A stretch of 64,000 nt of DNA from Lelliottia amnigena (GTDB lineage: Bacteria; Pseudomonadota; Gammaproteobacteria; Enterobacterales; Enterobacteriaceae): the NCBI GenBank assembly GCA_900635465.1, contig LR134135.1:2170001-2234000 (forward strand). Reading direction: 5' to 3'. Positions 1 to 64,000 of this stretch are shown here, in pieces. Every line of letters begins with the position of its first letter. Position 1 is the first letter of the stretch. The position numbers and the translations under genes are program-made. The notes below the pieces were generated by a model. That model did not search any database, was not told where the DNA came from, and saw only the letters and a program-made list of their open reading frames with translations.

Positions 1-316
1 CGACGATTTGCATCGCCGTAAAATGCGCGCAGGCCACGCGTAGCGTACCGGCGGGGACATCCTTAGCCGATTGATCTTCGATGTCCTGCGCCAGTTGAAT
101 GATATTGCGCACTTTCAGCAATACCTTTTCACCGGCAGGTGTAAGCGTCAGCTTGCGCGTCGAGCGGTGAACGAGCCGCGTGCCCGCCCACTTTTCCATC
201 TGCTCCAGATAACGGCTCACCATAGGCCGCGAAATACCCAGTGCGCGCGCAGCGGCACTCAGACTCCCGAGCTCACAAATTCGGTTATAGACCTGGGCGG
301 CGATTACGCGATCCAT
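1..316 (-). CDS. LysR-family transcriptional regulator, N-terminal part (cut by window edge)
   Basis: Reading the minus strand from the ATG at 316 gives a protein starting MDRVIAAQVYNRICELGSLS, followed by AAARALGISRPMVSRYLEQME. This is the N-terminal winged helix-turn-helix of LysR-type regulators, with the recognition helix around residues 28-45. The next stretch, GTRLVHRSTRKLTLTPAGE, is the wing and linker typical of the family. Only about 105 residues are present; the effector-binding domain lies left of the window. It is transcribed divergently from the metallo-beta-lactamase-fold gene at 429, the usual arrangement of a LysR regulator and its target, so regulation of that gene is a reasonable inference. 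The effector is unknown. Confidence 0.85.
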   Translation of the reverse strand, partial: MDRVIAAQVYNRICELGSLSAAARALGISRPMVSRYLEQMEKWAGTRLVHRSTRKLTLTPAGEKVLLKVRNIIQLAQDIEDQSAKDVPAGTLRVACAHFTAMQIV

Positions 317-428
317 TTTAATGACTCCATCTGCTCGATTTATGAAACTAAGCATGTCTTGTTTCAGGAATTCTGGCAAATGAAGATATCCGTACAATAG
401 AGACTTCTGACCCTATTGAGACAACATC

Positions 429-1281
429 ATGAAACTGAACCGCCTTGCCCTGCTCTGCACCCTGTTTACACCTGCCGTGTTTGCCGCGCCGTTGACGCTG
501 GACACGTACAATCCGCAGGAGAAAGGTATTTTTGCTGTCTCCTCTACGCTGGTATCCGGGCCAAAAGAAGCGGTGCTGTTTGACGCCCCAATTCAGCGTG
601 AAAGATGGTGAAGCGCTGGTCGAGAAAATTCGTCGCAGCGGCAAAACGCTCAGCAAAATCGTGATCACGTCAGGCGATCCCGATTTCTACTTCGGCCTGC
701 AGCCGCTGGTGAAAGCATTCCCGAATGCAAAAGTGGTCGCCACGCAAAAAGTGGTCGATCACATCAAGGAAACCAAAGATGCCAAGCTGGCCTTCTGGGG
801 ACCGCAAATGAAAGACGGCGCGCCGTCTGAGCTCATTGTTCCGCAGGTGATCGCGTCCACGACGTTTATGGTTGACGGCGAGAAGATTGATATCGAACAG
901 CCGGACAGCTACGCCGCCTATGTGTGGATCCCTTCTGCTAAAGCGATTCTCGGCGGCACCGGCGTGTCCTGGGGCATTCACGTCTGGACGGCGGATACTC
1001 AAAGCAAAGCGAGCCGCCAGCAGTGGCAAGATACGCTTACCGAAATGGCCGCGCGTAAACCAACGCGTGTGATCCCGGGTCATTACCTCGGAACGCCGCC
1101 TGCGGGGTCAGAAGCCATCCATTTTACCCACACTTATCTGCAGCAATTTGAGCAAGCGTTAACGGCGCATAAGGATTCTGCAGCCGTGATTGCCACCATG
1201 AAAAAACAGTGGCCAACGCTTGCAGAAGACAGCTCACTGGAACTGAGCGCGAAGGTGAATACCGGCGAAATGAAGTGGTAA
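429..1281 (+). CDS. Exported metallo-beta-lactamase-fold protein, one frameshift
   Basis: The protein starts with a signal peptide (about residues 1-20, cleavage after VFA) and continues as an MBL-fold domain of about 260 residues. The frame is broken near 588-593, where GCCCC stands for an expected GCCC. Removing one C joins VLFDAQFSVKDGEALVEKI to the rest. The canonical zinc motif HxHxDH is replaced by SGDPDF in the segment ITSGDPDFYFG, keeping only the Asp, whereas the later IPGH motif is retained. It belongs to a variant MBL subfamily, and hydrolase activity cannot be assumed. A periplasmic location is inferred from the signal peptide. The substrate is unknown. It is divergent from a LysR regulator and followed by a VOC-family gene 50 bases on. 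Confidence 0.8.
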
Positions 1282-1290
1282 CACGATAAT

Positions 1291-1328
1291 ATTCTCCTGC
1301 TATAGTGACTTTTTTATAGCAGGAGAAA
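1291..1328 (+). promoter_or_regulatory. Hairpin that buries the ribosome binding site of the VOC gene
   Basis: The arm CTCCTGCTATA (1294-1304) is the exact reverse complement of TATAGCAGGAG (1315-1325), separated by a ten-base loop. Two further A-T pairs extend the stem to 13 bp. The 3' arm contains AGGAG, the Shine-Dalgarno sequence for the ATG at 1332. The structure could terminate transcription from the upstream gene, or mask the ribosome binding site in long transcripts. Which of these applies is inference. Confidence 0.6.
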
Positions 1329-1331
1329 AAT

Positions 1332-1853
1332 ATGCCATCTACCGTCAGAGGAATTGATCATATCGGTATTACGGTTCCGGATATTGAGCAGGCCACGCTA
1401 TTTTTTGAAATAGCGTTGGGTGCTCAGGTTCTTTATCGCTCCGTAGAGCCCGGGGACGATAATATCGATAACGCATCACAAGAGAAAACGCTGCGCTTAT
1501 TTCCCGGCACGCGAATCCGCGCTATTCGTATGCTGGCGCTGCCCAACGGCCCCGGTATTGAACTGTTCGAAATGCACGGTCCGGAACAGCAGCCAGCCGC
1601 GCGTCCGAGTGATTTCGGCCTTCAGCACTTTGCCGTGTATGTTGATGATTTTGCGCAGGCTATCGCCCGATTTACGGCGGCAGGCGGAGAAATGTTTACC
1701 GAACCCAAACCGCTGACGTTTCCCGATGAGCGCGGTGAAGGCAATGCGTTTTGCTACGGAAAAACGCCCTGGGGCTGCGTGATAGAATTAATTTCCTGGC
1801 CCTCTCCGATGCCCTACGAAAAATATATCCCGTTACGTCGCTGGAAACCGTAA
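1332..1853 (+). CDS. VOC-family (glyoxalase/dioxygenase-fold) protein
   Basis: The 173-residue protein has the two paired beta-alpha-beta-beta-beta modules of the vicinal oxygen chelate superfamily. The first begins GIDHIGITVPDIEQATLFF (residues 7-25) with the usual first metal-ligand His. The second begins LQHFAVYVDDFAQAIARF (about residue 98), and the C-terminal metal-ligand Glu lies in WGCVIELISWP. The ATG at 1332 follows a strong AGGAG site that sits inside a 13-bp hairpin. Families with this fold include lactoylglutathione lyases and ring-cleaving dioxygenases, and the sequence does not tell which reaction applies. It may be co-transcribed with the MBL-fold gene just upstream. No frame breaks are seen. 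Confidence 0.85.
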   Translation: MPSTVRGIDHIGITVPDIEQATLFFEIALGAQVLYRSVEPGDDNIDNASQEKTLRLFPGTRIRAIRMLALPNGPGIELFEMHGPEQQPAARPSDFGLQHFAVYVDDFAQAIARFTAAGGEMFTEPKPLTFPDERGEGNAFCYGKTPWGCVIELISWPSPMPYEKYIPLRRWKP

Positions 1854-1997
1854 TACACGTTAAAAAGGTGTTGATTATGATATTTTTATTTCCAGGATGA
1901 ATCTGAACCACAGCGGTAAAAATATTTGCCATTCTGAATGTGAATTACGAAGTGCGAGCCGAAGCATTAAACAGATAACGACATGGAGGCAGGCAGC

Positions 1998-2216
1998 ATG
2001 TTTACTCATTACTCAGCAAATACGCAATCCGCACAACCGGACCTCGTTCACGCCATTGAACAAGCCCTGCGCGCCGAACACGGCGCGGTCACTGAAGATG
2101 ACATTTTAATGGAACTGACCCGTTGGGTCGAAGCCGCGGACAATGACATCCTCAGTGATATTTATCAGCAGACCATTAACTACGTCGTGAGTGGTCAGCA
2201 CGCAACCTTGTCATAA
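1998..2216 (+). CDS. bdm: Biofilm-dependent modulation protein Bdm
   Basis: The 72-residue product (MFTHYSANTQSAQPDLVHAI, then EQALRAEHGAVTEDDILMEL) matches E. coli Bdm along its whole length, including the conserved C-terminal part ASDNDILSDIYQQTINYVV with minor changes. Bdm is a small YmgB/AriR-like protein linked to biofilm state and Rcs control in E. coli; its biochemical function is not established. I chose the ATG at 1998 because GGAGG at 1985-1989 lies a normal distance upstream; the ATG at 1983 has no such site. The order bdm-sra-maeA is the same as in E. coli, but osmC, its usual neighbour, is not here. Confidence 0.93.
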   Translation: MFTHYSANTQSAQPDLVHAIEQALRAEHGAVTEDDILMELTRWVEAADNDILSDIYQQTINYVVSGQHATLS

Positions 2217-2288
2217 CCCAAAGGGTGACATTTCGTTTGCGCAAGCAAGCGTATCCTTCAAAACTCGCAACAGAATTGAGGAGTACAC

Positions 2289-2426
2289 ATGAAATCGAAC
2301 CGTCAGGCACGTCATATTCTGGGACTGAACTACAAGCTCTCCAACAAACGTAAAGTGGTGATCGAGGGCAGCAACGAAACGGTAGTCACCCATGCGTCCG
2401 GCAGAAAACGTCACGCAGATAAATAA
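2289..2426 (+). CDS. sra: Stationary-phase ribosome-associated protein Sra (S22)
   Basis: This 45-residue gene encodes [20 protein letters not shown] followed by a basic tail ending SGRKRHADK. It matches E. coli Sra/RpsV (45 residues, start [20 protein letters not shown]). Sra is a minor 30S-associated protein that accumulates in stationary phase. A strong ribosome binding site (GAGGAG, about 2277-2282) precedes the ATG. It lies between bdm and maeA as in E. coli and is followed by a clear terminator. The protein is very basic, consistent with rRNA contact. Confidence 0.96.
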
Positions 2427-2444
2427 AATTCCCGTCAGACTGAT

Positions 2445-2475
2445 AACACCATCGGCAAAACCGATGGTGTTTTTG
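2445..2475 (+). terminator. Rho-independent terminator of bdm-sra
   Basis: ACACCATCGG and CCGATGGTGT form a perfect 10-bp stem around a CAAAA loop, followed by TTTTTG. It lies 20 bases after the sra stop codon. Confidence 0.9.
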
Positions 2476-2603
2476 TATGTGCGCAACGAGTAATTAACAT
2501 TCAGCTCCTTTATACTACTATCCGACCGCAGCCCTCCCAGCAAGCCAGAAAGATGACAACCTACAGTGCCAGGGACGGATATTTAAAAAATCGAGTGAGT
2601 GAC

Positions 2604-4307
2604 ATGGACAATAAAGCAAAAAAACATCGTTCCCTTTATATTCCCTATGCGGGACCGGTTCTGCTGGAGTTTTCCCCTGCTGAACAAAGGGAGCGCGTTT
2701 AGCGCCGAAGAGCGCAGCAGCTTCAACCTGCTGGGCTTATTGCCGGAAGTGGTCGAAACCATCGAAGAGCAGGCCGAGCGCGCCTGGATCCAGTATCAGG
2801 GTTTCAAAACCGAAATCGATAAGCACATTTACCTGCGAAACATTCAGGATACTAATGAAACCCTCTTCTATCGGCTGGTGCAAAATCATCTCGAAGAGAT
2901 GATGCCGGGTGATCTACACCCCCACCGTCGGTGCGGCGTGCGAGCGTTTCTCCGAGATTTATCGTCGCTCGCGCGGCGTGTTTATCTCTTACGAGAATCG
3001 CCATAACATGGATGACATTCTGCAAAACGTGCCAAACCACAACATCAAAGTGATCGTAGTGACGGATGGCGAACGTATTTTGGGTCTCGGCGATCAGGGT
3101 ATCGGCGGGGATGGGTATTCCAATCGGTAAACTCTCTCCTGTATACCGCCTGTGGTGGCATCAGCCCGGCGTACACGCTACCGGTCGTACTGGATGTCGG
3201 TACGAACAACCAGCAACTGCTGACCGACCCGCTGTATATGGGCTGGCGTCACCCGCGCGTAACGGACGACGAGTATTACCAGTTCGTCGATGATTTCATC
3301 CAGGCGGTTAAACATCGCTGGCCGGATGTTCTGTTGCAGTTCGAAGATTTTGCGCAGAAAAACGCGATGCCGCTGCTCAACCGCTATCGCGATGAAATTT
3401 GCTCGTTCAACGACGATATTCAGGGTACCGCGGCGGTTACCGCCGGGACGCTGATCGCCGCCAGCCGCGCGGCGGGCAGCCAGCTGAGCTATCAAAAAAT
3501 TGTCTTCCTCGGTGCGGGTTCTGCGGGATGTGGTATTGCAGAGCAGATCATCGCCCAGACTCAGCGCGAGGGGTTAAGCGAAGAGCTGGCGCGTTCACGC
3601 GTCTTTATGGTTGACCGTTTTGGCCTGCTGACGGATGCCATGCCGAACCTGTTGCCGTTCCAGACCAAAACTGGTGCAAAAGCGCGAAAACCTGAAAAAC
3701 TGGGACACCGATAATGAGGTGCTCTCCCTTCTGGACGTCGTGCGTAACGTCAAGCCCGATATCCTGATTGGCGTGTCCGGCCAGACCGGATTATTCACCG
3801 AAGAAATCATTCGCGAAATGCACAAGCACTGCGCGCGTCCGATCGTGATGCCGCTGTCTAACCCGACGTCGCGTGTCGAAGCCACGCCGCAGGACATTAT
3901 CGCCTGGACCGAAGGCAACGCGCTGGTCGCCACCGGCAGCCCGTTTGACCCGGTCATCTGGAAAGACAAAACTCTACCCCATCGCTCAGTGCAACAACTC
4001 CTACATCTTCCCGGGTATTGGCCTGGGGGTGATTGCCTCCGGCGCGTCGCGCATCACCGATGAGATGCTGATGTCGGCAAGCGAAACGCTGGCGCAGCAC
4101 TCACCGCTGGTGAAAAATGGTGAAGGACTGGTTCTGCCGGAACTCAAAGATATTCACATCGTGTCGCGAGCCATTGCCTTTGCCGTCGGCAAAATGGCGC
4201 AGCAGCAGGGCGTGGCGGTGAAGACCTCTGCCGATGCGTTGCAGCAAGCGATCGACGAAAACTTCTGGATGCCGGAATACCGCAGCTATCGTCGTACCTC
4301 GATTTAA
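2604..4307 (+). CDS. maeA: NAD-dependent malic enzyme MaeA, six frameshifts
   Basis: The product converts malate to pyruvate, CO2 and NADH in the cytoplasm. Segments such as [30 protein letters not shown], [39 protein letters not shown], the nucleotide-binding [16 protein letters not shown] and the C-terminal YRRTSI match E. coli MaeA (565 residues) almost exactly. The frame breaks six times, each time by one extra base in a short run: near 2671 (T), 2909 (G), 3108 (G), 3140 (C), 3672 (A) and 3967 (A). Deleting these gives one continuous protein of normal length. Gene order sra-maeA is that of E. coli, but the adhP gene expected downstream is absent. I regard the enzyme as intact in the organism. 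Confidence 0.93.
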
Positions 4308-4325
4308 ACCCGATGCCCAACTGGT

Positions 4326-4344
4326 CCTCTCTACGCAGGAGAGG
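4326..4344. terminator. Hairpin after maeA, possible terminator
   Basis: CCTCTC (4326-4331) pairs with GAGAGG (4339-4344) across a seven-base loop, 18 bases after the maeA stop codon. No T-run follows, so it may stabilise the 3' end or act as a weak terminator. Confidence 0.4.
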
Positions 4345-4450
4345 GTCAGGCACTGATTCGCAACGTCTTCTTGCCCGACTAGCAAAATCCCGCCGACCCC
4401 GTTACACTCCTTTTATCCATTAACTTGATGAATATATAAGGAGGCCAATT

Positions 4451-4534
4451 ATGCTGTACTGTGAAATTTTCAATTTTTCACATACTTTAGGTGATCGCAC
4501 TAGCTCAAGCGTTATCGACTTCATGTTGCGATAA
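4451..4534 (+). CDS. Putative leader peptide (27 residues) of the ABC-F gene
   Basis: A strong Shine-Dalgarno sequence (AAGGAGG, about 4438-4444) precedes the ATG at 4451. The frame reads MLYCEIFNFSHTL then GDRTSSSVIDFMLR and stops at 4534. The second half of this small frame coincides with the 5' arms of a strong hairpin, and its stop codon lies inside the 3' arm. That is the geometry of ribosome-controlled attenuators. The ABC-F gene starts 114 bases further on. No homologue is recalled, so expression is inferred from the ribosome binding site and RNA structure only. Confidence 0.6.
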   Translation: MLYCEIFNFSHTLGDRTSSSVIDFMLR

Positions 4535-4644
4535 CTTCTGCTTGAGCGAAGACACCCTCTACTGAATCCCTTCTCTCGGGCTTACTGAGTTATCGTCAGC
4601 GACGTTTGACGAGGCATTTTCATGCCTGTAACACTTGAGTAAGC
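4503..4644 (+). promoter_or_regulatory. Attenuator-like alternative RNA hairpins before the ABC-F gene
   Basis: GCTCAAGC (4503-4510) pairs with GCTTGAGC (4540-4547), and just inside it GTTATCG (4511-4517) pairs with CGATAAC (4529-4535), giving 15 bp in all. A second copy of GTTATCG at 4589-4595 can pair with the same CGATAAC. GCTTACT (4580-4586) can pair with AGTAAGC (4638-4644), which covers the weak ribosome binding region of the gene starting at 4649; a small hairpin AGGCAT/ATGCCT (4612-4627) lies between. If a ribosome stalled on the leader peptide and blocked 4503-4517, CGATAAC would be free to capture 4589-4595 and open the masked start site. The pairings are seen; the mechanism is inferred. 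Confidence 0.6.
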
Positions 4645-4648
4645 AACA

Positions 4649-6359
4649 ATGAGCACATTACTAACTGCACAATCTTTACGTGTTGATACCGCGTTCACGA
4701 CGCTCTTCGACTCGCTCTCCTTTACCCTGAAAAAAGGCGACCGCATTGGTTTGCTGGGTGATAACGGCTGCGGCAAAAGTACCCTGCTGAAAATTCTCGA
4801 CGGCACTGATTCTCCGGCTGTCGGCACAGTCGCACTCGCCGGACACTGCCTGATGTCGCGCGTCGAGCAGCATCTGCCGGAGGCAATTTATTCCCTGACG
4901 ATGATCGATGCCGTGCTGGCGCAACTCCCCGGCGATTGAGCGCGATAGCCTGCGCTGGAAGGCAGAAACGCTGCTGGCGACAATGGGTTTCACTGCGCCC
5001 GATATGGCGCTGCACTCCGCGACGTTAAGCGGCGGACAACATACGCGTCTGCTGCTGGCTCGCGCGCTAATTAGCGATCCCGATCTGCTGTTATTGGATG
5101 AACCGAGCAATCACCTTGATCTCCCCACCATGCTGTGGCTGGAGCAGTTTTTGCAGAACTGGTCCGGTAGCTTCGTGCTGGTTTCCCACGACAGGCAATT
5201 GCTTGATGCCGTCACCAACGGAAGCTGGATTTTGCGCGATAAAACGCTGCACGCCTTCGCGCTGCCCTGCACTGCGGCACGTCAGGCGCTGGCGGAACGA
5301 GACGAAAGCGACGCCCTGCGGCATAAAGCGGAGCAAAAGGAGATTGATCGTGTTGCGGCGAGCGCAAAACGGCTGGCGACCTGGGGCAAGGTCTACGACA
5401 ACGAAGATCTGGCCCGCAAAGCCAAACAGATGGAAAAACAGGTCGAGCGCTTAAAGGAGAGTCAGACCGATCTCACCGTGGGCAGCCCGTGGACGCTCAC
5501 GCTCAGAGGTGATGCGCTGCGCGCGGATCGCTTGCTGGAGATGCAACATCTTGCCGTTCCACCTGCGCCTGGGTTAACGCCTCTGTTTAACGTTGACATT
5601 GCCCGGCTAAAAAGCGGCGATCGCATCGCGATTATGGGGCGCAATGGCTGCGGTAAATCTTCGCTGATGAAGCTTATCTGGCGACAATTTACCGCCGGGC
5701 AAGACACGGATGAGCTGAAAATCCACCCGCGTGTCACGCTGGGGTATTACGACCAGACGCTGCATCAGCTGCCGGATGACGCGCTGCTGCTGGACGCACT
5801 TGAACCGTTCGCGCCCGATCCGCAGGTCCGCAAAATGGCGCTGATTAGCGCAGGTTTTCCGTGGGCGCGACACGAGCAAAAAGTCTCAACGCTCAGCGGT
5901 GGCGAACGTTCACGTCTGCTGTTTGTCGGACTCACGCTTGCCCACTACAGCCTGCTGATGCTTGACGAGCCGACCAACCACCTGGATATGGAAGGTAAAG
6001 AGGCGCTGGCCGACACGCTGCAACAGTTTGAGGGCGGCGTGCTGCTGGTGAGTCATGACCGGCAGTTAATCCGTCAAAGCTGTAATCGATTCTGGCTGGT
6101 CGAGGATGGAAAACTGAGCGAATGGCACGATGCCGACGCGGTCTTTGAACGGCTGCGCGAAAGCAGCGGCCTGAAACCGATCGCCACGTCGCGATCTGTT
6201 GAAGAGGATCGCCTGCCGGAATGCGACGATCTGCTTGAACGGCTGGTGACGCTCGAATCGTTGCTGGCGGAGGATTTGGCGCGTAAGCCGAAGCATCAAA
6301 AACCTCAGCTTCAGGAACAGTGGCGAAAGGAGATTAAAATTCTGGAAGCCCAGATGTAA
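4649..6359 (+). CDS. ABC-F family ATPase (ribosome-associated type), one frameshift
   Basis: The roughly 569-residue product has two ABC ATPase domains and no membrane segments, the ABC-F plan. Domain 1 shows Walker A GDNGCGKST (about residue 37), signature LSGGQHTRLLLARAL and Walker B LLLLDEPSNHLDL. A charged linker follows (LARKAKQMEKQVERLKESQ). Domain 2 has GRNGCGKSS, LSGGERSRLLF and LLMLDEPTNHLDM. Known ABC-F proteins act on the ribosome as translation factors or antibiotic-protection proteins. Which class this is cannot be told by eye; it is not one I recognise as Uup, EttA, YheS or YbiT. One extra C near 4927 breaks the frame (CTCCCCGGCG for CTCCCGGCG). The long leader with a small ORF argues for control by ribosome stalling. 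Confidence 0.85.
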
Positions 6360-6365
6360 ATCTGC

Positions 6366-6395
6366 GCCCGGGGGTTAAACGCCGGGCCATTTTTT
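6366..6395. terminator. Terminator between the ABC-F and pyrophosphatase genes
   Basis: GCCCGG (6366-6371) and CCGGGC (6382-6387) form a stem followed by CATTTTTT. It serves the plus-strand ABC-F gene, and the convergent pyrophosphatase ends beside it. Confidence 0.75.
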
Positions 6396-6994
6396 ATTGC
6401 GGTTTTTTCTCTTTCCAGGCATCCCATGCCTGCTTAATTTCCTGCTTCGCGGTAGCGGCATCATTAAAACCGCTCAGCTCCACTTTCTTGCGCCCTTCTG
6501 GCAAGTCTTTATAGACGCGGAAAAAAGCTTCCAGGCGCTGCACTTCGATTTTCGGCAGGTCGCTGAGCTCTTTAATGTCGTCGTACGTTGGGTCGATTTT
6601 GCTTGCCGGAACGGCGACGATTTTGTCGTCTTTCTCACCGCCATCGACCATTTTCAGCACGCCAATCGCGCGCAGTTTAATGAGCGTCCCCGGCGCCAAA
6701 GGCGCACGCGTATAGAAAATAACGTCGAGCGGATCGCCATCCCCCGCCAGAGACTGGGTCAGCGAGCCATAGTTAGCCGGATAGGCCACCGGCATCGACT
6801 GGAAACGATCGGCAATAATAAAACCGGTTTTGGCGTCAGTTTTCGTATTTGATAATGCCGCCCGCCGGGATCTCGGTAACGGCATAGAATTCTTCGGGAT
6901 TATTTTCTGGCTGCGGGAATTCCAGAATGTTTTGCGCCTGTACGGAGGCGGAAAGGAGAACGCTGACGGCGATGATTTTTTTAACCAGATGCAT
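6394..6994 (-). CDS. Exported inorganic pyrophosphatase, one frameshift
   Basis: The product hydrolyses pyrophosphate to phosphate. After an N-terminal signal peptide (MHLVKKIIAVSVLLSASVQA) come the family I pyrophosphatase elements: EIPAGGIIKYE, DRFQSMPVAYPANYG, and the metal-binding loop GDGDPLDVIFYTRAPL with its Asp cluster, then KIVAVPASKIDPTYDDIKEL. The frame breaks near 6840, where one extra A (GAAAACTGAC for GAAACTGAC) must be removed to read KYETDAKTGF. The signal peptide distinguishes it from the essential cytosolic Ppa and places it outside the cytoplasm. It is convergent with the ABC-F gene. It could supply phosphate from external or periplasmic pyrophosphate; that role is inferred. 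Confidence 0.85.
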
Positions 6995-7111
6995 TGTCTT
7001 TTAACTCTTCGGTTATTGAGAAGACAACACGTTACGTTTAGCAGATGACAGAACCATGACGCCTGCATGACAGAAAATCAGGCGCTCACGTAAGATTCTA
7101 TTCGGTAATGA

Positions 7112-8286
7112 TCACGCAAGCGCGTTGTCGTTCGCCTGATTCCGTTTTCCTTTTTTATAACCGTACATCAGTAACGAAGACATGGCCGCGAACGACAGAA
7201 TGGCTGCGGGTAGTGTGACGTAGCTCCAGCTGTAGCCAAGCGTAATCATCATCCCACCGAAATAGGCACCGATGGCGCTGCCGAGGTTAAATGCTACCTG
7301 CCCTCCTGCCGCACCCAGCAATTCTCCCCCTTTCGCATTCTGCAGTAACAGAATTTGCAGTGGCGCAGAGAGTGCAAAAAGGCCAGCACAGCAGATAAAG
7401 CCCATCAGCAGCGAGGCCGATTTGTGCTCACCAAAGGCAAAGAGCGCCACCAGCGACAGGACGATCACCAGATCGGTGGTAGCGGCAATGCGCAGCGGGC
7501 TGTAGCGTCCGGATAATTTGCCGCTCAGCATATTCCCTAACACCATCCCCAGGCCCATCAGCATCATGATGACGGTCATGAAGGCTTCCGAAAAACCGGA
7601 AACATTCACCATAAACGGCTTCACAAAGCTAAACCACGCGAACACGCCCGCATTGCCAAACATCGTCGCAGCAAAAATTAACCAGGGTTCCGGCTTTTTC
7701 AAAAAGTGGAACTGCTCGATCAGTCTGGAATCCGATTTGTCATACAGCGTGGGAACCCAGAAATAATCGACAGGATCACCAGCGCATCAAAAGCAGCGAT
7801 CAGTGAAAAGGTGTAGCGCCAGTTGTATTCGTGCCCAAGCCAGGTGCCTAGCGGAACCCCAACCAGATTTGCGACCGTCATGCCGGCAATCATCCCGGCT
7901 ACGGCTAAGGTCACTTTGCCCGGCGGTGCAATTTTAGACAGGATGATCGCCCCAACGCCGAAGAATGCACCGTGGGGAAATCCGGATACCAGTCGGCCTA
8001 TTGCCAGCCAGAGATAGGAGGTGGAAAGCGTAAAGATCACATTTCCGACGACGCACAAAGCAACCAGAAAAAGCAGAATCGTTTTTAGCGAGAACTTGCC
8101 AGAAAACAGCGCAATGACAGGCGCACCAATGACAACACCGAACGCGTAATACGAAATCATGCTCCCGGCGGAAGGGATCGTGATGCCGGTGTCGCGAGCC
8201 AGCTCAGTTAGCACGCCCATGATACCAAATTCGGCCATTCCCAGACCAAAAGTGCCCAGTGCTAACGAGAAAACGGTTTTTTTCAT
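7112..8286 (-). CDS. araJ: AraJ-type MFS exporter, one frameshift
   Basis: The protein starts MKKTVFSLALGTFGLGMAEF and has the 12 hydrophobic segments of a major facilitator transporter. GRLVSGFPHGAFFGVGAIIL, PWLIFAATMFGNAGVFAWFS and LQILLLQNAKGGELLGAAGG match E. coli AraJ closely. AraJ is an inner-membrane exporter of uncertain substrate; in E. coli it is arabinose-inducible but not needed for arabinose use. The frame changes near 7755, where one T appears to be missing (ATTATTTC for ATTTATTTC). Adding it restores the YFWVP segment. It is divergent from the polyphosphate kinase gene. The symbol rests on similarity; an AraJ paralogue is possible. Confidence 0.85.
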
Positions 8287-8488
8287 ACCACAGCCATTTG
8301 TTAAAATTTTGCAACAGTCATTATTCATTAAACGCGGGATGTGAGCCAGTTCCAATCGGCCTTCTGACCGATCTATCCATTATTTCGGATAGGCTGTGAA
8401 TATTTTACGCTGACTTGTCAGGCCACGATTACACTTCACAGAGAGACCTCCCGATCCTCCTCACTGAATCCGTAACAGGACGGTAATC

Positions 8489-9310
8489 ATGGCGAATAAG
8501 AAAGTGACAAAGGTCATTGCTGAAACCGTTAAACGTGCGCCCCTCAAAACCAAAGATTACGAAAAAGAACTGCGTCGTCTGCATGTGGAACTGGTGAAAC
8601 TCCAGCAATGGGTTGTGGCTAAGGGCCTTAAAGTATGTATCGTGTTTGAAGGGCGCGACGGCGCAGGAAAAGGAGGAACCATTAAGGCTATTACCGAGCG
8701 GGTCAGTCCCCGCGTTTTCCGGGTGATTGCCCTCCCCGCGCCGACCGACAAAGAAAAAAGTCAGCTCTATTTTCAGCGCTACGTGCCGCATCTGCCCTCT
8801 GCCGGTGAAATCGTGATTTTTGACCGCAGCTGGTACAACCGCGCAGGCGTTGAACGCGTCATGGGATTTTGCACGCCGGAACAGGTCGAAAAGTTTCTGG
8901 ATGGCGCGCCGATTATTGAGCGCGCGATGGTGGATGCAGGCATTATCCTGATCAAATATTGGCTCGAAGTGACGCCAAAAGAGCAGGAACGCCGCCTGCG
9001 CGATCGTATTGACGATGGGCGCAAGACCTGGAAGCTGTCGCCAATGGACATTAAGTCGTTCAACCGTTGGGATGAATACACCGAAGCGCGCGATGCCATG
9101 TTTGCCGCGACCGATACCGCCTGGGCACCGTGGTACGTTGCGCGATCTGAAGATAAAAAACGCGTCCGGCTGAATATTATCTCGCACCTGCTTTCGCAGA
9201 TCCCTTACAAATCACTGCCCGCTGAGACGGTCAAACTGCCAAAGCGTCGAAAAATTGGCAAGATTAAACCGACCGATTATCCGTTCCGGTATATTTCTGA
9301 GCGATTTTAA
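8489..9310 (+). CDS. Polyphosphate kinase 2 (PPK2) family protein
   Basis: The 273-residue protein has the PPK2 P-loop kinase core: Walker A GRDGAGKGG at residues 55-63, the lid and Walker B region FDRSWYNRAGVERVMGF from residue 111, and the helical EEYTEARDAMF-like region (WDEYTEARDAMFAATDTAWAPW). PPK2 enzymes transfer phosphate between polyphosphate and nucleoside di- or monophosphates. This short one-domain form usually favours nucleotide phosphorylation, but the preferred nucleotide cannot be read off here. It lies between araJ and the fdn operon, where E. coli has adhP. An exported pyrophosphatase is encoded 1.5 kb away. The frame is intact and the size is normal for the family. Confidence 0.9.
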   Translation: MANKKVTKVIAETVKRAPLKTKDYEKELRRLHVELVKLQQWVVAKGLKVCIVFEGRDGAGKGGTIKAITERVSPRVFRVIALPAPTDKEKSQLYFQRYVPHLPSAGEIVIFDRSWYNRAGVERVMGFCTPEQVEKFLDGAPIIERAMVDAGIILIKYWLEVTPKEQERRLRDRIDDGRKTWKLSPMDIKSFNRWDEYTEARDAMFAATDTAWAPWYVARSEDKKRVRLNIISHLLSQIPYKSLPAETVKLPKRRKIGKIKPTDYPFRYISERF

Positions 9311-9351
9311 GCGTGTTTTAATCTCCGTGTAGTTATCCGTCATCGACATAA

Positions 9352-9387
9352 AAAACCCGCACCGAACGGTTATCCGATGCGGGTTTA
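9352..9387. terminator. Bidirectional terminator between ppk2 and fdnI
   Basis: AAACCCGCA and TGCGGGTTT form a stem around a GAACGGTTATCC-type loop, with A-runs on the left and T-rich sequence on the right. The two flanking genes converge on it. Confidence 0.8.
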
Positions 9388-9404
9388 TCGACACAGAAAA
9401 GGGT

Positions 9405-10061
9405 TTACTTTATCCCTTCCGTACTCTCTTTTTTAGCTTCCAGTCTTTCGACGTCACGATACCAGCGCGGATGGTGTTTTTGCGCCCAGCGGCGGCTGAC
9501 CTTGCCTTCGATCATGCCTTTAATCGACCCTTTCACCCAGAACGCCATATACATATGAATAAGGATGGCGTGGATCAAAATAATGGCGGACGTCGCATGG
9601 ATCAGCAGACTGTAGCGAATCACCTGGATCGGGAAGTAGTGCGCAAAATACGGACGCCAGATGATCACCCCCGTCACCAGCAGCACAAAAATCATGCTCA
9701 TGATGGTCCAGAACATCATCTTTTGACCGGCGTTGTATTTGCCCACTTTCGCGACTTTATGCTCGTTGCCTTTCAGGACTTCGACAATCCCCTTCACCCA
9801 CGGAATATCCTGCTTATCAGGGATGTTGTGATGCACAAAACGCACGAACATAAACATCAGCACCACGAAGATCAGCACGCCAAAGAACGGATGCAGAATG
9901 CGCCCCATCTGCGGCGTGCCGAAGGTTTCGGTGAGCCATTGCAGCGTCGGGAAGAAAAACGAAATTCCCGACACGGCCACCAGGAAGAAACAGATCACCA
10001 CCGTCCAGTGACAGGCGCGGTCGATAAACTTCGTGCGCACGATCATCTTTGACTTACTCAT
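9405..10061 (-). CDS. fdnI: Formate dehydrogenase-N gamma subunit (cytochrome b556) FdnI
   Basis: The 218-residue integral membrane subunit anchors formate dehydrogenase-N and passes electrons from FdnH to menaquinone. It starts [19 protein letters not shown] and has four hydrophobic segments with the heme-ligand histidines in [30 protein letters not shown]. The match to E. coli FdnI is near identity. I chose the start at 10061, since the upstream in-frame ATG at 10082 adds residues absent from E. coli. The gene overlaps the end of fdnH by 8 bases, so the two are translationally linked. No frame breaks are seen. Confidence 0.96.
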
Positions 10062-10938
10062 GACGATCTTCCTCCTCATCATCCACCTCTTTGTTTGGCC
10101 CGATACCGATGTAGTGATAAATCAGCCCGGCAAAGGTGGCAACAAAACCGGCCGCGGCCAGCGGTTTCAACGCGCCTTTCCACAGACTAATGGAGGTATC
10201 AATTGCGGGCTCTTTCGGCAGATTATGATAAAGCTCCGGCCGATCGTTGTGGTGCAACACGTACATGACGTGCGTTCCACCGACTCCCTGCGGATTGTAA
10301 ATTCCCGCATTCGCATAGCCGCGTGCTTTCAGCTTATCGACCCGCTCCTGCGCCACATCCAGCATCTCTTTTTTGGTACCAAAATGGATCGCACCGGTTG
10401 GACAGGTTTTCACGCAGGCCGGCTCCTGACCCACGCTCACGCGATCCACGCACAGCGTGCATTTGTATACCCGGTTATCGTCTTTGTTCAGCCGCGGAAC
10501 GTTGAACGGACAACCTGCGATGCAGTAGCCGCAGCCAATGCAGTTATCCTGCTGGAAATCGACGATACCATTGGCGTACTGAATAATGGCCCCCGCCGAC
10601 GGACACGCTTTCAGGCACCCCGGATCCTCGCAATGCATACAGCCGTCTTTGCGGATCAGCCACTCCAGCTTGCCGTTTTGGTCCGTTTCGCTAAAGCGCA
10701 TCACCGTCCAGGATTTGGCGCTCAAATCCGCGGGATTATCGTAAACGCCCACGCAGTGCCCAACCTCATCGCGAATGTCATTCCACTCTGAACAGGCCAC
10801 CTGACAGGCTTTGCAGCCCACACAGGAGGAGACATCGATAAGCTTGGCCACTTCCGCCTTAAAATCCCGCGCACGAGGCGCGGGCGTCATCGGGTTGGTC
10901 GCGGAGCGTTTAATAATGTCTTGTGTTTCCATTGCCAT
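10054..10938 (-). CDS. fdnH: Formate dehydrogenase-N beta subunit (four Fe-S clusters) FdnH
   Basis: The 294-residue protein carries electrons from the molybdenum subunit to the cytochrome b. Four cysteine motifs are visible in order: [35 protein letters not shown], and CTLC with a later CVKTC. They hold four [4Fe-4S] clusters. A C-terminal transmembrane helix ([20 protein letters not shown]) fixes it to the periplasmic face of the membrane. The sequence starts [16 protein letters not shown], as in E. coli FdnH. It sits 11 bases after fdnG and overlaps fdnI. Unlike fdnG it has no frame breaks. Confidence 0.97.
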
Positions 10939-10949
10939 TTAATCGCTCC

Positions 10950-13900
10950 TTACACTTTCTCGATGTTAACCAGAAACGCCTTATATTCCGGCGTTTGCGA
11001 GTTGGCATCGCCGACGTTTGGCGTCAGGGTATTGGCGATATAGCCCTTCTGCGCCACCCCTTCAAAGCCCCAATGCAGCGGAATACCCACGGTTTCCACC
11101 TGCTGACCGTTAACCTGTAACGTTTGCAGACGGCGCGTTACGACCGCGACCGCGCGAATAAAGCCGCGCTTGCTGCTCACCGTGACGCGATCGCCGTTAG
11201 CGATCCCCTTCGCTTTCGCCAGCGTTTCGCTGATTTCCACCAAACTGTTCCGGCTGCGCGATCGCGTTAAGCCGCGCGTGTTTGGTCCAGGTGTGGAAAT
11301 GCTCGGTCAGGCGATACGTGGTCCCGACGTACGGGAACTTATCTTTCTTGCCGAGGCGCAGTGCGTCGTCTTCATACAGGCGAACGACCGGGCTTGAAAC
11401 CACGTTCGGGTGCAGCGGGTTGGTGCCGAGCGGCGTTTCCATCGGCTCGTAATGTTCCGGGAATGGCCCTTCGGCGAGCTTATCGAGCGCAAACAGCCGC
11501 CCAAGCCCTTCCGGCTGCATGATAAACGGCCCGGTTGCGCTGCCTGGCGCGGCAGTGTTGTAGTCAGGAATATCGTTACCTGCCCACTTCGTGCCGTTCC
11601 ATTCAATCAGCATCCGTTTAGGATCCCACGGCTTACCGTTGATATCCGCCGAGGCACGGTTGTACAGCACGCGACGGTTGAGCGGCCACGCCCACGCCCA
11701 AACCGAGCGTATTGCCGAGACCCGACGGATCGGCATTATCGCGGTTGGCCATCTGGTTGCCCTGTTCCGTCCAGCTTCCGGCGTAGATCCAACACGACGA
11801 TGCGGTTGAACCGTCATCGCGCAGCAGCGCAAAGCTGTTCAGCAACTGCCCTTTTTTCGCCAGCAGAACACCGTTGGCGTCATAGAGATCCGCCAGCGCC
11901 ACGCCGTTGTTCTCTTTCGCCACCTCTTCCGATTCAGGATGATCCGGCTGCTTATAGTTCCAGCTCATCTTCAGCAGCGGTTCGACGCCTTTACCGCCTT
12001 CTGTGCGATACATTTCGCGCAGACGGTGGTAAATCCCGGCCAGAATTTCGCCGTCGTTCCGCGCTTCACCCGGCGCATCCTGGCCTTTCCAGTGCCACTG
12101 TAACCAGCGCCCGGAGTTGGCAATCGAGCCGTCTTCTTCTGCAAAGCAGGTCGACGGCAGACGGAACACTTCGGTCTGAATCGACGCCCGTATCCACATC
12201 GTTCATCTCGCCGTGGTTCTGCCAGAAGTTCGACGTTTCAGTGACCAGCGGATCGATAACCACCATGTATTTCAGCTTGCTTAAGCTGCGCACCACTTTG
12301 TTTTTGTCCGGGAACGACGCGACGGGGTTAAAGCCCTGGCAGATATAGCCCGTCACGTTGCCTTTATCCATCATGTTGAAATACTTGGATGACGTCGTAG
12401 GCCTGATCCCATTTTGGTAGCCAGTCAAAGCCCCAGTCGTTCTCTTTCTGCGCTGCATCGCCATAAAACGATTTCATCAGGCTCACGAAGAACTTCGGAT
12501 AGTTACCCCCAGTAATTCACCTGATCGGCAAGCGTCGCTTTCGGCGTATTCGCGGTGAGATAGGTTTGCAGATCGGCGTGCTTATCGGACGGCAGGCTCA
12601 GATACCCGGACAGGCTGGTGGACAGCAAACCGAGATCGGTTTAACCCTGAATATTGGAGTGTCCGCGCAGGGCATTTACGCCGCCGCCGGCCATGCCCAT
12701 ATTCCCCAGCAGCAGCTGAATCATCGCCATGGTGCGGATGTTCTGTTGGCGCCAACCGTATGCTGTGTTCCAGCCGAGCGCATACAGGAACGTTGTAGTT
12801 CGGTTAGCCGCGCTGGTGGACGCGAGCACTTCACAGATTTTCAGGAAATCGGCTTTTCGGCGTACCGCAGATATTTTCCAACCACATCTGGCGTATAACG
12901 GGAAACGTGCTGTTTCAGCAAGTTCCATACGCAGCGCGGATCGGTCAGGGTTTCATCGCGTTTAGCAAAACCATTTTTCGTCGAACTGATAGTTCCAGGA
13001 CGATTTGTCGTACTGCCGTTTTTCAGCGTCATAGGCCGCTGAACAGGCCGGTCATCAAAGGCAAAGTCTTCCCGCACCAGCAGATTGGCGTTGGTGTAGT
13101 GTTTGACATATTCGGCGTTGATTTTGTTGTTTTCGATCAGATACAGCAGCACGCCAGACAGGAACGTAATGTCCGTACCGGAACGAATAGGCGCATAAAT
13201 ATCGGCTACCGAGGCCGTACGCGTGAAGCGTGGATCGACGACGATCAGCGTCGCATCGTTATTGTTTTTCGCTTCCATCGCCCAGCGGAATCCCACTGGA
13301 TGGGCTTCGGCAGCGTTACCGGCCCATCACCATCACGACGTTTGCGTTTTTGATATCAACCCATGTGGTTGGTCATCGCACCGCGACCAAATGTTGGAGC
13401 AAGACTTGCTACCGTTGGTCCGTGTCAGACGCGCGCCTGGTTGTCTACCGCCAGCATGCCGAGTGAACGCACGAATTTTTGCGTCAGCATGCCCGTTTCA
13501 TTGCTTGCCGCTGGAGGCGCACAGCATCCCGGTGGACAGCCAGCGGTTGACGGTTACGCCCTGCGCATTCTTCTCGATAAAGTTGGCGTCACGGTCGGCT
13601 TTCATTAATTTCGCGATCCGGGAAAACGCCTCGTTCCAGGAAATACGCTGCCATTTATCGGAACCTGGCGCACGGTATTCCGGATAACGCAGTCGATTAT
13701 CGCTGTGAACATAATCCAGCAAACCCGCGCCTTTCGGGCACAGCGCCCCACGGCTGACCGGATGATCCGGATCCCCTTCGATATGATAAATCGCTTCTTT
13801 GGCGTTCTTTCGCGCCATCGCCCAGGCTATACATCAATAGCCCACATCCCACGGAGCAGTATGTGCAGGTGTTACGGATCTCTTTTGCGCGCAGCAATTT

Positions 13901-14014
13901 ATAGTTGCGCGACTGAGCCAGCGCTATTTTGGGAGCAAATCCCAACGCAGCGGCTGTTGTTCCGGCCATACCGCCCGCGCAGATTTTAAAAAACTTTCTG
14001 CGGCTGACGTCCAT
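10950..14014 (-). CDS. fdnG: Formate dehydrogenase-N alpha subunit (selenocysteine, molybdopterin) FdnG, many frameshifts
   Basis: This is the periplasmic catalytic subunit that oxidises formate to CO2. It starts MDVSRRKFFKICAGGMAG, a Tat signal with twin arginines, followed by the [4Fe-4S] motif TCTYCSVGCG. The in-frame TGA at 13425-13427 lies in DNQARV-U-HGPTVASLAP and encodes selenocysteine. The sequence follows E. coli FdnG (1015 residues) throughout. I count about 17 length errors in short runs, near 13820, 13512, 13362, 13319, 13049, 13037, 12970, 12880, 12858, 12775, 12750, 12642, 12508, 12388, 12195, 11704 and 11247. Nearly all are one extra base. The intact fdnHI genes downstream argue that the real gene is functional. 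Confidence 0.93.
13383..13427 (-). promoter_or_regulatory. Selenocysteine codon (TGA) and SECIS hairpin of fdnG
   Basis: The TGA at 13425-13427 (minus strand) is followed directly by a sequence whose core, GGTAGCAAG-TCTTGCTCC, folds into a short stem-loop about 15 bases after the codon. This is the position and shape of the bacterial SECIS element bound by SelB. Protein on both sides of the TGA is in the same frame and conserved. Confidence 0.9.
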
Positions 14015-14077
14015 TGCGGTCCTCGTGATAGAAATGAGTCTTCGCGCCGAAAACTATCAGTAATATCCCTGCATTTT

Positions 14078-14091
14078 TTGCGTCAAATCAA
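14078..14091 (-). promoter_or_regulatory. Candidate FNR site in the fdnG promoter
   Basis: On the minus strand the sequence reads TTGATTTGACGCAA, a fit of one full half and most of the other to the FNR consensus TTGAT-N4-ATCAA. It lies 64-77 bases upstream of the fdnG start. E. coli fdnGHI is activated by FNR and NarL without oxygen. A second imperfect palindrome, AGTCACCGCTGGCGACT (14117-14133), lies further up and is unexplained. Confidence 0.45.
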
Positions 14092-14234
14092 TCTCAAGGA
14101 TCTTCGCCCCCTAAATAGTCACCGCTGGCGACTTTAGATAATCCTTTAGGATGAGCTACTTGCTGAATCGTTCGCGAAAGCCTTTGAAAAAATGCTATAA
14201 ATTTGCCCCTTAATGACAGGTTTTTGGGAAAGTA

Positions 14235-15121
14235 ATGGACAGGAAAAGAGCAACACTGATTGGCCTCGCCGCGATTGTCTTATGGAGCACAATGGTGGGA
14301 CTCATTCGCGGTGTCAGTGAAGGGCTCGGGCCTGTGGGCGGCGCGGCGATGATCTACACCCTCAGCGGATTACTGTGTCTACTGACCGTTGGATTTCCCA
14401 ATCTGAAACGTTTTCCGCCGCGCTATCTTATTGCTGGCAGCGTGCTGTTTGTCAGCTATGAAATATGTCTGGCGTTGTCGTTGGGTTACGCCAGCAACCG
14501 ACATCAGGCGATCGAAGTCGGGATGGTGAATTATTTGTGGCCTAGCCTGACGATTGTCTTTGCGATAGTGTTCAACGGGCAAAAAACGAATTTGTGGGTG
14601 ATCCCCGGATTACTGATTTCGCTACTCGGCGTGGCATGGGTTTTAGGCGGCGAGCAAGGGCTACATCTCGATGAAATTGTCAGCAATGTCGTCTCGAATC
14701 CATTGAGCTATGGTCTGGCGTTTGCGGGCGCATTTATCTGGCGGCGTACTGCACCGTCACCAGTAAATATGCCAAAGGGAACAACGGGATTACGCTGTTT
14801 GTGTTACTCACTGCGCTGGCGCTGTGGCTGAAATATCTCTTCAGCGTACAGCCTGAAATGGTCTTTAGCGTGCCCGTGGTTACCAAACTATTAATGTGCG
14901 GCGTGGCGCTGGGTTTTGGTTACGCCTCATGGAATATCGGCATTCTGCACGGAAACGTGTCGGTACTGGCGACCGTTTCCTATTTCACGCCTGTGCTTTC
15001 CGCCGCCCTTGCTGCCGTATTGCTTAACGCCCCGCTTTCGTTCTCCTTCTGGCAAGGTGCACTGATGGTCTGCGCAGGATCGCTTCTGTGCTGGTATGCG
15101 ACCCGAAATAAGCAACACTAA
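14235..15121 (+). CDS. yddG: Aromatic amino acid exporter YddG, one frameshift
   Basis: The product is an inner-membrane drug/metabolite-type transporter with ten predicted hydrophobic helices that exports aromatic amino acids in E. coli (and affects paraquat export in Salmonella). KATLIGL-like N-terminus, WSTMVGLIRGVSEGLGPVGG, SLGYASNRHQAIEVGMVNYL, and SYFTPVLSAALAAVLLNAPL match E. coli YddG. The frame breaks near 14744, where GGG has lost a G (ATCTGGCGGCG for ATCTGGGCGGCG). Restoring it gives FIWAAYCTVTSKYAKGNNGI. It is divergent from fdnG as in E. coli and is followed by the porin as in Salmonella. A TATAAA box lies about 30 bases before the start. Confidence 0.93.
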
Positions 15122-15729
15122 AAGATAAGCGCGAAGGAGAATTCTTTCGCGCGTATTGCGCGGCAACGTATTTGTGATCGCGCGTCAAAATATTCATTTC
15201 TCCGCTCTGCATCCGTGATTCTTTTGGTTATATTTCCTCGACAGAAACGTCTCCTTACATTATTGCTGACAAAAACTGACAACACGCAGTATTAATTACC
15301 GACTATTATTCCCGGCTGATATAACGTGTCGTGCAATAATCCCTCGCTGAACATTTCGAAAATAGCTGCGCAATAACGTCTAAGCCTTTGTTTTATATTC
15401 TCGCAGAGAATATTTAAAGTATAAACACTCTGAAATAACAGATAATATTTAAAGGTAACTAAACCACTTTGAAACTATGATTCAATTAATTGTCATAAGT
15501 GGAAAATAGCTGCAATGAGAGTAACAAATAACCGATATTGGTAATTTGAGACCATTTAATCGGATCTCGGTCACACTAATTGAAATTAAAAGTAATATCC
15601 TGAAACTTATTATTGAAAGAACACACGAAGATTTTTAAAAATAGCATGCCATTGACAAACCACTTCGTTGAGAAATTGTTTAGCAATGGCTCAGGATATG
15701 CTTAAAGAAAATTATAAGGACGATTAAAA
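15122..15729 (+). promoter_or_regulatory. 608-base non-coding region upstream of the porin
   Basis: No gene is seen here. Just after yddG, GCGCGAA (15129-15135) pairs with TTCGCGC (15146-15152), a likely 3'-end hairpin without a T-run. The rest is AT-rich (TTAAT-type runs). That is typical of H-NS and OmpR-controlled porin promoters. A TTGACA at 15652-15657 has only a weak -10 partner. AAGGACG (15717-15723) is the porin ribosome binding site. I looked for a MicC-like small RNA and did not find one. Confidence 0.45.
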
Positions 15730-16809
15730 ATGAAACTTAAATTAGTTGCAGTGGCAGTGACTACCCTGTTGGCAGCAGGCGCGGTAAACGCAGCAGAAGT
15801 ATTCAACAAAGACGGTAACAAGCTGGATCTGTACGGTAAAGTGACGGGTCTGCACTACTTCTCTGATGACACCGACAACGACGGCGACAAAACTTACGTG
15901 CGTCTGGGCTTCAAAGGTGAAACCCAGATCAACGATCAGCTGACCGGTTTTGGCCAGTGGGAATATGAGTTCAAAGGCAACAACGACGAATCCAACGGTG
16001 ACAAAGGCAACAAAACCCGTCTGGCATTCGCGGGCCTGAAATTCAACGAATTTGGTTCTTTCGACTACGGTCGTAACTACGGCGTGGCTTACGATATCGG
16101 CGCATGGACCGACGTACTGCCAGAATACGGCGGAGATACCTGGACTCAGACCGACGTGTTCATGACCGGCCGTACCACCGGCGTGGCAACCTACCGTAAC
16201 CAGGACTTCTTCGGTCTGGTTGACGGCCTGAACGTGGCTGCGCAGTACCAGGGCAAAAACGACCGTGATGACGTCACCAAAGCGAACGGCGACGGCTGGG
16301 GTCTTTCTTCTACTTATGAATTCGACGGCTTCGTCGTGGGTGCAACTTACGCAAAAGCTGACCGTACCGACGATCAGGTCCGTTACGCAGCGCAGAGCGT
16401 TCTGAATGCCTCCGGCGATAACGCTGAAGTGTGGGCGGCTGGCCTGAAATACGATGCGAACAACATCTATCTGGCAACCACCTATTCCGAAACCCGCAAC
16501 ATGACGGTCTTCGGTGACAAGCATATTGCCAACAAAGCGCAAAACTTTGAAGCTGTTGCTCAGTACCAGTTTGATTTCGGTCTGCGTCCTTCCATCGCTT
16601 ACCTGAAGTCCAAAGGCAAAGATATCGAGACTTACGGTGACCAGGATCTGGTTGAGTACATCGAGCTGGGCGCGAGCTACTACTTCAACAAAAACATGTC
16701 CACCTACGTTGATTACAAAATCAACCTGCTGGACGACAACAAATTCACCAACGATGCGAAAATCGCTACCGATAACATCGTTGCACTGGGCCTGACCTAC
16801 CAGTTCTAA
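15730..16809 (+). CDS. ompD: OmpD/NmpC-type general porin
   Basis: The 359-residue outer-membrane trimeric porin has a signal peptide ([21 protein letters not shown], cleaved before AEV) and the 16-strand barrel ending in the assembly signal [28 protein letters not shown], the constriction-loop motif [18 protein letters not shown] and [19 protein letters not shown] match Salmonella OmpD and E. coli NmpC most closely. In Salmonella, ompD lies next to yddG in the same way. Loop regions differ ([17 protein letters not shown]), as expected for surface loops. The frame is intact. The symbol reflects nearest family and position; the exact orthologue name in this genus may differ. Confidence 0.9.
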
Positions 16810-16822
16810 GAATTTGTGAGTT

Positions 16823-16855
16823 AAAAAGGCCAGCCCTTGTGGCTGGCTTTTTTTA
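16823..16855 (+). terminator. Rho-independent terminator of the porin gene
   Basis: GCCAGCC (16829-16835) pairs with GGCTGGC (16841-16847), flanked by AAAAAG and TTTTTTT. Confidence 0.93.
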
Positions 16856-16888
16856 TCGCGGTCATCTGGCGTGATAAAGGAGTACGCC

Positions 16889-17329
16889 ATGCAAATCTAT
16901 ACAGGACGCTGCTTATGTGGGATGAGCCATTTCAGCGTCAACATTGAAAATCTGGATGTGTATGCCTGCCACTGCACAACGTGCCAAAAATGGTCGGGCG
17001 GCATTGCCATGTATCTGGAAACCGCAGGCGTGCCAGCTGTGGAACACGATTCAATAGCCCCTTCGCACTTCTCGTCGTCGGCACGCGGCGAACGGTGGTT
17101 CTGTCCCGGTTGCGGCTGCCCGCTGTGGTACGAACTGACGTCAACTGAACGCTATTTTGTCCCGTGGACATTGCTGGAACTGAGTGAAGATGAGCGCCGT
17201 CGACTGGTGTTAGCCGCCGAAATCTATACCGAAACGCAGCCGGCTTTCTGGCGGTTAACCGGGCAATACGCGCGTTTTAGCGGAACCGAAATTGAAGCGC
17301 TGGACAAAAGCTGTTCGCTGACGGCGTAA
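16889..17329 (+). CDS. GFA-family (CENP-V/GFA domain) zinc protein
   Basis: The 146-residue protein has the zinc-binding pattern of the glutathione-dependent formaldehyde-activating enzyme family. GRCLCGMSHF lies near the N-terminus, CHCTTCQKWSGG at about residue 32, and FCPGCGCPLWYE at about residue 72. The activity of most members is unproven, so no reaction is claimed. I chose the ATG at 16889, since AAAGGAG ends 6 bases before it; the ORF could extend upstream to 16871 without a site. It sits between the porin and smvA, as does a similar gene in Salmonella. Confidence 0.85.
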   Translation: MQIYTGRCLCGMSHFSVNIENLDVYACHCTTCQKWSGGIAMYLETAGVPAVEHDSIAPSHFSSSARGERWFCPGCGCPLWYELTSTERYFVPWTLLELSEDERRRLVLAAEIYTETQPAFWRLTGQYARFSGTEIEALDKSCSLTA

Positions 17330-17380
17330 CCTCTCTGCTCGGGTTGCAAGCAGGAGGTACGCGCCGACAGAGATAGTGCG

Positions 17381-17410
17381 TGATACCCGGCATGCTACGC
17401 GCCGCCGGGT
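17381..17410. repeat. REP-like palindrome or terminator between convergent genes
   Basis: ACCCGGC and GCCGGGT bracket a GC-rich loop in the 87-base gap between the GFA gene and smvA. It resembles the palindromic units common between convergent enterobacterial genes. Confidence 0.45.
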
Positions 17411-17416
17411 CAATGG

Positions 17417-18901
17417 CTACTGTTTCACTTTCGCCAGGCTAAACCAAATGCCGATCGCAAGGATTAACAGCATCCCGCCTGCACTTCCCAACGCCACGCT
17501 GTGCGAGGTGATAAAAGCGGCTTTGGCGGCTCCAATGACCGAGTCTGCCAGCGTCGGCGTCAGCTCCTGCGACACTTTCACGGCTTCACCAATGGATGAC
17601 GACGCTGTTTCAACCAGCGTGTCGTTCAACCCTTGCGGCAGAACAATCGACGCCGAGAAGCTGCGAGTTAGCAGCAGACCAAAAATCGCAATCCCTAGCC
17701 CCGCTCCCAGCTCATAGGACATGGTTTCAATCGCACCGGCGGCGGCCGCTTTCTCTTTTGGCGCGGCGGCCATAATGGCGGACGTTGACGCCAATAGCGC
17801 ACTGGCGGCGCTAAAGCCCAGCAGCACCATCAGGCTCCACGCTTGCCACTGCTGGGTGCTGAAATTGAGCATCGATAATCCAAAGAAACTCACCGCACTC
17901 AACCCCATGCCACCCGCCGCCACGATCCTCAGGCCCAGACGCCCTACCAGCACGCCGGCAATAGGCCCACTGAACCCGCTGGCAACCATCACTGGCAGCA
18001 TAAACTTGCCCGCTTCAAACGGCGTGAAGCCGTGAACAAACTGCAACTCCTGCGCCATCAGCAGCTCAAAACCCACCAGCGCGATCATGGCCGTCATCGC
18101 CATCACGACGCCGCTTAAAATGATGCGATTGCAGAACAGGCGCATGTCGATCATCGGCGTGCTGGCGCGCAACTGAATACGCACAAAAATAAACAGCATC
18201 ACGGCGCCGGTCAGTAACGTCATCACAACAAGCCACGGCGAAAGCGCCCCTTTCAACGCCGTTTTGGCGCTGTAAACCAGCAGCAAAATCGCGACGATCA
18301 GCATCAGAGCATGGCTAATATTTAGCGGCTGCTCGGGGCGCCCCTGCTGTTTCGGGACGAGGCGTGCCGCAAGGGCGACAACCACAATCACAATCGGGAC
18401 GTTGATCAAAAAGACCGATCCCCAGTAGAAGTGCTCCAGCAGAATACCGCCAACCAATGGACCAAACGCCGCACCGCCCGACCCCACCGCCGCCCACACG
18501 CCGAGGGCAATATTACGGTGCCGAGGATCGGTAAAGAGCGTGCGGATCCCCGCGAGCGTTGCCGGAATAATCATCGCCGCACCGATCGCCAGCGACGCAC
18601 GCGCAGCGATCAGCCAGCCCGCTGAAGGCGAGAACGCCGCCGCCAGCGACGACAAACCAAATAACACGCTGCCGAGCATGAGTAATTTTTTAAAGCCGAT
18701 GCGATCGCCCAGCGCGCCCATGGGCAGCACCATCCCGGCCATCACCAGCGAATAAATATCAATAATCCACAGCAATTCGTTGCCGCTGGCGCCGAGCGTC
18801 ATGCTCAATGTCGGTGCGGCGACGTGCAGCACCGTTGCGTCAATCGCCACCGGGATATACACCAGCACAATAATGACTAACGCTAACCACTGACGAAACA
18901 T
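17417..18901 (-). CDS. smvA: MFS multidrug (cationic biocide) efflux pump SmvA
   Basis: The 494-residue inner-membrane transporter has 14 hydrophobic segments, the DHA2 plan. It starts MFRQWLALVIIVLVYIPVAI, continues DATVLHVAAPTLSMTLGASG, and carries the MFS loop motif GALGDRIGFKKLL; it matches Salmonella SmvA throughout. SmvA exports methyl viologen, acriflavine, chlorhexidine and other cationic compounds. I chose the ATG at 18901 over one 30 bases upstream because it matches SmvA. A TetR-type gene, smvR, lies divergently, and a perfect inverted repeat sits just before the start codon. No frame breaks. Confidence 0.95.
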   Translation of the reverse strand: MFRQWLALVIIVLVYIPVAIDATVLHVAAPTLSMTLGASGNELLWIIDIYSLVMAGMVLPMGALGDRIGFKKLLMLGSVLFGLSSLAAAFSPSAGWLIAARASLAIGAAMIIPATLAGIRTLFTDPRHRNIALGVWAAVGSGGAAFGPLVGGILLEHFYWGSVFLINVPIVIVVVALAARLVPKQQGRPEQPLNISHALMLIVAILLLVYSAKTALKGALSPWLVVMTLLTGAVMLFIFVRIQLRASTPMIDMRLFCNRIILSGVVMAMTAMIALVGFELLMAQELQFVHGFTPFEAGKFMLPVMVASGFSGPIAGVLVGRLGLRIVAAGGMGLSAVSFFGLSMLNFSTQQWQAWSLMVLLGFSAASALLASTSAIMAAAPKEKAAAAGAIETMSYELGAGLGIAIFGLLLTRSFSASIVLPQGLNDTLVETASSSIGEAVKVSQELTPTLADSVIGAAKAAFITSHSVALGSAGGMLLILAIGIWFSLAKVKQ

Positions 18902-18920
18902 AAAGATCCTTTTTACCTTT

Positions 18921-18938
18921 TCTGGACACATGTCCAGA
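18921..18938. promoter_or_regulatory. Probable SmvR operator
   Basis: TCTGGACA-CA-TGTCCAGA is an inverted repeat with 8-bp arms, 20 bases upstream of smvA in the smvA/smvR gap. A further half-site TGTCCAG follows at 18966-18972, next to the smvR promoter. TetR-type regulators usually bind such repeats and silence both genes. Confidence 0.7.
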
Positions 18939-19015
18939 ATGCGATCCTACGGAAAGTTGAACGTGTGTCCAGCTTTTTGTTACACTCGTTTCGTTACCAT
19001 TGAGAGTGATGAGAA

Positions 19016-19591
19016 ATGACCTATCTAAGCAAGGACGAACGCAGAGAAGCTATCCTTCAGGCCGCCATGCGGGTGGCCCTGAATGAAGGATTTAGCGGGA
19101 TGACCGTCAGGCGCATTGCCGCTGAGGCAAACGTCGCAGCCGGACAGGTTCACCATCACTTCGCCAGCATCGGCGAGTTAAAATCGCAGTCATTTATCCA
19201 CCTGATTCGTGCCCTGCTGGATGCCGAAGTGGTGCCTGAAAGTGCCAGCTGGCGCGACCGACTTCACGGCATGCTCGGTAGCGATGAAGGGGGATTCGAA
19301 CCTTATATTCGACTCTGGCGTGAAGCACAGTTCCTGGCCACTCGCGACCCGGAAATAAAAGGCGCTTATGTGCTCACAATGGAAATGTGGCACCAGGAAA
19401 CGGTCGCTATTATTCGCGCAGGTGCTGCTGACAATGCCTTTATTTTGAAGGACCGCCCGGAAAATATTGCCTGGCGTTTAATCGGCCTGGTTTGTGGTCT
19501 GGATGGTATTTATGTTCTGGGGATGCCCGAAATGGACGATGCCGCATTTAATCAGCATCTGAATAAATTAATAACGCTTGAGTTGGCATAA
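19016..19591 (+). CDS. smvR: TetR-family repressor SmvR
   Basis: The 191-residue protein has an N-terminal TetR helix-turn-helix (RREAILQAAMRVALNEGF, then TVRRIAAEANVAAGQVHHHF, about residues 9-50) and a ligand domain behind it. Position and orientation relative to smvA are those of SmvR, the repressor whose loss raises SmvA efflux and chlorhexidine tolerance in Klebsiella. The ligand is not deducible here. The start at 19016 is supported by GAGAGTG about 8 bases upstream, although spacing is loose. The frame is intact. Confidence 0.9.
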   Translation: MTYLSKDERREAILQAAMRVALNEGFSGMTVRRIAAEANVAAGQVHHHFASIGELKSQSFIHLIRALLDAEVVPESASWRDRLHGMLGSDEGGFEPYIRLWREAQFLATRDPEIKGAYVLTMEMWHQETVAIIRAGAADNAFILKDRPENIAWRLIGLVCGLDGIYVLGMPEMDDAAFNQHLNKLITLELA

Positions 19592-19592
19592 T

Positions 19593-19689
19593 ACTTCTTA
19601 TGGAGTATAAGAAGTTGTTAAATTTTACAATTAGTAACACTTAAAGCGAACTCCTTTCTCCCTTCTAATCACAGGGGTTCGCTTTTTTA
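19593..19689 (+). terminator. Two hairpins downstream of smvR
   Basis: ACTTCTTAT/ATAAGAAGT (19593-19615) is a perfect 9-bp stem followed by a T-rich stretch. AAAGCGAACTCC/GGGGTTCGCTTT (19643-19686) ends in TTTTTT and is a clear rho-independent terminator. Confidence 0.8.
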
Positions 19690-19803
19690 TCTATCCTTCA
19701 GACGTATCCCAAAACATCCAAAAAATTCATAACGTCACACTTTAAAATAACTGTCTGTTTTCACTTTCCTTTTCTCCACGATATGGGTCAGTCCGAGGGC
19801 GAT

Positions 19804-21193
19804 ATGTCACAAAAAAGTGAGAAGAATAATCATTACCTTTTGAATAACTGGAAACCTGAAAACGCGGAATTTTGGGAGAACAAAGGCAAATATATTGCAC
19901 GACGAAATCTGTGGATTTCCGTCGCCTGTCTGTTACTGGCTTTCTGCGTATGGATGTTATTTAGCGCCGTTGCGGTAAATCTTAATAAAGTAGGTTTTAA
20001 TTTCACAACCGATCAGCTTTTTCTGTTAACCGCCCTCCCTTCTCTCTCCGGTGCGATATTACGCGTACCGTATTCTTTTATGGTGCCGATATTTGGTGGC
20101 CGTTACTGGACACTATTTAGCACGGTTATTTTGATTATTCCCTGCGTCTGGCTGGGCATCGCCGTTCAGAATAGCGCTACGCCGTATTGGGTGTTTATCA
20201 CCATTGCGCTGCTGTGTGGATTCGCCGGTGCTAATTTTGCGTCCAGCATGGGCAATATCAGTTTCTTCTTCCCCAAATCAAAACAAGGTAGTGCTCTGGG
20301 GATCAACGGCGGGCTGGGTAATCTGGGCGTCAGCGTGATGCAAATGGTCGCGCCAGTGGTGATTTTCTTACCGATGTTTTCCTTCCTGGGCGTTCAAGGC
20401 GTGCTCCAGGATGACGGCTCCACGCTCGCGCTGGCGAACGCTGCGTGGATATGGGCACCGCTGCTGTTTATCGCAACGCTCGCGGCATTTTTTGGTATGA
20501 ATGATATCGCCAGTTCAAAAGCGTCCATTGCCAGCCAGTTGCCGGTACTTAAACAGCCGCATTTATGGTTGCTCAGTCTGCTTTATCTGGCCACATTCGG
20601 CTCGTTTATCGGCTTTTCAGCCGGGTTTGCAATGCTGTCAAAAAACGCAGTTCCCGGACGTGAATATTCTGCATCTCGCGTTCTTCGGTCCGCTAATTGG
20701 CGCGCTGGCGCGTTCGGCGGGCGGCGTGGTGTCGGACAAACTTGGCGGCGTGCGCGTGACGCTGGTTAATTTTGTCTTTATGGCCCTATTCAGCGCCCTG
20801 CTGTTTCTGACGCTTCCAGGAACGGGTTCCGGAAACTTTACCGCCTTTTATCTGATCTTTATGGGCCTGTTCCTGACCGCGGGTTTAGGCAGCGGTTCCA
20901 CCTTCCAGATGATCGCCGTTATCTTCCGCCAAATCACCATCTACAAGGTGAAACTGCGCGGCGGGACGGAAGAGCAAGCCCAGCAGGAAGCGGTTACCGA
21001 TACTGCGGCGGCGCTCGGGTTTATCTCGGCCATCGGCGCGGTCGGGGGCTTCTTCATTCCTAAAGCGTTCGGCACGTCCCTCGCCATGACCGGCTCGCCG
21101 GTGGGTGCGATGAAAGTCTTCCTTGTGTTCTATATCGTCTGCGTGCTGGTGACCTGGCTGGTCTATGGCCGTCGGCAAAAGCACGTCAAATAA
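19804..21193 (+). CDS. narU: Nitrate/nitrite transporter NarU, one frameshift
   Basis: The approximately 462-residue MFS protein takes up nitrate and exports nitrite across the inner membrane. It has 12 hydrophobic segments and the two nitrate-signature stretches around GFAGANFASSMGNISFFFPK and GLGSGSTFQMIAVIFRQIT. It tracks E. coli NarU, including RNLWISV, FGGRYWT and the C-terminal VTWLVYGRR. The frame breaks near 20645, where one extra A (TCAAAAAACG for TCAAAAACG) must be dropped to read SKTQFPDVNILHLAFFGPLI. I chose the ATG at 19804 with GAGGG eight bases ahead; 19783 is an alternative. It precedes narZ, as in E. coli, but an ERIC element separates them. Confidence 0.94.
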
Positions 21194-21316
21194 TACCCGT
21201 CCTATTTCAAGCTGCATGTGCGTTGGCTGCGTTCGTTCACCCGAATCACTTATCTGAGTCAGTGATTTGGAATTCACTCTCATGCCACATTGCTGCAACT
21301 CGAAATATGTAGGGCA
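21194..21316. repeat. ERIC element between narU and narZ
   Basis: The roughly 123-base segment begins ATACCCG and ends AGGGCAT. Its ends are inverted repeats (TATTTCAAGCTGCA and TGCAACTCGAAATA, two mismatches). The centre, CGTTCACCCGAATCACTTA and TTTGGAATTCACTC, aligns with the two standard ERIC primer regions (CGCTCACCCCAGTCACTT and GGGGATTCACTC). It begins only about one base after the narU stop. Confidence 0.88.
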
Positions 21317-21358
21317 TTGACCTTTCAGCATTTTTTGTGAGCAGTCAGGAGGAACGTC

Positions 21359-24300
21359 ATGAGTAAACTGTTGGATCGCTTTCGCTACTTCAAACAAAAA
21401 GGCGAGACTTTCGCCGACGGGCACGGGCAGGTGTATCACACCAACCGCGACTGGGAAGACAGTTATCGCCAGCGCTGGCAGTTCGACAAAATCGTGCGTT
21501 CGACCCACGGCGTCAACTGCACCGGCTCCTGCAGCTGGAAAATCTACGTTAAAAACGGGCTGGTGACGTGGGAAGTACAGCAAACCGATTACCCCCGTAC
21601 CCGCCCTGACCTGCCAAACCACGAACCGCGCGGATGCCCGCGGGGCGCGAGCTACTCCTGGTATCTCTACAGCGCCAACCGTCTGAAATATCCCCTGGTC
21701 CGCCGCAAGCTGATCGAATTGTGGCGTGAGGCGCTGAGCCAACACAGCGATCCGGTACTGGCGTGGAATGCCATCATGAGCGACCCGCAAAAAAACCAAA
21801 AGCTACAAACAGGCGCGCGGGCACGGCGGCTTTATCCGCTCAAACTGGAAAGAACTGAACCAGCTGATCGCGGCCGCAAACGTCTGGACCATCAAACACT
21901 ACGGTCCAGATCGCGTGGCCGGTTTCTCACCGATTCCGGCGATGTCGATGGTTTCTTACGCGGCAGGCACGCGTTATCTCTCCCTGCTGGGCGGAACCTG
22001 CCTGAGCTTTTACGACTGGTATTGCGATCTCCCACCTGCTTCACCAATGACCTGGGGTGAGCAGACCGACGTACCGGAATCCGCCGACTGGTATAACTCC
22101 AGCTACATCATTGCCTGGGGTTCTAACGTCCCGCAGACGCGCACGCCGGATGCTCACTTCTTTACCGAAGTGCGTTACAAAGGCACCAAAAACTATCGCG
22201 ATAACACCCGATTTTTCGGAAGTCGCGAAGCTTAGCGACCAGTGGCTGGCACCAAAACAAGGCACCGACAGCGCGCTGGCCATGGCGATGGGCCATGTAA
22301 TTCTCAAAGAGTTCCACCTCGATAATCCGAGTGAATATTTCCTCAATTACTGCCGCCGTTACACCGATATGCCGATGCTGGTGATGCTTGACCAACGCGA
22401 AGACGGTAGTCTGGTACCCGGACGAATGCTGCGCGCATCGGATCTGGCCGACGGGCTGGGCGAGCAAAATAACCCTGAATGGAAAACCGTGGCCTTTGAT
22501 ATCGCCGGTGGATTGGTTGCGCCGAACGGTTCGATTGGGTTCCGCTGGGGCGAGAAAGGGAAATGGAATCTTGAGCCGGTGGCGGCGGGACAGGAAATCG
22601 AGCTGACGCTGTCTCTGCTGATCACCCACGACACCGTGGCAAACGTGGCGTTCCCCTATTTCGGCGGCAACGAAAATCCGCATTTCCGCAGCGTGAAGCA
22701 AGATCCCGTGCTGATCCGCAAAGTACCGTCCAAAACCCTTACGCTTGCGGACGGTCGCCAGCAACAGGTCGCCAGCGTTTACGATCTGGTGCTGGCGAAT
22801 TACGGTCTCGACCGCGGTCTTGATGATGAAAATGCGGTTAACGATTACAGCGATGTCAAAGCCTATTCTCCCGCATGGGGCGAGCAAATTACGGGCGTTC
22901 CGCGTCGGCATATCGAACAAATTGCCCGCGAGTTTGCCGACACCGCGAATAAGACCCACGGACGCTCGATGATCATACTGGGTGCCGGTGTGAACCACTG
23001 GTATCACATGGACATGAACTACCGCGGGATGATCAACATGCTGGTCTTCTGCGGCTGCGTCGGTAAAAGCGGTGGCGGTTGGTCACATTATGTCGGCCAG
23101 GAAAAGCTGCGCCCGCAAACCGGCTGGCTGCCGCTGGCGTTTGCCCTGGACTGGCACCGCCCGCCGCGCCAGATGAACAGCACATCGTATTTTTACAATC
23201 ACGCCAGCCAGTGGCGCTACGAAAAGCTCACCGCCCAGGAGCTCCTCTCTCCACTTGCCGACGCGTCGAAATTTACCGGGCATCTGATCGATTTCAACGT
23301 GCGGGCCGAACGTATGGGCTGGCTGCCCTCGGCTCCGCAGCTTGGTGTTAATCCGCTGCATATCAAGGCGCGGGCCGACGCGGCGGGCATGTCGCCGCAG
23401 GATTACACCGTGCAGGCGCTCAAAACGGGTGATATCCGCTTCGCCTGCGAGCAGCCGGATAACGGTAAAAACCATCCGCGCAATCTGTTCGTCTGGCGCT
23501 CGAATTTGCTGGGTTCATCCGGCAAAGGCCACGAGTACATGCTCAAGTATCTTCTTGGCACCGAGAGCGGTATTCAGGGCGACGATTTAGGCTCGACGGA
23601 CGATGTCAAACCCGAAGAAGTGGAATGGCAAACCGCCGCCATCGAAGGCAAGTTAGACCTGCTGGTAACGCTCGATTTCCGCATGTCCAGCACCTGTTTG
23701 TTCTCCGATATCGTCTTACCGACCGCCACCTGGTATGAAAAAGACGACATGAATACCTCGGATATGCACCCGTTTATTCATCCGCTGTCGGCTGCCGTCG
23801 ATCCTGCGTGGGAATCGCGCAGCGACTGGGAAATTTATAAAGGGTTGGCGAAAGTGTTCTCAGACGTGTGTGTCGGACACCTGGGGACCGAAACTGACGT
23901 GGTCCTGCAACCCCTGCAACACGACTCGCCAGCAGAGCTATCCCAGCCGTTTGATATCCAGGACTGGCGCAAGGACGAATGCGATCTGATTCCCGGTAAA
24001 ACTGCGCCAAATATTGCCGTTATTGAGCGTCATTATCCGGAAACTTACGAACGATTTACCGCGCTTGGCCCGTTAATGGACAAACTCGGCAATGGCGGGA
24101 AAGGCATCTCGTGGAACACACAAACTGAGATCGATTTCCTCGGCAAGCTGAACTACGTCAAGCTGGATGGGCCGGCAAAAAGGCCGTCCGCTGATCGATA
24201 CCGCGATAGATGCTTCTGAAGTCATCCTCGCGCTCGCCCCGGAAAACCAACGGCCATGTGGCCGTAAAAGCCTGGGAAGCGCTCAGTGAATTCACGGGGC

Positions 24301-25105
24301 GCGAACATGCGCATCTGGCGCTAAACAAAGAAGACGAGAAAATTCGCTTCCGCGATATCCAGGCGCAGCCGCGCAAAATCATCTCCAGCCCAACGTGGTC
24401 AGGCATCGAGAGTGAACACGTTTCCTATAACGCCGGATACACGAACGTTCACGAACTCATTCCGTGGCGCACCCTCTCCGGACGTCAACAGCTGTATCAG
24501 GATCATCAGTGGATGCGCGCCTTCGGGGAAAGCCTGGTGGCCTATCGTCCGCCGATTGATACCCGCAGCGTGACGCACATGCGCGAGATCCCGCCGAACG
24601 GTTTCCCGGAAAAAGCGCTGAACTTCCTGACGCCGCACCAGAAATGGGGCATTCACTCCACCTACAGCGAAAACCTGCTGATGCAAACGCTGTCGCGCGG
24701 CGGGCCGATTGTGTGGATCAGCGAAACCGACGCCCGCGAGTTAGGCATTGAGGACAATGACTGGATCGAAGCCTTCAACGCCAACGGCGCTCTCACTGCT
24801 CGCGCCGTCGTCAGCCAGCGCGTACCGCCCGGTATGACCATGATGTACCACGCTCAGGAACGCATTCTGAACATTCCGGGATCGGAAGTGACCGGACGAC
24901 GCGGCGGCATACATAACTCCGTCACCCGCGTGTGCCCGAAACCGACGCACATGATCGGCGGTTACGCCCAGTTGGCCTACAGCTTCAACTATTACGGCAC
25001 CGTCGGATCTAACCGCGACGAGTTCATCATGATCCGCAAAATGAAAAATATTAACTGGCCTGGACGGCGAAGGTCGGGATCAGGTACAGGAGGCGAAAAA
25101 AATGA
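21359..25105 (+). CDS. narZ: Nitrate reductase Z alpha subunit NarZ, six frameshifts
   Basis: This large cytoplasmic-side molybdenum subunit (E. coli 1246 residues) reduces nitrate to nitrite with electrons from NarY. The N-terminal iron-sulphur motif HGVNCTGSC (about residue 50) with the distal Cys in [16 protein letters not shown]-like [14 protein letters not shown], and [12 protein letters not shown] match NarZ. One extra base breaks the frame near 21796 (A), 22192 (A), 24180 (A), 24244 (A), 25061 (C) and 25101 (A in an A-run). Correcting the last gives the C-terminus QVQEAKK and an ATGA overlap with narY. A perfect AGGAGGA site precedes the start. The operon narZYWV is the low-level, stationary-phase nitrate reductase in E. 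coli. Confidence 0.94.
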
Positions 25106-26648
25106 AAATACGCTCACAGGTCGGCATGGTACTGAATCTCGATTAAATGCATTGGCTGCCACACCTGCTCGGTGACGTGTAAAAACGTCTGGACCGGACG
25201 CGAAGGTATGGAATACGCGTGGTTTAACAACGTCGAAACCAAGCCGGGCGTTGGCTATCCGAAAAAACTGGGAAGACCAGGAAGAGTGGCAAGGCGGCTG
25301 GGTTCGGGGGATCACCGGCAAGCTGACGCCAAAGCTCGGCGGACGCGTCGGTGTGCTGTCAAAAATCTTTGCTAACCCGTCGTTACCCGGCATCGACGAT
25401 TACTACGAACCCTTTACCTTCGACTATCAGGATCTGCACCGCGCCCCGGAGGGCGATCATCTGCCCACTGCCCGCCCGCGATCGCTGATCAGCGGCAAAC
25501 GCATGGACAAAATCGTCGGCGGACCTAACTGGGAAGAGCTGCTTGGCGGCGAGTTCGAGAAACGCGCTCGCGACCGTAACTTCGACAAGATGCAAAAGGA
25601 GATGTACGGCCAGTTCGAAAACACCTTCATGATGTATCTCCCGCGCTTATGTGAACACTGCCTGAACCCAAGCTGTGTCGCCACCTGCCCGAGCGGCGCG
25701 ATCTACAAGCGCGAAGAGGACGGCATTGTGCTGATCGACCAGGACAAATGCCGTGGCTGGCGCATGTGTATCAGCGGTTGTCCGTACAAAAAAATCTACT
25801 TCAACTGGAAAAGCGGCAAGTCAGAGAAATGCATCTTTTGCTACCCGCGTATCGAATCCGGTCAGCCAACCGTGTGTTCCGAAACCTGCGTCGGTCGCAT
25901 CCGCTATCTCGGCGTACTGCTGTACGATGCGGACCGCATCGAAGAGGCGGCCAGCACCGAGCATGAAACCGATCTGTACGAACGTCAGTGCGATGTGTTC
26001 CTGAACCCACATGACCCGGCAGTGATTGAAGAAGCGTTTAAACAGGGTATTCCACAAAACGTGATTGACGCCGCGCAGCGCTCGCCGGTTTACAAAATGG
26101 CGATGGACTGGAAGCTGGCTCTGCCGCTCCACCCGGAATACCGTACCCTGCCGATGGTCTGGTATGTTCCGCCGCTGTCGCCGATTCAGTCCTATGCCGA
26201 TGCCGGGGGCTTGCCGCAAACCGACAGCATTTTGCCTGCGGTCGAGAGCCTGCGTATTCCGGTGCAGTATCTGGCGAATATGCTCAGCGCGGGTGACACC
26301 GGCCCGGTGCTGCGCGCCCTGAAACGCATGATGGCGATGCGCCATTACAAACGCTCGCAAACCGTCGAAGGCGTGACCGACACCCGCGCGATCGAAGAAG
26401 TCGGTTTGAGCGTGGAACAGGTCGAAGAGATGTACCGCTATCTGGCCATCGCTAACTACGAAGACCGCTTCGTGATCCCAACCAGTCACCGCGAAATGGC
26501 GCGCGACGCCTTCCCGGAGAAAAATGGCTGCGGCTTTACCTTCGGCGACGGCTGTCACGGCTCCGACACCAAATTCAACCTCTTCAACAGCAGCCGCATC
26601 GACGCCATCAACATCGACGAGGTGCGCAAACATGGGGAGGGTGAATAA
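25102..26648 (+). CDS. narY: Nitrate reductase Z beta subunit (Fe-S) NarY, two frameshifts
   Basis: The approximately 514-residue protein wires electrons from NarV heme to NarZ. It starts [14 protein letters not shown] and continues KCIGCHTCSVTCKNVW once an extra T near 25143 is removed. An extra A near 25264 (CCGAAAAAACTGG) is the second break; correction reads GYPKNWEDQEEWQGGW. The later motifs CEHCLNPSCVATC, CRGWRMCISGC (the Trp marks the [3Fe-4S] site) and CIFCYPRIESGQ with CSETC are all present, giving three [4Fe-4S] clusters and one [3Fe-4S]. It overlaps narZ by four bases, and its stop codon shares a base with the narW start. Confidence 0.95.
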
Positions 26649-27343
26649 TGCAGATCCTCAAAATCATTGCTTTGCTGATTGAATATCCCGATGAGACGTT
26701 GTGGGAAAATAAGGCCGAAGCGCTGTCGCTGATCGCGCAGGATGCACCGATGCTGCTGCCCTTTGCGCAGCAGCATCTTGAGGCATCGCTTCTCGATAAA
26801 CAGGCGCACTGGTGCGAAGTGTTTGAGCGCGGTCGCTCGACGTCGCTGCTGTTGTTTGAGCATGTTCATGCAGAGTCCCGCGATCGCGGTCAGGCGATGG
26901 TCGATCTCATGAGTCAATATGAGAAAGCCGGGTTACAGCTGGATTGCCGCGAACTGCCGGACTATTTGCCGCTGTATCTGGAATATTTAAGCATCGTTCC
27001 AGACGCTGAAGCGCGGGAAGGTTTGCAAAACGTTGCGCCCATTCTGGCGCTTATCGGCGGACGACTGAAACAGCGTGACGTCGCGCATTATCAGCTTTTT
27101 GATGCCCTGCTGACCTTTGCCCAAAGCCCTCTCAGAAGTGACAGTGTCACTAATCAGGTATCGACGGAACAACGCGATGACACCCGGCAGGCGCTCGACG
27201 CGGTCTGGGAAGAGGAGCAGGTGAAATTTATTGAGGACAACGCCACCGCCTGTGACAGTTCGCCGATGCAGCAATATCAACGCCGCTTTAGCCAGGACGT
27301 CGCGCCGCAATACGTAGACGTCAGCGCCGGAGGCCCAAAATGA
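26648..27343 (+). CDS. narW: Nitrate reductase Z assembly chaperone NarW
   Basis: The 231-residue protein matches E. coli NarW/Nar[29 protein letters not shown]-like [20 protein letters not shown], and [16 protein letters not shown]. It is a cytoplasmic chaperone of the NarJ/DmsD group that helps insert molybdenum cofactor and Fe-S clusters into NarZ and is not part of the finished enzyme. The start overlaps the narY stop (TAATG), and the end overlaps narV by four bases. The C-terminal third is the least conserved part, as usual. No frame breaks. Confidence 0.95.
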
Positions 27344-28020
27344 TGCAATTTCTGAACGTCTTTTTCTACGACATCTATCCGTACGTTTGCGGAACGGTAT
27401 TCCTGATCGGAAGCTGGCTGCGCTATGACTACGGGCAATACACCTGGCGCGCATCGTCCAGCCAGATGCTCGATAAACGCGGAATGGTGCTGTGGTCAAA
27501 TCTGTTCCACATCGGCATTCTGGGGATTTTCTTCGGCCATTTATTCGGAATGCTGACCCCACACTGGGTCTATTCGTGGTTTCTGCCGATGTCGCAAAAG
27601 CAGCTGATGGCGATGATTCTGGGCGGCGTGTGCGGCGTGTTAACGCTGGTCGGCGGTGCGGGATTATTGATACGTCGATTAACCAATCCACGTATTCGCG
27701 CAACCTCAACGACTGCCGACATTTTGATTCTGTGCATCCTGCTGATTCAGTGCGTTCTGGGGCTGGCGACGATTCCGTTTTCGGCGCAACACCCGGACGG
27801 CAGCGAAATGTTAAAACTGGTCGACTGGGCCCAGAGCGTGGTCACCTTCCACGGCGGCGCATCCGCGCATCTTGATGGCGTGGCCCCTATTTTCCGCGTG
27901 CATCTTGTGCTGGGTATGACTATCTTCCTGATTTTCCCCTTCACCCGACTGGTCCACGTCTGGAGCGCGCCGGTGGAATACTTGACCCGGCGATATCAGG
28001 TAGTGCGGTCACGGCGTTGA
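27340..28020 (+). CDS. narV: Nitrate reductase Z gamma subunit (cytochrome b) NarV
   Basis: This 226-residue integral membrane subunit oxidises quinol and binds two hemes b. Five hydrophobic segments are visible, with heme-ligand histidines in [17 protein letters not shown] (helix II) and FRVHLVLGM with RLVHVWS (helix V). It matches E. coli NarV ([20 protein letters not shown] in E. coli, here [20 protein letters not shown]). It is the last gene of narZYWV, overlapping narW by ATGA. The frame is intact. Confidence 0.95.
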
Positions 28021-28084
28021 TACGAGGATTCTGTTTCGCGGGATTTATCTTTGGCGTCACCCAGGTTTAAAATTTTGCTTCATT

Positions 28085-28105
28085 CCCTCTCCCTGTGGGA
28101 GAGGG
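28085..28105. terminator. Perfect hairpin between narV and nhoA
   Basis: CCCTCTCCC and GGGAGAGGG form a 9-bp stem with a TGT loop in the 118-base gap between convergent genes. A weaker relative of the same unit lies after maeA (4326-4344). No long T-run, so it may be a repeat or RNA-stabilising unit as much as a terminator. Confidence 0.6.
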
Positions 28106-28138
28106 ATAGCCTGAGAACAACAGAGCAGGTAGAAAATA

Positions 28139-28990
28139 TTATTTCCCCGCCTGCGGATGGGTATCAAACCCGGCCATTACCGCTGTTAATTCCGCCAGAG
28201 AAAAACCGTGTTTCGCATCATCCACCCCCAGCCCAAACCGCTCCTGCATCAGTTCATACAACTCGCTGGCATCGGCCAGATTGTGCTGCTCGACGACATG
28301 CGTGCCCTGCCAGTGGGTAAAATGGAAATTAGTGAGCGTTAATTTGCCGCCATCCGACAGGTGTCGGCACATCAGCAGATGATGACGGAAATGCGATTGC
28401 GGCCAGTGGGCAGACCAGAAATTCCCCATCACGTAATCGTTGAAATATTGCGTCACCAGATCGAAGTGATACATCGACTGCCAGTGATCGTGGTGACGGA
28501 ACTGCAGCACCCAGTCATTGCCCTCGTTGATCAGACGATAGAGCCCGTGTGGCGTGGCCTGTTCCTCTCCTGCAATTAGCCGAATCGGCGCCGTCAGCGT
28601 TTGACCACCAAAACCGACATCGGCAATCCAGCGCTCACCGTTCAACTCGACGAGCAACAGGCGATGCGTACGCGGCGGCATCTGCGGCGGATTAGACAGC
28701 ACCACGCGGCCCCAAAACGCTGGCGGACGTGAAAACCGATTTCCCGCAGGACGCGCTCGAAAAGTCCATTTTGCTCAAAGCAGTAGCCGCCGCGTCTGGC
28801 GGCGATCAGCTTATCCGCGACGTTTTGATCGTCCAGATGGATTTCTCGCGGCAACACCACATCGATATTCTCAAACGGAATAGCGGCTGTTGTGCTGCAA
28901 ATGCAGCGCACGCAAGGTGTCGATATCCGCTTGCACTGGCTGATGCCAGTCGATACGGGCGAAATAAGCACTCAGAAATGGGGACATCAT
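28139..28990 (-). CDS. nhoA: Arylamine N-acetyltransferase NhoA, frameshifts
   Basis: The product moves acetyl from acetyl-CoA to arylamines and N-hydroxyarylamines. The catalytic Cys is in RRGGYCFEQN, with the His of the triad in LPPRTHRLLLVE-like (PPRTHRLLLVELN) and the Asp in IADVGFGGQTLTAPIR. The C-terminal HWPQSHFRHHLLMCRHL matches E. coli NhoA. Two breaks are seen: an extra C near 28894 (AGCCGCTATT for AGCGCTATT) and a two-base excess, or one missing base, near 28712-28718 (CGTTTTGGGGCCGC). Corrected length is close to 281 residues. It is convergent with narV and near it as in E. coli. The start is the ATG at 28990 or 28987. Confidence 0.92.
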
Positions 28991-29059
28991 CGGGTTCCTT
29001 GAAATGATTTCCCCTTTTTATAACCTATTTTTACGCCGCCACTGGCGCAAAAGTGCTTT

Positions 29060-30715
29060 TTAGCGACGAACACCGCGCTGCATGATGCCTAGCGCCGTGA
29101 GCATCAGCACAAGCCCTGTCATCAGCGTGAGCGTCGCCATCGCCATGCCTTGTCCAATCGAGCCTTGCTCAAATTGACGCCAGATAAACACTGACACGGT
29201 TTGCGTTCCGGCAGGGGCAAGTAACAGCGAAGTCACCAACTCTCGCGAGGCGATCGCAAACACCATCAACATCGCCGCCAGCAAGGCCGGAGAGACCAGA
29301 GGCAGCACGATAAACCGCAGCGCCTGAAACGCCGACGCGCCGTGAACGCGCGCAGCCGGCTCGAGATTACCGCCTAACTGGCGTAACGCGCTCCCGACGT
29401 AACGCACCGGCCACGGCAGCAGCAGACAGCAATAGGAAAGCAGTAAAATCACCCAGCTGTTATAGGGCGAAATCGTCCAGAACGGCTGGTTCCACAGCAG
29501 GATTAACCCCACGCCAACCACCACGCCCGGCAATGCCGCAGGCATCAGCGACAAGGCATCAATCACGCCGCGCCCTTTAATCTTTTGCACCACGACCAGC
29601 CAGGAGGCAAGAAGCCCAAAACTTCCCGTAATACAGGCGGCCCCAAACGCCAGTGAAAGACTGGTTCCGAGCGCCGACAGCGCATCGCCCTGCTGGCTAA
29701 ATAGCGCCGTATAATGTGACAACGTCACGTTATCGGTTGTCACACCCCCAGACAGCGTGCCTAAAATGCCCGAAAGCGCCATCGACGCGCCCGGCAGAAT
29801 AACGGCGATGATGCCGACCAGCGCCATCATCAGCACAATCGGAAACGTGAACACCCCTGCATCTGTCCCCCTATTTTCCGTGGGTTTACCGGTAATACTG
29901 GTGACGTCATGATGCCCGGTCAGCTTTTTCTGTAATGCCCAGGCGCACAGCGCAATCACCACTAACACCACGGACAGCATTGACGTACCCGAGAGATCAA
30001 CCGGCCAGTCTGCCAGTTTTTTCTCGATATCCGTCGTTAACATCAATACCCCGGCACGTGTTCCCAGCGCCGCCGGAACGCCAAACTCTTCGATGGCCAG
30101 CGTAAACGCCAGCAGCATCCCTGCGGCCAGCGCGGGAGAGAGCATCGGCAGCGTAATGTGCCAGAACGCCCTTCCGGCGCTCGCGCCGTGGACGCGCGCC
30201 ACTAACGCCAGACGCTGTCCGCTGGCCAGTAAACTGCGCGAAACCGCAAAGTAGATAACCGGAAAAATATTCAGCGCCATCACCAGCACAATGCCGGTTT
30301 TACTGAACAGCAGATCGTTGAGATTAATGCCCGTTAGCTGCTGCAAATATCCGTTGGTCTGGAGCACCAGCATCCACGACAGCGCGGCAATATAAGGCGG
30401 GGTGAAAAACGGAATCAAAAAAAGCAGATCCCACAGACGCGGCAGCGGCACATTAAAAAGCCCACGCGCGACACCGAGCGGAAAACCAATCACCGCGCTG
30501 ACCAGCGCCACGCCGGTTGCAATCTGCAACGTCCCACCCAGCATCACAGGCAGCTGAGGTTCCGCCAATAATATACTCACGCCACTGAACGCGCCCGAAA
30601 GCGATCCGGCGCTGAACTGCGGGAAAATTGCCTGCAAGACAATAAAAGCGAGCGGAAACGCCACCAGAACGATCAACACGGCGAGCGTCACACCCGAAAT
30701 AAATCGCTGTTTCAC
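29060..30715 (-). CDS. ABC transporter permease, fused two-domain type
   Basis: The 551-residue inner-membrane protein has about 12 hydrophobic segments in two similar halves. Each half carries the permease coupling motif: ARVHGASAGRAFWHITLPML in the first, and ARVHGASAFQALRFIVLPLV in the second. This plan is that of FbpB/AfuB (ferric iron) and related importers of the Fe3+/thiamine/2-aminoethylphosphonate class. Translation starts at a GTG (30715) with AGGA ahead. It is last in a three-gene operon with the ATPase and binding protein upstream. The substrate cannot be settled; no Fur box is seen at the operon promoter. Confidence 0.85.
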   Translation of the reverse strand: MKQRFISGVTLAVLIVLVAFPLAFIVLQAIFPQFSAGSLSGAFSGVSILLAEPQLPVMLGGTLQIATGVALVSAVIGFPLGVARGLFNVPLPRLWDLLFLIPFFTPPYIAALSWMLVLQTNGYLQQLTGINLNDLLFSKTGIVLVMALNIFPVIYFAVSRSLLASGQRLALVARVHGASAGRAFWHITLPMLSPALAAGMLLAFTLAIEEFGVPAALGTRAGVLMLTTDIEKKLADWPVDLSGTSMLSVVLVVIALCAWALQKKLTGHHDVTSITGKPTENRGTDAGVFTFPIVLMMALVGIIAVILPGASMALSGILGTLSGGVTTDNVTLSHYTALFSQQGDALSALGTSLSLAFGAACITGSFGLLASWLVVVQKIKGRGVIDALSLMPAALPGVVVGVGLILLWNQPFWTISPYNSWVILLLSYCCLLLPWPVRYVGSALRQLGGNLEPAARVHGASAFQALRFIVLPLVSPALLAAMLMVFAIASRELVTSLLLAPAGTQTVSVFIWRQFEQGSIGQGMAMATLTLMTGLVLMLTALGIMQRGVRR

Positions 30716-30754
30716 GAGGAAATCCTGAAGACGGGGTTGCCCCCGTCGGATGAA

Positions 30755-31722
30755 TTACAGGGAGAAAAGCGTGTTGAAGCGCTTGAGGATCGCGCTGCGC
30801 TCGCTGGAGCCATCATTTTTGACCGGCAGGATTTTCAGCTCATTTAACAACGGGCGTTTAGCCTTAACGTCTTCGCGCGCGGGCATCAGCCAGGCGTCGG
30901 CCACCATCGACTGCCCTTCCGGTGACAGGACATAATCAACAAACGCATTCGCGTCGTCAGCATGCTGAGTCGACTTCAGAATCATCATGGGACGCGGAGC
31001 GATCACTGTTCCGCTCGCCGGGAAGATCACTTTCAGCGACTCGCCCTGATGAATATTGCCGTAGGAAACATAGTCGACCGCGCCAAACACCGCGGCTTTC
31101 GCGCCCTGCATCACCGGCGTGACGGCCTGTGCGTTCGGGCCGCTTACGACCATCCCGTTCTTCTTCAGTTCGTCAAACAGTGTCCAGGCTTTGTCGCCCA
31201 TGCCATTTTGCAAACCGATCAGCAAATCCAGCGAAGCCCCGACAGCGCCGGATCGGGCGTGGTGACTTTATCTTTGAATGCCTCAGTGGCGAGATCCTGC
31301 CACTCCTTGGGTTCCGGCGTGCCGCTTTTGGTGTTCCACACGATCCCCAGCGCAGAGATCCCCTGCGCGACGTAATCGGCAGATTTCAGTTCAGCCGGTA
31401 CGTTAGCGGCATTCGCGCTCTGATACGGCAACAGCCATCCGCGAGTATGCAGATCTTCAGCCGTGTCCCACGACGCAGAAATCAAAATATCGGGCCTGCG
31501 GATTGGCCTGTTCAGCTTCCAGACGCGCCATCACTTTGCCCGTGGTTGCCTGGAAAATATCCACTTTCACGCCTGTTTTCTTTTCAAACCGGTCGCCAGA
31601 TTTTTGGCCAGCGATCCTGGCCCCGCAGTGTAAACCGTCAGCGCATGTGCGCTGGACATCATGACGGTGGATAGCGCCATTGCGAGCAATACTCCCTTTT
31701 TAGCGGAAAATGACTTTTTCAT
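30755..31722 (-). CDS. Periplasmic binding protein of the Fe3+/phosphonate class, three frameshifts
   Basis: The protein has a signal peptide (MKKSFSAKKGVLLAMALSTV, cleaved after SAHA). The domain then reads LTVYTAGPGSLAKNLATGFE, KKTGVKVDIFQATTGKVMAR, DILISASWDTAEDL and GLGIVWN-like ALGIVWNTKSG. This is the FbpA/PotD-like type II binding protein. Breaks lie near 31594 (one T missing), 31496 (one C extra) and 31241 (one G missing). Corrected length is about 322 residues. The start at 31722 overlaps the ATPase stop by ATGA. A GACGGGG/CCCCCGTC hairpin (about 30730-30748) separates it from the permease gene; such hairpins often keep binding-protein mRNA more abundant. Ligand unknown. Confidence 0.82.
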
Positions 31723-32410
31723 GCGAACTCCCCAGAGGATGAAATCAAACGATCGGCAGCGACGCTGCCAGCAGATAAATGCACGATGCGATCGGCCAGG
31801 ATTTCAGCCTCCCGGCGATCGTGGGTGACATAGACAGCCGTCGTCCCAAGCTGACGCAGCAGCGTAGCCATCTCCAGACAAGAGATTCGCGCAGTTCGCT
31901 ATCGAGGTTGGAAAGCGGTTCGTCGAACAGCAGCACGCGCGGTTCCGCGACAATCGCGCGGGCGAGTGCCACGCGCTGTTGTTGACCGCCCGATAAACCT
32001 GCCGGTTTACGATCGGCAAACTCACTGAGTCCAACACGAGCCAGCGCCTGCGCGACGCGGGAATCACACTCCTGGCGTCTGACGTTGCGCATTTTTAGCG
32101 GGAACGCGACGTTTTGCGCGACCGTCATGTGCGGCCACAGAGCGTAATCCTGGAAAACCATGCCGATATCGCGCGCTTCTGGCGGTAACGACCACCCGGC
32201 TTTCGCAACCAGCCGATCGCCAAAATGGATTTCACCTTGCGCGGGATGCGTGAGTCCGGCGAGCAGACGCAGCAGCGTACTTTTACCGCAGCCTGACGGT
32301 CCCAGCAGTGCAACCACACTGCCTGCGTCAATGTGCAGATCGATTTGATTTAATACCGTGTTCGCACCAAAAGCGTAGGAAACGCCATTGAGCGTGATAG
32401 ATGTGAACAT
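31719..32410 (-). CDS. ABC transporter ATP-binding protein, one frameshift
   Basis: The approximately 230-residue ATPase shows Walker A LLGPSGCGKSTLLRLL (about residue 35), Q-loop FQDYALWPHMTVAQN, signature LSGGQQQRVALARAI, and Walker B RVLLFDEPLSNLD. After the break near 31880 (one T missing is the simplest repair), the other frame supplies TAVYVTHDRREAEILADRIV with the switch His. It lacks the long C-terminal regulatory domain of larger FbpC/PotA proteins. Its TGA overlaps the ATG of the binding-protein gene. It is first in the operon and divergent from the flavin-reductase-like gene. Confidence 0.85.
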
Positions 32411-32545
32411 ATTGTTATCCTCTTTGGGATTTAATGTCCGACACTGTAGGCAGGCAAGATGACGAATGCATGACGGTTATGTTGCGACTTGATTTCATCC
32501 GTGATTCAGTCGTTTAATGCCGTAAAACCTCTTTAAGGAATTTCT

Positions 32546-33117
32546 ATGAACCACTTCCGTCCCGTCGAGTTAAAACACGCCAGTCGCCTGCTCAATCACG
32601 GCCCGACGGTGCTGATTACCAGCCGTGACGAGACGATTGACCGTCGCAACGTGATGGCCGCCGCCTGGTCGATGCCCGTCGAATTTGAACCACCGCGCAT
32701 CGCTATCGTCGTCGACAAAAGCGCGTGGTCGCGTGAACTCATCGAGCGCAGCGGGAAATTCGGTATCGTGATCCCAGGCGTTGCCGCAGCCAACTGGACG
32801 TATGCGGTAGGCAGCGTCAGCGGACGAGACGAAGACAAATTCAACGCCTACGGTATTCCGGTGATAAACGGCCCGGAATTGGGCCTGCCGGTGATTGAAG
32901 AGAAATGTCTGGCGTGGATGGAGTGCCGTCTGCTCCCCGCGACGTCCGCGGCGGAAAAATACGATACCCTGTTCGGCGAAGTTGTTGCGGCAGCGGCCGA
33001 CGAACGCGCGTTCGTGGCGGGTCGCTGCATTTTGATGAGGACAAACTGAACACGCTCCACCATTTGGGCGCGGGGACGTTTGTTGTCAGTGGGAAAACAG
33101 TGCGTGCCCCGGAATAG
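32546..33117 (+). CDS. Flavin reductase-like (FMN-binding) protein, one frameshift
   Basis: The approximately 190-residue protein belongs to the flavin reductase-like group with a split-barrel FMN fold. VLITSRDETIDRRNVMAAAW, RIAIVVDKSAWSRELIERSG and a GRDEDKFNAYGI segment are visible. Many members hand reduced flavin to a partner oxygenase, while others use tightly bound FMN. The frame breaks near 33025 (CGCTGCATTTTG for CGCTGGCATTTTG, one G missing), after which HFDEDKLNTLHHLGAGTFVV completes it. It is divergent from the importer operon and convergent with arnF. No partner enzyme is adjacent; two flavin monooxygenases lie 17 kb away. Function inferred from family only. Confidence 0.8.
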
Positions 33118-33148
33118 GCAGCTACAACCGCTGAATTTATGACTGCGG

Positions 33149-33168
33149 CGGTGATTCCTTTCACCGCA
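33149..33168. terminator. Hairpin between the flavin reductase-like gene and arnF
   Basis: GCGGTGA and TCACCGC form a stem around a short loop in the 82-base gap between convergent genes. No strong T-run. Confidence 0.4.
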
Positions 33169-33199
33169 ATTGTCTGCCTGCGGAGCCTGAACGGTACGC

Positions 33200-33583
33200 C
33201 TACGATTTTTTGTCAGGCAAACTCACTAACAACAAACCGACAAAAATCACGCTAACCCCCGCAAGCTTACCTGCGCTGAACGATTCATGCAGCCAGGGGA
33301 GCCAGATAGCGGCAGCCCACACCAGCACGTAACTTATACTCAGCAGCGGGTACGCTTTACTTAACGCGATACGGCGCAAAGCCATATACCAGCAGCCCAT
33401 TGAAAAGACATAGGCAAACAAGCCGATGACCAATGCCACTGCACCGGGTGTGACATGTAAAAACGCCGATATTAATGCGTCGGTCTGGCCCACCGGCGGC
33501 AGCGTCACCATCGCCCATTTCATAATGAGCTGAGCACCGCTGACCAACAGCACGCTCATTACTGCCCAGACGTATCCCATCAT
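33200..33583 (-). CDS. arnF: Undecaprenyl-phosphate-L-Ara4N flippase subunit ArnF
   Basis: The 127-residue EmrE-like membrane protein has four hydrophobic helices ([20 protein letters not shown] at the start, [20 protein letters not shown] in the middle). With ArnE it is thought to flip L-Ara4N-phosphoundecaprenol to the periplasmic side. It is the last gene of arnBCADTEF and overlaps arnE by four bases. Confidence 0.93.
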
Positions 33584-33903
33584 GCGGTCCCTCCCAGGAG
33601 GATAATCCCCACCATGATCAGCAAAACGCCCACCCCGTGGCGAAGCGAGATGGGCTCATGCCAGATAAAACGTGCCGCGAGCGTAATAAAGATAAAGTTC
33701 AGGCTGAGCATCGGGTACGCAACGCTGACCGGCACGGTCTGGAGCACGAAAAGCCACAGCAACATGGCGCAGCCCAGCAGGAGAAGGCTTAGCGCCAGCC
33801 AGCCCAAAACACGCTGGCGCGCTCGCGTGTGGGCGGCCTGCTTTTGACAAAGCTGGCCGCCACAACTCAGTAGACTGGCAAACACAATGAGCACATAACT
33901 CAT
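33580..33903 (-). CDS. arnE: Undecaprenyl-phosphate-L-Ara4N flippase subunit ArnE
   Basis: The 107-residue, four-helix EmrE-like protein ([20 protein letters not shown]; later [19 protein letters not shown]) pairs with ArnF as the proposed L-Ara4N lipid flippase. It is slightly shorter than E. coli ArnE (111 residues). Its start overlaps the arnT stop, and its stop overlaps the arnF start, both as ATGA. Confidence 0.93.
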
Positions 33904-35561
33904 GGCGTTTTTTCATAGAAGAAGAGTAAGAAACGCCCTTTATGATAAAGCCGATCGGGCGGTGGCAGATCACTGTCTTCCGGGACGTTATCTTTCGACA
34001 ATAATTTCACCAGCGAGACGTTACCCTCTTTACGATGTAACGCCAGCCAGCTGGCGAAATCGTTGCGAGAAACCAAGTTATCTTTCGCATCAGCAAAGTT
34101 TGTCAGGCCATAGTCAAGCTCACCCGGTTTTGCATAAAGCGTAATATCGTTACGCTTCATTTCCCAGGCGATGCCTGCGCCAACACCGACGCTGTCAGCA
34201 AGAATGTAACGGCTGCTCTCCAGTTCCGGACGCACCTGCTCAATAAAAGCCTGCGGATGCTTGGAGTAGATAACCTTGTCGGGAATCATGCCCCCCACTA
34301 ACAGCGCGATACCCAGCGGACACAGCGCGGCCCATTGCCAGAGCCGGGCATTGTTACGCGTGGTGAAGTAACCGACCAATGCCCACACCAGGAACGCAAT
34401 ACTCGCCTGAATCACTTTCAGCACTTCATGGTTGGCATAAAGCGGATGTTTCACCACTCCCCACGGCGCCAGAACCAGCAGCACAATCAGCGTGCACACC
34501 GCGCCAAATACGGTATTGATCCAACCATTCACTTTTAGCGTGCGGGGTGTTGCCACTAACTGTGTGGCATGGCGCGCCAGCAAAATAGCCAGCGGCGCGA
34601 AGCACGGCAAAATATAAGTAGGAAGTTTGCCTTTCGCGATGCTAAAGAACAGCAGCGGCATCACGACCCAACCCAACAGGTACAGCGTTCCGCTTTCGAG
34701 ATGCCGTTCTGTCCAGCCACGTTTAAGCGCCCCGGGTAATAACGCGACCCACGGCAGGCAACCCGCAATCAGGAATGGAATGTAATACCAGAACGGAGCC
34801 TTATGCTGCGCGTCATTTTCTGCAAAACGCTGAATGTGCTCAACCCAGAAGAAATAGTGCCAGAACGTCGGTTCCGCTTTCGCAATCGCCAGCGCCCACG
34901 GCAACGTTATCAGCGTGGCGCTGATGACCGCCAACGGCCCAAACAGCAGCACCTCTTTCCAGCGTTTTTGCGTAATCACCCACGGCAAAACACCCAGCAC
35001 CGGGACGGCTAACGCGAGGAATCCCTTGGTCATCACGCCCATACCACAGGCCAGACCGAGCAGAATGTATCCCCCTGCTTTACCCGCGCGCGTTTGCGCG
35101 TTGGCCCCCAACCAGAAACTGCACATCGCCGCGACCAGCCACAGGGTAATCATGGGGTCAAGAACGGCATACGTCCCCACGCCATAAACCAGTAAACAGG
35201 TCAGGAAAATCACCCCTGACAGGACGGCCATTTTCGTGTCACGCCAGAGGCGGAAAGCCAACCACACCACCATCAGCGCGCTTAAGGTTATTGAAAATAC
35301 CGAACCGAATCTGACCGAGAAATTGTTATGGCCGAAAATCATCTGGCTAAGGTTGTTAATCCAGTATCCCGCCACCGGTTTTTCAAAATAGCGCACATCC
35401 AAAAAGTGCGGAACTATCCAGTTTCCTGCTGACAGCATCTCGCGGCTGATTTCCGCGTAGCGGGTTTCATCAGGCTGCCAAAGCGCACGAAATTCAAGTG
35501 GAAGCAGGTAAAGCAGAGCAAAACCCAATAACAGGACGAGCGAATACTGTGCTGATTTCAT
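33900..35561 (-). CDS. arnT: L-Ara4N transferase ArnT
   Basis: The 553-residue inner-membrane glycosyltransferase moves L-Ara4N from its lipid carrier onto lipid A phosphates at the periplasmic face. This lowers binding of polymyxin and cationic peptides. It has the GT-C plan: about 12 hydrophobic segments and a periplasmic first loop with the catalytic Asp region [20 protein letters not shown], plus a soluble C-terminal domain. It matches E. coli ArnT (550 residues). It overlaps arnE but lies 129 bases after the end of arnD, whereas these genes usually touch or overlap. The frame is intact over 1.66 kb. Confidence 0.95.
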
Positions 35562-35690
35562 CCTTAAATACCCTAAATAATTCGAATGTCAGGCAGACGA
35601 CCGGGGCAAAAATCCCCGCCACAGCGCGAACGATGTGACGGGGACACACTTCGGGAGCCAACGTACCTGCAGCCTGAGGTAAGCCTGGAT
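35562..35690 (-). other. 129-base spacer inside the arn operon
   Basis: No gene is seen between arnD and arnT. The stretch holds a small hairpin (TACCT/AGGTA, about 35668-35685) and a GGGGATTTTTGCCCC-type pairing near 35614. It could be a processing or polarity element, or decayed sequence. Confidence 0.4.
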
Positions 35691-36587
35691 TTACTGGCCG
35701 ACACGTTGTTGGCAACCCAACCAACCCTCGCGGCCAGGAATCGCGCCGCGCACCACTTTGCCCAATGGCAATGTCGATAAATCGTCAGGTAACAGCTCGC
35801 TTAGTGGACAAAAGGTAATACCTTCCTGCGCGGCCATCGTGAGCAACTCGTCAAAGTCTTTGCGCATCACAATCCCTTCCACTTCGGCGTGGATGGTGTA
35901 CACCGGGGTTCCGGTGTCTTGTTTGATGCGATCAAGGATAAATCGATTGTAACTTTCACGGCTAACGCCCTCACCGATCACTTCATCCCAGGTGGGTAGC
36001 GTGACCGGAATTTGCACCGTCCCGGTGCTCCCGTCCGCCATCACCGGTCGAAACGGTGTGGTGCCCCGGCAGTCACTGTTGTAGCGAAAACCGAAAGACT
36101 CTTTCGCTTTCACAACGCGCTGATCGGCTCGCCACCCGGCAACCGCTGAGCATGTCACCGGCTGTTCAATAATGTCGGTCAACGTATCAAGCCCGAGACG
36201 AATGTGTTTCTCAAGATGGTTGTTGTCCCAAACACCTGCCCAGGTTTGCCACGCAAAGTGATCCCACGCGTGCAGGCCGACTTCATGGTGGTCCGCCGCC
36301 GCTGAAATAATGTCAGCATTACCCGCCCCAATCTGGCGGCCCGGCCATGCCGTACCCGCCAGCAAAATGTCCCAGCCGTAGAGCGAGGCGGCGTTTGAAC
36401 GCAGCATCTTCCACAAGAACTGCGGTTTCACCAGCCGCCATAGATGGCGTCCCATGTTGTCCGGCCCAACGCTCATAAAAAAAGTGGCCTGGATTGCATG
36501 CAAACTTAAAATCTCAAGAAGATGCGGAACCCCTTCTCGGGTGCCGCGCCATGTATCGACATCAATGCGCAGACCCACTTTTCTCAT
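35691..36587 (-). CDS. arnD: 4-deoxy-4-formamido-L-arabinose-phosphoundecaprenol deformylase ArnD
   Basis: The 298-residue enzyme removes the formyl group from the lipid-linked sugar, making the pathway irreversible. It belongs to the polysaccharide deacetylase/NodB family: the metal-binding Asp is in [17 protein letters not shown] and the His pair in [27 protein letters not shown] and [13 protein letters not shown] match E. coli ArnD (296 residues). Its start overlaps the arnA stop by four bases. Confidence 0.95.
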
Positions 36588-38566
36588 ACCTGAGGTTCCG
36601 TCAATTCAACCGTTTTTAGGAAGAAATCCAGGGTTTCATCTATCGTTTTTTCCATCTCAACCGTTGGCGTCCAGCTTATTAAGCGCTGAGCGTTACGGAT
36701 GCTCGGTTTACGATGCTCGACGTCCTGGTAGCCTTTACCATAATACGTGCTGCTTTCCACTTCACGGAAACCGGCAAACGGAGGGAAATGGTGGCGCAGC
36801 GGGTGTTTTTCAAAGCTCGCCAGCAGCATTTCAGCCAGCTCTTTGATGCTCGCTTCATTATCCGGGTTACCGATATTGATGATTTGCCCGTCGCAGTTGC
36901 TGTTTTTGTTCTCAATGATGCGAAACAGCGCTTCGATACCATCGCTAATATCAGTAAAGCACCGTTTTTGACGCCCGCCGTCAATCAGCTTAATCGGCGA
37001 TCCTTCGACCAGGTTCAGGATCAGTTGGGTGATTGCACGAGAAGAACCGATACGCGCCGCATTAAGGTTATCAAGACGGGGACCCATCCAGTTAAATGGA
37101 CGGAACAGCGTAAAGCGTAGCCCTTCCTTTTCGCCATAAGCCCAGATAACACGGTCAAGCAACTGCTTGGAAACGGAGTAAATCCAGCGCTGCTTGTTGA
37201 TTGGGCCAACGATCAGATTCGAGTGATCTTCATCGAACACCTTATCGCTACACATGCCATACACTTCAGACGTGGACGGGAAGATAATGCGTTTTTGGTA
37301 TTTCACGCAATCACGAATAATCTTCAGGTTTTCTTCGAAATCGAGCTCAAAGACGCGCAGCGGATTACGGGTATATTCGATTGGCGTGGCAATCGCCACC
37401 AGGGGCAGAACCACGTCACATTTTTTGATGTGGTATTCAATCCATTCAGAGTGAATACTGATGTCCCCTTCCACAAAGTGGAAACGCGCATTGCCAATGA
37501 AACGGCTTATCGCATCGGAACCGATATCCAGGCCATACACTTCAAAGTTGTCGTCTTGCAGTAAACGTTCCGTCAGGTGATTACCGATGAACCCGTTCAC
37601 GCCAAGAATTAACACGCGTGTGCGGCGCTTGATGGCGGAAACCGGCTGGCTACTGATGATCGCGCCCGCAACCAGCCCCAGCGTTTGTGCCAGCTGCGAG
37701 CCTTGCATGTAAACGCCATTTTCGGTTTGCCCGGTCATGATTTCCAGCGCACCCGCGCCGGTAGCAATCACCAGCGGGCTGACAGACAATACGGTTCCCG
37801 CTTTTGCGGGCTGTAATTCGTCCCGAACACGCGCTTTCCAGACAATAAACTTACTGCCGCCCACATATCCAAACGCCCCCGGCCACGGGTCAGTCACCGC
37901 ACGCACCAGATTGTTAATGTCCTGTGCCGAAGCATGCCAGTCAATGCAGCCATCTTGCGCAGTACGGCGGCCAAAAATGCTGGCCTGGGTGTGATCTTGT
38001 TCAACCTGTGGGAAATGCCCGGTTTTGATCACCGGCAAAATATCGTTCAACAGATCGGTCGACGCTTGCGTCAGTTTACGATGCAGCGTTAATGCCGTTT
38101 CTTCCGGCGTAATGGCCACACAATGCTGTGCAACAATGGCACCGGCATCGGCACGGCTCACCATTCGGTGGAGCGTAACGCCTGTTCCCGTTTCTCCTTT
38201 CACCAGCACCCAGTTCAGCGGCGCGCGGCCACGGTAATGCGGCAGCAGCGAACCGTGCAGGTTGAATGCCCCCACCGTGGCGCTATTCAGAATTTCATCG
38301 CACAGCAAGTGGCGATAATAGAACGAAAAAATCACGTCAGGCTGTGCAGATTTAATGCGGTCAACCCACAGTGGATGATTCACATCGTTGGGTGCATAAA
38401 CGGGAATACCATGCTCCGCCGCGGTGCGAGCCACTGAGCCAAAGAAATGGTTTTCAGAAGGAGCATCAGGATGGGTATAAATGGCTGTGATGTCATAACC
38501 CGCAGCTACCAGTGCGTTAATGCCCGCACACCCAATGTCGTGATAAGCGAATACGACAGCTTTCAT
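36584..38566 (-). CDS. arnA: Bifunctional UDP-L-Ara4N formyltransferase / UDP-glucuronate decarboxylase ArnA
   Basis: The 660-residue cytoplasmic enzyme has two domains. Residues 1 to about 305 form the 10-formyl-THF-dependent formyltransferase, with the [16 protein letters not shown] motif and its catalytic Asn-His-Asp set. Residues from about 315 form the NAD-dependent decarboxylase, with the Rossmann motif [16 protein letters not shown] and the short-chain dehydrogenase YxxxK in [10 protein letters not shown]. The C-terminal half oxidises and decarboxylates UDP-glucuronate; the N-terminal half formylates UDP-L-Ara4N made by ArnB. It has the size of E. coli ArnA and overlaps arnC and arnD by four bases each. 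Confidence 0.96.
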
Positions 38567-39546
38567 TGTTGATTTTCCTTTGGAGTTGAAACGACGTCGC
38601 GGCTAACAACGCGCTGAATAAAATAACGAGGGCGGGCCCGGACATCGGTATAGATGCGGCCGATGTATTCACCCAACAGTCCCATGGCGACAAACTGCGC
38701 GCCGATAAACATAAACAGCACGGCAAACAGCATGAACACGCCCTCCGCCGCCCATTGCGGACCGAAGGCAAGACGTAAAACCACCAGCAGAACCGACAGC
38801 GCAAAGCCCAGCACGGCGATAATGCTGCCGAAGACGCTGAGCATGCGCAGCGGTGTAGTGGTCAGGCAGGTCACCAGGTCGTACATAAGGTTAATCAGGC
38901 GCATAAAGCTGTATTTCGACTCCCCAAACTCACGCTCAGCGTGATGCACAGGGATTTCGATCGCTTTTCGCGCAAAGGTATTGGCCAGAATCGGTATAAA
39001 CGTGCTGCGCTCGTGGCAATGCAGCATCGCGTCGACAATGTGCCGACGGTACGCGCGTAACATGCACCCATAGTCGCCCATCGCTTTACCGGTGGTGCTC
39101 TGAATGAGGCGATTAATCAGCCGCGACGCGCGTTTGCGAAACCAGGTATCCTGGCGATTCTGGCGCACGGTGCCGACAACGTCATACCCTTCGTCGGCTT
39201 TAGCGACCAGACGCGGGATCTCTTCTGGCGGGTTTTGTAAATCGGCGTCCAGCGTGATAATTAGGTCCCCGGTGACGTGGCTAAAACCGGCCATAATTGC
39301 GTTGTGTTGTCCGTAATTTCGGTTGAGCAACACGGCAACAATATGACTACCGGGTTCTTCTGCGGCATCGCTGAGCATGCTGGCGGATTCGTCGCTGCTC
39401 CCATCATCGACCAACAGAATTTCGTAATCTTTACCGAGCATTTCACATGCGGCAGTCGTACGCCGGATAAGCTCGGGCAAACTTTCCTGCTCGTTATAAA
39501 CCGGGATCACCACGGACACTTTGTGGATGGCTTCTACTTTGGTCAT
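38563..39546 (-). CDS. arnC: Undecaprenyl-phosphate 4-deoxy-4-formamido-L-arabinose transferase ArnC
   Basis: The 327-residue membrane-bound GT2 transferase puts formylated Ara4N onto undecaprenyl phosphate. The cytoplasmic GT-A domain shows [32 protein letters not shown] and the metal-binding [16 protein letters not shown]. Two C-terminal hydrophobic helices follow (about residues 232-295). I chose the ATG at 39546 ([10 protein letters not shown]); an earlier in-frame ATG at 39567 lies within arnB. The arnB stop ends only a base or two before this start, and arnA overlaps its end. Confidence 0.95.
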
Positions 39547-39547
39547 T

Positions 39548-40687
39548 TTAATATCCTGCAACTTCACGCAAGGCGGCGATCACGCGGGTAACATCGTCAT
39601 CCGTCATTGTTGGGAATAGCGGAATAGAACAAATACGATCGCTGTTCCATTCTGTATTCGGTAATACAAGCGCCGGGTAGCGTTCACGATAATATTTCTG
39701 GGTGTGCGCAGCTCTGAAATGCAACCCCGTGCCTATTCCTTTTGCTTTTAAAGCTTCCATCAGGTCATTTCGGGAAATACCACAAGAAGCCTCATCTACC
39801 CGCAGAATAAACAGGTGCCAGGCGTGTTTATGTGCCCACGGCGGCTGGCTCAGCGGTAAAAACGGCGTATTTTCTAATTCTGTGAGGTAACGCTCGGCAA
39901 TTTCTTTACGACGCGCATTATGTTGTTCAAGTTTTTGCAACTGAACCAACGCAATCGCGGCATTAATATCGGCGAGATTATATTTATATCCTGGAGAAAT
40001 GACTTCCGCCTGCGGTGCACGCCCGTGCGTTTGCCGGTCAAATGCATCAACGCCCAGCCCGTGAAACTTCAGGCTCCGCATCCGATTAGCCAGTTGCTCA
40101 TCATCCGTCACGATTAACCCACCTTCGGCGCAGGTCATGTTTTTAATGGCGTGGAATGAAAAAATGGCTGTGCCGCGATGACCGACATGATTGCCTTTAT
40201 AGTACGTGCCCGCAGCATGAGCGGCATCTTCTATTACCGGAATCCCATGGCGGTCTGCAACTGCGCGGATGGCGTCAATATCGACGGGAGCACCCGCGTA
40301 ATGGACTGGGATAATCGCTTTCGTTCGCGGCGTGATAGCGGCTTCAACCGCGTGTGGCGTCACCATCAGCGTGTCGCGGTCGACATCGATCATGACGGGC
40401 TCTGCGCCCAATAACACAATCATATTCAGCGTAGATACCCAGGTGAGCGAGGGGGTAATCACCTCATCACCCGCCTGAATGCCCAGCGCCATCAACGCAA
40501 CATGCATGCCTGCCGTCGCAGAGCTGACGGCAATAGCATGCTGATTGCCCGTTAACGCGCAAAATGCCTGCTCGAGTGCCTGATTTTTTGGCCCCGTTGT
40601 TATCCAACCAGACTGCAAAACCTCACTCACCGCAGCGAGTTCTTCCGGCCCCATAGCGGGGCGCGAGAAAGGAAGAAATTCATTCAT
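39548..40687 (-). CDS. arnB: UDP-L-Ara4O aminotransferase ArnB
   Basis: The 379-residue PLP enzyme of the DegT/DnrJ/EryC1 family transfers an amino group from glutamate to UDP-4-keto-arabinose. The PLP-binding lysine is in [15 protein letters not shown], with the preceding EDAAHAAGT motif. It starts [20 protein letters not shown] and matches E. coli ArnB (379 residues). It is the first gene of arnBCADTEF. The promoter region upstream contains a PmrA-type box, consistent with control by PmrAB/PhoPQ. Confidence 0.96.
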
Positions 40688-41250
40688 TGAATAATCCCAT
40701 AATTAACCAGCAACGTATTACGTTCGTCCACATTATGTTTTTTCCATTCATAAAATGTGCACAGGTTTTATCATGAAGCACGAAAATTAAATGGAGCGAC
40801 AACGCGAATGATTCGTGGCGCAGCAACCTAAACAGTTATTAAATCAAAGAGAGTCTAACAGAAGTTTCTTAGCGCAATATTAAGAGGCGTGACGTGACAT
40901 AAAAAACGCTAAAGAGAGATTCACGATCAATTATGTCTAAGCATGACAAATCGTAATATATTCTTTTTTGTCACACGCCTGTCACTTAGAGCATATTTAA
41001 CGTTGTAAGGGACCAATCTTAAGGTTAAGTTAAGGTTAGTTGTGAATAACTCTCGAAGATAATATGTAATTTAATTTGGGCATTCCGCAATATATTACCG
41101 TGGCTGTTTGCATCCGGTTTATCAGGATTTTTAGTCATCCTTTTTGCGCGTTTAATCAGGTAACACCCTCATACCGATGCGTTACGCGAAAACCGCGGTA
41201 AATTTGCAGTTGAGAATGACCGCAAGATGCCCGAAACCATAAAGGTAGAT
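40688..41250. promoter_or_regulatory. Divergent arnB / cupin control region
   Basis: This 563-base gap has no credible gene. It is AT-rich and contains a PmrA-type box at 41018-41035. On the arn side, the box is about 330 bases from the arnB start, which implies a long 5' leader if it drives arnB. On the cupin side, a TAATAT -10-like sequence lies near 41058-41063. Confidence 0.65.
41018..41035. promoter_or_regulatory. PmrA-type box
   Basis: On the minus strand the sequence reads CTTAAC-TTAAC-CTTAAG, two hexamers close to YTTAAK with 5-base spacing, the pattern bound by PmrA. On the plus strand CTTAAG-GTTAA-GTTAAG also fits, so the box is nearly symmetrical and could act both ways. It precedes arnB, the classical PmrA target. 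Confidence 0.7.
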
Positions 41251-41727
41251 ATGAAGCAGATAACGTTTAATGACCTACAGCAACAAAGCGAGCAGGCTGC
41301 AAACTCTCCGCGCTTGCGCGCTCATCGTAATATCCACCCTGAATTGAGCGACCCGGTACAGCGCCTGGCTATCGCAATGGAGCCGGGAACATACGTTCGC
41401 CCCCACCGCCATCCGCACACTTTTGAACTACTCACACCCCTTAGCGGACGCTTTTTGGTGTTGAATTTTGATGACAACGGTACTGTGACTCATCGCGTCG
41501 TATTAGGCGAGGAGTGCAAGGTGGTGGAGATGGACGCTGGCACCTGGCATGCCGTACTGTCGATGGATAAAGGTGGCGTCATCTTTGAGGTGAAACACGG
41601 GGGGTATCAGCCTGTAACTGAGCAAGATTCTGCAGCATGGGCTCCCGCTGAAGGCGAGCCAGGAACGGCTGAACTGATGAAATGGTACTGTCAGACGCAG
41701 GTGGGTGAAGGCGGTTTTACCCTGTAA
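41251..41727 (+). CDS. WbuC-like cupin-fold metalloprotein
   Basis: The 158-residue protein has the cupin metal-binding signature YVRPHRHPHTFELLTPLSG (about residues 51-69), followed by GTWHAVLSMDKGGVIFEVKHG as the second motif. It resembles WbuC-family cupins found beside surface-polysaccharide genes; their reaction is not established. I chose the ATG at 41251, preceded by AAAGG at 41241-41245; an in-frame ATG at 41227 lacks a site. It diverges from the arn operon with a PmrA-type box between, hinting at a link to envelope modification. Confidence 0.82.
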   Translation: MKQITFNDLQQQSEQAANSPRLRAHRNIHPELSDPVQRLAIAMEPGTYVRPHRHPHTFELLTPLSGRFLVLNFDDNGTVTHRVVLGEECKVVEMDAGTWHAVLSMDKGGVIFEVKHGGYQPVTEQDSAAWAPAEGEPGTAELMKWYCQTQVGEGGFTL

Positions 41728-41830
41728 TTTATGCGGTGTGCGCCTGCTATTCCCCTGCTCCGCGCCAGTCCCCTTCAGCAGACCATGCGTTCCTACATGT
41801 GAAACGTAGACGTTGTGATGTAAGAAACGA

Positions 41831-41854
41831 AAAACCCCACCGAAGTGGGGTTTT
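41831..41854. terminator. Bidirectional terminator between the cupin and EF-G genes
   Basis: AAAACCCCAC and GTGGGGTTTT form a perfect 10-bp stem around CGAA. The two convergent genes end on either side. Confidence 0.92.
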
Positions 41855-41875
41855 ATTCAGGTCAGATTAATCGCT

Positions 41876-43978
41876 CTAACCTTTTGCGCGGCTGGCGATA
41901 ATATCGTCCGCCACGTTACGTGGTGCCTCGGCGTAATGGTGGAACTCCATGCTATAGGTGGCGCGGCCTTGCGACATCGAACGTAATGTCGTGGCGTAAC
42001 CAAACATCTCTGCCAGCGGAACGTCGGCGCGAATAATTTGGCTGCCAAAACGTTCATCCATGCCCTGCACCATCCCGCGACGAGACGAGAGATCGCCCAT
42101 GATGTTTCCGGCGTACTCTTCCGGCGTTTCAACTTCCACATGCATCACCGGCTCAAGAATCGCCGGATCCGCCCGGCGTGCGCCCTCTTTAAAGCCAAAG
42201 ATGGCTGCCATGCGGAAGGCCATTTCTGAGGAGTCCACCTCATGATAAGAACCGAACGTCAGCGTTGCTTTAACATCGACCACCGGATAACCCGCCAGCA
42301 CGCCGCTGTTAATGGCTTCGCGCAGCCCTTTTTCAACCGAAGGTATATACTCGCGCGGCACCACACCCCCTTTCGTGGCATCAGCAAAGACAAAACCACT
42401 GCCGGGTTCCAGCGGCTCGAGGCTCAGCACCACATGACCATACTGGCCTTTACCGCCGGACTGACGCACAAATTTACCTTCAATATCGCTCACCGCTTTA
42501 CGCAATGTTTCACGATAGGTCACCTGCGGACGGCCAATATTCGCCTCAACGCCAAACTCGCGTTTCATACGGTCAACGATAATTTCCAGATGCAACTCAC
42601 CCATGCCGGAGATGATCGTCTGGCCGGACTCCTCATCCGTGTGCAACCGGAACGACGGATCTTCTGCCGCCAGACGCTGCAACGCGATGCCCATTTTTTC
42701 CTGATCCGCCTTGGTTTTTGGCTCGATCGCGAGTGAAATCACCGGTTCCGGGAATTCCATACGTTCAAGCGTAATCACCGCTGTGAGATCGCTCAGGGTA
42801 TCTCCCGTCGTAACGTCTTTCAGCCCCACGCAGGCGGCAATATCGCCCGCACGCAGCTCGTCTACTTCATGACGGTCGTTGGCGTGCATCTGCACAATAC
42901 GACCGATCCGCTCTTTCTTCCCTTTCACCGGGTTGTACACCGCGTCGCCTTTTTTCAGCACGCCGGAGTAGACGCGGATAAAGGTCAACTGGCCGACGTA
43001 GGGGTCCGTCATCAGCTTGAACGCCAGCGCGGAGAACGGTTCGTCGTCACTTGGATGACGTTCCGCGTGTTCGCCTTTTTCATCCACGCCATCAATAGCC
43101 GGAATGTCGAGTGGTGACGGCATCAGCTCAATCACCGCGTCGAGCATGCGCTGCACGCCTTTATTCTTGAACGCGCTGCCGCACAGCATTGGCTGGATTT
43201 CCCCGGCAATGGTACGGATGCGCAGCCCGCTGATGATTTCGGCTTCATCGAGATCGCCGGTTTCCAGATATTTGTCCATCAGCGCGTCGCTGGCTTCTGC
43301 TGCCGCAGAGACCATTTTTTCTCGCCACTCCTGCGCTGTCGCCAGTAGTTCATCCGGCACAGGCGCGTAGCTGAACGTCATTCCCTGAGTCGCGTCGTCC
43401 CACAAAATGGCGCGCATTTTGATGAGATCCACCACGCCGGTGAAGTGTTCTTCCGCACCGACTGGAATCACAATCGGCACGGGATTGGCTTTCAGACGGT
43501 CGCGCATCATCTGCACCACGCGGAAGAAATCTGCGCCCTGACGGTCCATTTTGTTGACGAAAGCCAGGCGCGGCACATGATATTTATTCGCCTGCCGCCA
43601 GACGGTTTCCGACTGCGGCTGTACGCCGCCCACAGAGTCATAGACCATAACTGCGCCATCCAGAACGCGCATGGATCGCTCCACCTCGATGGTGAAATCG
43701 ACGTGGCCCGGGGTGTCGATAATATTGATCCGGTGCGGCTCATAACCTCTGTCCATGCCAGGCCAGAAGCAGCTCACGGCGGCGGAGGTAATCGTAATTC
43801 CGCGCTCTTGCTCCTGCGCCATCCAGTCAGTTGTTGCCGCGCCATCGTGGACTTCACCCAATTTGTGGCTCATTCCGGTGTAAAACAGGATGCGCTCGGT
43901 GGTGGTCGTTTTACCGGCATCGATATGCGCGGAGATACCGATGTTGCGATAACGTTCGAGGGGGATGGGTCGGGGCAT
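41876..43978 (-). CDS. Elongation factor G paralogue
   Basis: The 700-residue protein carries all EF-G domains. The GTPase motifs are [16 protein letters not shown] (G1), [20 protein letters not shown] (G3) and [13 protein letters not shown] (G4), then EF-G domains II-V, ending [18 protein letters not shown]. It resembles but is clearly not the housekeeping E. coli FusA (704 residues); for example [20 protein letters not shown] and [18 protein letters not shown] differ. It stands alone, without rpsL, rpsG or tufA, so it is an extra copy. Strong AAGGACG precedes the start. A divergent ArsR-type gene suggests induction under a specific condition. Its role (alternative translocase, ribosome recycling, drug tolerance) is unknown. 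Confidence 0.9.
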
Positions 43979-44040
43979 GATGCGTCCTTAGTCAGTTTGA
44001 CGTGAGATTGACGACCGGGATGGTCGCCTTAGTGTTCGTT

Positions 44041-44090
44041 TGCTATAATAGTCCTATTGTACGAGTATATACGAACTATTTTTTTTAGGG
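44041..44090. promoter_or_regulatory. Divergent promoter with repeats between the EF-G paralogue and the ArsR-type gene
   Basis: The 162-base gap contains TATAAT-like boxes on both strands and the motif TACGAGTATATACGA, in which TACGA occurs twice ten bases apart around the palindrome GTATATAC. That is a plausible regulator site; binding by the adjacent ArsR-type protein is inferred. Confidence 0.45.
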
Positions 44091-44140
44091 AGGAGCTATC
44101 ATTGGTATAGCTCAACCTGATCATTACGCCCAGGAGCACC

Positions 44141-44449
44141 ATGATCCCGAACCACCCCGAGCCGGAACAAATTCAGCTAGAAAACGTCCTTTTTGCCCTC
44201 GGCAACCCGTTAAGGCTGACCATTTTGCGCCTGATTGCAGATGGCAGCGAGTTAAGCTGCAATGCCTTACGCCCGCAGGAAGTGGCGAAATCCACCATGA
44301 CGCATCACTGGCGTGTATTGCGCGATAGCGGCGTCATCTGGCAGCGCCCCCAGGGACGCGAGAACATGATTTCATTACGAAAAGAGGATTTGGACGCCCG
44401 TTTTCCTGGCCTGCTGAACACGTTGCTAAAGGTGATGGAAAAGGAGTAA
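44141..44449 (+). CDS. ArsR-type winged-helix regulator
   Basis: The 102-residue protein has the ArsR fold: LFALGNPLRLTILRLIADGS (helices 1-2), then the recognition region RPQEVAKSTMTHHWRVLRDS (about residues 46-65) and the wing VIWQRPQGRENMISLRKEDL. The metal-binding ELCVCDL motif of ArsR sensors is replaced by ELSCNAL with a single Cys, so a metal signal is not assured. AGGAG precedes the start. It is divergent from the EF-G paralogue and probably regulates it or itself. Confidence 0.85.
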   Translation: MIPNHPEPEQIQLENVLFALGNPLRLTILRLIADGSELSCNALRPQEVAKSTMTHHWRVLRDSGVIWQRPQGRENMISLRKEDLDARFPGLLNTLLKVMEKE

Positions 44450-44471
44450 GACTTGCAGGGACAGGCCTTAA

Positions 44472-44807
44472 TCAGGCCTGAACCAGACGCCTGAAGAGTA
44501 ACTGTTGGATATCCTGTCGCTGCGACAAGATATCGTGCGCCGTGATGGTCATTCCTTCTACAGAATACAGAACGCGATAACCGCTCCGACTGTTAAATTC
44601 ACGGTATTTAGTGCATCCGATCTTCAACAACTCTGGACAAAGTTGAGAACCCTGCGGAAATTGTCTTACCGTTTTTTCAAATTGTTCCAGAATATCGGCA
44701 ATAGCAGGCCGTGGTTCGACATCAATCCGTCGCAAAAAAACGATGATATCCTCAATGCAGTATTTCGCCGTGAGGGTGTATTCAAAAACCAAATCGCTAC
44801 CGTTCAT
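44472..44807 (-). CDS. RelE/ParE-family toxin
   Basis: The 111-residue protein has the ParE/RelE fold pattern: an N-terminal helical pair (AKYCIEDIIVFLRRI), a central basic strand segment (IGCTKYREFNSRSGYRVLYS) and a C-terminal strand ending LSQRQDIQQLLFRRL. Toxins of this group cut mRNA on the ribosome or block gyrase; the sequence does not decide. I chose the ATG at 44807 because GGGAAGGG lies just before it; a GTG at 44831 is an alternative nearly touching the antitoxin stop. It follows the antitoxin gene directly, as usual for type II modules. Confidence 0.78.
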   Translation of the reverse strand: MNGSDLVFEYTLTAKYCIEDIIVFLRRIDVEPRPAIADILEQFEKTVRQFPQGSQLCPELLKIGCTKYREFNSRSGYRVLYSVEGMTITAHDILSQRQDIQQLLFRRLVQA

Positions 44808-44836
44808 AACCCTTCCCTGTCTGGTTGACACGATGT

Positions 44837-45070
44837 TCAGTCAATCAGCCCATCCAGTAACTGATCTTTCGAAAAGACGTTTCCTGCGGCCTTGTCTTTT
44901 TCTGACAGCGTGAGCAGTTTTAACAATGCGATAGCGTTTTGACGTTCCTGGTGCTGCTCATAAGATTCAATCACATACGCAGGGACGCCATTTTGCGTGA
45001 CCAAAATAGGTTCTGAGAGTTCTAATGTCGCGGCATTCTTCTTCACGAAGCTAATGGTTTCAACTTTCAT
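44837..45070 (-). CDS. Phd/YefM-family antitoxin
   Basis: The 77-residue protein begins MKVETISFVKKNAATLELSE and continues PILVTQNGVPAYVIESYEQH, the Phd/YefM DNA-binding half. ALLKLLTLSEKDKAAGNVFS is the toxin-binding tail. It neutralises the toxin encoded next and represses the operon in typical modules. The frame extends upstream to 45244, but the family start favours 45070; a start at 45112 cannot be excluded. No strong ribosome binding site is visible. Confidence 0.8.
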   Translation of the reverse strand: MKVETISFVKKNAATLELSEPILVTQNGVPAYVIESYEQHQERQNAIALLKLLTLSEKDKAAGNVFSKDQLLDGLID

Positions 45071-45251
45071 AAGATCAACTTTGTTGCGTTCCGAAGTTTT
45101 AATATAGACCATATCTAGACCACTCTCAATGAAATGATGCGCTGAAAAGTCGGAAGGCATTCCTTCACCAACGCAGTCAGTTTGATGGCTACGTCGCGTG
45201 ATAACAATAAGGGGGAGTAAGAATGGCTGGAAGCCGCCTCGCAAATTAACA

Positions 45252-45272
45252 AAGCCGCCAGGCGGCGGCTTC
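45252..45272 (-). terminator. Terminator of pptA
   Basis: AAGCCGCC and GGCGGCTT-type arms form a GC-rich stem around a short loop, followed on the minus strand by TTTGTTAATTTG. It lies just after the pptA stop. Confidence 0.65.
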
Positions 45273-45284
45273 AGGACACCAGCA

Positions 45285-45515
45285 TTACATCGAATAACCC
45301 GGCTTCTTAATCAGCTCTTCAAGCTTCGGGCCAATCTCCGTATCCCAGACCTTCGCTTTCCAGTCTTCCTGCTGAATCTGCTGTAAAGCAACCGACACCG
45401 AGCCATCTTTGCTGTTGAAATGGCGAATAATCACCTCGGCAATATCCGCCGCCAGCGCCGTTTTTTGTTCGTCATTCAGTTCACGAGGGAAACATTTGAT
45501 ATCAACATGTGGCAT
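45285..45515 (-). CDS. pptA: 4-oxalocrotonate tautomerase-like protein PptA
   Basis: The 76-residue protein [20 protein letters not shown] matches E. coli PptA (YdcE, 77 residues), with the catalytic Pro2 retained. The [20 protein letters not shown] region and the KKPGYSM end also correspond. PptA tautomerises phenylenolpyruvate-type substrates in vitro; its natural role is unknown. It starts with MPH, and SD AGGAGCC lies about 8 bases upstream. The next gene on this strand is the toxin-antitoxin pair. Confidence 0.93.
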
Positions 45516-45632
45516 TTTCAGGCTCCTTTATGAGTAGTATTCCAGGTTATCAGATTATTTCATCAGCCTTTAACACCTTGTGCAGTTTCGAACGAGAGTC
45601 TGTACGTCATCGAATCGACTTAGCGCGCAGCG

Positions 45633-46520
45633 TCAATAGGTGATCCCTGGCGGATTGACCTCCGATTGTTCCACCGCTTCGCCCTGTTCACCCCAGCGTG
45701 CCAATACTTTCTGGTATTCCCCACGCTGGATTGCACCATCAAGCGCGGCCTGCAAGGCGTACACCAGCTCATTACCCTTTTTGGTGGTCGTCGCAACATA
45801 GGCTTTTTTCGGACCCAGTCCAACCACCCGCGTTTTACCGGTGAGCGCTGCTTTATAAGCAGATACCGACTGCGGGCCAAAAAACACATCCGCCCTGCCG
45901 GACTGAATGTACAAATTACCCGAGGCATCATCGGTCAGATAGACCGGAAGCGCAGGCTCTCTCCCCGCCTTTTGGTTCTCTTCATTCCAGCCCAGCAGAA
46001 TGCGTTCCTGATTCGTCCCGGAACCGACAATCACTTTTTTACCGGCCAGGTCGGCGGCGCTTTTGATTGACGTCACGTCACTGGTCGACTTAACCGAAAA
46101 CGCCAGAGAATCGACACGATACGTTGCAAAATCAAACTTTTGCTTACGCTGTTCGGTCACGGCAATATTCACCAGCGCAACATCGTACCGACCGGAACTG
46201 ATCCCCAGCGGCCAGTCTTCCCACGCCGTGGGCACCAGCTTAAGCTTTAAGCCGAGACTCCCCGCCAGCAGACGCGCAATGTCCGGATCGCTGCCGATGC
46301 GCGTCCGGTTGTCGCTGGCCAGCAGCGCCAACGGCGGTGAATTGAGGGCTGAAATCGCCACCGTTAGCGTCCCTGGCTCCACAAATGTGTAGTTGTGGGG
46401 GATCTTCGATACCGCCTGTTGATCGACGGTGACGGGCAACGGCTGTTCGTTAGCCTGTAAATCAATGCCCGCATGACTCACCGAAACAACGCCTAAAAGC
46501 GCCAGAAATCCATATTTCAT
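45633..46520 (-). CDS. Amino-acid type ABC binding protein, first copy (TcyJ/TcyK-like)
   Basis: The 295-residue protein has a signal peptide (MKYGFLALLGVVSVSHA) and the family 3 solute-binding fold. PGTLTVAISALNSPPLALLA, GSDPDIARLLAGSLGLKLKL, DVALVNIAVTEQRKQKFDFA and GKKVIVGSGTNQERILLGW are visible. It is a close paralogue of the binding protein at 48737-49670 (shared TAWEDWPLGISSGRYD/TSWEDWPLGVASGKYD). Together with the genes upstream it resembles the paired binding proteins TcyJ/TcyK of the Bacillus cystine and S-alkylcysteine system. It is the last gene of the operon. Ligand inferred, not shown. Confidence 0.87.
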   Translation of the reverse strand: MKYGFLALLGVVSVSHAGIDLQANEQPLPVTVDQQAVSKIPHNYTFVEPGTLTVAISALNSPPLALLASDNRTRIGSDPDIARLLAGSLGLKLKLVPTAWEDWPLGISSGRYDVALVNIAVTEQRKQKFDFATYRVDSLAFSVKSTSDVTSIKSAADLAGKKVIVGSGTNQERILLGWNEENQKAGREPALPVYLTDDASGNLYIQSGRADVFFGPQSVSAYKAALTGKTRVVGLGPKKAYVATTTKKGNELVYALQAALDGAIQRGEYQKVLARWGEQGEAVEQSEVNPPGITY

Positions 46521-46529
46521 TTTCCCTCC

Positions 46530-47304
46530 TTACAGCACTTTTGACAGGAACTGACGCGTTCGCGCATGCGACGGTCGATTCAATACTTCGTCGCTGCTGC
46601 CCTGTTCCACGATTTTGCCATCCACCATAAACACGATTTGATCCGCCACTTCGCGCGCAAATCCGATCTCGTGCGTCACGACGACCAGCGTGGTTCCAGA
46701 ACGCGCCAGTTTTTTGATCACATCCAGAACTTCGCCCACCAGTTCCGGATCGAGCGCAGATGTCGGTTCATCAAACAGCATGACGCGCGGTCGCAGGGCC
46801 AGCGCACGGGCAATGGCGATTCGCTGCTGTTGCCCCACCGGATAAATGACGCGACCACGCATCGGCTTTATCCCGTAGACCCACCACATCCAACAGGCTG
46901 TAAGCCCTGTCGACGGCAGCTTTACGACTCAGCTGCTTATGCGCAATCGGTGCTTCAATCAGGTTCTCCAGCACCGTCAGATGCGGGAACAGGTTGAAAT
47001 TCTGGAACACATACCCGACGTTGACGCGCTGTTTGAGGATCTCTTTCTCTTTGAGCTCGTAAAGCTTGTCGCCCTGACGGCGATAGCCAATGTAGTCACC
47101 GTCTATCTGGATAAACCCTTCATCGACACGTTCCAGGTGGTTAATGGTGCGTAAAAGCGTCGATTTGCCGGAACCTGACGGCCCCAGAATGACGGTCACT
47201 GAACCCGGTGGGATCTCGAGTGACACGTTATCGAGCGCTTTATGACGCCCAAAGAATTTACTGACGCCTGTTATCGAAATATGACCTTCAGGAGAGGCTG
47301 GCAT
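46530..47304 (-). CDS. Amino-acid ABC transporter ATP-binding protein (TcyN-like), one frameshift
   Basis: The approximately 257-residue GlnQ/TcyN-type ATPase has Walker A ILGPSGSGKSTLLRTINHLE (about residue 40), Q-loop YVFQNFNLFPHLTVLEN, signature LSGGQQQRIAIARALALRP, Walker B RVMLFDEPTSALDPE and switch VVTHEIGFAREVADQ. The frame breaks near 46842, where one extra G (GGTGGGGCAAC for GGTGGGCAAC) splits the signature. It overlaps the permease gene by 17 bases and is followed 9 bases on by the binding protein. Confidence 0.9.
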
Positions 47305-48208
47305 GGATAGGCTCCTGTGTGGTGGTGACGGAACGGGTGCGGCCGGACGTACGAGATTGATTCACCGCAGAGCGGCGCTCGCTGCGCGCCAGCCCACGTT
47401 CAACAATGTGTTGAATGGCCGACAACACGGTGGTGATCACCAGATACCAGACTGCGCCGACCATCAGCAGCGGGATTACCTCCTGAGTGCGGTTGTAGAT
47501 CATCTGAATGGTGTAGAAAAGTTCCGGCATCGCCAGGACGTAAACCATCGCCGTGCCTTTCGCGAGGCTGATAATTTCGTTGAATCCGGCAGGTAAAATG
47601 GTGCGCAGCGCCTGCGGGAGAATGATGCGCAAAGTGCGACGCCATGCGGGTAAACCCAGCGCAGCCGCGGCTTCGTACTGACCGTGGTCGACGCCTAAAA
47701 AACCGCCGCGAATAATTTCGGCGGTGTAGGCACTTTGCACCAGCGTCAGTCCCACAACGGCCGTGGAAAATTGCCCCAGAACGTTGATGGTTTCGAAACT
47801 CCCCCAGGTGATCCCGGTGAACGGCACGCCGAGCGACAGCGTGTCGTAAAGATAGGAGAAGTTATAAAGAATAATCAGCACCACAATCAGCGGCAGCGAA
47901 CGAAACAGCCAGATGTATCCCCACGCCAGACTACTGAGCAGCCACGACGACGAGAGCCTCGCCAACGCCAGCATGCCGCCGATCACCACGCTCAGCGCGG
48001 TGCCGATAAGCGTGAGTAAAAGTGTCTGACCGACGCCTTCAAGGATCACCGGATTGAAGAACCAGCGTGCGAACACGCCCCACTCCCAACGCGGATTAAA
48101 CGCAACCGACTGGACGACGATCGCCAGCACAAACAGCGCAGCGATTGCCCCAACGGTGCGCCACGGATAGCGCGCCGGGACCACTTTGATGGTTTCAACG
48201 TTGTTCAT
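47288..48208 (-). CDS. Amino-acid ABC transporter permease (TcyL/TcyM-like)
   Basis: The 306-residue inner-membrane protein has about six hydrophobic helices and the polar amino-acid permease coupling loop YEAAAALGLPAWRRTLRIIL, with PQALRTILPAGFNEIISLAK. Only one permease gene is present, so it probably works as a homodimer, unlike the TcyL/TcyM pair of Bacillus. The C-terminal 30 residues (RSAVNQSRTSGRTRS) are an unusual basic tail. It lies 10 bases after the acetyltransferase gene and overlaps the ATPase gene. Confidence 0.9.
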   Translation of the reverse strand: MNNVETIKVVPARYPWRTVGAIAALFVLAIVVQSVAFNPRWEWGVFARWFFNPVILEGVGQTLLLTLIGTALSVVIGGMLALARLSSSWLLSSLAWGYIWLFRSLPLIVVLIILYNFSYLYDTLSLGVPFTGITWGSFETINVLGQFSTAVVGLTLVQSAYTAEIIRGGFLGVDHGQYEAAAALGLPAWRRTLRIILPQALRTILPAGFNEIISLAKGTAMVYVLAMPELFYTIQMIYNRTQEVIPLLMVGAVWYLVITTVLSAIQHIVERGLARSERRSAVNQSRTSGRTRSVTTTQEPIHASLS

Positions 48209-48217
48209 CGTCGTTCC

Positions 48218-48727
48218 TCATGCGGTTTTACTGAACGCTTCGCGTACCAGTGTTTTCGTGAAGCGCAGCCGCCCGTCAAACGGCGGCTGGCTGTACTCTT
48301 CCGGATCGCGGTTCAGATCAAACTGGGCCGTATACCCTTGACTCAAATACAGCTTCACGGCTTCTGGCTGCCGAAAACCGGTGGTGAGGTAGATCTGGCT
48401 GTAGCCCGCCAGCACCGCCCTGCGCTCCAGTTCCTGAACTATTCGCGCAGCCAATCCCTGCTGACGCAGGGATTTATCGGTCCAGATGCGTTTGATTTCG
48501 GCCGTGTGCTCATCGAAAGGTTTGTATGCGCCAATCGCAACGATCTCGACGTCCCGCTCCAGGACGATAAAGAGCCCCTGCGGTGGCAGATACCACTCGG
48601 TCAGTTCCACTTCTGCATCTTTCGAAAAATAGTCGCCGTAGCGTGCGGAGTACTCGCCGAATAACCCGTCAATAATGGGTTGAAGATCGCCATCCTCCGG
48701 TGAAACATCGCGAAAAAGTTCGTTCAT
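48218..48727 (-). CDS. GNAT-family N-acetyltransferase (SnaB/YxeL-type position)
   Basis: The 169-residue protein has the acetyl-CoA-binding GNAT motif A in IKRIWTDKSLRQQGLAARIV (about residues 79-98) and motif B in YLTTGFRQPEAVKLYLSQGY. In the Bacillus ytm/yxe operons the acetyltransferase blocks the amino group of S-alkylcysteines before oxidation. The same position between monooxygenase and transporter genes suggests that role here. It is tightly packed with its neighbours (9-10 base gaps). Substrate inferred from context only. Confidence 0.85.
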   Translation of the reverse strand: MNELFRDVSPEDGDLQPIIDGLFGEYSARYGDYFSKDAEVELTEWYLPPQGLFIVLERDVEIVAIGAYKPFDEHTAEIKRIWTDKSLRQQGLAARIVQELERRAVLAGYSQIYLTTGFRQPEAVKLYLSQGYTAQFDLNRDPEEYSQPPFDGRLRFTKTLVREAFSKTA

Positions 48728-48736
48728 AAAAACTCC

Positions 48737-49670
48737 TTAATCACCTAATCCCGCCGGGTTCACTTCTGAGCTCGGGATGCGCTCCACACCTTCGCCCCAG
48801 CGGTTCAGCACTTTGTCGTAATCACCATTTTTGATCACGCCATTGAGCGCCGTTTGCACTGGCTCAGCCAACCCGCTGCCTTTTTTCAGCGTCACCGCAA
48901 TATGCGCCGCTTTTGGCCAGCCGCCGTCCACGCTGCCGACCAGCTTAGTTTTACCCGTCAGCGCAGCTTTCCACGCACCGATGACGTTCGGGCCAAAAAA
49001 CGCATCGGCGCGACCGGACTGCAGCGCCAGCGTTTGGGCGGCATCATCTTTGGTATAAACCGGGGGTAAAAGGCTTGAGGCCTTTTTTCTGGTTTTCGGC
49101 ATCCCATGCCAGCAGGATCGCCTCCTGGTTTGTGCCGGACCCGACAATGATGCGCAGACCGGCGATGTCTTCGGCCTTTTCAAGATGCTTGATCGGGCTG
49201 GTCGATTTCACGTAAAAACCGAGCGAATCTTTGCGATACGTGGCGAAGTCGAACTTCTCTTTGCGCTCTTTGGTGACGGTAATATTGCTGATCGCGGCAT
49301 CGTATTTACCGGACGCCACCCCCAGCGGCCAGTCTTCCCAGGACGTCGGGACAATATTCAGTTCCAGCCCCAGGCTGTCGGCCACCAGACGCGCGATGTC
49401 GGCTTCGCTGCCGATTAACGTTTTATTGTCATCGGCAAAAACAGTTAATGGCGGCTGACTTAATCCCGCGATGGCCACCGTAAATTTGCCCGGTACGGCA
49501 AGGTGTAAACCGGCGGGTAGCTGCGCGATGGCCTGGGGATTTTTCACCGTATTGACGGGCGTTTTATTGGCGTCGAGGCTCACGCCTGTGCCGTTAATAT
49601 TCACATTTTCTGCCCAGACGGCAGGAGTAAAGGCCAGCGCGAGCGCCAGAACGAGCGATGATTTTTGCAT
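48737..49670 (-). CDS. Amino-acid type ABC binding protein, second copy (TcyJ/TcyK-like), one frameshift
   Basis: The approximately 310-residue periplasmic protein begins with a signal peptide (MQKSSLVLALALAFTPAVWA). PGKFTVAIAGLSQPPLTVFA, GSEADIARLVADSLGLELNI and ERKEKFDFATYRKDSLGFYV mark family 3. The frame breaks near 49070, where one extra T (CCTTTTACCCCC for CCTTTACCCCC) must go; the protein then reads KPLPPVYTKDDAAQTLALQS. It ends EVNPAGLGD, paralogous to EVNPPGITY of the other copy, showing a duplication inside the operon. It may bind a different but related sulphur amino acid. Confidence 0.87.
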
Positions 49671-49682
49671 AGCGAGTGTCTC

Positions 49683-51005
49683 TTATTGTTGTGTGAACTG
49701 ATTTTTCGGTTGGTCTAAGCCCAGACTCTCTCGCAGCGTTGTGCCGGGATATTCTGTGCGAAACAGGCCACGCGCCTGCAATACCGGAACCACCTGGTCG
49801 ACAAAGCGCGGGAATGTGTCTGGCGTTCCGCCCTGGATGATGAATCCGTCAGAGGCGTACTCTTCAAACCACTGCTGCAAACCGTCGGCCACCTCTTCCG
49901 GCGTACCGGAAAAACGCGGGCGCGGAGAAGCGGCCTCGAGCGCGACCTGTCGCAGCGTTAAGTTACGCTCCCGTGCGTTACGTTTGATTTCATCGGTAGT
50001 ACTGCGGAAACTGTTTTGCCCTAAATCCCCGATATCCGGGAACGGTTCATCCAGCGGATACTGGCTAAAATCATGGTGTTCGAAATAACGCCCTAAATAA
50101 TTCAACGCATCATTTATGGACACCAGCGCAGCTGTGGTTTGATATTGTTGCTCGACGTCGTCAGCATCTTTTCCGACAATAACGCTGACACCCTGGAATA
50201 TATGTAATTCATCGGCACGACGTCCGTGTAATTCAAGCTGTTGTTTCACGTCGCGATAAAACGCTTTGGCTTCGTCTAACGTTTCGTGATGGGTAAATAT
50301 GGCATCAGCGTGTTTCGCCGCTAATTTTTTACCGTCATCGGATGCGCCTGCCTGAAAAACAATCGGACGTCCCTGCGGCGTGCGGCCAATATTTAAGGGG
50401 CCGGCCACCTGGAAGAAATCACCGTGATGGTCGAGCGTATGTAATTTTTCAGGGTGGAAGAACTGCCCGCTGTCTTTATTACGCACAAAAGCGTCGTCTT
50501 CCCAGGAATCCCACAGGCCCTTCACCACATCAAGATACTCATCGGCAATGCGATAACGCAGGGCGTGCTCGGGATGTTTATCGCGTGAGAAGTTCTTTGC
50601 TGAGCCCTCCAGCGGCGACGTCACCACGTTCCAGCCCGCACGACCATTGCTTAAATGATCGAGGCTGGCGAACTGACGTGCGACGGTAAAGGGTTCGCTG
50701 TAGGACGTCGATAACGTACCGACTAATCCCAGACGCGACGTTACACTCGCCAGCGCAGATAATACGGTTAGCGGCTCGAAGCGATTAAGAAAATGCGGAA
50801 TGGATTTTTCATTAATATAAAGTCCATCAGCCACAAATAAGAAATCAAGCTTGCCCTCTTCAGCTTTTAACGCCGTATCTTTAACGAAATTAAAATTAAT
50901 ACTGGCATCCGCCGTCGCAGCGGGATGACGCCAGGCAGACATATTTCCGGACGCCCCATGTAAAATGGTCCCCAGCCGCAATTGTCGTGTTGCAGACATA
51001 TTCAC
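49683..51005 (-). CDS. NtaA/SnaA/DszA-family flavin monooxygenase (YtnJ/CmoJ-type)
   Basis: The 440-residue luciferase-like monooxygenase uses reduced FMN and O2. It shows [54 protein letters not shown] and [20 protein letters not shown]. These are typical of the NtaA/SnaA/DszA/YxeK/YtnJ group, which cleaves C-S or C-N bonds. Position next to an M20 deacylase, a GNAT enzyme and an amino-acid importer matches the monooxygenase of the Bacillus S-alkylcysteine (ytm) and S-(2-succino)cysteine (yxe) pathways. It needs a separate flavin reductase, which is not in the operon. Frame intact. Confidence 0.9.
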
Positions 51006-51015
51006 CTCTTAATAA

Positions 51016-52138
51016 TTAAATGTGATGTAGCGCTTTTTCTGCAAGCTGCGAGAAATAATGTGCCGCGGGTTCAATTAGCGCTTCGTCAGGATTAAATGCC
51101 GGGTGATGCAGACCAAAAGGACTTGCACTGCCGATGCTGACAAACGCCCCAGGAATATGCTGTAAATAGACGGCAAAATCTTCGCCGCCCATGTGCAGGT
51201 CCGCGTGCTGCGTTTCGTAACCGGTTTCCCGCGCAATTGAGGTGGCAAAATCTGCCCCAGCGTTCGTCATTCACCAGCGCCGTTGGCCCGGCATACCAGG
51301 TGATATCAATTTGGGCATTAAAGGCGCTGGCAAACCCGGCGGCGATTTCGCCCACGCGCGCTTTAACATTCTGTTGAACTTCAGTGCGATGGGTGCGTAA
51401 TGTGCCTTCCAGCTCAACGCTTTCTGGAAGAACGTTCCAGGTGTTTCCGCCCTCGATACGCGTGACGCTCAGCACCACCGAATCCAGGGGTGTTGATGTT
51501 ACGGCTCGCCACGCTTTGCAGCGCCGTCACCAGCTGGCTGGCGAGCACGATGGCGTCCGACCCTTCGTGCGGCCGCGCCGCATGCGCACCTTTACCGGTG
51601 ACGCGGAAAACGAATCTGTCGACGTTGGCGTAGAACGGCCCGCCGCGCGTGGCAAAGGCACCAACTGGTAAACCGGGCTCGTTGTGCATCCCAAAAATGG
51701 CGCTGACATCCTGCAACGCCCCGCGCGCACCAGACTTTTCGCGCCGCCAAAGTTCTCCTCAGCAGGCTGGAAAAGTATCCGAACCCGTCCCTGGAGATCC
51801 GCTTCGCGGGCTTTGAGCTGTAATGCGGCACCCAGAATCACGCTGGTGTGCACGTCGTGCCCGCAGGCGTGCATCACGCCGGGATTTTGCGAGCTAAATG
51901 CCACGCCGCTACGTTCCTCAATCGGGAGCGCATCGATATCCGCGCGCAGGGCAATCTGCTTATTCCCCTTGCCAATTTCCGCGACAATTCCGGTCGGCAA
52001 ATCGTAGGGAAGAATTTTAATATCAGCAGCCGAGAGCCACTGGCGCAGACGGGCGGTGGTGTCAACTTCTTGTCCGGAAAGCTCCGGATGGCGATGCAGT
52101 TCACGTCGCCAGTCGATCAGCTGTTTTCCGAGGCTCAT
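51016..52138 (-). CDS. M20-family amidohydrolase/deacetylase (YtnL/YxeP-type), three frameshifts
   Basis: The approximately 374-residue zinc amidohydrolase begins QLIDWRRELHRHPELSGQEV. It contains the metal-ligand motifs ALRADIDALPIEE and GVMHACGHDVHTSVILGAAL, the catalytic Glu in LFQPAEENFGGA, and the late His in LHMGGEDFAVYL. Such enzymes remove N-acetyl groups from amino acids. Breaks lie near 51720 (one G missing), 51488 (one C extra) and 51263 (one G extra). Its start overlaps the preceding monooxygenase gene by ATGA. In the proposed pathway it would release cysteine from N-acetylcysteine, the last step; that is inferred from the Bacillus operons. Confidence 0.88.
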
Positions 52139-53136
52139 ACCAACACCTCCCCGGCAAATTTTGCCTGCGCCAGCAAACGCAGGGATTGCGTGCGGGCGCT
52201 GCCATCTGCGACAGGCGTATCAATAATGAACTCATCGATTCCATAGGTCCGGTGCAGCGCGTCCAGTTGCTGCAGCACCGAATCGACTGTGCCTTTGATC
52301 AACGATTGCGCACGACGGGCAATGCGTAACGGCTCACTTCCAGCCTGGCGGGCAAAGGCATAGGCCTGCTCCTCACTGGCGACGGTGACGCGCTGTCCAT
52401 TGGCCAGCTCCACGCCCCACACTTCGACTTTTTCGGCAAGGGCATCGGCCTGCGCCTGAGACGGTGCGACAATCGCCTGAACAGCCACCATCGCGTGACG
52501 AGTGCTGTTTTCACGCCAGGTTTTAAGCACATCGCGCAGAAGATTCACATCGCCATTGAGATGCGCGGCGAAGACAAAATCCCAGTCGAGCTGAGCGGCC
52601 AGGCGCGCGCTTTCGACACTTGCGCCCAGCAGGAATCGTTCTGCCGGGACGGCGGGAAGCGGTGTCGCCTGCACGGCGTCCTGTTGCGCGTCGCCAGCCG
52701 GTGAAAGCCAGTGATTCAGCTGCGTCAGTTGTTCGGCAAATGTGCCCTTTTCTTGTTGATTAAGACCCTGCTGCAACGCACGCGTTGAAAGCGGCAGTCC
52801 ACCGGGAGCTTTACCAACGCCCAAATCCACGCGTCCCGGCGCAATTGAGGCCAGCACGTTGAAATTTTCGGCGACTTTATACGGGCTGTAGTGCTGAAGC
52901 ATCACCCCGCCGGAACCGACGCGGATACGTTTTGTTTGCCCAAGGATCCAGGCAATCAGCAGCTCAGGGGACGGGCTGGCGAGTTGGGCGGTGTTATGGT
53001 GTTCGGCAATCCAGAAGCGGTGAAATCCGAGCGCCTCTGCCTGTTTCGCCAGACTTAACGTGCGCGCCAGCGCATCGGCAGGCGTTTCGTTCACCGCGAC
53101 GGGGCTTTTATCCAGAATGCTGATTCGCCAGGACAT
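52135..53136 (-). CDS. Luciferase-like flavin monooxygenase (YtmO/CmoO-type)
   Basis: The 333-residue protein belongs to the LLM group with MsnO8-like patterns: RISILDKSPVAVNETPADAL, LGFHRFWIAEHHNT, GGVMLQHYSPYKVAENFNVL and GRVDLGVGKAPGG. It is a second FMNH2-dependent oxygenase and the first gene of the operon. Bacillus ytmO (CmoO) is related and oxidises the sulphur of N-acetyl-S-alkylcysteines, so the same pair of oxygenases is present here. It overlaps the M20 gene. Frame intact. Confidence 0.88.
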   Translation of the reverse strand: MSWRISILDKSPVAVNETPADALARTLSLAKQAEALGFHRFWIAEHHNTAQLASPSPELLIAWILGQTKRIRVGSGGVMLQHYSPYKVAENFNVLASIAPGRVDLGVGKAPGGLPLSTRALQQGLNQQEKGTFAEQLTQLNHWLSPAGDAQQDAVQATPLPAVPAERFLLGASVESARLAAQLDWDFVFAAHLNGDVNLLRDVLKTWRENSTRHAMVAVQAIVAPSQAQADALAEKVEVWGVELANGQRVTVASEEQAYAFARQAGSEPLRIARRAQSLIKGTVDSVLQQLDALHRTYGIDEFIIDTPVADGSARTQSLRLLAQAKFAGEVLV

Positions 53137-53211
53137 GTTGTGTTCTCGTTTGACTTAACATGTCGTCATTATTTAGGGGCGATTTCACCTCTGAGAAACA
53201 ATTAATTTACA

Positions 53212-53225
53212 TTTGGTTTGCCAAA
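53212..53225. promoter_or_regulatory. Palindrome upstream of the sulphur operon
   Basis: TTTGGTTTGCCAAA is an inverted repeat (TTTGG/CCAAA) about 76-89 bases upstream of the first monooxygenase gene. On the minus strand it includes TTGGCA, usable as a -35 box. It may be an operator or promoter; no CysB site could be recognised with confidence. Confidence 0.35.
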
Positions 53226-53246
53226 AATCAGAAATACAACGCCCTG

Positions 53247-53786
53247 CTAGAGGGATGACTTCAGTTCTGTGATGAGATTTTCGGCGTCCTGACGTGATGT
53301 TATGCGCACAAAACGGATGTGCGCGTACTTTGGATTATTCATGTCAGCGATATAACGCACGCGATTGCTGCGCCAGGTTTTGATCGTCCACAGCAGCACC
53401 GACTCGCGGCTAAAGAACGCGCGGCGGAAACTTTCACGATTACCTGTATCAGGCCACAGCTCCTGTTGTGTCATGGCGCGTTTTGCGGCGCGGCTCACAG
53501 CCTGCCATAGCGTGCGCGCAAAACCGTAATCCACCCACACAATGAGGTCAACTTCGCGCCACTTTATGGTTCGCGTGCGATTATAGTTGCCATCCAGTAC
53601 CCAGCCGGACGAGGCGTTTAACGCGGTTTCCAGTTTAATCAGAAACCGATCGTCCGGTGTGCCCTGCCAGTCTGGCCGCCAATACAAGGTGTCCATTTCG
53701 ATATAGGGAAGTGATAATTCAGCGGCGAGCCGCCTGGCTAACGTCGTTTTTCCGCTGCCGCTGGTACCGATAAGATTGATTTTCAC
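53247..53786 (-). CDS. Small P-loop kinase-like protein (adenylate kinase-like, FlaR type)
   Basis: The 179-residue protein starts MKINLIGTSGSGKTTLARRL with a Walker A motif (residues 7-14). DTLYWRPDWQGTPDDRF and WVLDGNYNRTRTIKW are characteristic of the adenylate-kinase-like proteins once called DNA topology modulation protein FlaR. No substrate is established. The stop is about 110 bases before the sulphur operon start on the same strand. Upstream, GTTCAG/CTGAAC (53803-53822) forms an inverted repeat. Confidence 0.82.
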   Translation of the reverse strand: MKINLIGTSGSGKTTLARRLAAELSLPYIEMDTLYWRPDWQGTPDDRFLIKLETALNASSGWVLDGNYNRTRTIKWREVDLIVWVDYGFARTLWQAVSRAAKRAMTQQELWPDTGNRESFRRAFFSRESVLLWTIKTWRSNRVRYIADMNNPKYAHIRFVRITSRQDAENLITELKSSL

Positions 53787-54138
53787 AAGAATGACCGAGG
53801 GTGTTCAGAAAATGTACTGAACTATCATAGCGTTTTATGAATGTTAATGAAACGTCACGTCGATACCCCATTTTGTTGCGAGCATCCATAAACCCCTGCT
53901 TATTTGGCTTAAGTGGAGTATTTCATTTGCCATTTAAAATAGGTTATTCCGTTGTTTGCATTTTTATTACATAAGAGAACTTTAATAGATAAAAAATATT
54001 TAATTTAGGTTCTTTCTTGTTCACCCCCATTCTGTGGAAGAATGCGCAGGCCGTAATAAACACAACAATAACTTTTGTCTTGCCTGAACATTTTTCGGGC
54101 GGCTTCTTTATATTCTTGACATCACCATGGAGTTTTTC
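53787..54138. other. Intergenic region between the P-loop gene and the Aer-like receptor
   Basis: This 352-base AT-rich gap separates divergent genes and must hold both promoters. An inverted repeat GTTCAG/CTGAAC lies at 53803-53822. I found no clear sigma-28 promoter for the receptor and no small gene. Confidence 0.5.
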
Positions 54139-55674
54139 ATGAGAAATAACACTCCTGTTACACAAAGCGAGTATTTGCTTAACGAAGAGTCGACGCTTAT
54201 GTCGACCACCAATACACAAAGTCATATTACCTACGCTAATTCTGCCTTTATTGAAGCCAGCGGTTATAAAGAAGAACATCTTATTGGTGAACCGCACAAT
54301 GTGATTCGCCATCCCGATATGCCGCCTGAGGCATTTGGTGACATGTGGTTTACCTTGCAGCAGGGTCAGAGCTGGACAGGGCTTGTGAAGAACCGTCGGG
54401 GTAACGGCGACCATTATTGGGTTCGTGCCAACGTTACGCCGGTGTATCAGGACGAAACACTCACCGGATACATTTCAGTGCGAAATATCCCGCCGCGTTC
54501 AGAGATTGAAGCCAGCGAACGTCTTTACGAACGCGTACGGAATAATGAATTAAGCGGTCATCGTTTCTATAAAGGGTTGGTTGTTCGCCGGGGTTTATTT
54601 TCATTCCTTTCACTCTTTAAAAAACTGAGCACGGCAAAAAGAGTGAACGCTGGGATTGGGGTTACCGCCCTTTTGGCGTTACTTGTCATTTTTATATCCC
54701 CCGAAAGGATAATGCAAAGCGGCGGACTTATTGCACTCTTTATATTGCTTGGGGTTTATCTTAATACCCAGATCAGTCGTCCTGTCAAAACGATAGTTCG
54801 GCAAATGCAACATGTCGTTTCCGGGCGTAAAGCTGATTATTACCATTTTGATCGCGTCGATGAAATTGGCATGATGATGCGTCTGGTGAATCAATCAGGT
54901 TTAAATTTACGCTCACTTGTCGATGACGTCGGTACACAAATCGCCGGGATAAGTACGATCAGTCAGCAGGTCGCAAAAGAAGGTGCATCTTTACAGGCGC
55001 GTTCAGAAGAGACGGCGGATGACCTGCAACAGACGGCAGCCGCCGTCGAAGAGATTGCCAGCGCCGTTGAGCAAACTGCCCAAACCGCAGGTGAAGCCAT
55101 TTTAATGGCGGATCGCACCAGCGCCAGCGCGCACAGCGGCGAAACGGCCATGAAGCAAACCATCGGCATGATGCAGTCGGTGTCAAAAGACAACAGCCAG
55201 ATTGTCGACATCATCGGGGTGATTGATCGTATCGCCTTCCAGACCAATATCCTGGCCCTCAATGCGGCCGTGGAAGCCGCGCGCGCTGGGGAAGCCGGGC
55301 GCGGCTTTGCCGTCGTCGCCGCCGAAGTGCGTAATCTGGCGCAGCATTCCGCCTCCGCGGCCAAAGAGATCAAGACGCTCATCGAGAAAAACGTCGCCAG
55401 CGTGAACGCGGGTGTAAGCATGGTGGAACAAACTGAAACGCATCTCACGGCGATGATTGGCAACGTGCTGCAAGTGACGTCGCTGATTAAAGAGATCGGG
55501 CACGCTACGCAGGAACAGACGCTGGCGTTGACGCTGATTAACGAGTCGATTTCCCGTATTGGCACGATGACCCATAACAATACGGGCATGGTGGATAATG
55601 TGACAAACGCAGCGAATCACCTGACGCAGCGCACCACGCGTCTGCAGCAGGCGATTGCGGTCTTCGGCGGTTAA
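54139..55674 (+). CDS. Aer-like PAS-domain chemoreceptor
   Basis: The 511-residue protein has an N-terminal PAS domain (about residues 15-115) with [40 protein letters not shown] and [20 protein letters not shown], close to the FAD-binding PAS of E. coli Aer. Two adjacent hydrophobic segments (about 180-220) form the membrane hairpin, followed by a HAMP-like part and the signalling domain with [20 protein letters not shown] and [18 protein letters not shown]. Aer-type receptors sense redox or oxygen and have no periplasmic domain. I chose 54139 because GGAG at 54129-54132 precedes it. It is a paralogue or relative of Aer rather than a clear orthologue. Confidence 0.87.
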
Positions 55675-56069
55675 CGCCCCTGATACTGCTCGTCAGTCAC
55701 TTTTTCCAGCCAGTCCACCGGGCTGCCGTTGACGGATTCGGCGATGGCAATGTGCGTCATCGCGGTCTGTGAACTGGCGCCGTGCCAGTGTTTCACTCCA
55801 GGCGGTATCCACGCGATATCGCCCTGATTCAGCGCCTGCGCCTCTTCTCCCCATTCCTGTAACCAGCCGCGCCCTTGCGTCACGATCAGCGTTTGCCCCA
55901 GCGGATGGGTGTGCCACGCCGTGCGCGCGCCTGGCTCAAACGTCACCGTCGCTCCGCCAACAGCCGCAGGCTCCGTGGCCTGAAAAGGCGCGTCGATACG
56001 CACCGTTCCGCTAAACCAGGCCTCGGGCCCGCGAACTGACGGTAATGATCCGCTACGTATAATTTTCAT
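55671..56069 (-). CDS. Cupin-domain protein
   Basis: The 132-residue protein has a single cupin barrel. Motif 1 is [20 protein letters not shown] (about residues 47-66) with metal-ligand His residues and Glu replaced by Gln, and motif 2 is [11 protein letters not shown]. It resembles carboxymuconolactone- and quercetinase-like small cupins of unknown function. It is divergent from a LysR regulator and overlaps the end of the Aer-like gene by four bases on the opposite strand. A strong AGGAGG site precedes the start. Confidence 0.85.
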
Positions 56070-56157
56070 GCTGCCTCCTGTCTGGATAGTGCATTAACAG
56101 TAGCGCAAAGACAGGGGCAGGATTAGAGAGCATAATCAGAAAGGGACCATGAATTGA

Positions 56158-57099
<942 letters not shown>

Positions 57100-57395
57100 T
57101 GAATGAATTTTCCCCTCAGGCGGATGCTTCGTCTAAAAAATACTCACAATTCAGTACGTTGTTTACCTCTTCTGCTCTGACCACACGATTTCCTTCGACT
57201 TGCATCACTTTCAGCCTGGTAATATTTTGCCTCGCTTATTGATTGCGGGTAGGATGCTTCGCCATGTTTTGCCTTATCCATACGCAGAATGACTGGAAAA
57301 GGCGGCATGTGCCCGTGCAGAAGCAATCGTTTGGTTCGCTCACTGCCGGGTACGGACATCCCTAAGATGATTCAGACAGGTAAACAGGTAACTCA

Positions 57396-58895
57396 ATGAA
57401 AACAAGCAATAAAAACGCAGCCGATCATCACGCTGCGAAACGTCGCTGGTTGAACTCTCACGAAGAGGGATATCACAAAGCCATGGGCAACCGTCAGGTA
57501 CAGATGATTGCCATCGGCGGTGCTATCGGTACAGGGTTGTTTTTAGGTGCAGGCGCGCGTCTGCAGATGGCGGGGCCTGCTCTTGCACTGGTCTATCTGG
57601 TGTGCGGGATTTTCTCTTTCCTTCATTCTGCGAGCGCTTGGCGAGCTGGTATTGCACCGCCCTTCCAGCGGCAGTTTTGTCTCCTATGCGCGTGAGTTTT
57701 TGGGCGAAAAAGCCGCTTACGTCGCGGGCTGGATGTATTTCGTCAACTGGGCGATGACCGGGATTGTCGATATCACGGCGGTTGCCCTTTATATGCACTA
57801 CTGGGGCGCGTTTGGTGACGTGCCGCAATGGGTCTTTGCCCTTGGCGCGCTGGCGATTGTCGGCACCATGAACATGATCGGTGTGAAGTGGTTCGCCGAA
57901 ATGGAGTTCTGGTTTGCACTGGTAAAAGTGCTGGCGATTGTCATTTTCCTGGTGGTCGGTACCGTGTTTCTTGGCAGCGGCAAGCCGCTCGACGGCAATG
58001 CGACGGGCTTCCATTTGATCACCGATAACGGCGGATTCTTCCCCCATGGCCTGCTGCCGGCGCTGGTGCTGGTTCAGGGCGTGGTCTTTGCCTTTGCATC
58101 CATCGAACTGGTCGGTACCGCTGCGGGAGAATGTAAAGATCCGCAGACCATGGTGCCAAAAGCGATCAACAGCGTGATCTGGCGTATCGGCCTGTTCTAC
58201 GTTGGCTCCGTGGTGTTGCTGGTTCTGCTGCTGCCGTGGAATGCCTATCAGGCGGGACAAAGCCCGTTCGTGACGTTCTTCTCCAAACTTGGCGTGCCCT
58301 ACGTCGGCAGCATTATGAACATTGTTGTGCTGACCGCCGCGCTGTCGAGCCTGAACTCGGGTCTCTATTCCACAGGGCGTATTTTGCGCTCCATGTCGAT
58401 GGGGGGCTCCGCGCCTAAATTCATGTCCAAAATGAGCAAGCAGCAGGTGCCTTACGCGGGCATTCTGGCGACGCTGGTCGTTTACGTTTTCGGCGTGTTC
58501 CTGAACTATCTGGTTCCCTCTCAGGTGTTTGAGATCGTCCTGAACGTGGCGGCCATCGGCATTATCGCCTCCTGGGCCTTTATCGTGGTGTGCCAGATGC
58601 GTCTGCGCAAAGCCATTAAAGAAGGCAAAGCGGCTGACGTGGCCTTCAGGATGCCGGGTGCGCCAGTCACGTCCTGGCTGACGCTGCTGTTCCTGTTCAG
58701 TGTTCTGGTGCTGATGGCCTTTGACTATCCCAACGGCACCTTACACCATTGCGACTATTCCGCTGCTGGCGGTTCTGCTGATCATTGGCTGGTTTGGCGT
58801 GGCGTAAGCGCGTGAATGAGATCCACAGTACTGCGCCCGTCATGGCCGAAGATGACCAACACGACGGCCCACTGGTTGAAGAGACGTCGCGTTAA
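57396..58895 (+). CDS. ansP: L-asparagine permease AnsP, three frameshifts
   Basis: The approximately 498-residue APC-family transporter imports asparagine across the inner membrane. It reads [40 protein letters not shown], and later [20 protein letters not shown], matching E. coli AnsP. Breaks lie near 57618 (extra C, TCTTTCCTTC), 58740 (extra T, ACCTTACACC) and 58801 (extra G, GTGGCGTAAG). Corrected, the tail reads [20 protein letters not shown] and ends EETSR at 58895. It is convergent with yncE as in E. coli. Confidence 0.94.
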
Positions 58896-58912
58896 GCGTT
58901 AGACGACCAATA

Positions 58913-58941
58913 AAAAAGGGAAGGCATCTGCCTTCCCTTTT
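58913..58941. terminator. Bidirectional terminator between ansP and yncE
   Basis: AAAAGGGAAGGCA and TGCCTTCCCTTTT form a 13-bp perfect stem with a two-base loop and flanking A and T runs. Confidence 0.95.
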
Positions 58942-58961
58942 CTTTTACCGTTACAACGCGA

Positions 58962-60027
58962 TTACAGCACGATGCGAATCACATCGTCAGGCTGAGTGGC
59001 TTCTTGCTGACGTGTCGATTTCTGCTTCACCGTCACGTACAGCGTTTTGCCATCCGATGACAGCGCCAGGCTGTTCGGGAATACGGGCGTATCAATCGTT
59101 TTGATGACTTTATAGGTTTTGGTGTCGATGATGCTCACTTTTACCCGCTTCACGGTGCGTCACGTACGCTTCGTTACGCGTCGGGTTAAACAGCACGGCC
59201 AGCGATTCTGGCGCTGCGATTTTCTCCAGCACGCTGCCATCCTTCAGGTTAACCACCAGCACTTCCGGCTGTTTGGAATCCGTCAGGAACGCACGTTGCC
59301 CCGCCGTGTCCAGGCTCAGGTTCAGGTAGAAATGCTCTTTCCCATCGTCCTGTACTTTTTTACGGCTCAACACCTTGTGAGTGGCGGTGTCGATCGTTAC
59401 CAGTTCGCCGTCGGCGTTGGTGGTATACAAACGTTTTTGCCTGCGGATCCAGCGCCAGACCGGTACTGTACGTTCCGGTATTGGTGATGGTGTCTTTGAG
59501 TTTCAGCGTTTCACCATCAACCACCCAAATCACGCTCTCTTTGCCGATTCCGGTGATATACACGGTATTGGTCGTGTCATCCGCCACCAGCTCGCGTGGC
59601 TGGAGAGGTTTAACGGTTTCGGTACGCTGACGATCGTCCAGCACCAGACGGCCTTTCAGTTCACCCGTTTTTGGCATCAATCGCCGTGACGGCGCTGTTG
59701 GTGGTATTGCCAAACCACAGAGTTTGGGTTTTGCTGTTGATGGTCGCACCAAAAGGCTTCAGATCGTTATGGATCGCCTGCGTCACTTCAAGCGTGACGG
59801 ATCGAGGACGATACACCACGCCACCTTTGTCCATTTTGCGGCTCTGCGTGGTGGCCACCCACAGGGCATTTTCCTGCTGGCTCACGGCCATTTCGTATGC
59901 GCCCTTACCCACCGCTTTGCGCAGCATCTCCTCTGCAGCATGCACATTGAACGAACCCGCGATCAGTAAAGAACCTAACAGCAGTTGAACCACGCAGACG
60001 CGGCGAGCACAGATGACGTAATGACAT
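58962..60027 (-). CDS. yncE: Periplasmic seven-bladed beta-propeller protein YncE, several frameshifts
   Basis: The approximately 353-residue exported protein starts MSLRHLCSPRLRGS and, after removing an extra A near 59992, reads LLLGSLLIAGSFNVHAAEEM as a signal peptide. It continues as the YncE propeller (KAVGKGAYEMAVSQQENALW; RELVADDTTNTVYITGIGKE; DDVIRIVL at the end). Other single extra A residues lie near 59677, 59433 and 59143. A compensated pair (one C extra, one G missing) near 59800-59812 changes YRLDPVT to YRPRSVT. YncE binds DNA in vitro, is iron-regulated in E. coli and has no settled function. It is divergent from yncD with a Fur-type box between. Confidence 0.92.
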
Positions 60028-60108
60028 GACGACTCCCTTTGATAAAAATGTGTAAATGCCGACAGTGCTTCCTTGAGACGAAGTCATCGCTTCGTCATGT
60101 TTATTGTT

Positions 60109-60127
60109 GAGAATAGTAATCATTATT
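60109..60127. promoter_or_regulatory. Fur-type box between yncE and yncD
   Basis: GAGAATAGTAATCATTATT agrees with the 19-base Fur consensus GATAATGATAATCATTATC at 15 positions. It lies 82 bases from the yncE start and 167 from yncD, so iron-Fur could repress both genes. Confidence 0.75.
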
Positions 60128-60293
60128 CCCTTGAATGTGGGAGTAATTGTTTCCTGTTTCGCACGCCGCTCTCTTTTTATCTACACTCCCATTAACGCAA
60201 TGTGCTGTTAAAGTTTTCAATAATGTTTACAAAAGATTTACCATACGCGCATGTGTTCCATTTGGTTCGTCACTCTCTTAACTGGCTTTATCC

Positions 60294-62415
60294 ATGAAAA
60301 TCATTTCCGCCCGGCAGGCAACGCTCTCCCTTTTGTGGGCTCCGATCGTCCTGGCCCCGCAGTCGCGCTCGCCGCACAAAGAACAAACGATGATCGTTAG
60401 CGCCACTCCGCAGACCGTTTCTGAGCTGGATACCCCGGCCGCCATTAGCGTGGTCAACGGGGACGACATGCGCCAGGCCGCACCGCGCATTAATCTTTCG
60501 GAATCTCTCGGTAGCGTGCCCGGCTTACAAATTCAAAATCGTCAAAATTACGCCCAGGATTTACAGCTTTCAATGCGTGGGTTTGGCGCGCGCTCGACCT
60601 TTGGCCGTGCGCGGCATCCGCATGTATGTCGACGGCATTCCGGCCACTATGGCCTGACGGCCAGGGGCAGACGTCTAATATCGATCTTTCCAGCATTGAG
60701 AGCGTCGAAGTCTTGCGCGGTCCGTTTTCGGCGCTGTACGGAAACGCCTCGGGCGGCGTGATTAATATCGCCACTCAGACGGGTCAGCAACCGCCTACAG
60801 TCGAAGCCAGCAGCTATTACGGCAGCTACGGCACCTGGCGTTATGGGATGAAAGCAACGGGCGCAATGGGTGGACGGCACCCACGCCGGCGACGTGGATT
60901 ACACGGTGTCGACAACGCGTTTCACCACCCAGGGCTATCGCGACCACAGCGGCGCGCGCAAAAATCTCGCCAACGCAAAACTCGGCGTACGCATTGATGA
61001 CGCCAGCAAGCTGACGCTGATCTTCAACAGCGTGGACATGAAAGCCAACGATCCGGGCGGTCTGGATTATCAGGAGTGGCGCGACAATCCGCGTCAGTCG
61101 CCGCGCGGGAGATCAGTACAATACCGCGCAAAACCATCAAACAGACGCAGGCGGGTTTGCGCTATGACCGCCAGTTTAAGCGAGCAGGACGATCTCAGCG
61201 TGATGGCCTATGCGGGCGAACGCGAGATGACGCAGTACCAGTCGATTCCCTATCAGCCGCAGCTGCGCCCTACCCACTCCGGCGGCGTAATCGACATGCA
61301 GCGTCACTATCAGGGTATCGATACTCGCTGGACGCATCGCGGTGAACTAGGCGTTCCTGTAACAGTCACCACCGGTCTTAATTACGAAAACATGAGCGAA
61401 GATCGTCGCGGATACGAAAACTTTGTCATGAACAATGGCGTACCGGATTACGGCGTGAAGGGCGACAAACGCCGTGACGAACGTAATCTGATGTGGAACG
61501 TGGATCCGTATCTGCAAACGAGCTGGCAGTTGACGCAGAAACTGTCCCTCGATGCGGGCGTACGCTACAGCTCGGTGTGGTTCGATTCCAACGATCGCTA
61601 CGTGCAGGGCGCAAACGGTGATGACAGCGGTGAAGCGAGTTATCACAAATGGTTGCCAGCGGGATCGCTGAAATACTCGGTGACCGACGCGTGGAATCTT
61701 TACGCTGCGGCAGGACGCGGGTTTGAAACGCCCACGATCAATGAACTTTCATATCGTTCCGGTAACCAGAGCGGCCTGAATTTTGGTCTTAAACCGTCAA
61801 CCAATAATACCTTCGAAGTGGGCAGCAAAACGCGTGTGGGGAACGGTCTGCTGACGGCAGCCTTATTCCGTACTGATACCGACGATGAAATCGTGGTTGA
61901 TGCCAGTTCTGGCGGGCGCACCAGCTATAAGAACGCCGGAAAAACGCGACGTCAGGGTGTGGAAGTGTCTCTCGATCAGCAGTTTGCCGAGAACTGGAAG
62001 CTGAAAATGGCGTGGACCTGGCTGGATGCCACCTATCGCACCAACGTCTGCTCTGACGCAGATTGCAACGGTAACCGCATGCCGGGGATCGCGCGCAATA
62101 TGGGCTATGCATCATTTGGCTGGCAACCGGAAGAAGGCTGGTACGCGGGTTCCGACATCCGTTATATGAGTGACATTATGGCGGATGACGAAAAACAGCG
62201 CCAAAGCTCCCTCTTATACTCTTGTGGGCCTGAACACCGGGTATAAATTCAATTACGGCAACTGGGGAATGGACCTCTTTGGACGGGTCGATAATCTGTT
62301 CGATAAAGAATATGTCGGATCGGTCATCGTCAATGAGTCTAATGGGCGCTACTACGAACCGGCTCCGGGACGAAACTACGGCGTAGGGTTGTCTGTTTCA
62401 TACCGCTTCGAGTGA
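60294..62415 (+). CDS. yncD: TonB-dependent outer-membrane receptor YncD, about nine frame errors
   Basis: The approximately 700-residue protein has a signal peptide, a TonB box region (EQTMIVSATPQTVSEL), a plug domain (GDDMRQAAPRINLSESLGSV; DIDLSS-like NIDLSSIESVEVLRGPFSAL; YGNASGGVINIATQTG) and a 22-strand barrel ending YRFE. It matches E. coli YncD. Breaks: near 60361 and 60377 (a compensated -1/+1 pair inside the signal-peptide end), 60606, 60649, 60868, 61107, 61124, 61174 and 62195; most are one extra base. The ligand is unsettled. The Fur-type box upstream suggests iron control. Confidence 0.92.
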
Positions 62416-62417
62416 TA

Positions 62418-62446
62418 AAACCCCGGCAACACAGCGTTGCCGGGTA
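62418..62446. terminator. Hairpin between yncD and the chemoreceptor gene
   Basis: CCCGGCAAC and GTTGCCGGG form a 9-bp stem around ACAGC between the two convergent genes; AAAAC precedes it. Confidence 0.75.
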
Positions 62447-62450
62447 GAGA

Positions 62451-63989
62451 TTAAGCGGCTCTGGCGTTCTGTTCTAAACGGAACGCTGCCACCAGTGATT
62501 CCAGCAAACGCGCCTGATCTTCCAGCGCGCCCGCGGCTGAAGATGATGCCCCCACCAACGAGGCGTTCTGTTGCGTCGTGCTATCCAGTTCCATTACGGC
62601 CCGGGATATCTGCTCAATGCCTCGGCTCTGCTCCTCAGACGCCGACGAAATTTCGCCCATAATATCGTTCACGCGCGTGACAGAATGCACCACCTGTTCC
62701 ATGGTTTGCCCGGCTTTTGTTACCAGATCGCTGCCCGTCGTAATACGCGATACAGACTCGCTAATGAGCAATTCGATATCTTTCGCGGCCTGCGAACTGC
62801 GTTGGGAAAGACTGCGAACTTCACTCGCCACAACGGCAAATCCACGGCCCTGTTCCCCGGCTCGCGCGGCTTCGACGGCGGCGTTCAGCGCCAGAATATT
62901 GGTCTGGAAGGCAATGCTGTTAATCACGGCAGTAATGTCGGCGATTTTCTTCGAGCTGGTGTTGATATCACTCATGGTGCTGACGACATCGCGCATCACG
63001 CGTCCACCCTGGGTGGCCGTTTGCGACGCTTCCGCCGCCAGTTTGCTGGCGTGGCGCGCATTATCAGCATTGTTTTTCACCGTTGCCGTTAACTCTTCCA
63101 TACTGGCAGCCGTTTCCACGACGGCGGCGGCCTGTTGCTCAGTGCGTGACGAAAGATCGGTATTTCCCTCGGCAATTTCACTGGCGGCCAGCGATACTTG
63201 CGCGACGCTGGTGCGTACTTCGCCAATCATTGCGCGGAGCGTGTCGTTCATGCGCCCCATCGCACCCGTCAATTTGCCGAGCTCATCATCACCCTGAGCA
63301 CGAATAACCGAACTCAGATCGCCGCTGGCAATCAGTTCCGCCAGCTGCAAATTGTGTCTCACTGGATGAGTAATCTGACGCGTCACCCACCATGAAACCA
63401 GGATGCCAAAAAGCACGGCAACGACACCGACAATGGCAGTAATCGTGCTTGAACTGTTGGCGAGCGAATCGTTATGGATTTTGACCAGCGCGATAATTTC
63501 GCGAATAGACGCGCTGCTGTCATCACCTGCCGTTTTAACTTTATCTTCAGCAACTTTTAGCGCTTGCTGCGCTGTGGGATCGTCTTTATTCGCTTTAAGA
63601 CCGGCCATTGCGGTTTGCATTTCGGCAACGCTGCTTTCAAAACGTGCCAGATTGTCGGCGATAGCGTTAATAATGACCCCTTCCTGAGGCGTCCATTTTA
63701 GTTTCTTCGCTTCTGCTGTTATTTCCGCCGCATGTTGGACATAGTTCGCCAGTAATTGACCCGATTTTTCGTCTCCGTTATACAGAAATTTGAGACGATT
63801 AATCTTGGCCTGAAAAACTTCGATATTAATGTTATAAATAAGATTGGTTTGTTGATAGACATCGCGAATTTCTTTAAAGCGTAATACGCTCATGATGGTA
63901 GATACCGCCACCAGCAGCAATACCAGACCAAAACCCGCCGCGAGCTTTCTGCTCATTTTTATATTACGTAATCGTTGGCTGAAACTCAT
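62451..63989 (-). CDS. Methyl-accepting chemotaxis protein
   Basis: The 512-residue transmembrane receptor has a first membrane helix ([20 protein letters not shown]), a helical periplasmic domain of about 150 residues, a second helix ([20 protein letters not shown]), a HAMP domain and the signalling hairpin with [20 protein letters not shown] and [18 protein letters not shown]. The methylation helices are present. It ends EQNARAA and lacks the NWETF-type tail that tethers CheR and CheB in Tar and Tsr, so it resembles low-abundance receptors such as Trg. The ligand is unknown. Its start lies 11 bases from the window end, so the promoter is not seen. Confidence 0.9.
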
Positions 63990-64000
63990 CTTCCTGCTCC

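Follow-up and report, generated by a model that had tools for sequence, protein, structure and literature searches.

The locus and its leader reading frame

The window analysed here, 64,000 nucleotides of the Lelliottia amnigena contig LR134135.1 (host genome 4.47 Mb), contains a gene for an ABC-F protein that is preceded by a short reading frame and by several RNA segments with alternative partners (Table 1). The ABC-F frame is interrupted in the assembly; it is open, with 568-581 amino acids, in 19 of the 20 relatives examined, the remaining one (L063) giving no frame. The upstream gene (3238-4307), which we take to encode malic enzyme, is broken into several frames that overlap, and errors of base calling in the assembly would account for the interruptions in both genes.

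A first-pass annotation of this DNA had reported a 27-codon frame with a strong ribosome-binding site, and we located it at the expected position (4451-4534, ribosome-binding site 4437-4444). The same annotation had proposed leader conservation as a check. The leader is indeed conserved: of the 76 loci extracted, from the enterics to Vibrio and Aeromonas, 75 have a frame of 26-28 codons; the groups differ by one in-frame 3-nt length change and the only exception, L029, is frameshifted. Frame and ribosome-binding site are kept from Enterobacteriaceae through Vibrio, Photobacterium and Aeromonas, the site of L092 reading GGAGA. A TAnnnT motif, most commonly TACACT, lies 33-52 nt (mostly 44-50) 5' of the leader ATG in 66 of 75 loci, a count without control for the chance rate, and may mark the promoter of the leader transcript; a consensus scan of 4300-4700 gave no full sigma-70 site. 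No gene over the leader is listed in the four records whose gene tables, themselves incomplete, span the site. A micro-frame just 5' of the ABC-F start (MPVTLE, 4622-4642) keeps its ATG in 26 of 57 loci and was excluded from the model.

The end of the leader peptide hardly varies: the penultimate residue is leucine in 74 of 75 leaders, the last one is arginine in 74 of 75, and valine or alanine precedes them in 72 of 75. At the level of the order, 17 of 19 aligned leaders end with I-A-L-R-stop or I-V-L-R-stop. All 75 leaders have a serine nine codons upstream of the stop (eight before the last codon; codon 19 or the corresponding one), and this invariant residue sits within paired sequence. 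Codons 18-20 of the window leader are Ser-Ser-Ser, several non-enteric rows having a single serine instead of the run (RSR, CSC). In leader codons 2-16, the synonymous share of codon differences is 19.4%, versus 13.7 and 14.8% in the other frames. In codons 17-27, it is only 5.2%, versus 26.3 and 23.6%, so that RNA pairing dominates the constraint there. From these comparisons, the constraint acting on the peptide itself is weak.

Table 1. Features of the leader region and the ABC-F gene in the window
Feature	Position	Strand	Basis
Putative -10-like hexamer TACACT, presumed promoter of the leader transcript	4403..4408	+	TAnnnT comparison
Leader ribosome-binding site TAAGGAGG	4437..4444	+	sequence; GGAG upstream across 76 extracted loci
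Leader reading frame MLYCEIFNFSHTLGDRTSSSVIDFMLR-stop, 27 codons	ATG 4451 to TAA 4532-4534	+	sequence
Small intra-leader hairpin	4460..4482 (4460-4465 with 4477-4482)	+	84.7% of cells paired; both-side change at 4 of 6 pairs
Segment 1, codons 18-23; forms the 5' side of hairpin 1:2 or pairs with the ABC-F ribosome-binding site instead	4503..4517	+	
Segment 2a, overlapping the last leader codons and stop; partner of segment 1 (via 4529-4535) or of 3b	4525..4535	+	
Segment 2b, partner of segment 1 or of 3a	4540..4551	+	
Segment 3a, partner of 2b	4570..4581	+	2:3 pair counts
Anti-ribosome-binding-site GCTTACT (segment 3 side of 3:4)	4580..4586	+	3:4 paired in 78.0% of cells
Segment 3b GTTATCG-T-CAGC, partner of 2a, one base bulged	4589..4600	+	2:3 pair counts
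Local hairpin CGTCA/TGACG within the 3:4 fold	4594..4611	+	94.9% of cells paired; both-side change at 1 of 5 pairs
Local hairpin AGGCAT/ATGCCT	4612..4627	+	86.5% of cells paired; both-side change at 4 of 6 pairs
Segment 4 CTTGAGTAAGC, including the ABC-F ribosome-binding site	4634..4644	+	complementary to segment 1 (CTCAAG) and to 4580-4586
ABC-F gene, frame interrupted in the assembly within 4908-4939	4649..6359	+	ORFs 4649-4939 and 4908-6359, overlapping

Alternative pairings and their conservation

Three pairings had been proposed in the first-pass annotation. The 15-bp hairpin is present (4503-4517 with 4529-4535 and 4540-4547, leaving a 4-nt bulge; pairing 1:2), GTTATCG is repeated at 4511-4517 and 4589-4595, and GCTTACT (4580-4586) is complementary to AGTAAGC (4638-4644; pairing 3:4). 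The second partner suggested for the inner 3' arm of the hairpin is borne out and is larger than described, 22 bp instead of 7, and consists of 4525-4535 with 4589-4600 (2a:3b) and 4540-4551 with 4570-4581 (2b:3a), together the 2:3 helix. We add one refinement: segment 1 can pair directly with the ABC-F ribosome-binding site (4503-4514 with 4629-4640; pairing 1:4) and would thus form a second, direct mask. The stretch 4440-4660 folds with -63.1 kcal/mol (z -3.1; 0 of 200 dinucleotide shuffles as good), an unusual stability. The lowest-energy fold is not the hairpin pair of the earlier annotation; it combines 2:3 with 1:4, the direct mask of the ABC-F ribosome-binding site by segment 1. A scan of 4300-4700, in the window only, gave no terminator-like site, and a search of 4380-4700 against Rfam to E 10 gave one hit at E 6.7 and no match at gathering score.

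The pairings were compared in alignment A1, which contains 75 of the 76 extracted stretches, from the leader ribosome-binding site to the ABC-F start, the frameshifted L029 included. Rows were dropped for L001 (duplicate of L002), L021 (position shared with L059), L014 (stretch already present in another row), L080 (the interrupted frame of the window itself), and L081 and L083-L090 (genomes already represented); the row of L096 was left out for its misassigned start, and this genome nevertheless carries the element. The starts of L010 and L053 were set by hand, L036, L038 and L043 were trimmed, and a downstream start was rejected for L101-L109. The shuffles used for the pair counts ignore relatedness; sliding the columns, on the other hand, keeps relatedness and gives 22-48% paired cells.

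The 2:3 helix is paired in 95.3% of cells, versus 30-48% when slid by one to three columns, and changes on both sides are found at 8 of its 22 pairs, versus 2.8 in shuffles, none of the 500 shuffles reaching that number. Its two parts are paired in 99.1% (2a:3b) and 91.4% (2b:3a) of cells, each with both-side changes at 4 of 11 pairs. A typical exchange in 2a:3b is GCTG/CAGC to GTTG/CAAC; segment 3a reads CTCGGGC in most enteric rows and CTCAAGC in L092-L095 and L097. The competing set, composed of 1:2, 3:4 and the three local hairpins, is paired in 86.4% of cells, versus 25-40% when slid, and holds 87 double-change cells versus 32.7 in shuffles, while in pair types it does not exceed the shuffles, 273 of 500 of which have as many. 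Within 1:2, the outer part is paired in 95.3% and the inner part in 79.3% of cells, with CTCAAG/CTTGAG to CTCAGG/CCTGAG as a typical exchange. The weakest pairing of this set is 3:4 (78.0% of cells; both-side changes at 2 of 7 pairs, in four cells), partly because L092-L097 can mask the site in another register (CTCAAG/CTTGAG, by eye). The direct mask 1:4 is paired in 87.8% of cells, with 20 double-change cells versus 5.3 in shuffles and 3 covarying pairs versus 2.8 (295 of 500 shuffles reach it). The small intra-leader hairpin is not evident by eye in the Aeromonas-type rows L101-L109. RNAalifold, run on the same alignment, selects 2a:3b and the hairpin at 4612-4627. Hence, the mutually exclusive helices 1:2/3:4 and 2:3 are both conserved, and the compensatory changes that had been put forward as a check exist in all three pairings, 3:4 having the fewest.

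Distribution of the element and the ABC-F gene

A 381-base DNA query matched the region in 57 of the family's 246 genomes, among them the window's own; a blastn search with 461 bases gave no match in an E. coli collection (20,395 records; 5,426 genomes according to the tool description). In the wider order, a protein search found the ABC-F gene in 32 of 295 genomes, and 19 of these loci entered the alignment. We also built a covariance model from alignment A2 (53 of 54 thinned sequences, L029 excluded), which matches the window once, with 148 bits. Using this model, the element was found in 44 of 394 order-level genomes, one copy each; ABC-F adjoins it in 30 of the 30 loci returned from these 44 matches, and 31 of the 32 order-level genomes with the ABC-F gene also have the element. 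Among named loci (the best 80 of 200 found), the element is upstream of ABC-F in 80 of 80, including Enterobacter, Lelliottia, Citrobacter, Klebsiella pneumoniae, Raoultella and Kosakonia, as well as Leclercia, Kluyvera, Cedecea and Buttiauxella. The closest ABC-F among these best 80 of 200 is from Lelliottia (88%), those of Enterobacter reaching at most 86%, very near records being possibly excluded. Ten records picked from 40 matches in a plasmid collection, several of them chromosome-sized, all carry the element upstream of ABC-F: two Vibrio, Photobacterium, Aeromonas caviae, Morganella, Proteus, Pantoea, Rahnella, Klebsiella and one labelled Pseudomonas silvicola. At class level, only the window's own genome matched (1 of 369 with the protein at E 1e-90, 1 of 339 with the RNA model). 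The genome-wide RNA searches used stricter filters, by which weak matches are lost. Weak minus-strand matches of the model (three each among the named loci and the plasmid-collection records) overlap true sites and were disregarded. Matches at E up to 10 in plasmids of Listeria, Sinorhizobium, Campylobacter, Enterococcus and Paraclostridium cover 11-16% of the query (60 of 67 rows) and were put down to chance.

No case of the element before any other gene was seen among the loci whose downstream side was inspected. On the upstream side, 6 of the 19 relatives whose ABC-F frame is open have a frame of 565-611 amino acids as the next one, and the others have different frames; the neighbours thus vary, and leader and ABC-F gene stay together, the leader lying immediately 5' of the gene in the aligned loci. 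The ABC-F gene is also found on a 50.6-kb Morganella plasmid (L223), with a diverged leader at 2506 that ends N-A-V-R, which means that the cassette can be plasmid-borne. In another locus, L059, promoter and first leader half are repeated in part about 1.3 kb upstream of the complete copy (at about 1461-1543 and 2803-3135, reverse complement), with other sequence in between, as if duplicated by insertion. One family member, L233 (G160), has an ABC-F of 44% identity without such a leader; the region upstream of it is AT-rich and, by eye, contains a different inverted repeat.

L060, the ABC-F of a relative from the same genus, scores 322.6 bits against the NCBIfam model ribo_prot_ABC_F, whose cut-off is 380, and none of the 25 families listed, out of 196, has a cut-off that it reaches. 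It stays below the cut-offs of the resistance (ARE) models Sal (280.1 of 725) and Msr (226.7 of 680), and of the housekeeping models EttA (219-220 of 599/807), Uup (308 of 900), PRK10636 (222.5 of 917) and PRK15064 (227.7 of 762), these last two presumably standing for YheS and YbiT. Genes resembling PRK10636, Uup and EttA exist separately in the genome of the window. The linker between the two motifs has 147 residues in the relatives that show both, a minority of rows, versus 138 in two paralogues.

A subfamily named PAF1 was predicted in 2019 as a novel ARE, with occurrence in Vibrio, Enterobacter, Klebsiella, Citrobacter and Serratia and not in Escherichia (PMC6723617). Four of these five genera (Vibrio, Enterobacter, Klebsiella and Citrobacter) were matched by name here, and the E. 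coli collection was not. The ABC-F gene described here thus agrees with PAF1 wherever we looked, on distribution rather than on sequence or tree, and may encode a resistance or ribosome-rescue factor. The main text of the PAF1 survey does not use the term 'uORF', and its account of the subfamily mentions no leader (PMC6723617). In the open-licence literature, we found neither a follow-up to the resistance prediction nor, among papers on Gram-negative ABC-F leaders, a leader for this gene.

A proposed attenuator, its possible trigger and its relatives

We modelled the folding of 74 of the 75 rows of A1 (without L029), moving a ribosome footprint along the leader codon by codon. On average, the exposure of segment 4 is 0.27 for free RNA, 0.26-0.31 with the ribosome on early codons and 0.25 when the P site holds the last sense codon. 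It rises to 0.54-0.56 when the P site is 7-9 codons before the last, i.e., at about codons 18-20, the optimum being broad (0.36-0.48 at 3-6 and 10-14 codons before the last). At 7 codons before the last, the gain is 0.29 versus 0.01 in 740 shuffles; 11 of the 74 sequences gain nothing or lose exposure there, and the ten shuffles made of each sequence are all surpassed in 47 of 74 cases. A smaller footprint gave a similar result. In the window itself, exposure is gained at 8-9 codons before the last (0.49-0.51; free RNA 0.16), not at 7 (0.16). In the free full-length RNA, 2:3 (0.62-0.63) and 1:4 (0.58 mean pair probability) outweigh 3:4 (0.21) and 1:2 (0.19). With segments 1 and 2 alone, 1:2 prevails (0.67), and once segment 3 exists, 2:3 (0.47-0.52) exceeds 1:2 (0.32) at equilibrium, so that the fold with 1:2 and 3:4 may be a minor one. 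Either fold hides the ABC-F site in these models, and a mid-leader ribosome would defeat both.

The conserved architecture, made of the leader frame, the four segments, their compensatory changes and the association with ABC-F, we regard as real on comparative grounds. The first-pass annotation had recognised an erm-type layout, a view supported by the conserved leader and by the changes on both sides of three pairings, and the region is very probably a ribosome-mediated translational attenuator of that type, with a double lock. A presumed upstream promoter would produce a transcript bearing the leader frame and its strong ribosome-binding site. As long as ribosomes move freely along the leader, segment 4 would be masked in either of two ways: in the first lock, 1:2 would pair, as it can while only segments 1 and 2 exist, leaving segment 3 to mask segment 4; in the second, favoured at equilibrium in the finished RNA, segment 2 would pair with segment 3 and segment 1 itself would mask segment 4. 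A ribosome halted around codons 18-20 would cover segment 1 and make both locks fail together: 2:3 would form, nothing would hold segment 4, and ABC-F would be translated. The mechanism fits the erm kind, the new elements being the second lock and a sensing point predicted in the later middle of the leader rather than at its ends. The exposure of segment 4 by mid-leader stalls is a property of the folding models, and the leader is presumably translated, with ribosome-targeting drugs as the putative cause of the stall.

What would halt the ribosome there? Chloramphenicol stalls mainly after alanine, serine or threonine (PMC12121999, citing others). A context-dependent peptidyl-transferase drug of this kind is our leading guess, because the serine nine codons before the stop is present in 75 of 75 leaders and lies at the modelled optimum. 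It is no more than a guess, and a doubtful one, because this serine codon belongs to a pairing arm and the peptide constraint is weak elsewhere. Somewhat less than an even chance may be given to a wider reading, a conserved and so far unrecognised family of drug-sensing RNAs in Enterobacterales, Vibrionaceae and Aeromonadaceae, which would control PAF1 ABC-F as an inducible intrinsic ribosome protection in Gram-negatives. Its double lock would open only for ribosomes halted mid-leader at the invariant serine, as one would expect of a peptidyl-transferase inhibitor with context specificity. The probabilities that we attach to the attenuator with its leading trigger and to the rivals overlap, the first two alternatives below being other triggers of the same attenuator.

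The most serious alternative is a general sensor of translation stress, in which segment 1 masks the site directly and any slow ribosome on segment 1 opens it, with any drug and no need for a special nascent peptide. We consider it possible, if rather unlikely. In its favour, the toiL leader pairs with the ribosome-binding site downstream of it and responds to five or more drug classes (PMC12121999), 1:4 dominates as a lock when the full-length RNA is folded (mean pair probability 0.58), and the peptide constraint is weak; yet the best conserved part of the element is the competing 2:3 helix, superfluous to a simple lock between leader and ribosome-binding site, and the models do not predict an opening of segment 4 by stalls on early codons. 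The nearly uniform end of the leader (Leu 74/75 and Arg 74/75 before the stop, Val or Ala preceding in 72/75) suggests instead an arrest of the nascent peptide at the stop codon (I-[V/A]-L-R-stop), with a macrolide-like drug blocking release, as in msrDL, which stalls with Leu and Ile at N-3 and N-2 (PMC12121999). This we hold improbable: a ribosome at the stop would cover 2a, block 2:3 and leave segment 1 to mask segment 4, whose modelled exposure is then 0.25, about that of free RNA, and the conserved end codons double as the 2a pairing arm. A starvation attenuator sensing charged serine tRNA would explain Ser-Ser-Ser at codons 18-20 of the window and the serine kept in 75 of 75 leaders at the exposure optimum, but with a single serine in several non-enteric rows (RSR, CSC) and a gene that belongs to no serine pathway, it is very improbable. 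The RNA constraint exceeding that on the peptide would also be expected of a structured 5' region without leader-dependent control (e.g., an mRNA stability element or a protein-binding site) and an incidental frame, which we deem just as far-fetched since 75 of 76 loci retain the ribosome-binding site, the start codon and the frame length, and conservation extends to both of the mutually exclusive helices.

In the classical erm(C) scheme, a translated leader is followed by segments 1-4 that form either 1:2 and 3:4 or 2:3, the ribosome-binding site being masked until a ribosome stalls on the leader; among ABC-F leaders, msrDL has six codons. The element described here resembles erm(C) by its leader frame, its four segments and its alternative helices, and folding models predict a masked downstream ribosome-binding site. 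It differs in preceding, and presumably controlling, an ABC-F gene in Gram-negatives, in segment 1 also pairing with segment 4, and in a stall position predicted at about codons 18-20, versus the codon 9 given for ermCL. As in vmlR, cplR and lsa(A), a uORF lies upstream of an ABC-F gene, and as in vmlR and cplR, mutually exclusive RNA folds would mask the SD; however, the uORFs reported for these three have 3-4 codons (MIN, MR[I/M], MAGN), versus 26-28 here, and vmlR and cplR are described with intrinsic terminators, none of which was found in 4300-4700 of the window (PMC9226507, PMC10201436). The inducers of vmlR and cplR likely stall ribosomes at start codons (PMC12121999). In msrDL-msrD, a leader peptide also precedes an ABC-F gene, but the control described is transcription attenuation via a terminator, with stalling by cladinose macrolides (PMC10314930). 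The toiL-topAI system of E. coli is likewise an enterobacterial uORF that pairs with a downstream SD and is opened by stalled ribosomes; it differs in having a toxin-antitoxin pair downstream, and the account given of it describes no helix like 2:3 (PMC12121999).

If true, an opening from the middle of the leader would contrast with the stalls at start or stop codons in known ABC-F leaders. The conservation of a leader that looks responsive to stalling would constitute independent evidence that PAF1 ABC-F answers ribosome inhibition. The identity of the inducer would reveal the likely substrate of this ABC-F in Klebsiella, Enterobacter, Citrobacter, Vibrio and Aeromonas, and would bear on whether leader length and stall position are tuned to the drug class.

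Elsewhere in the window, the only Rfam match is a selenocysteine insertion element (SECIS_3, RF01989) at 13372-13430 on the minus strand, which, we assume, would fit a formate dehydrogenase gene.
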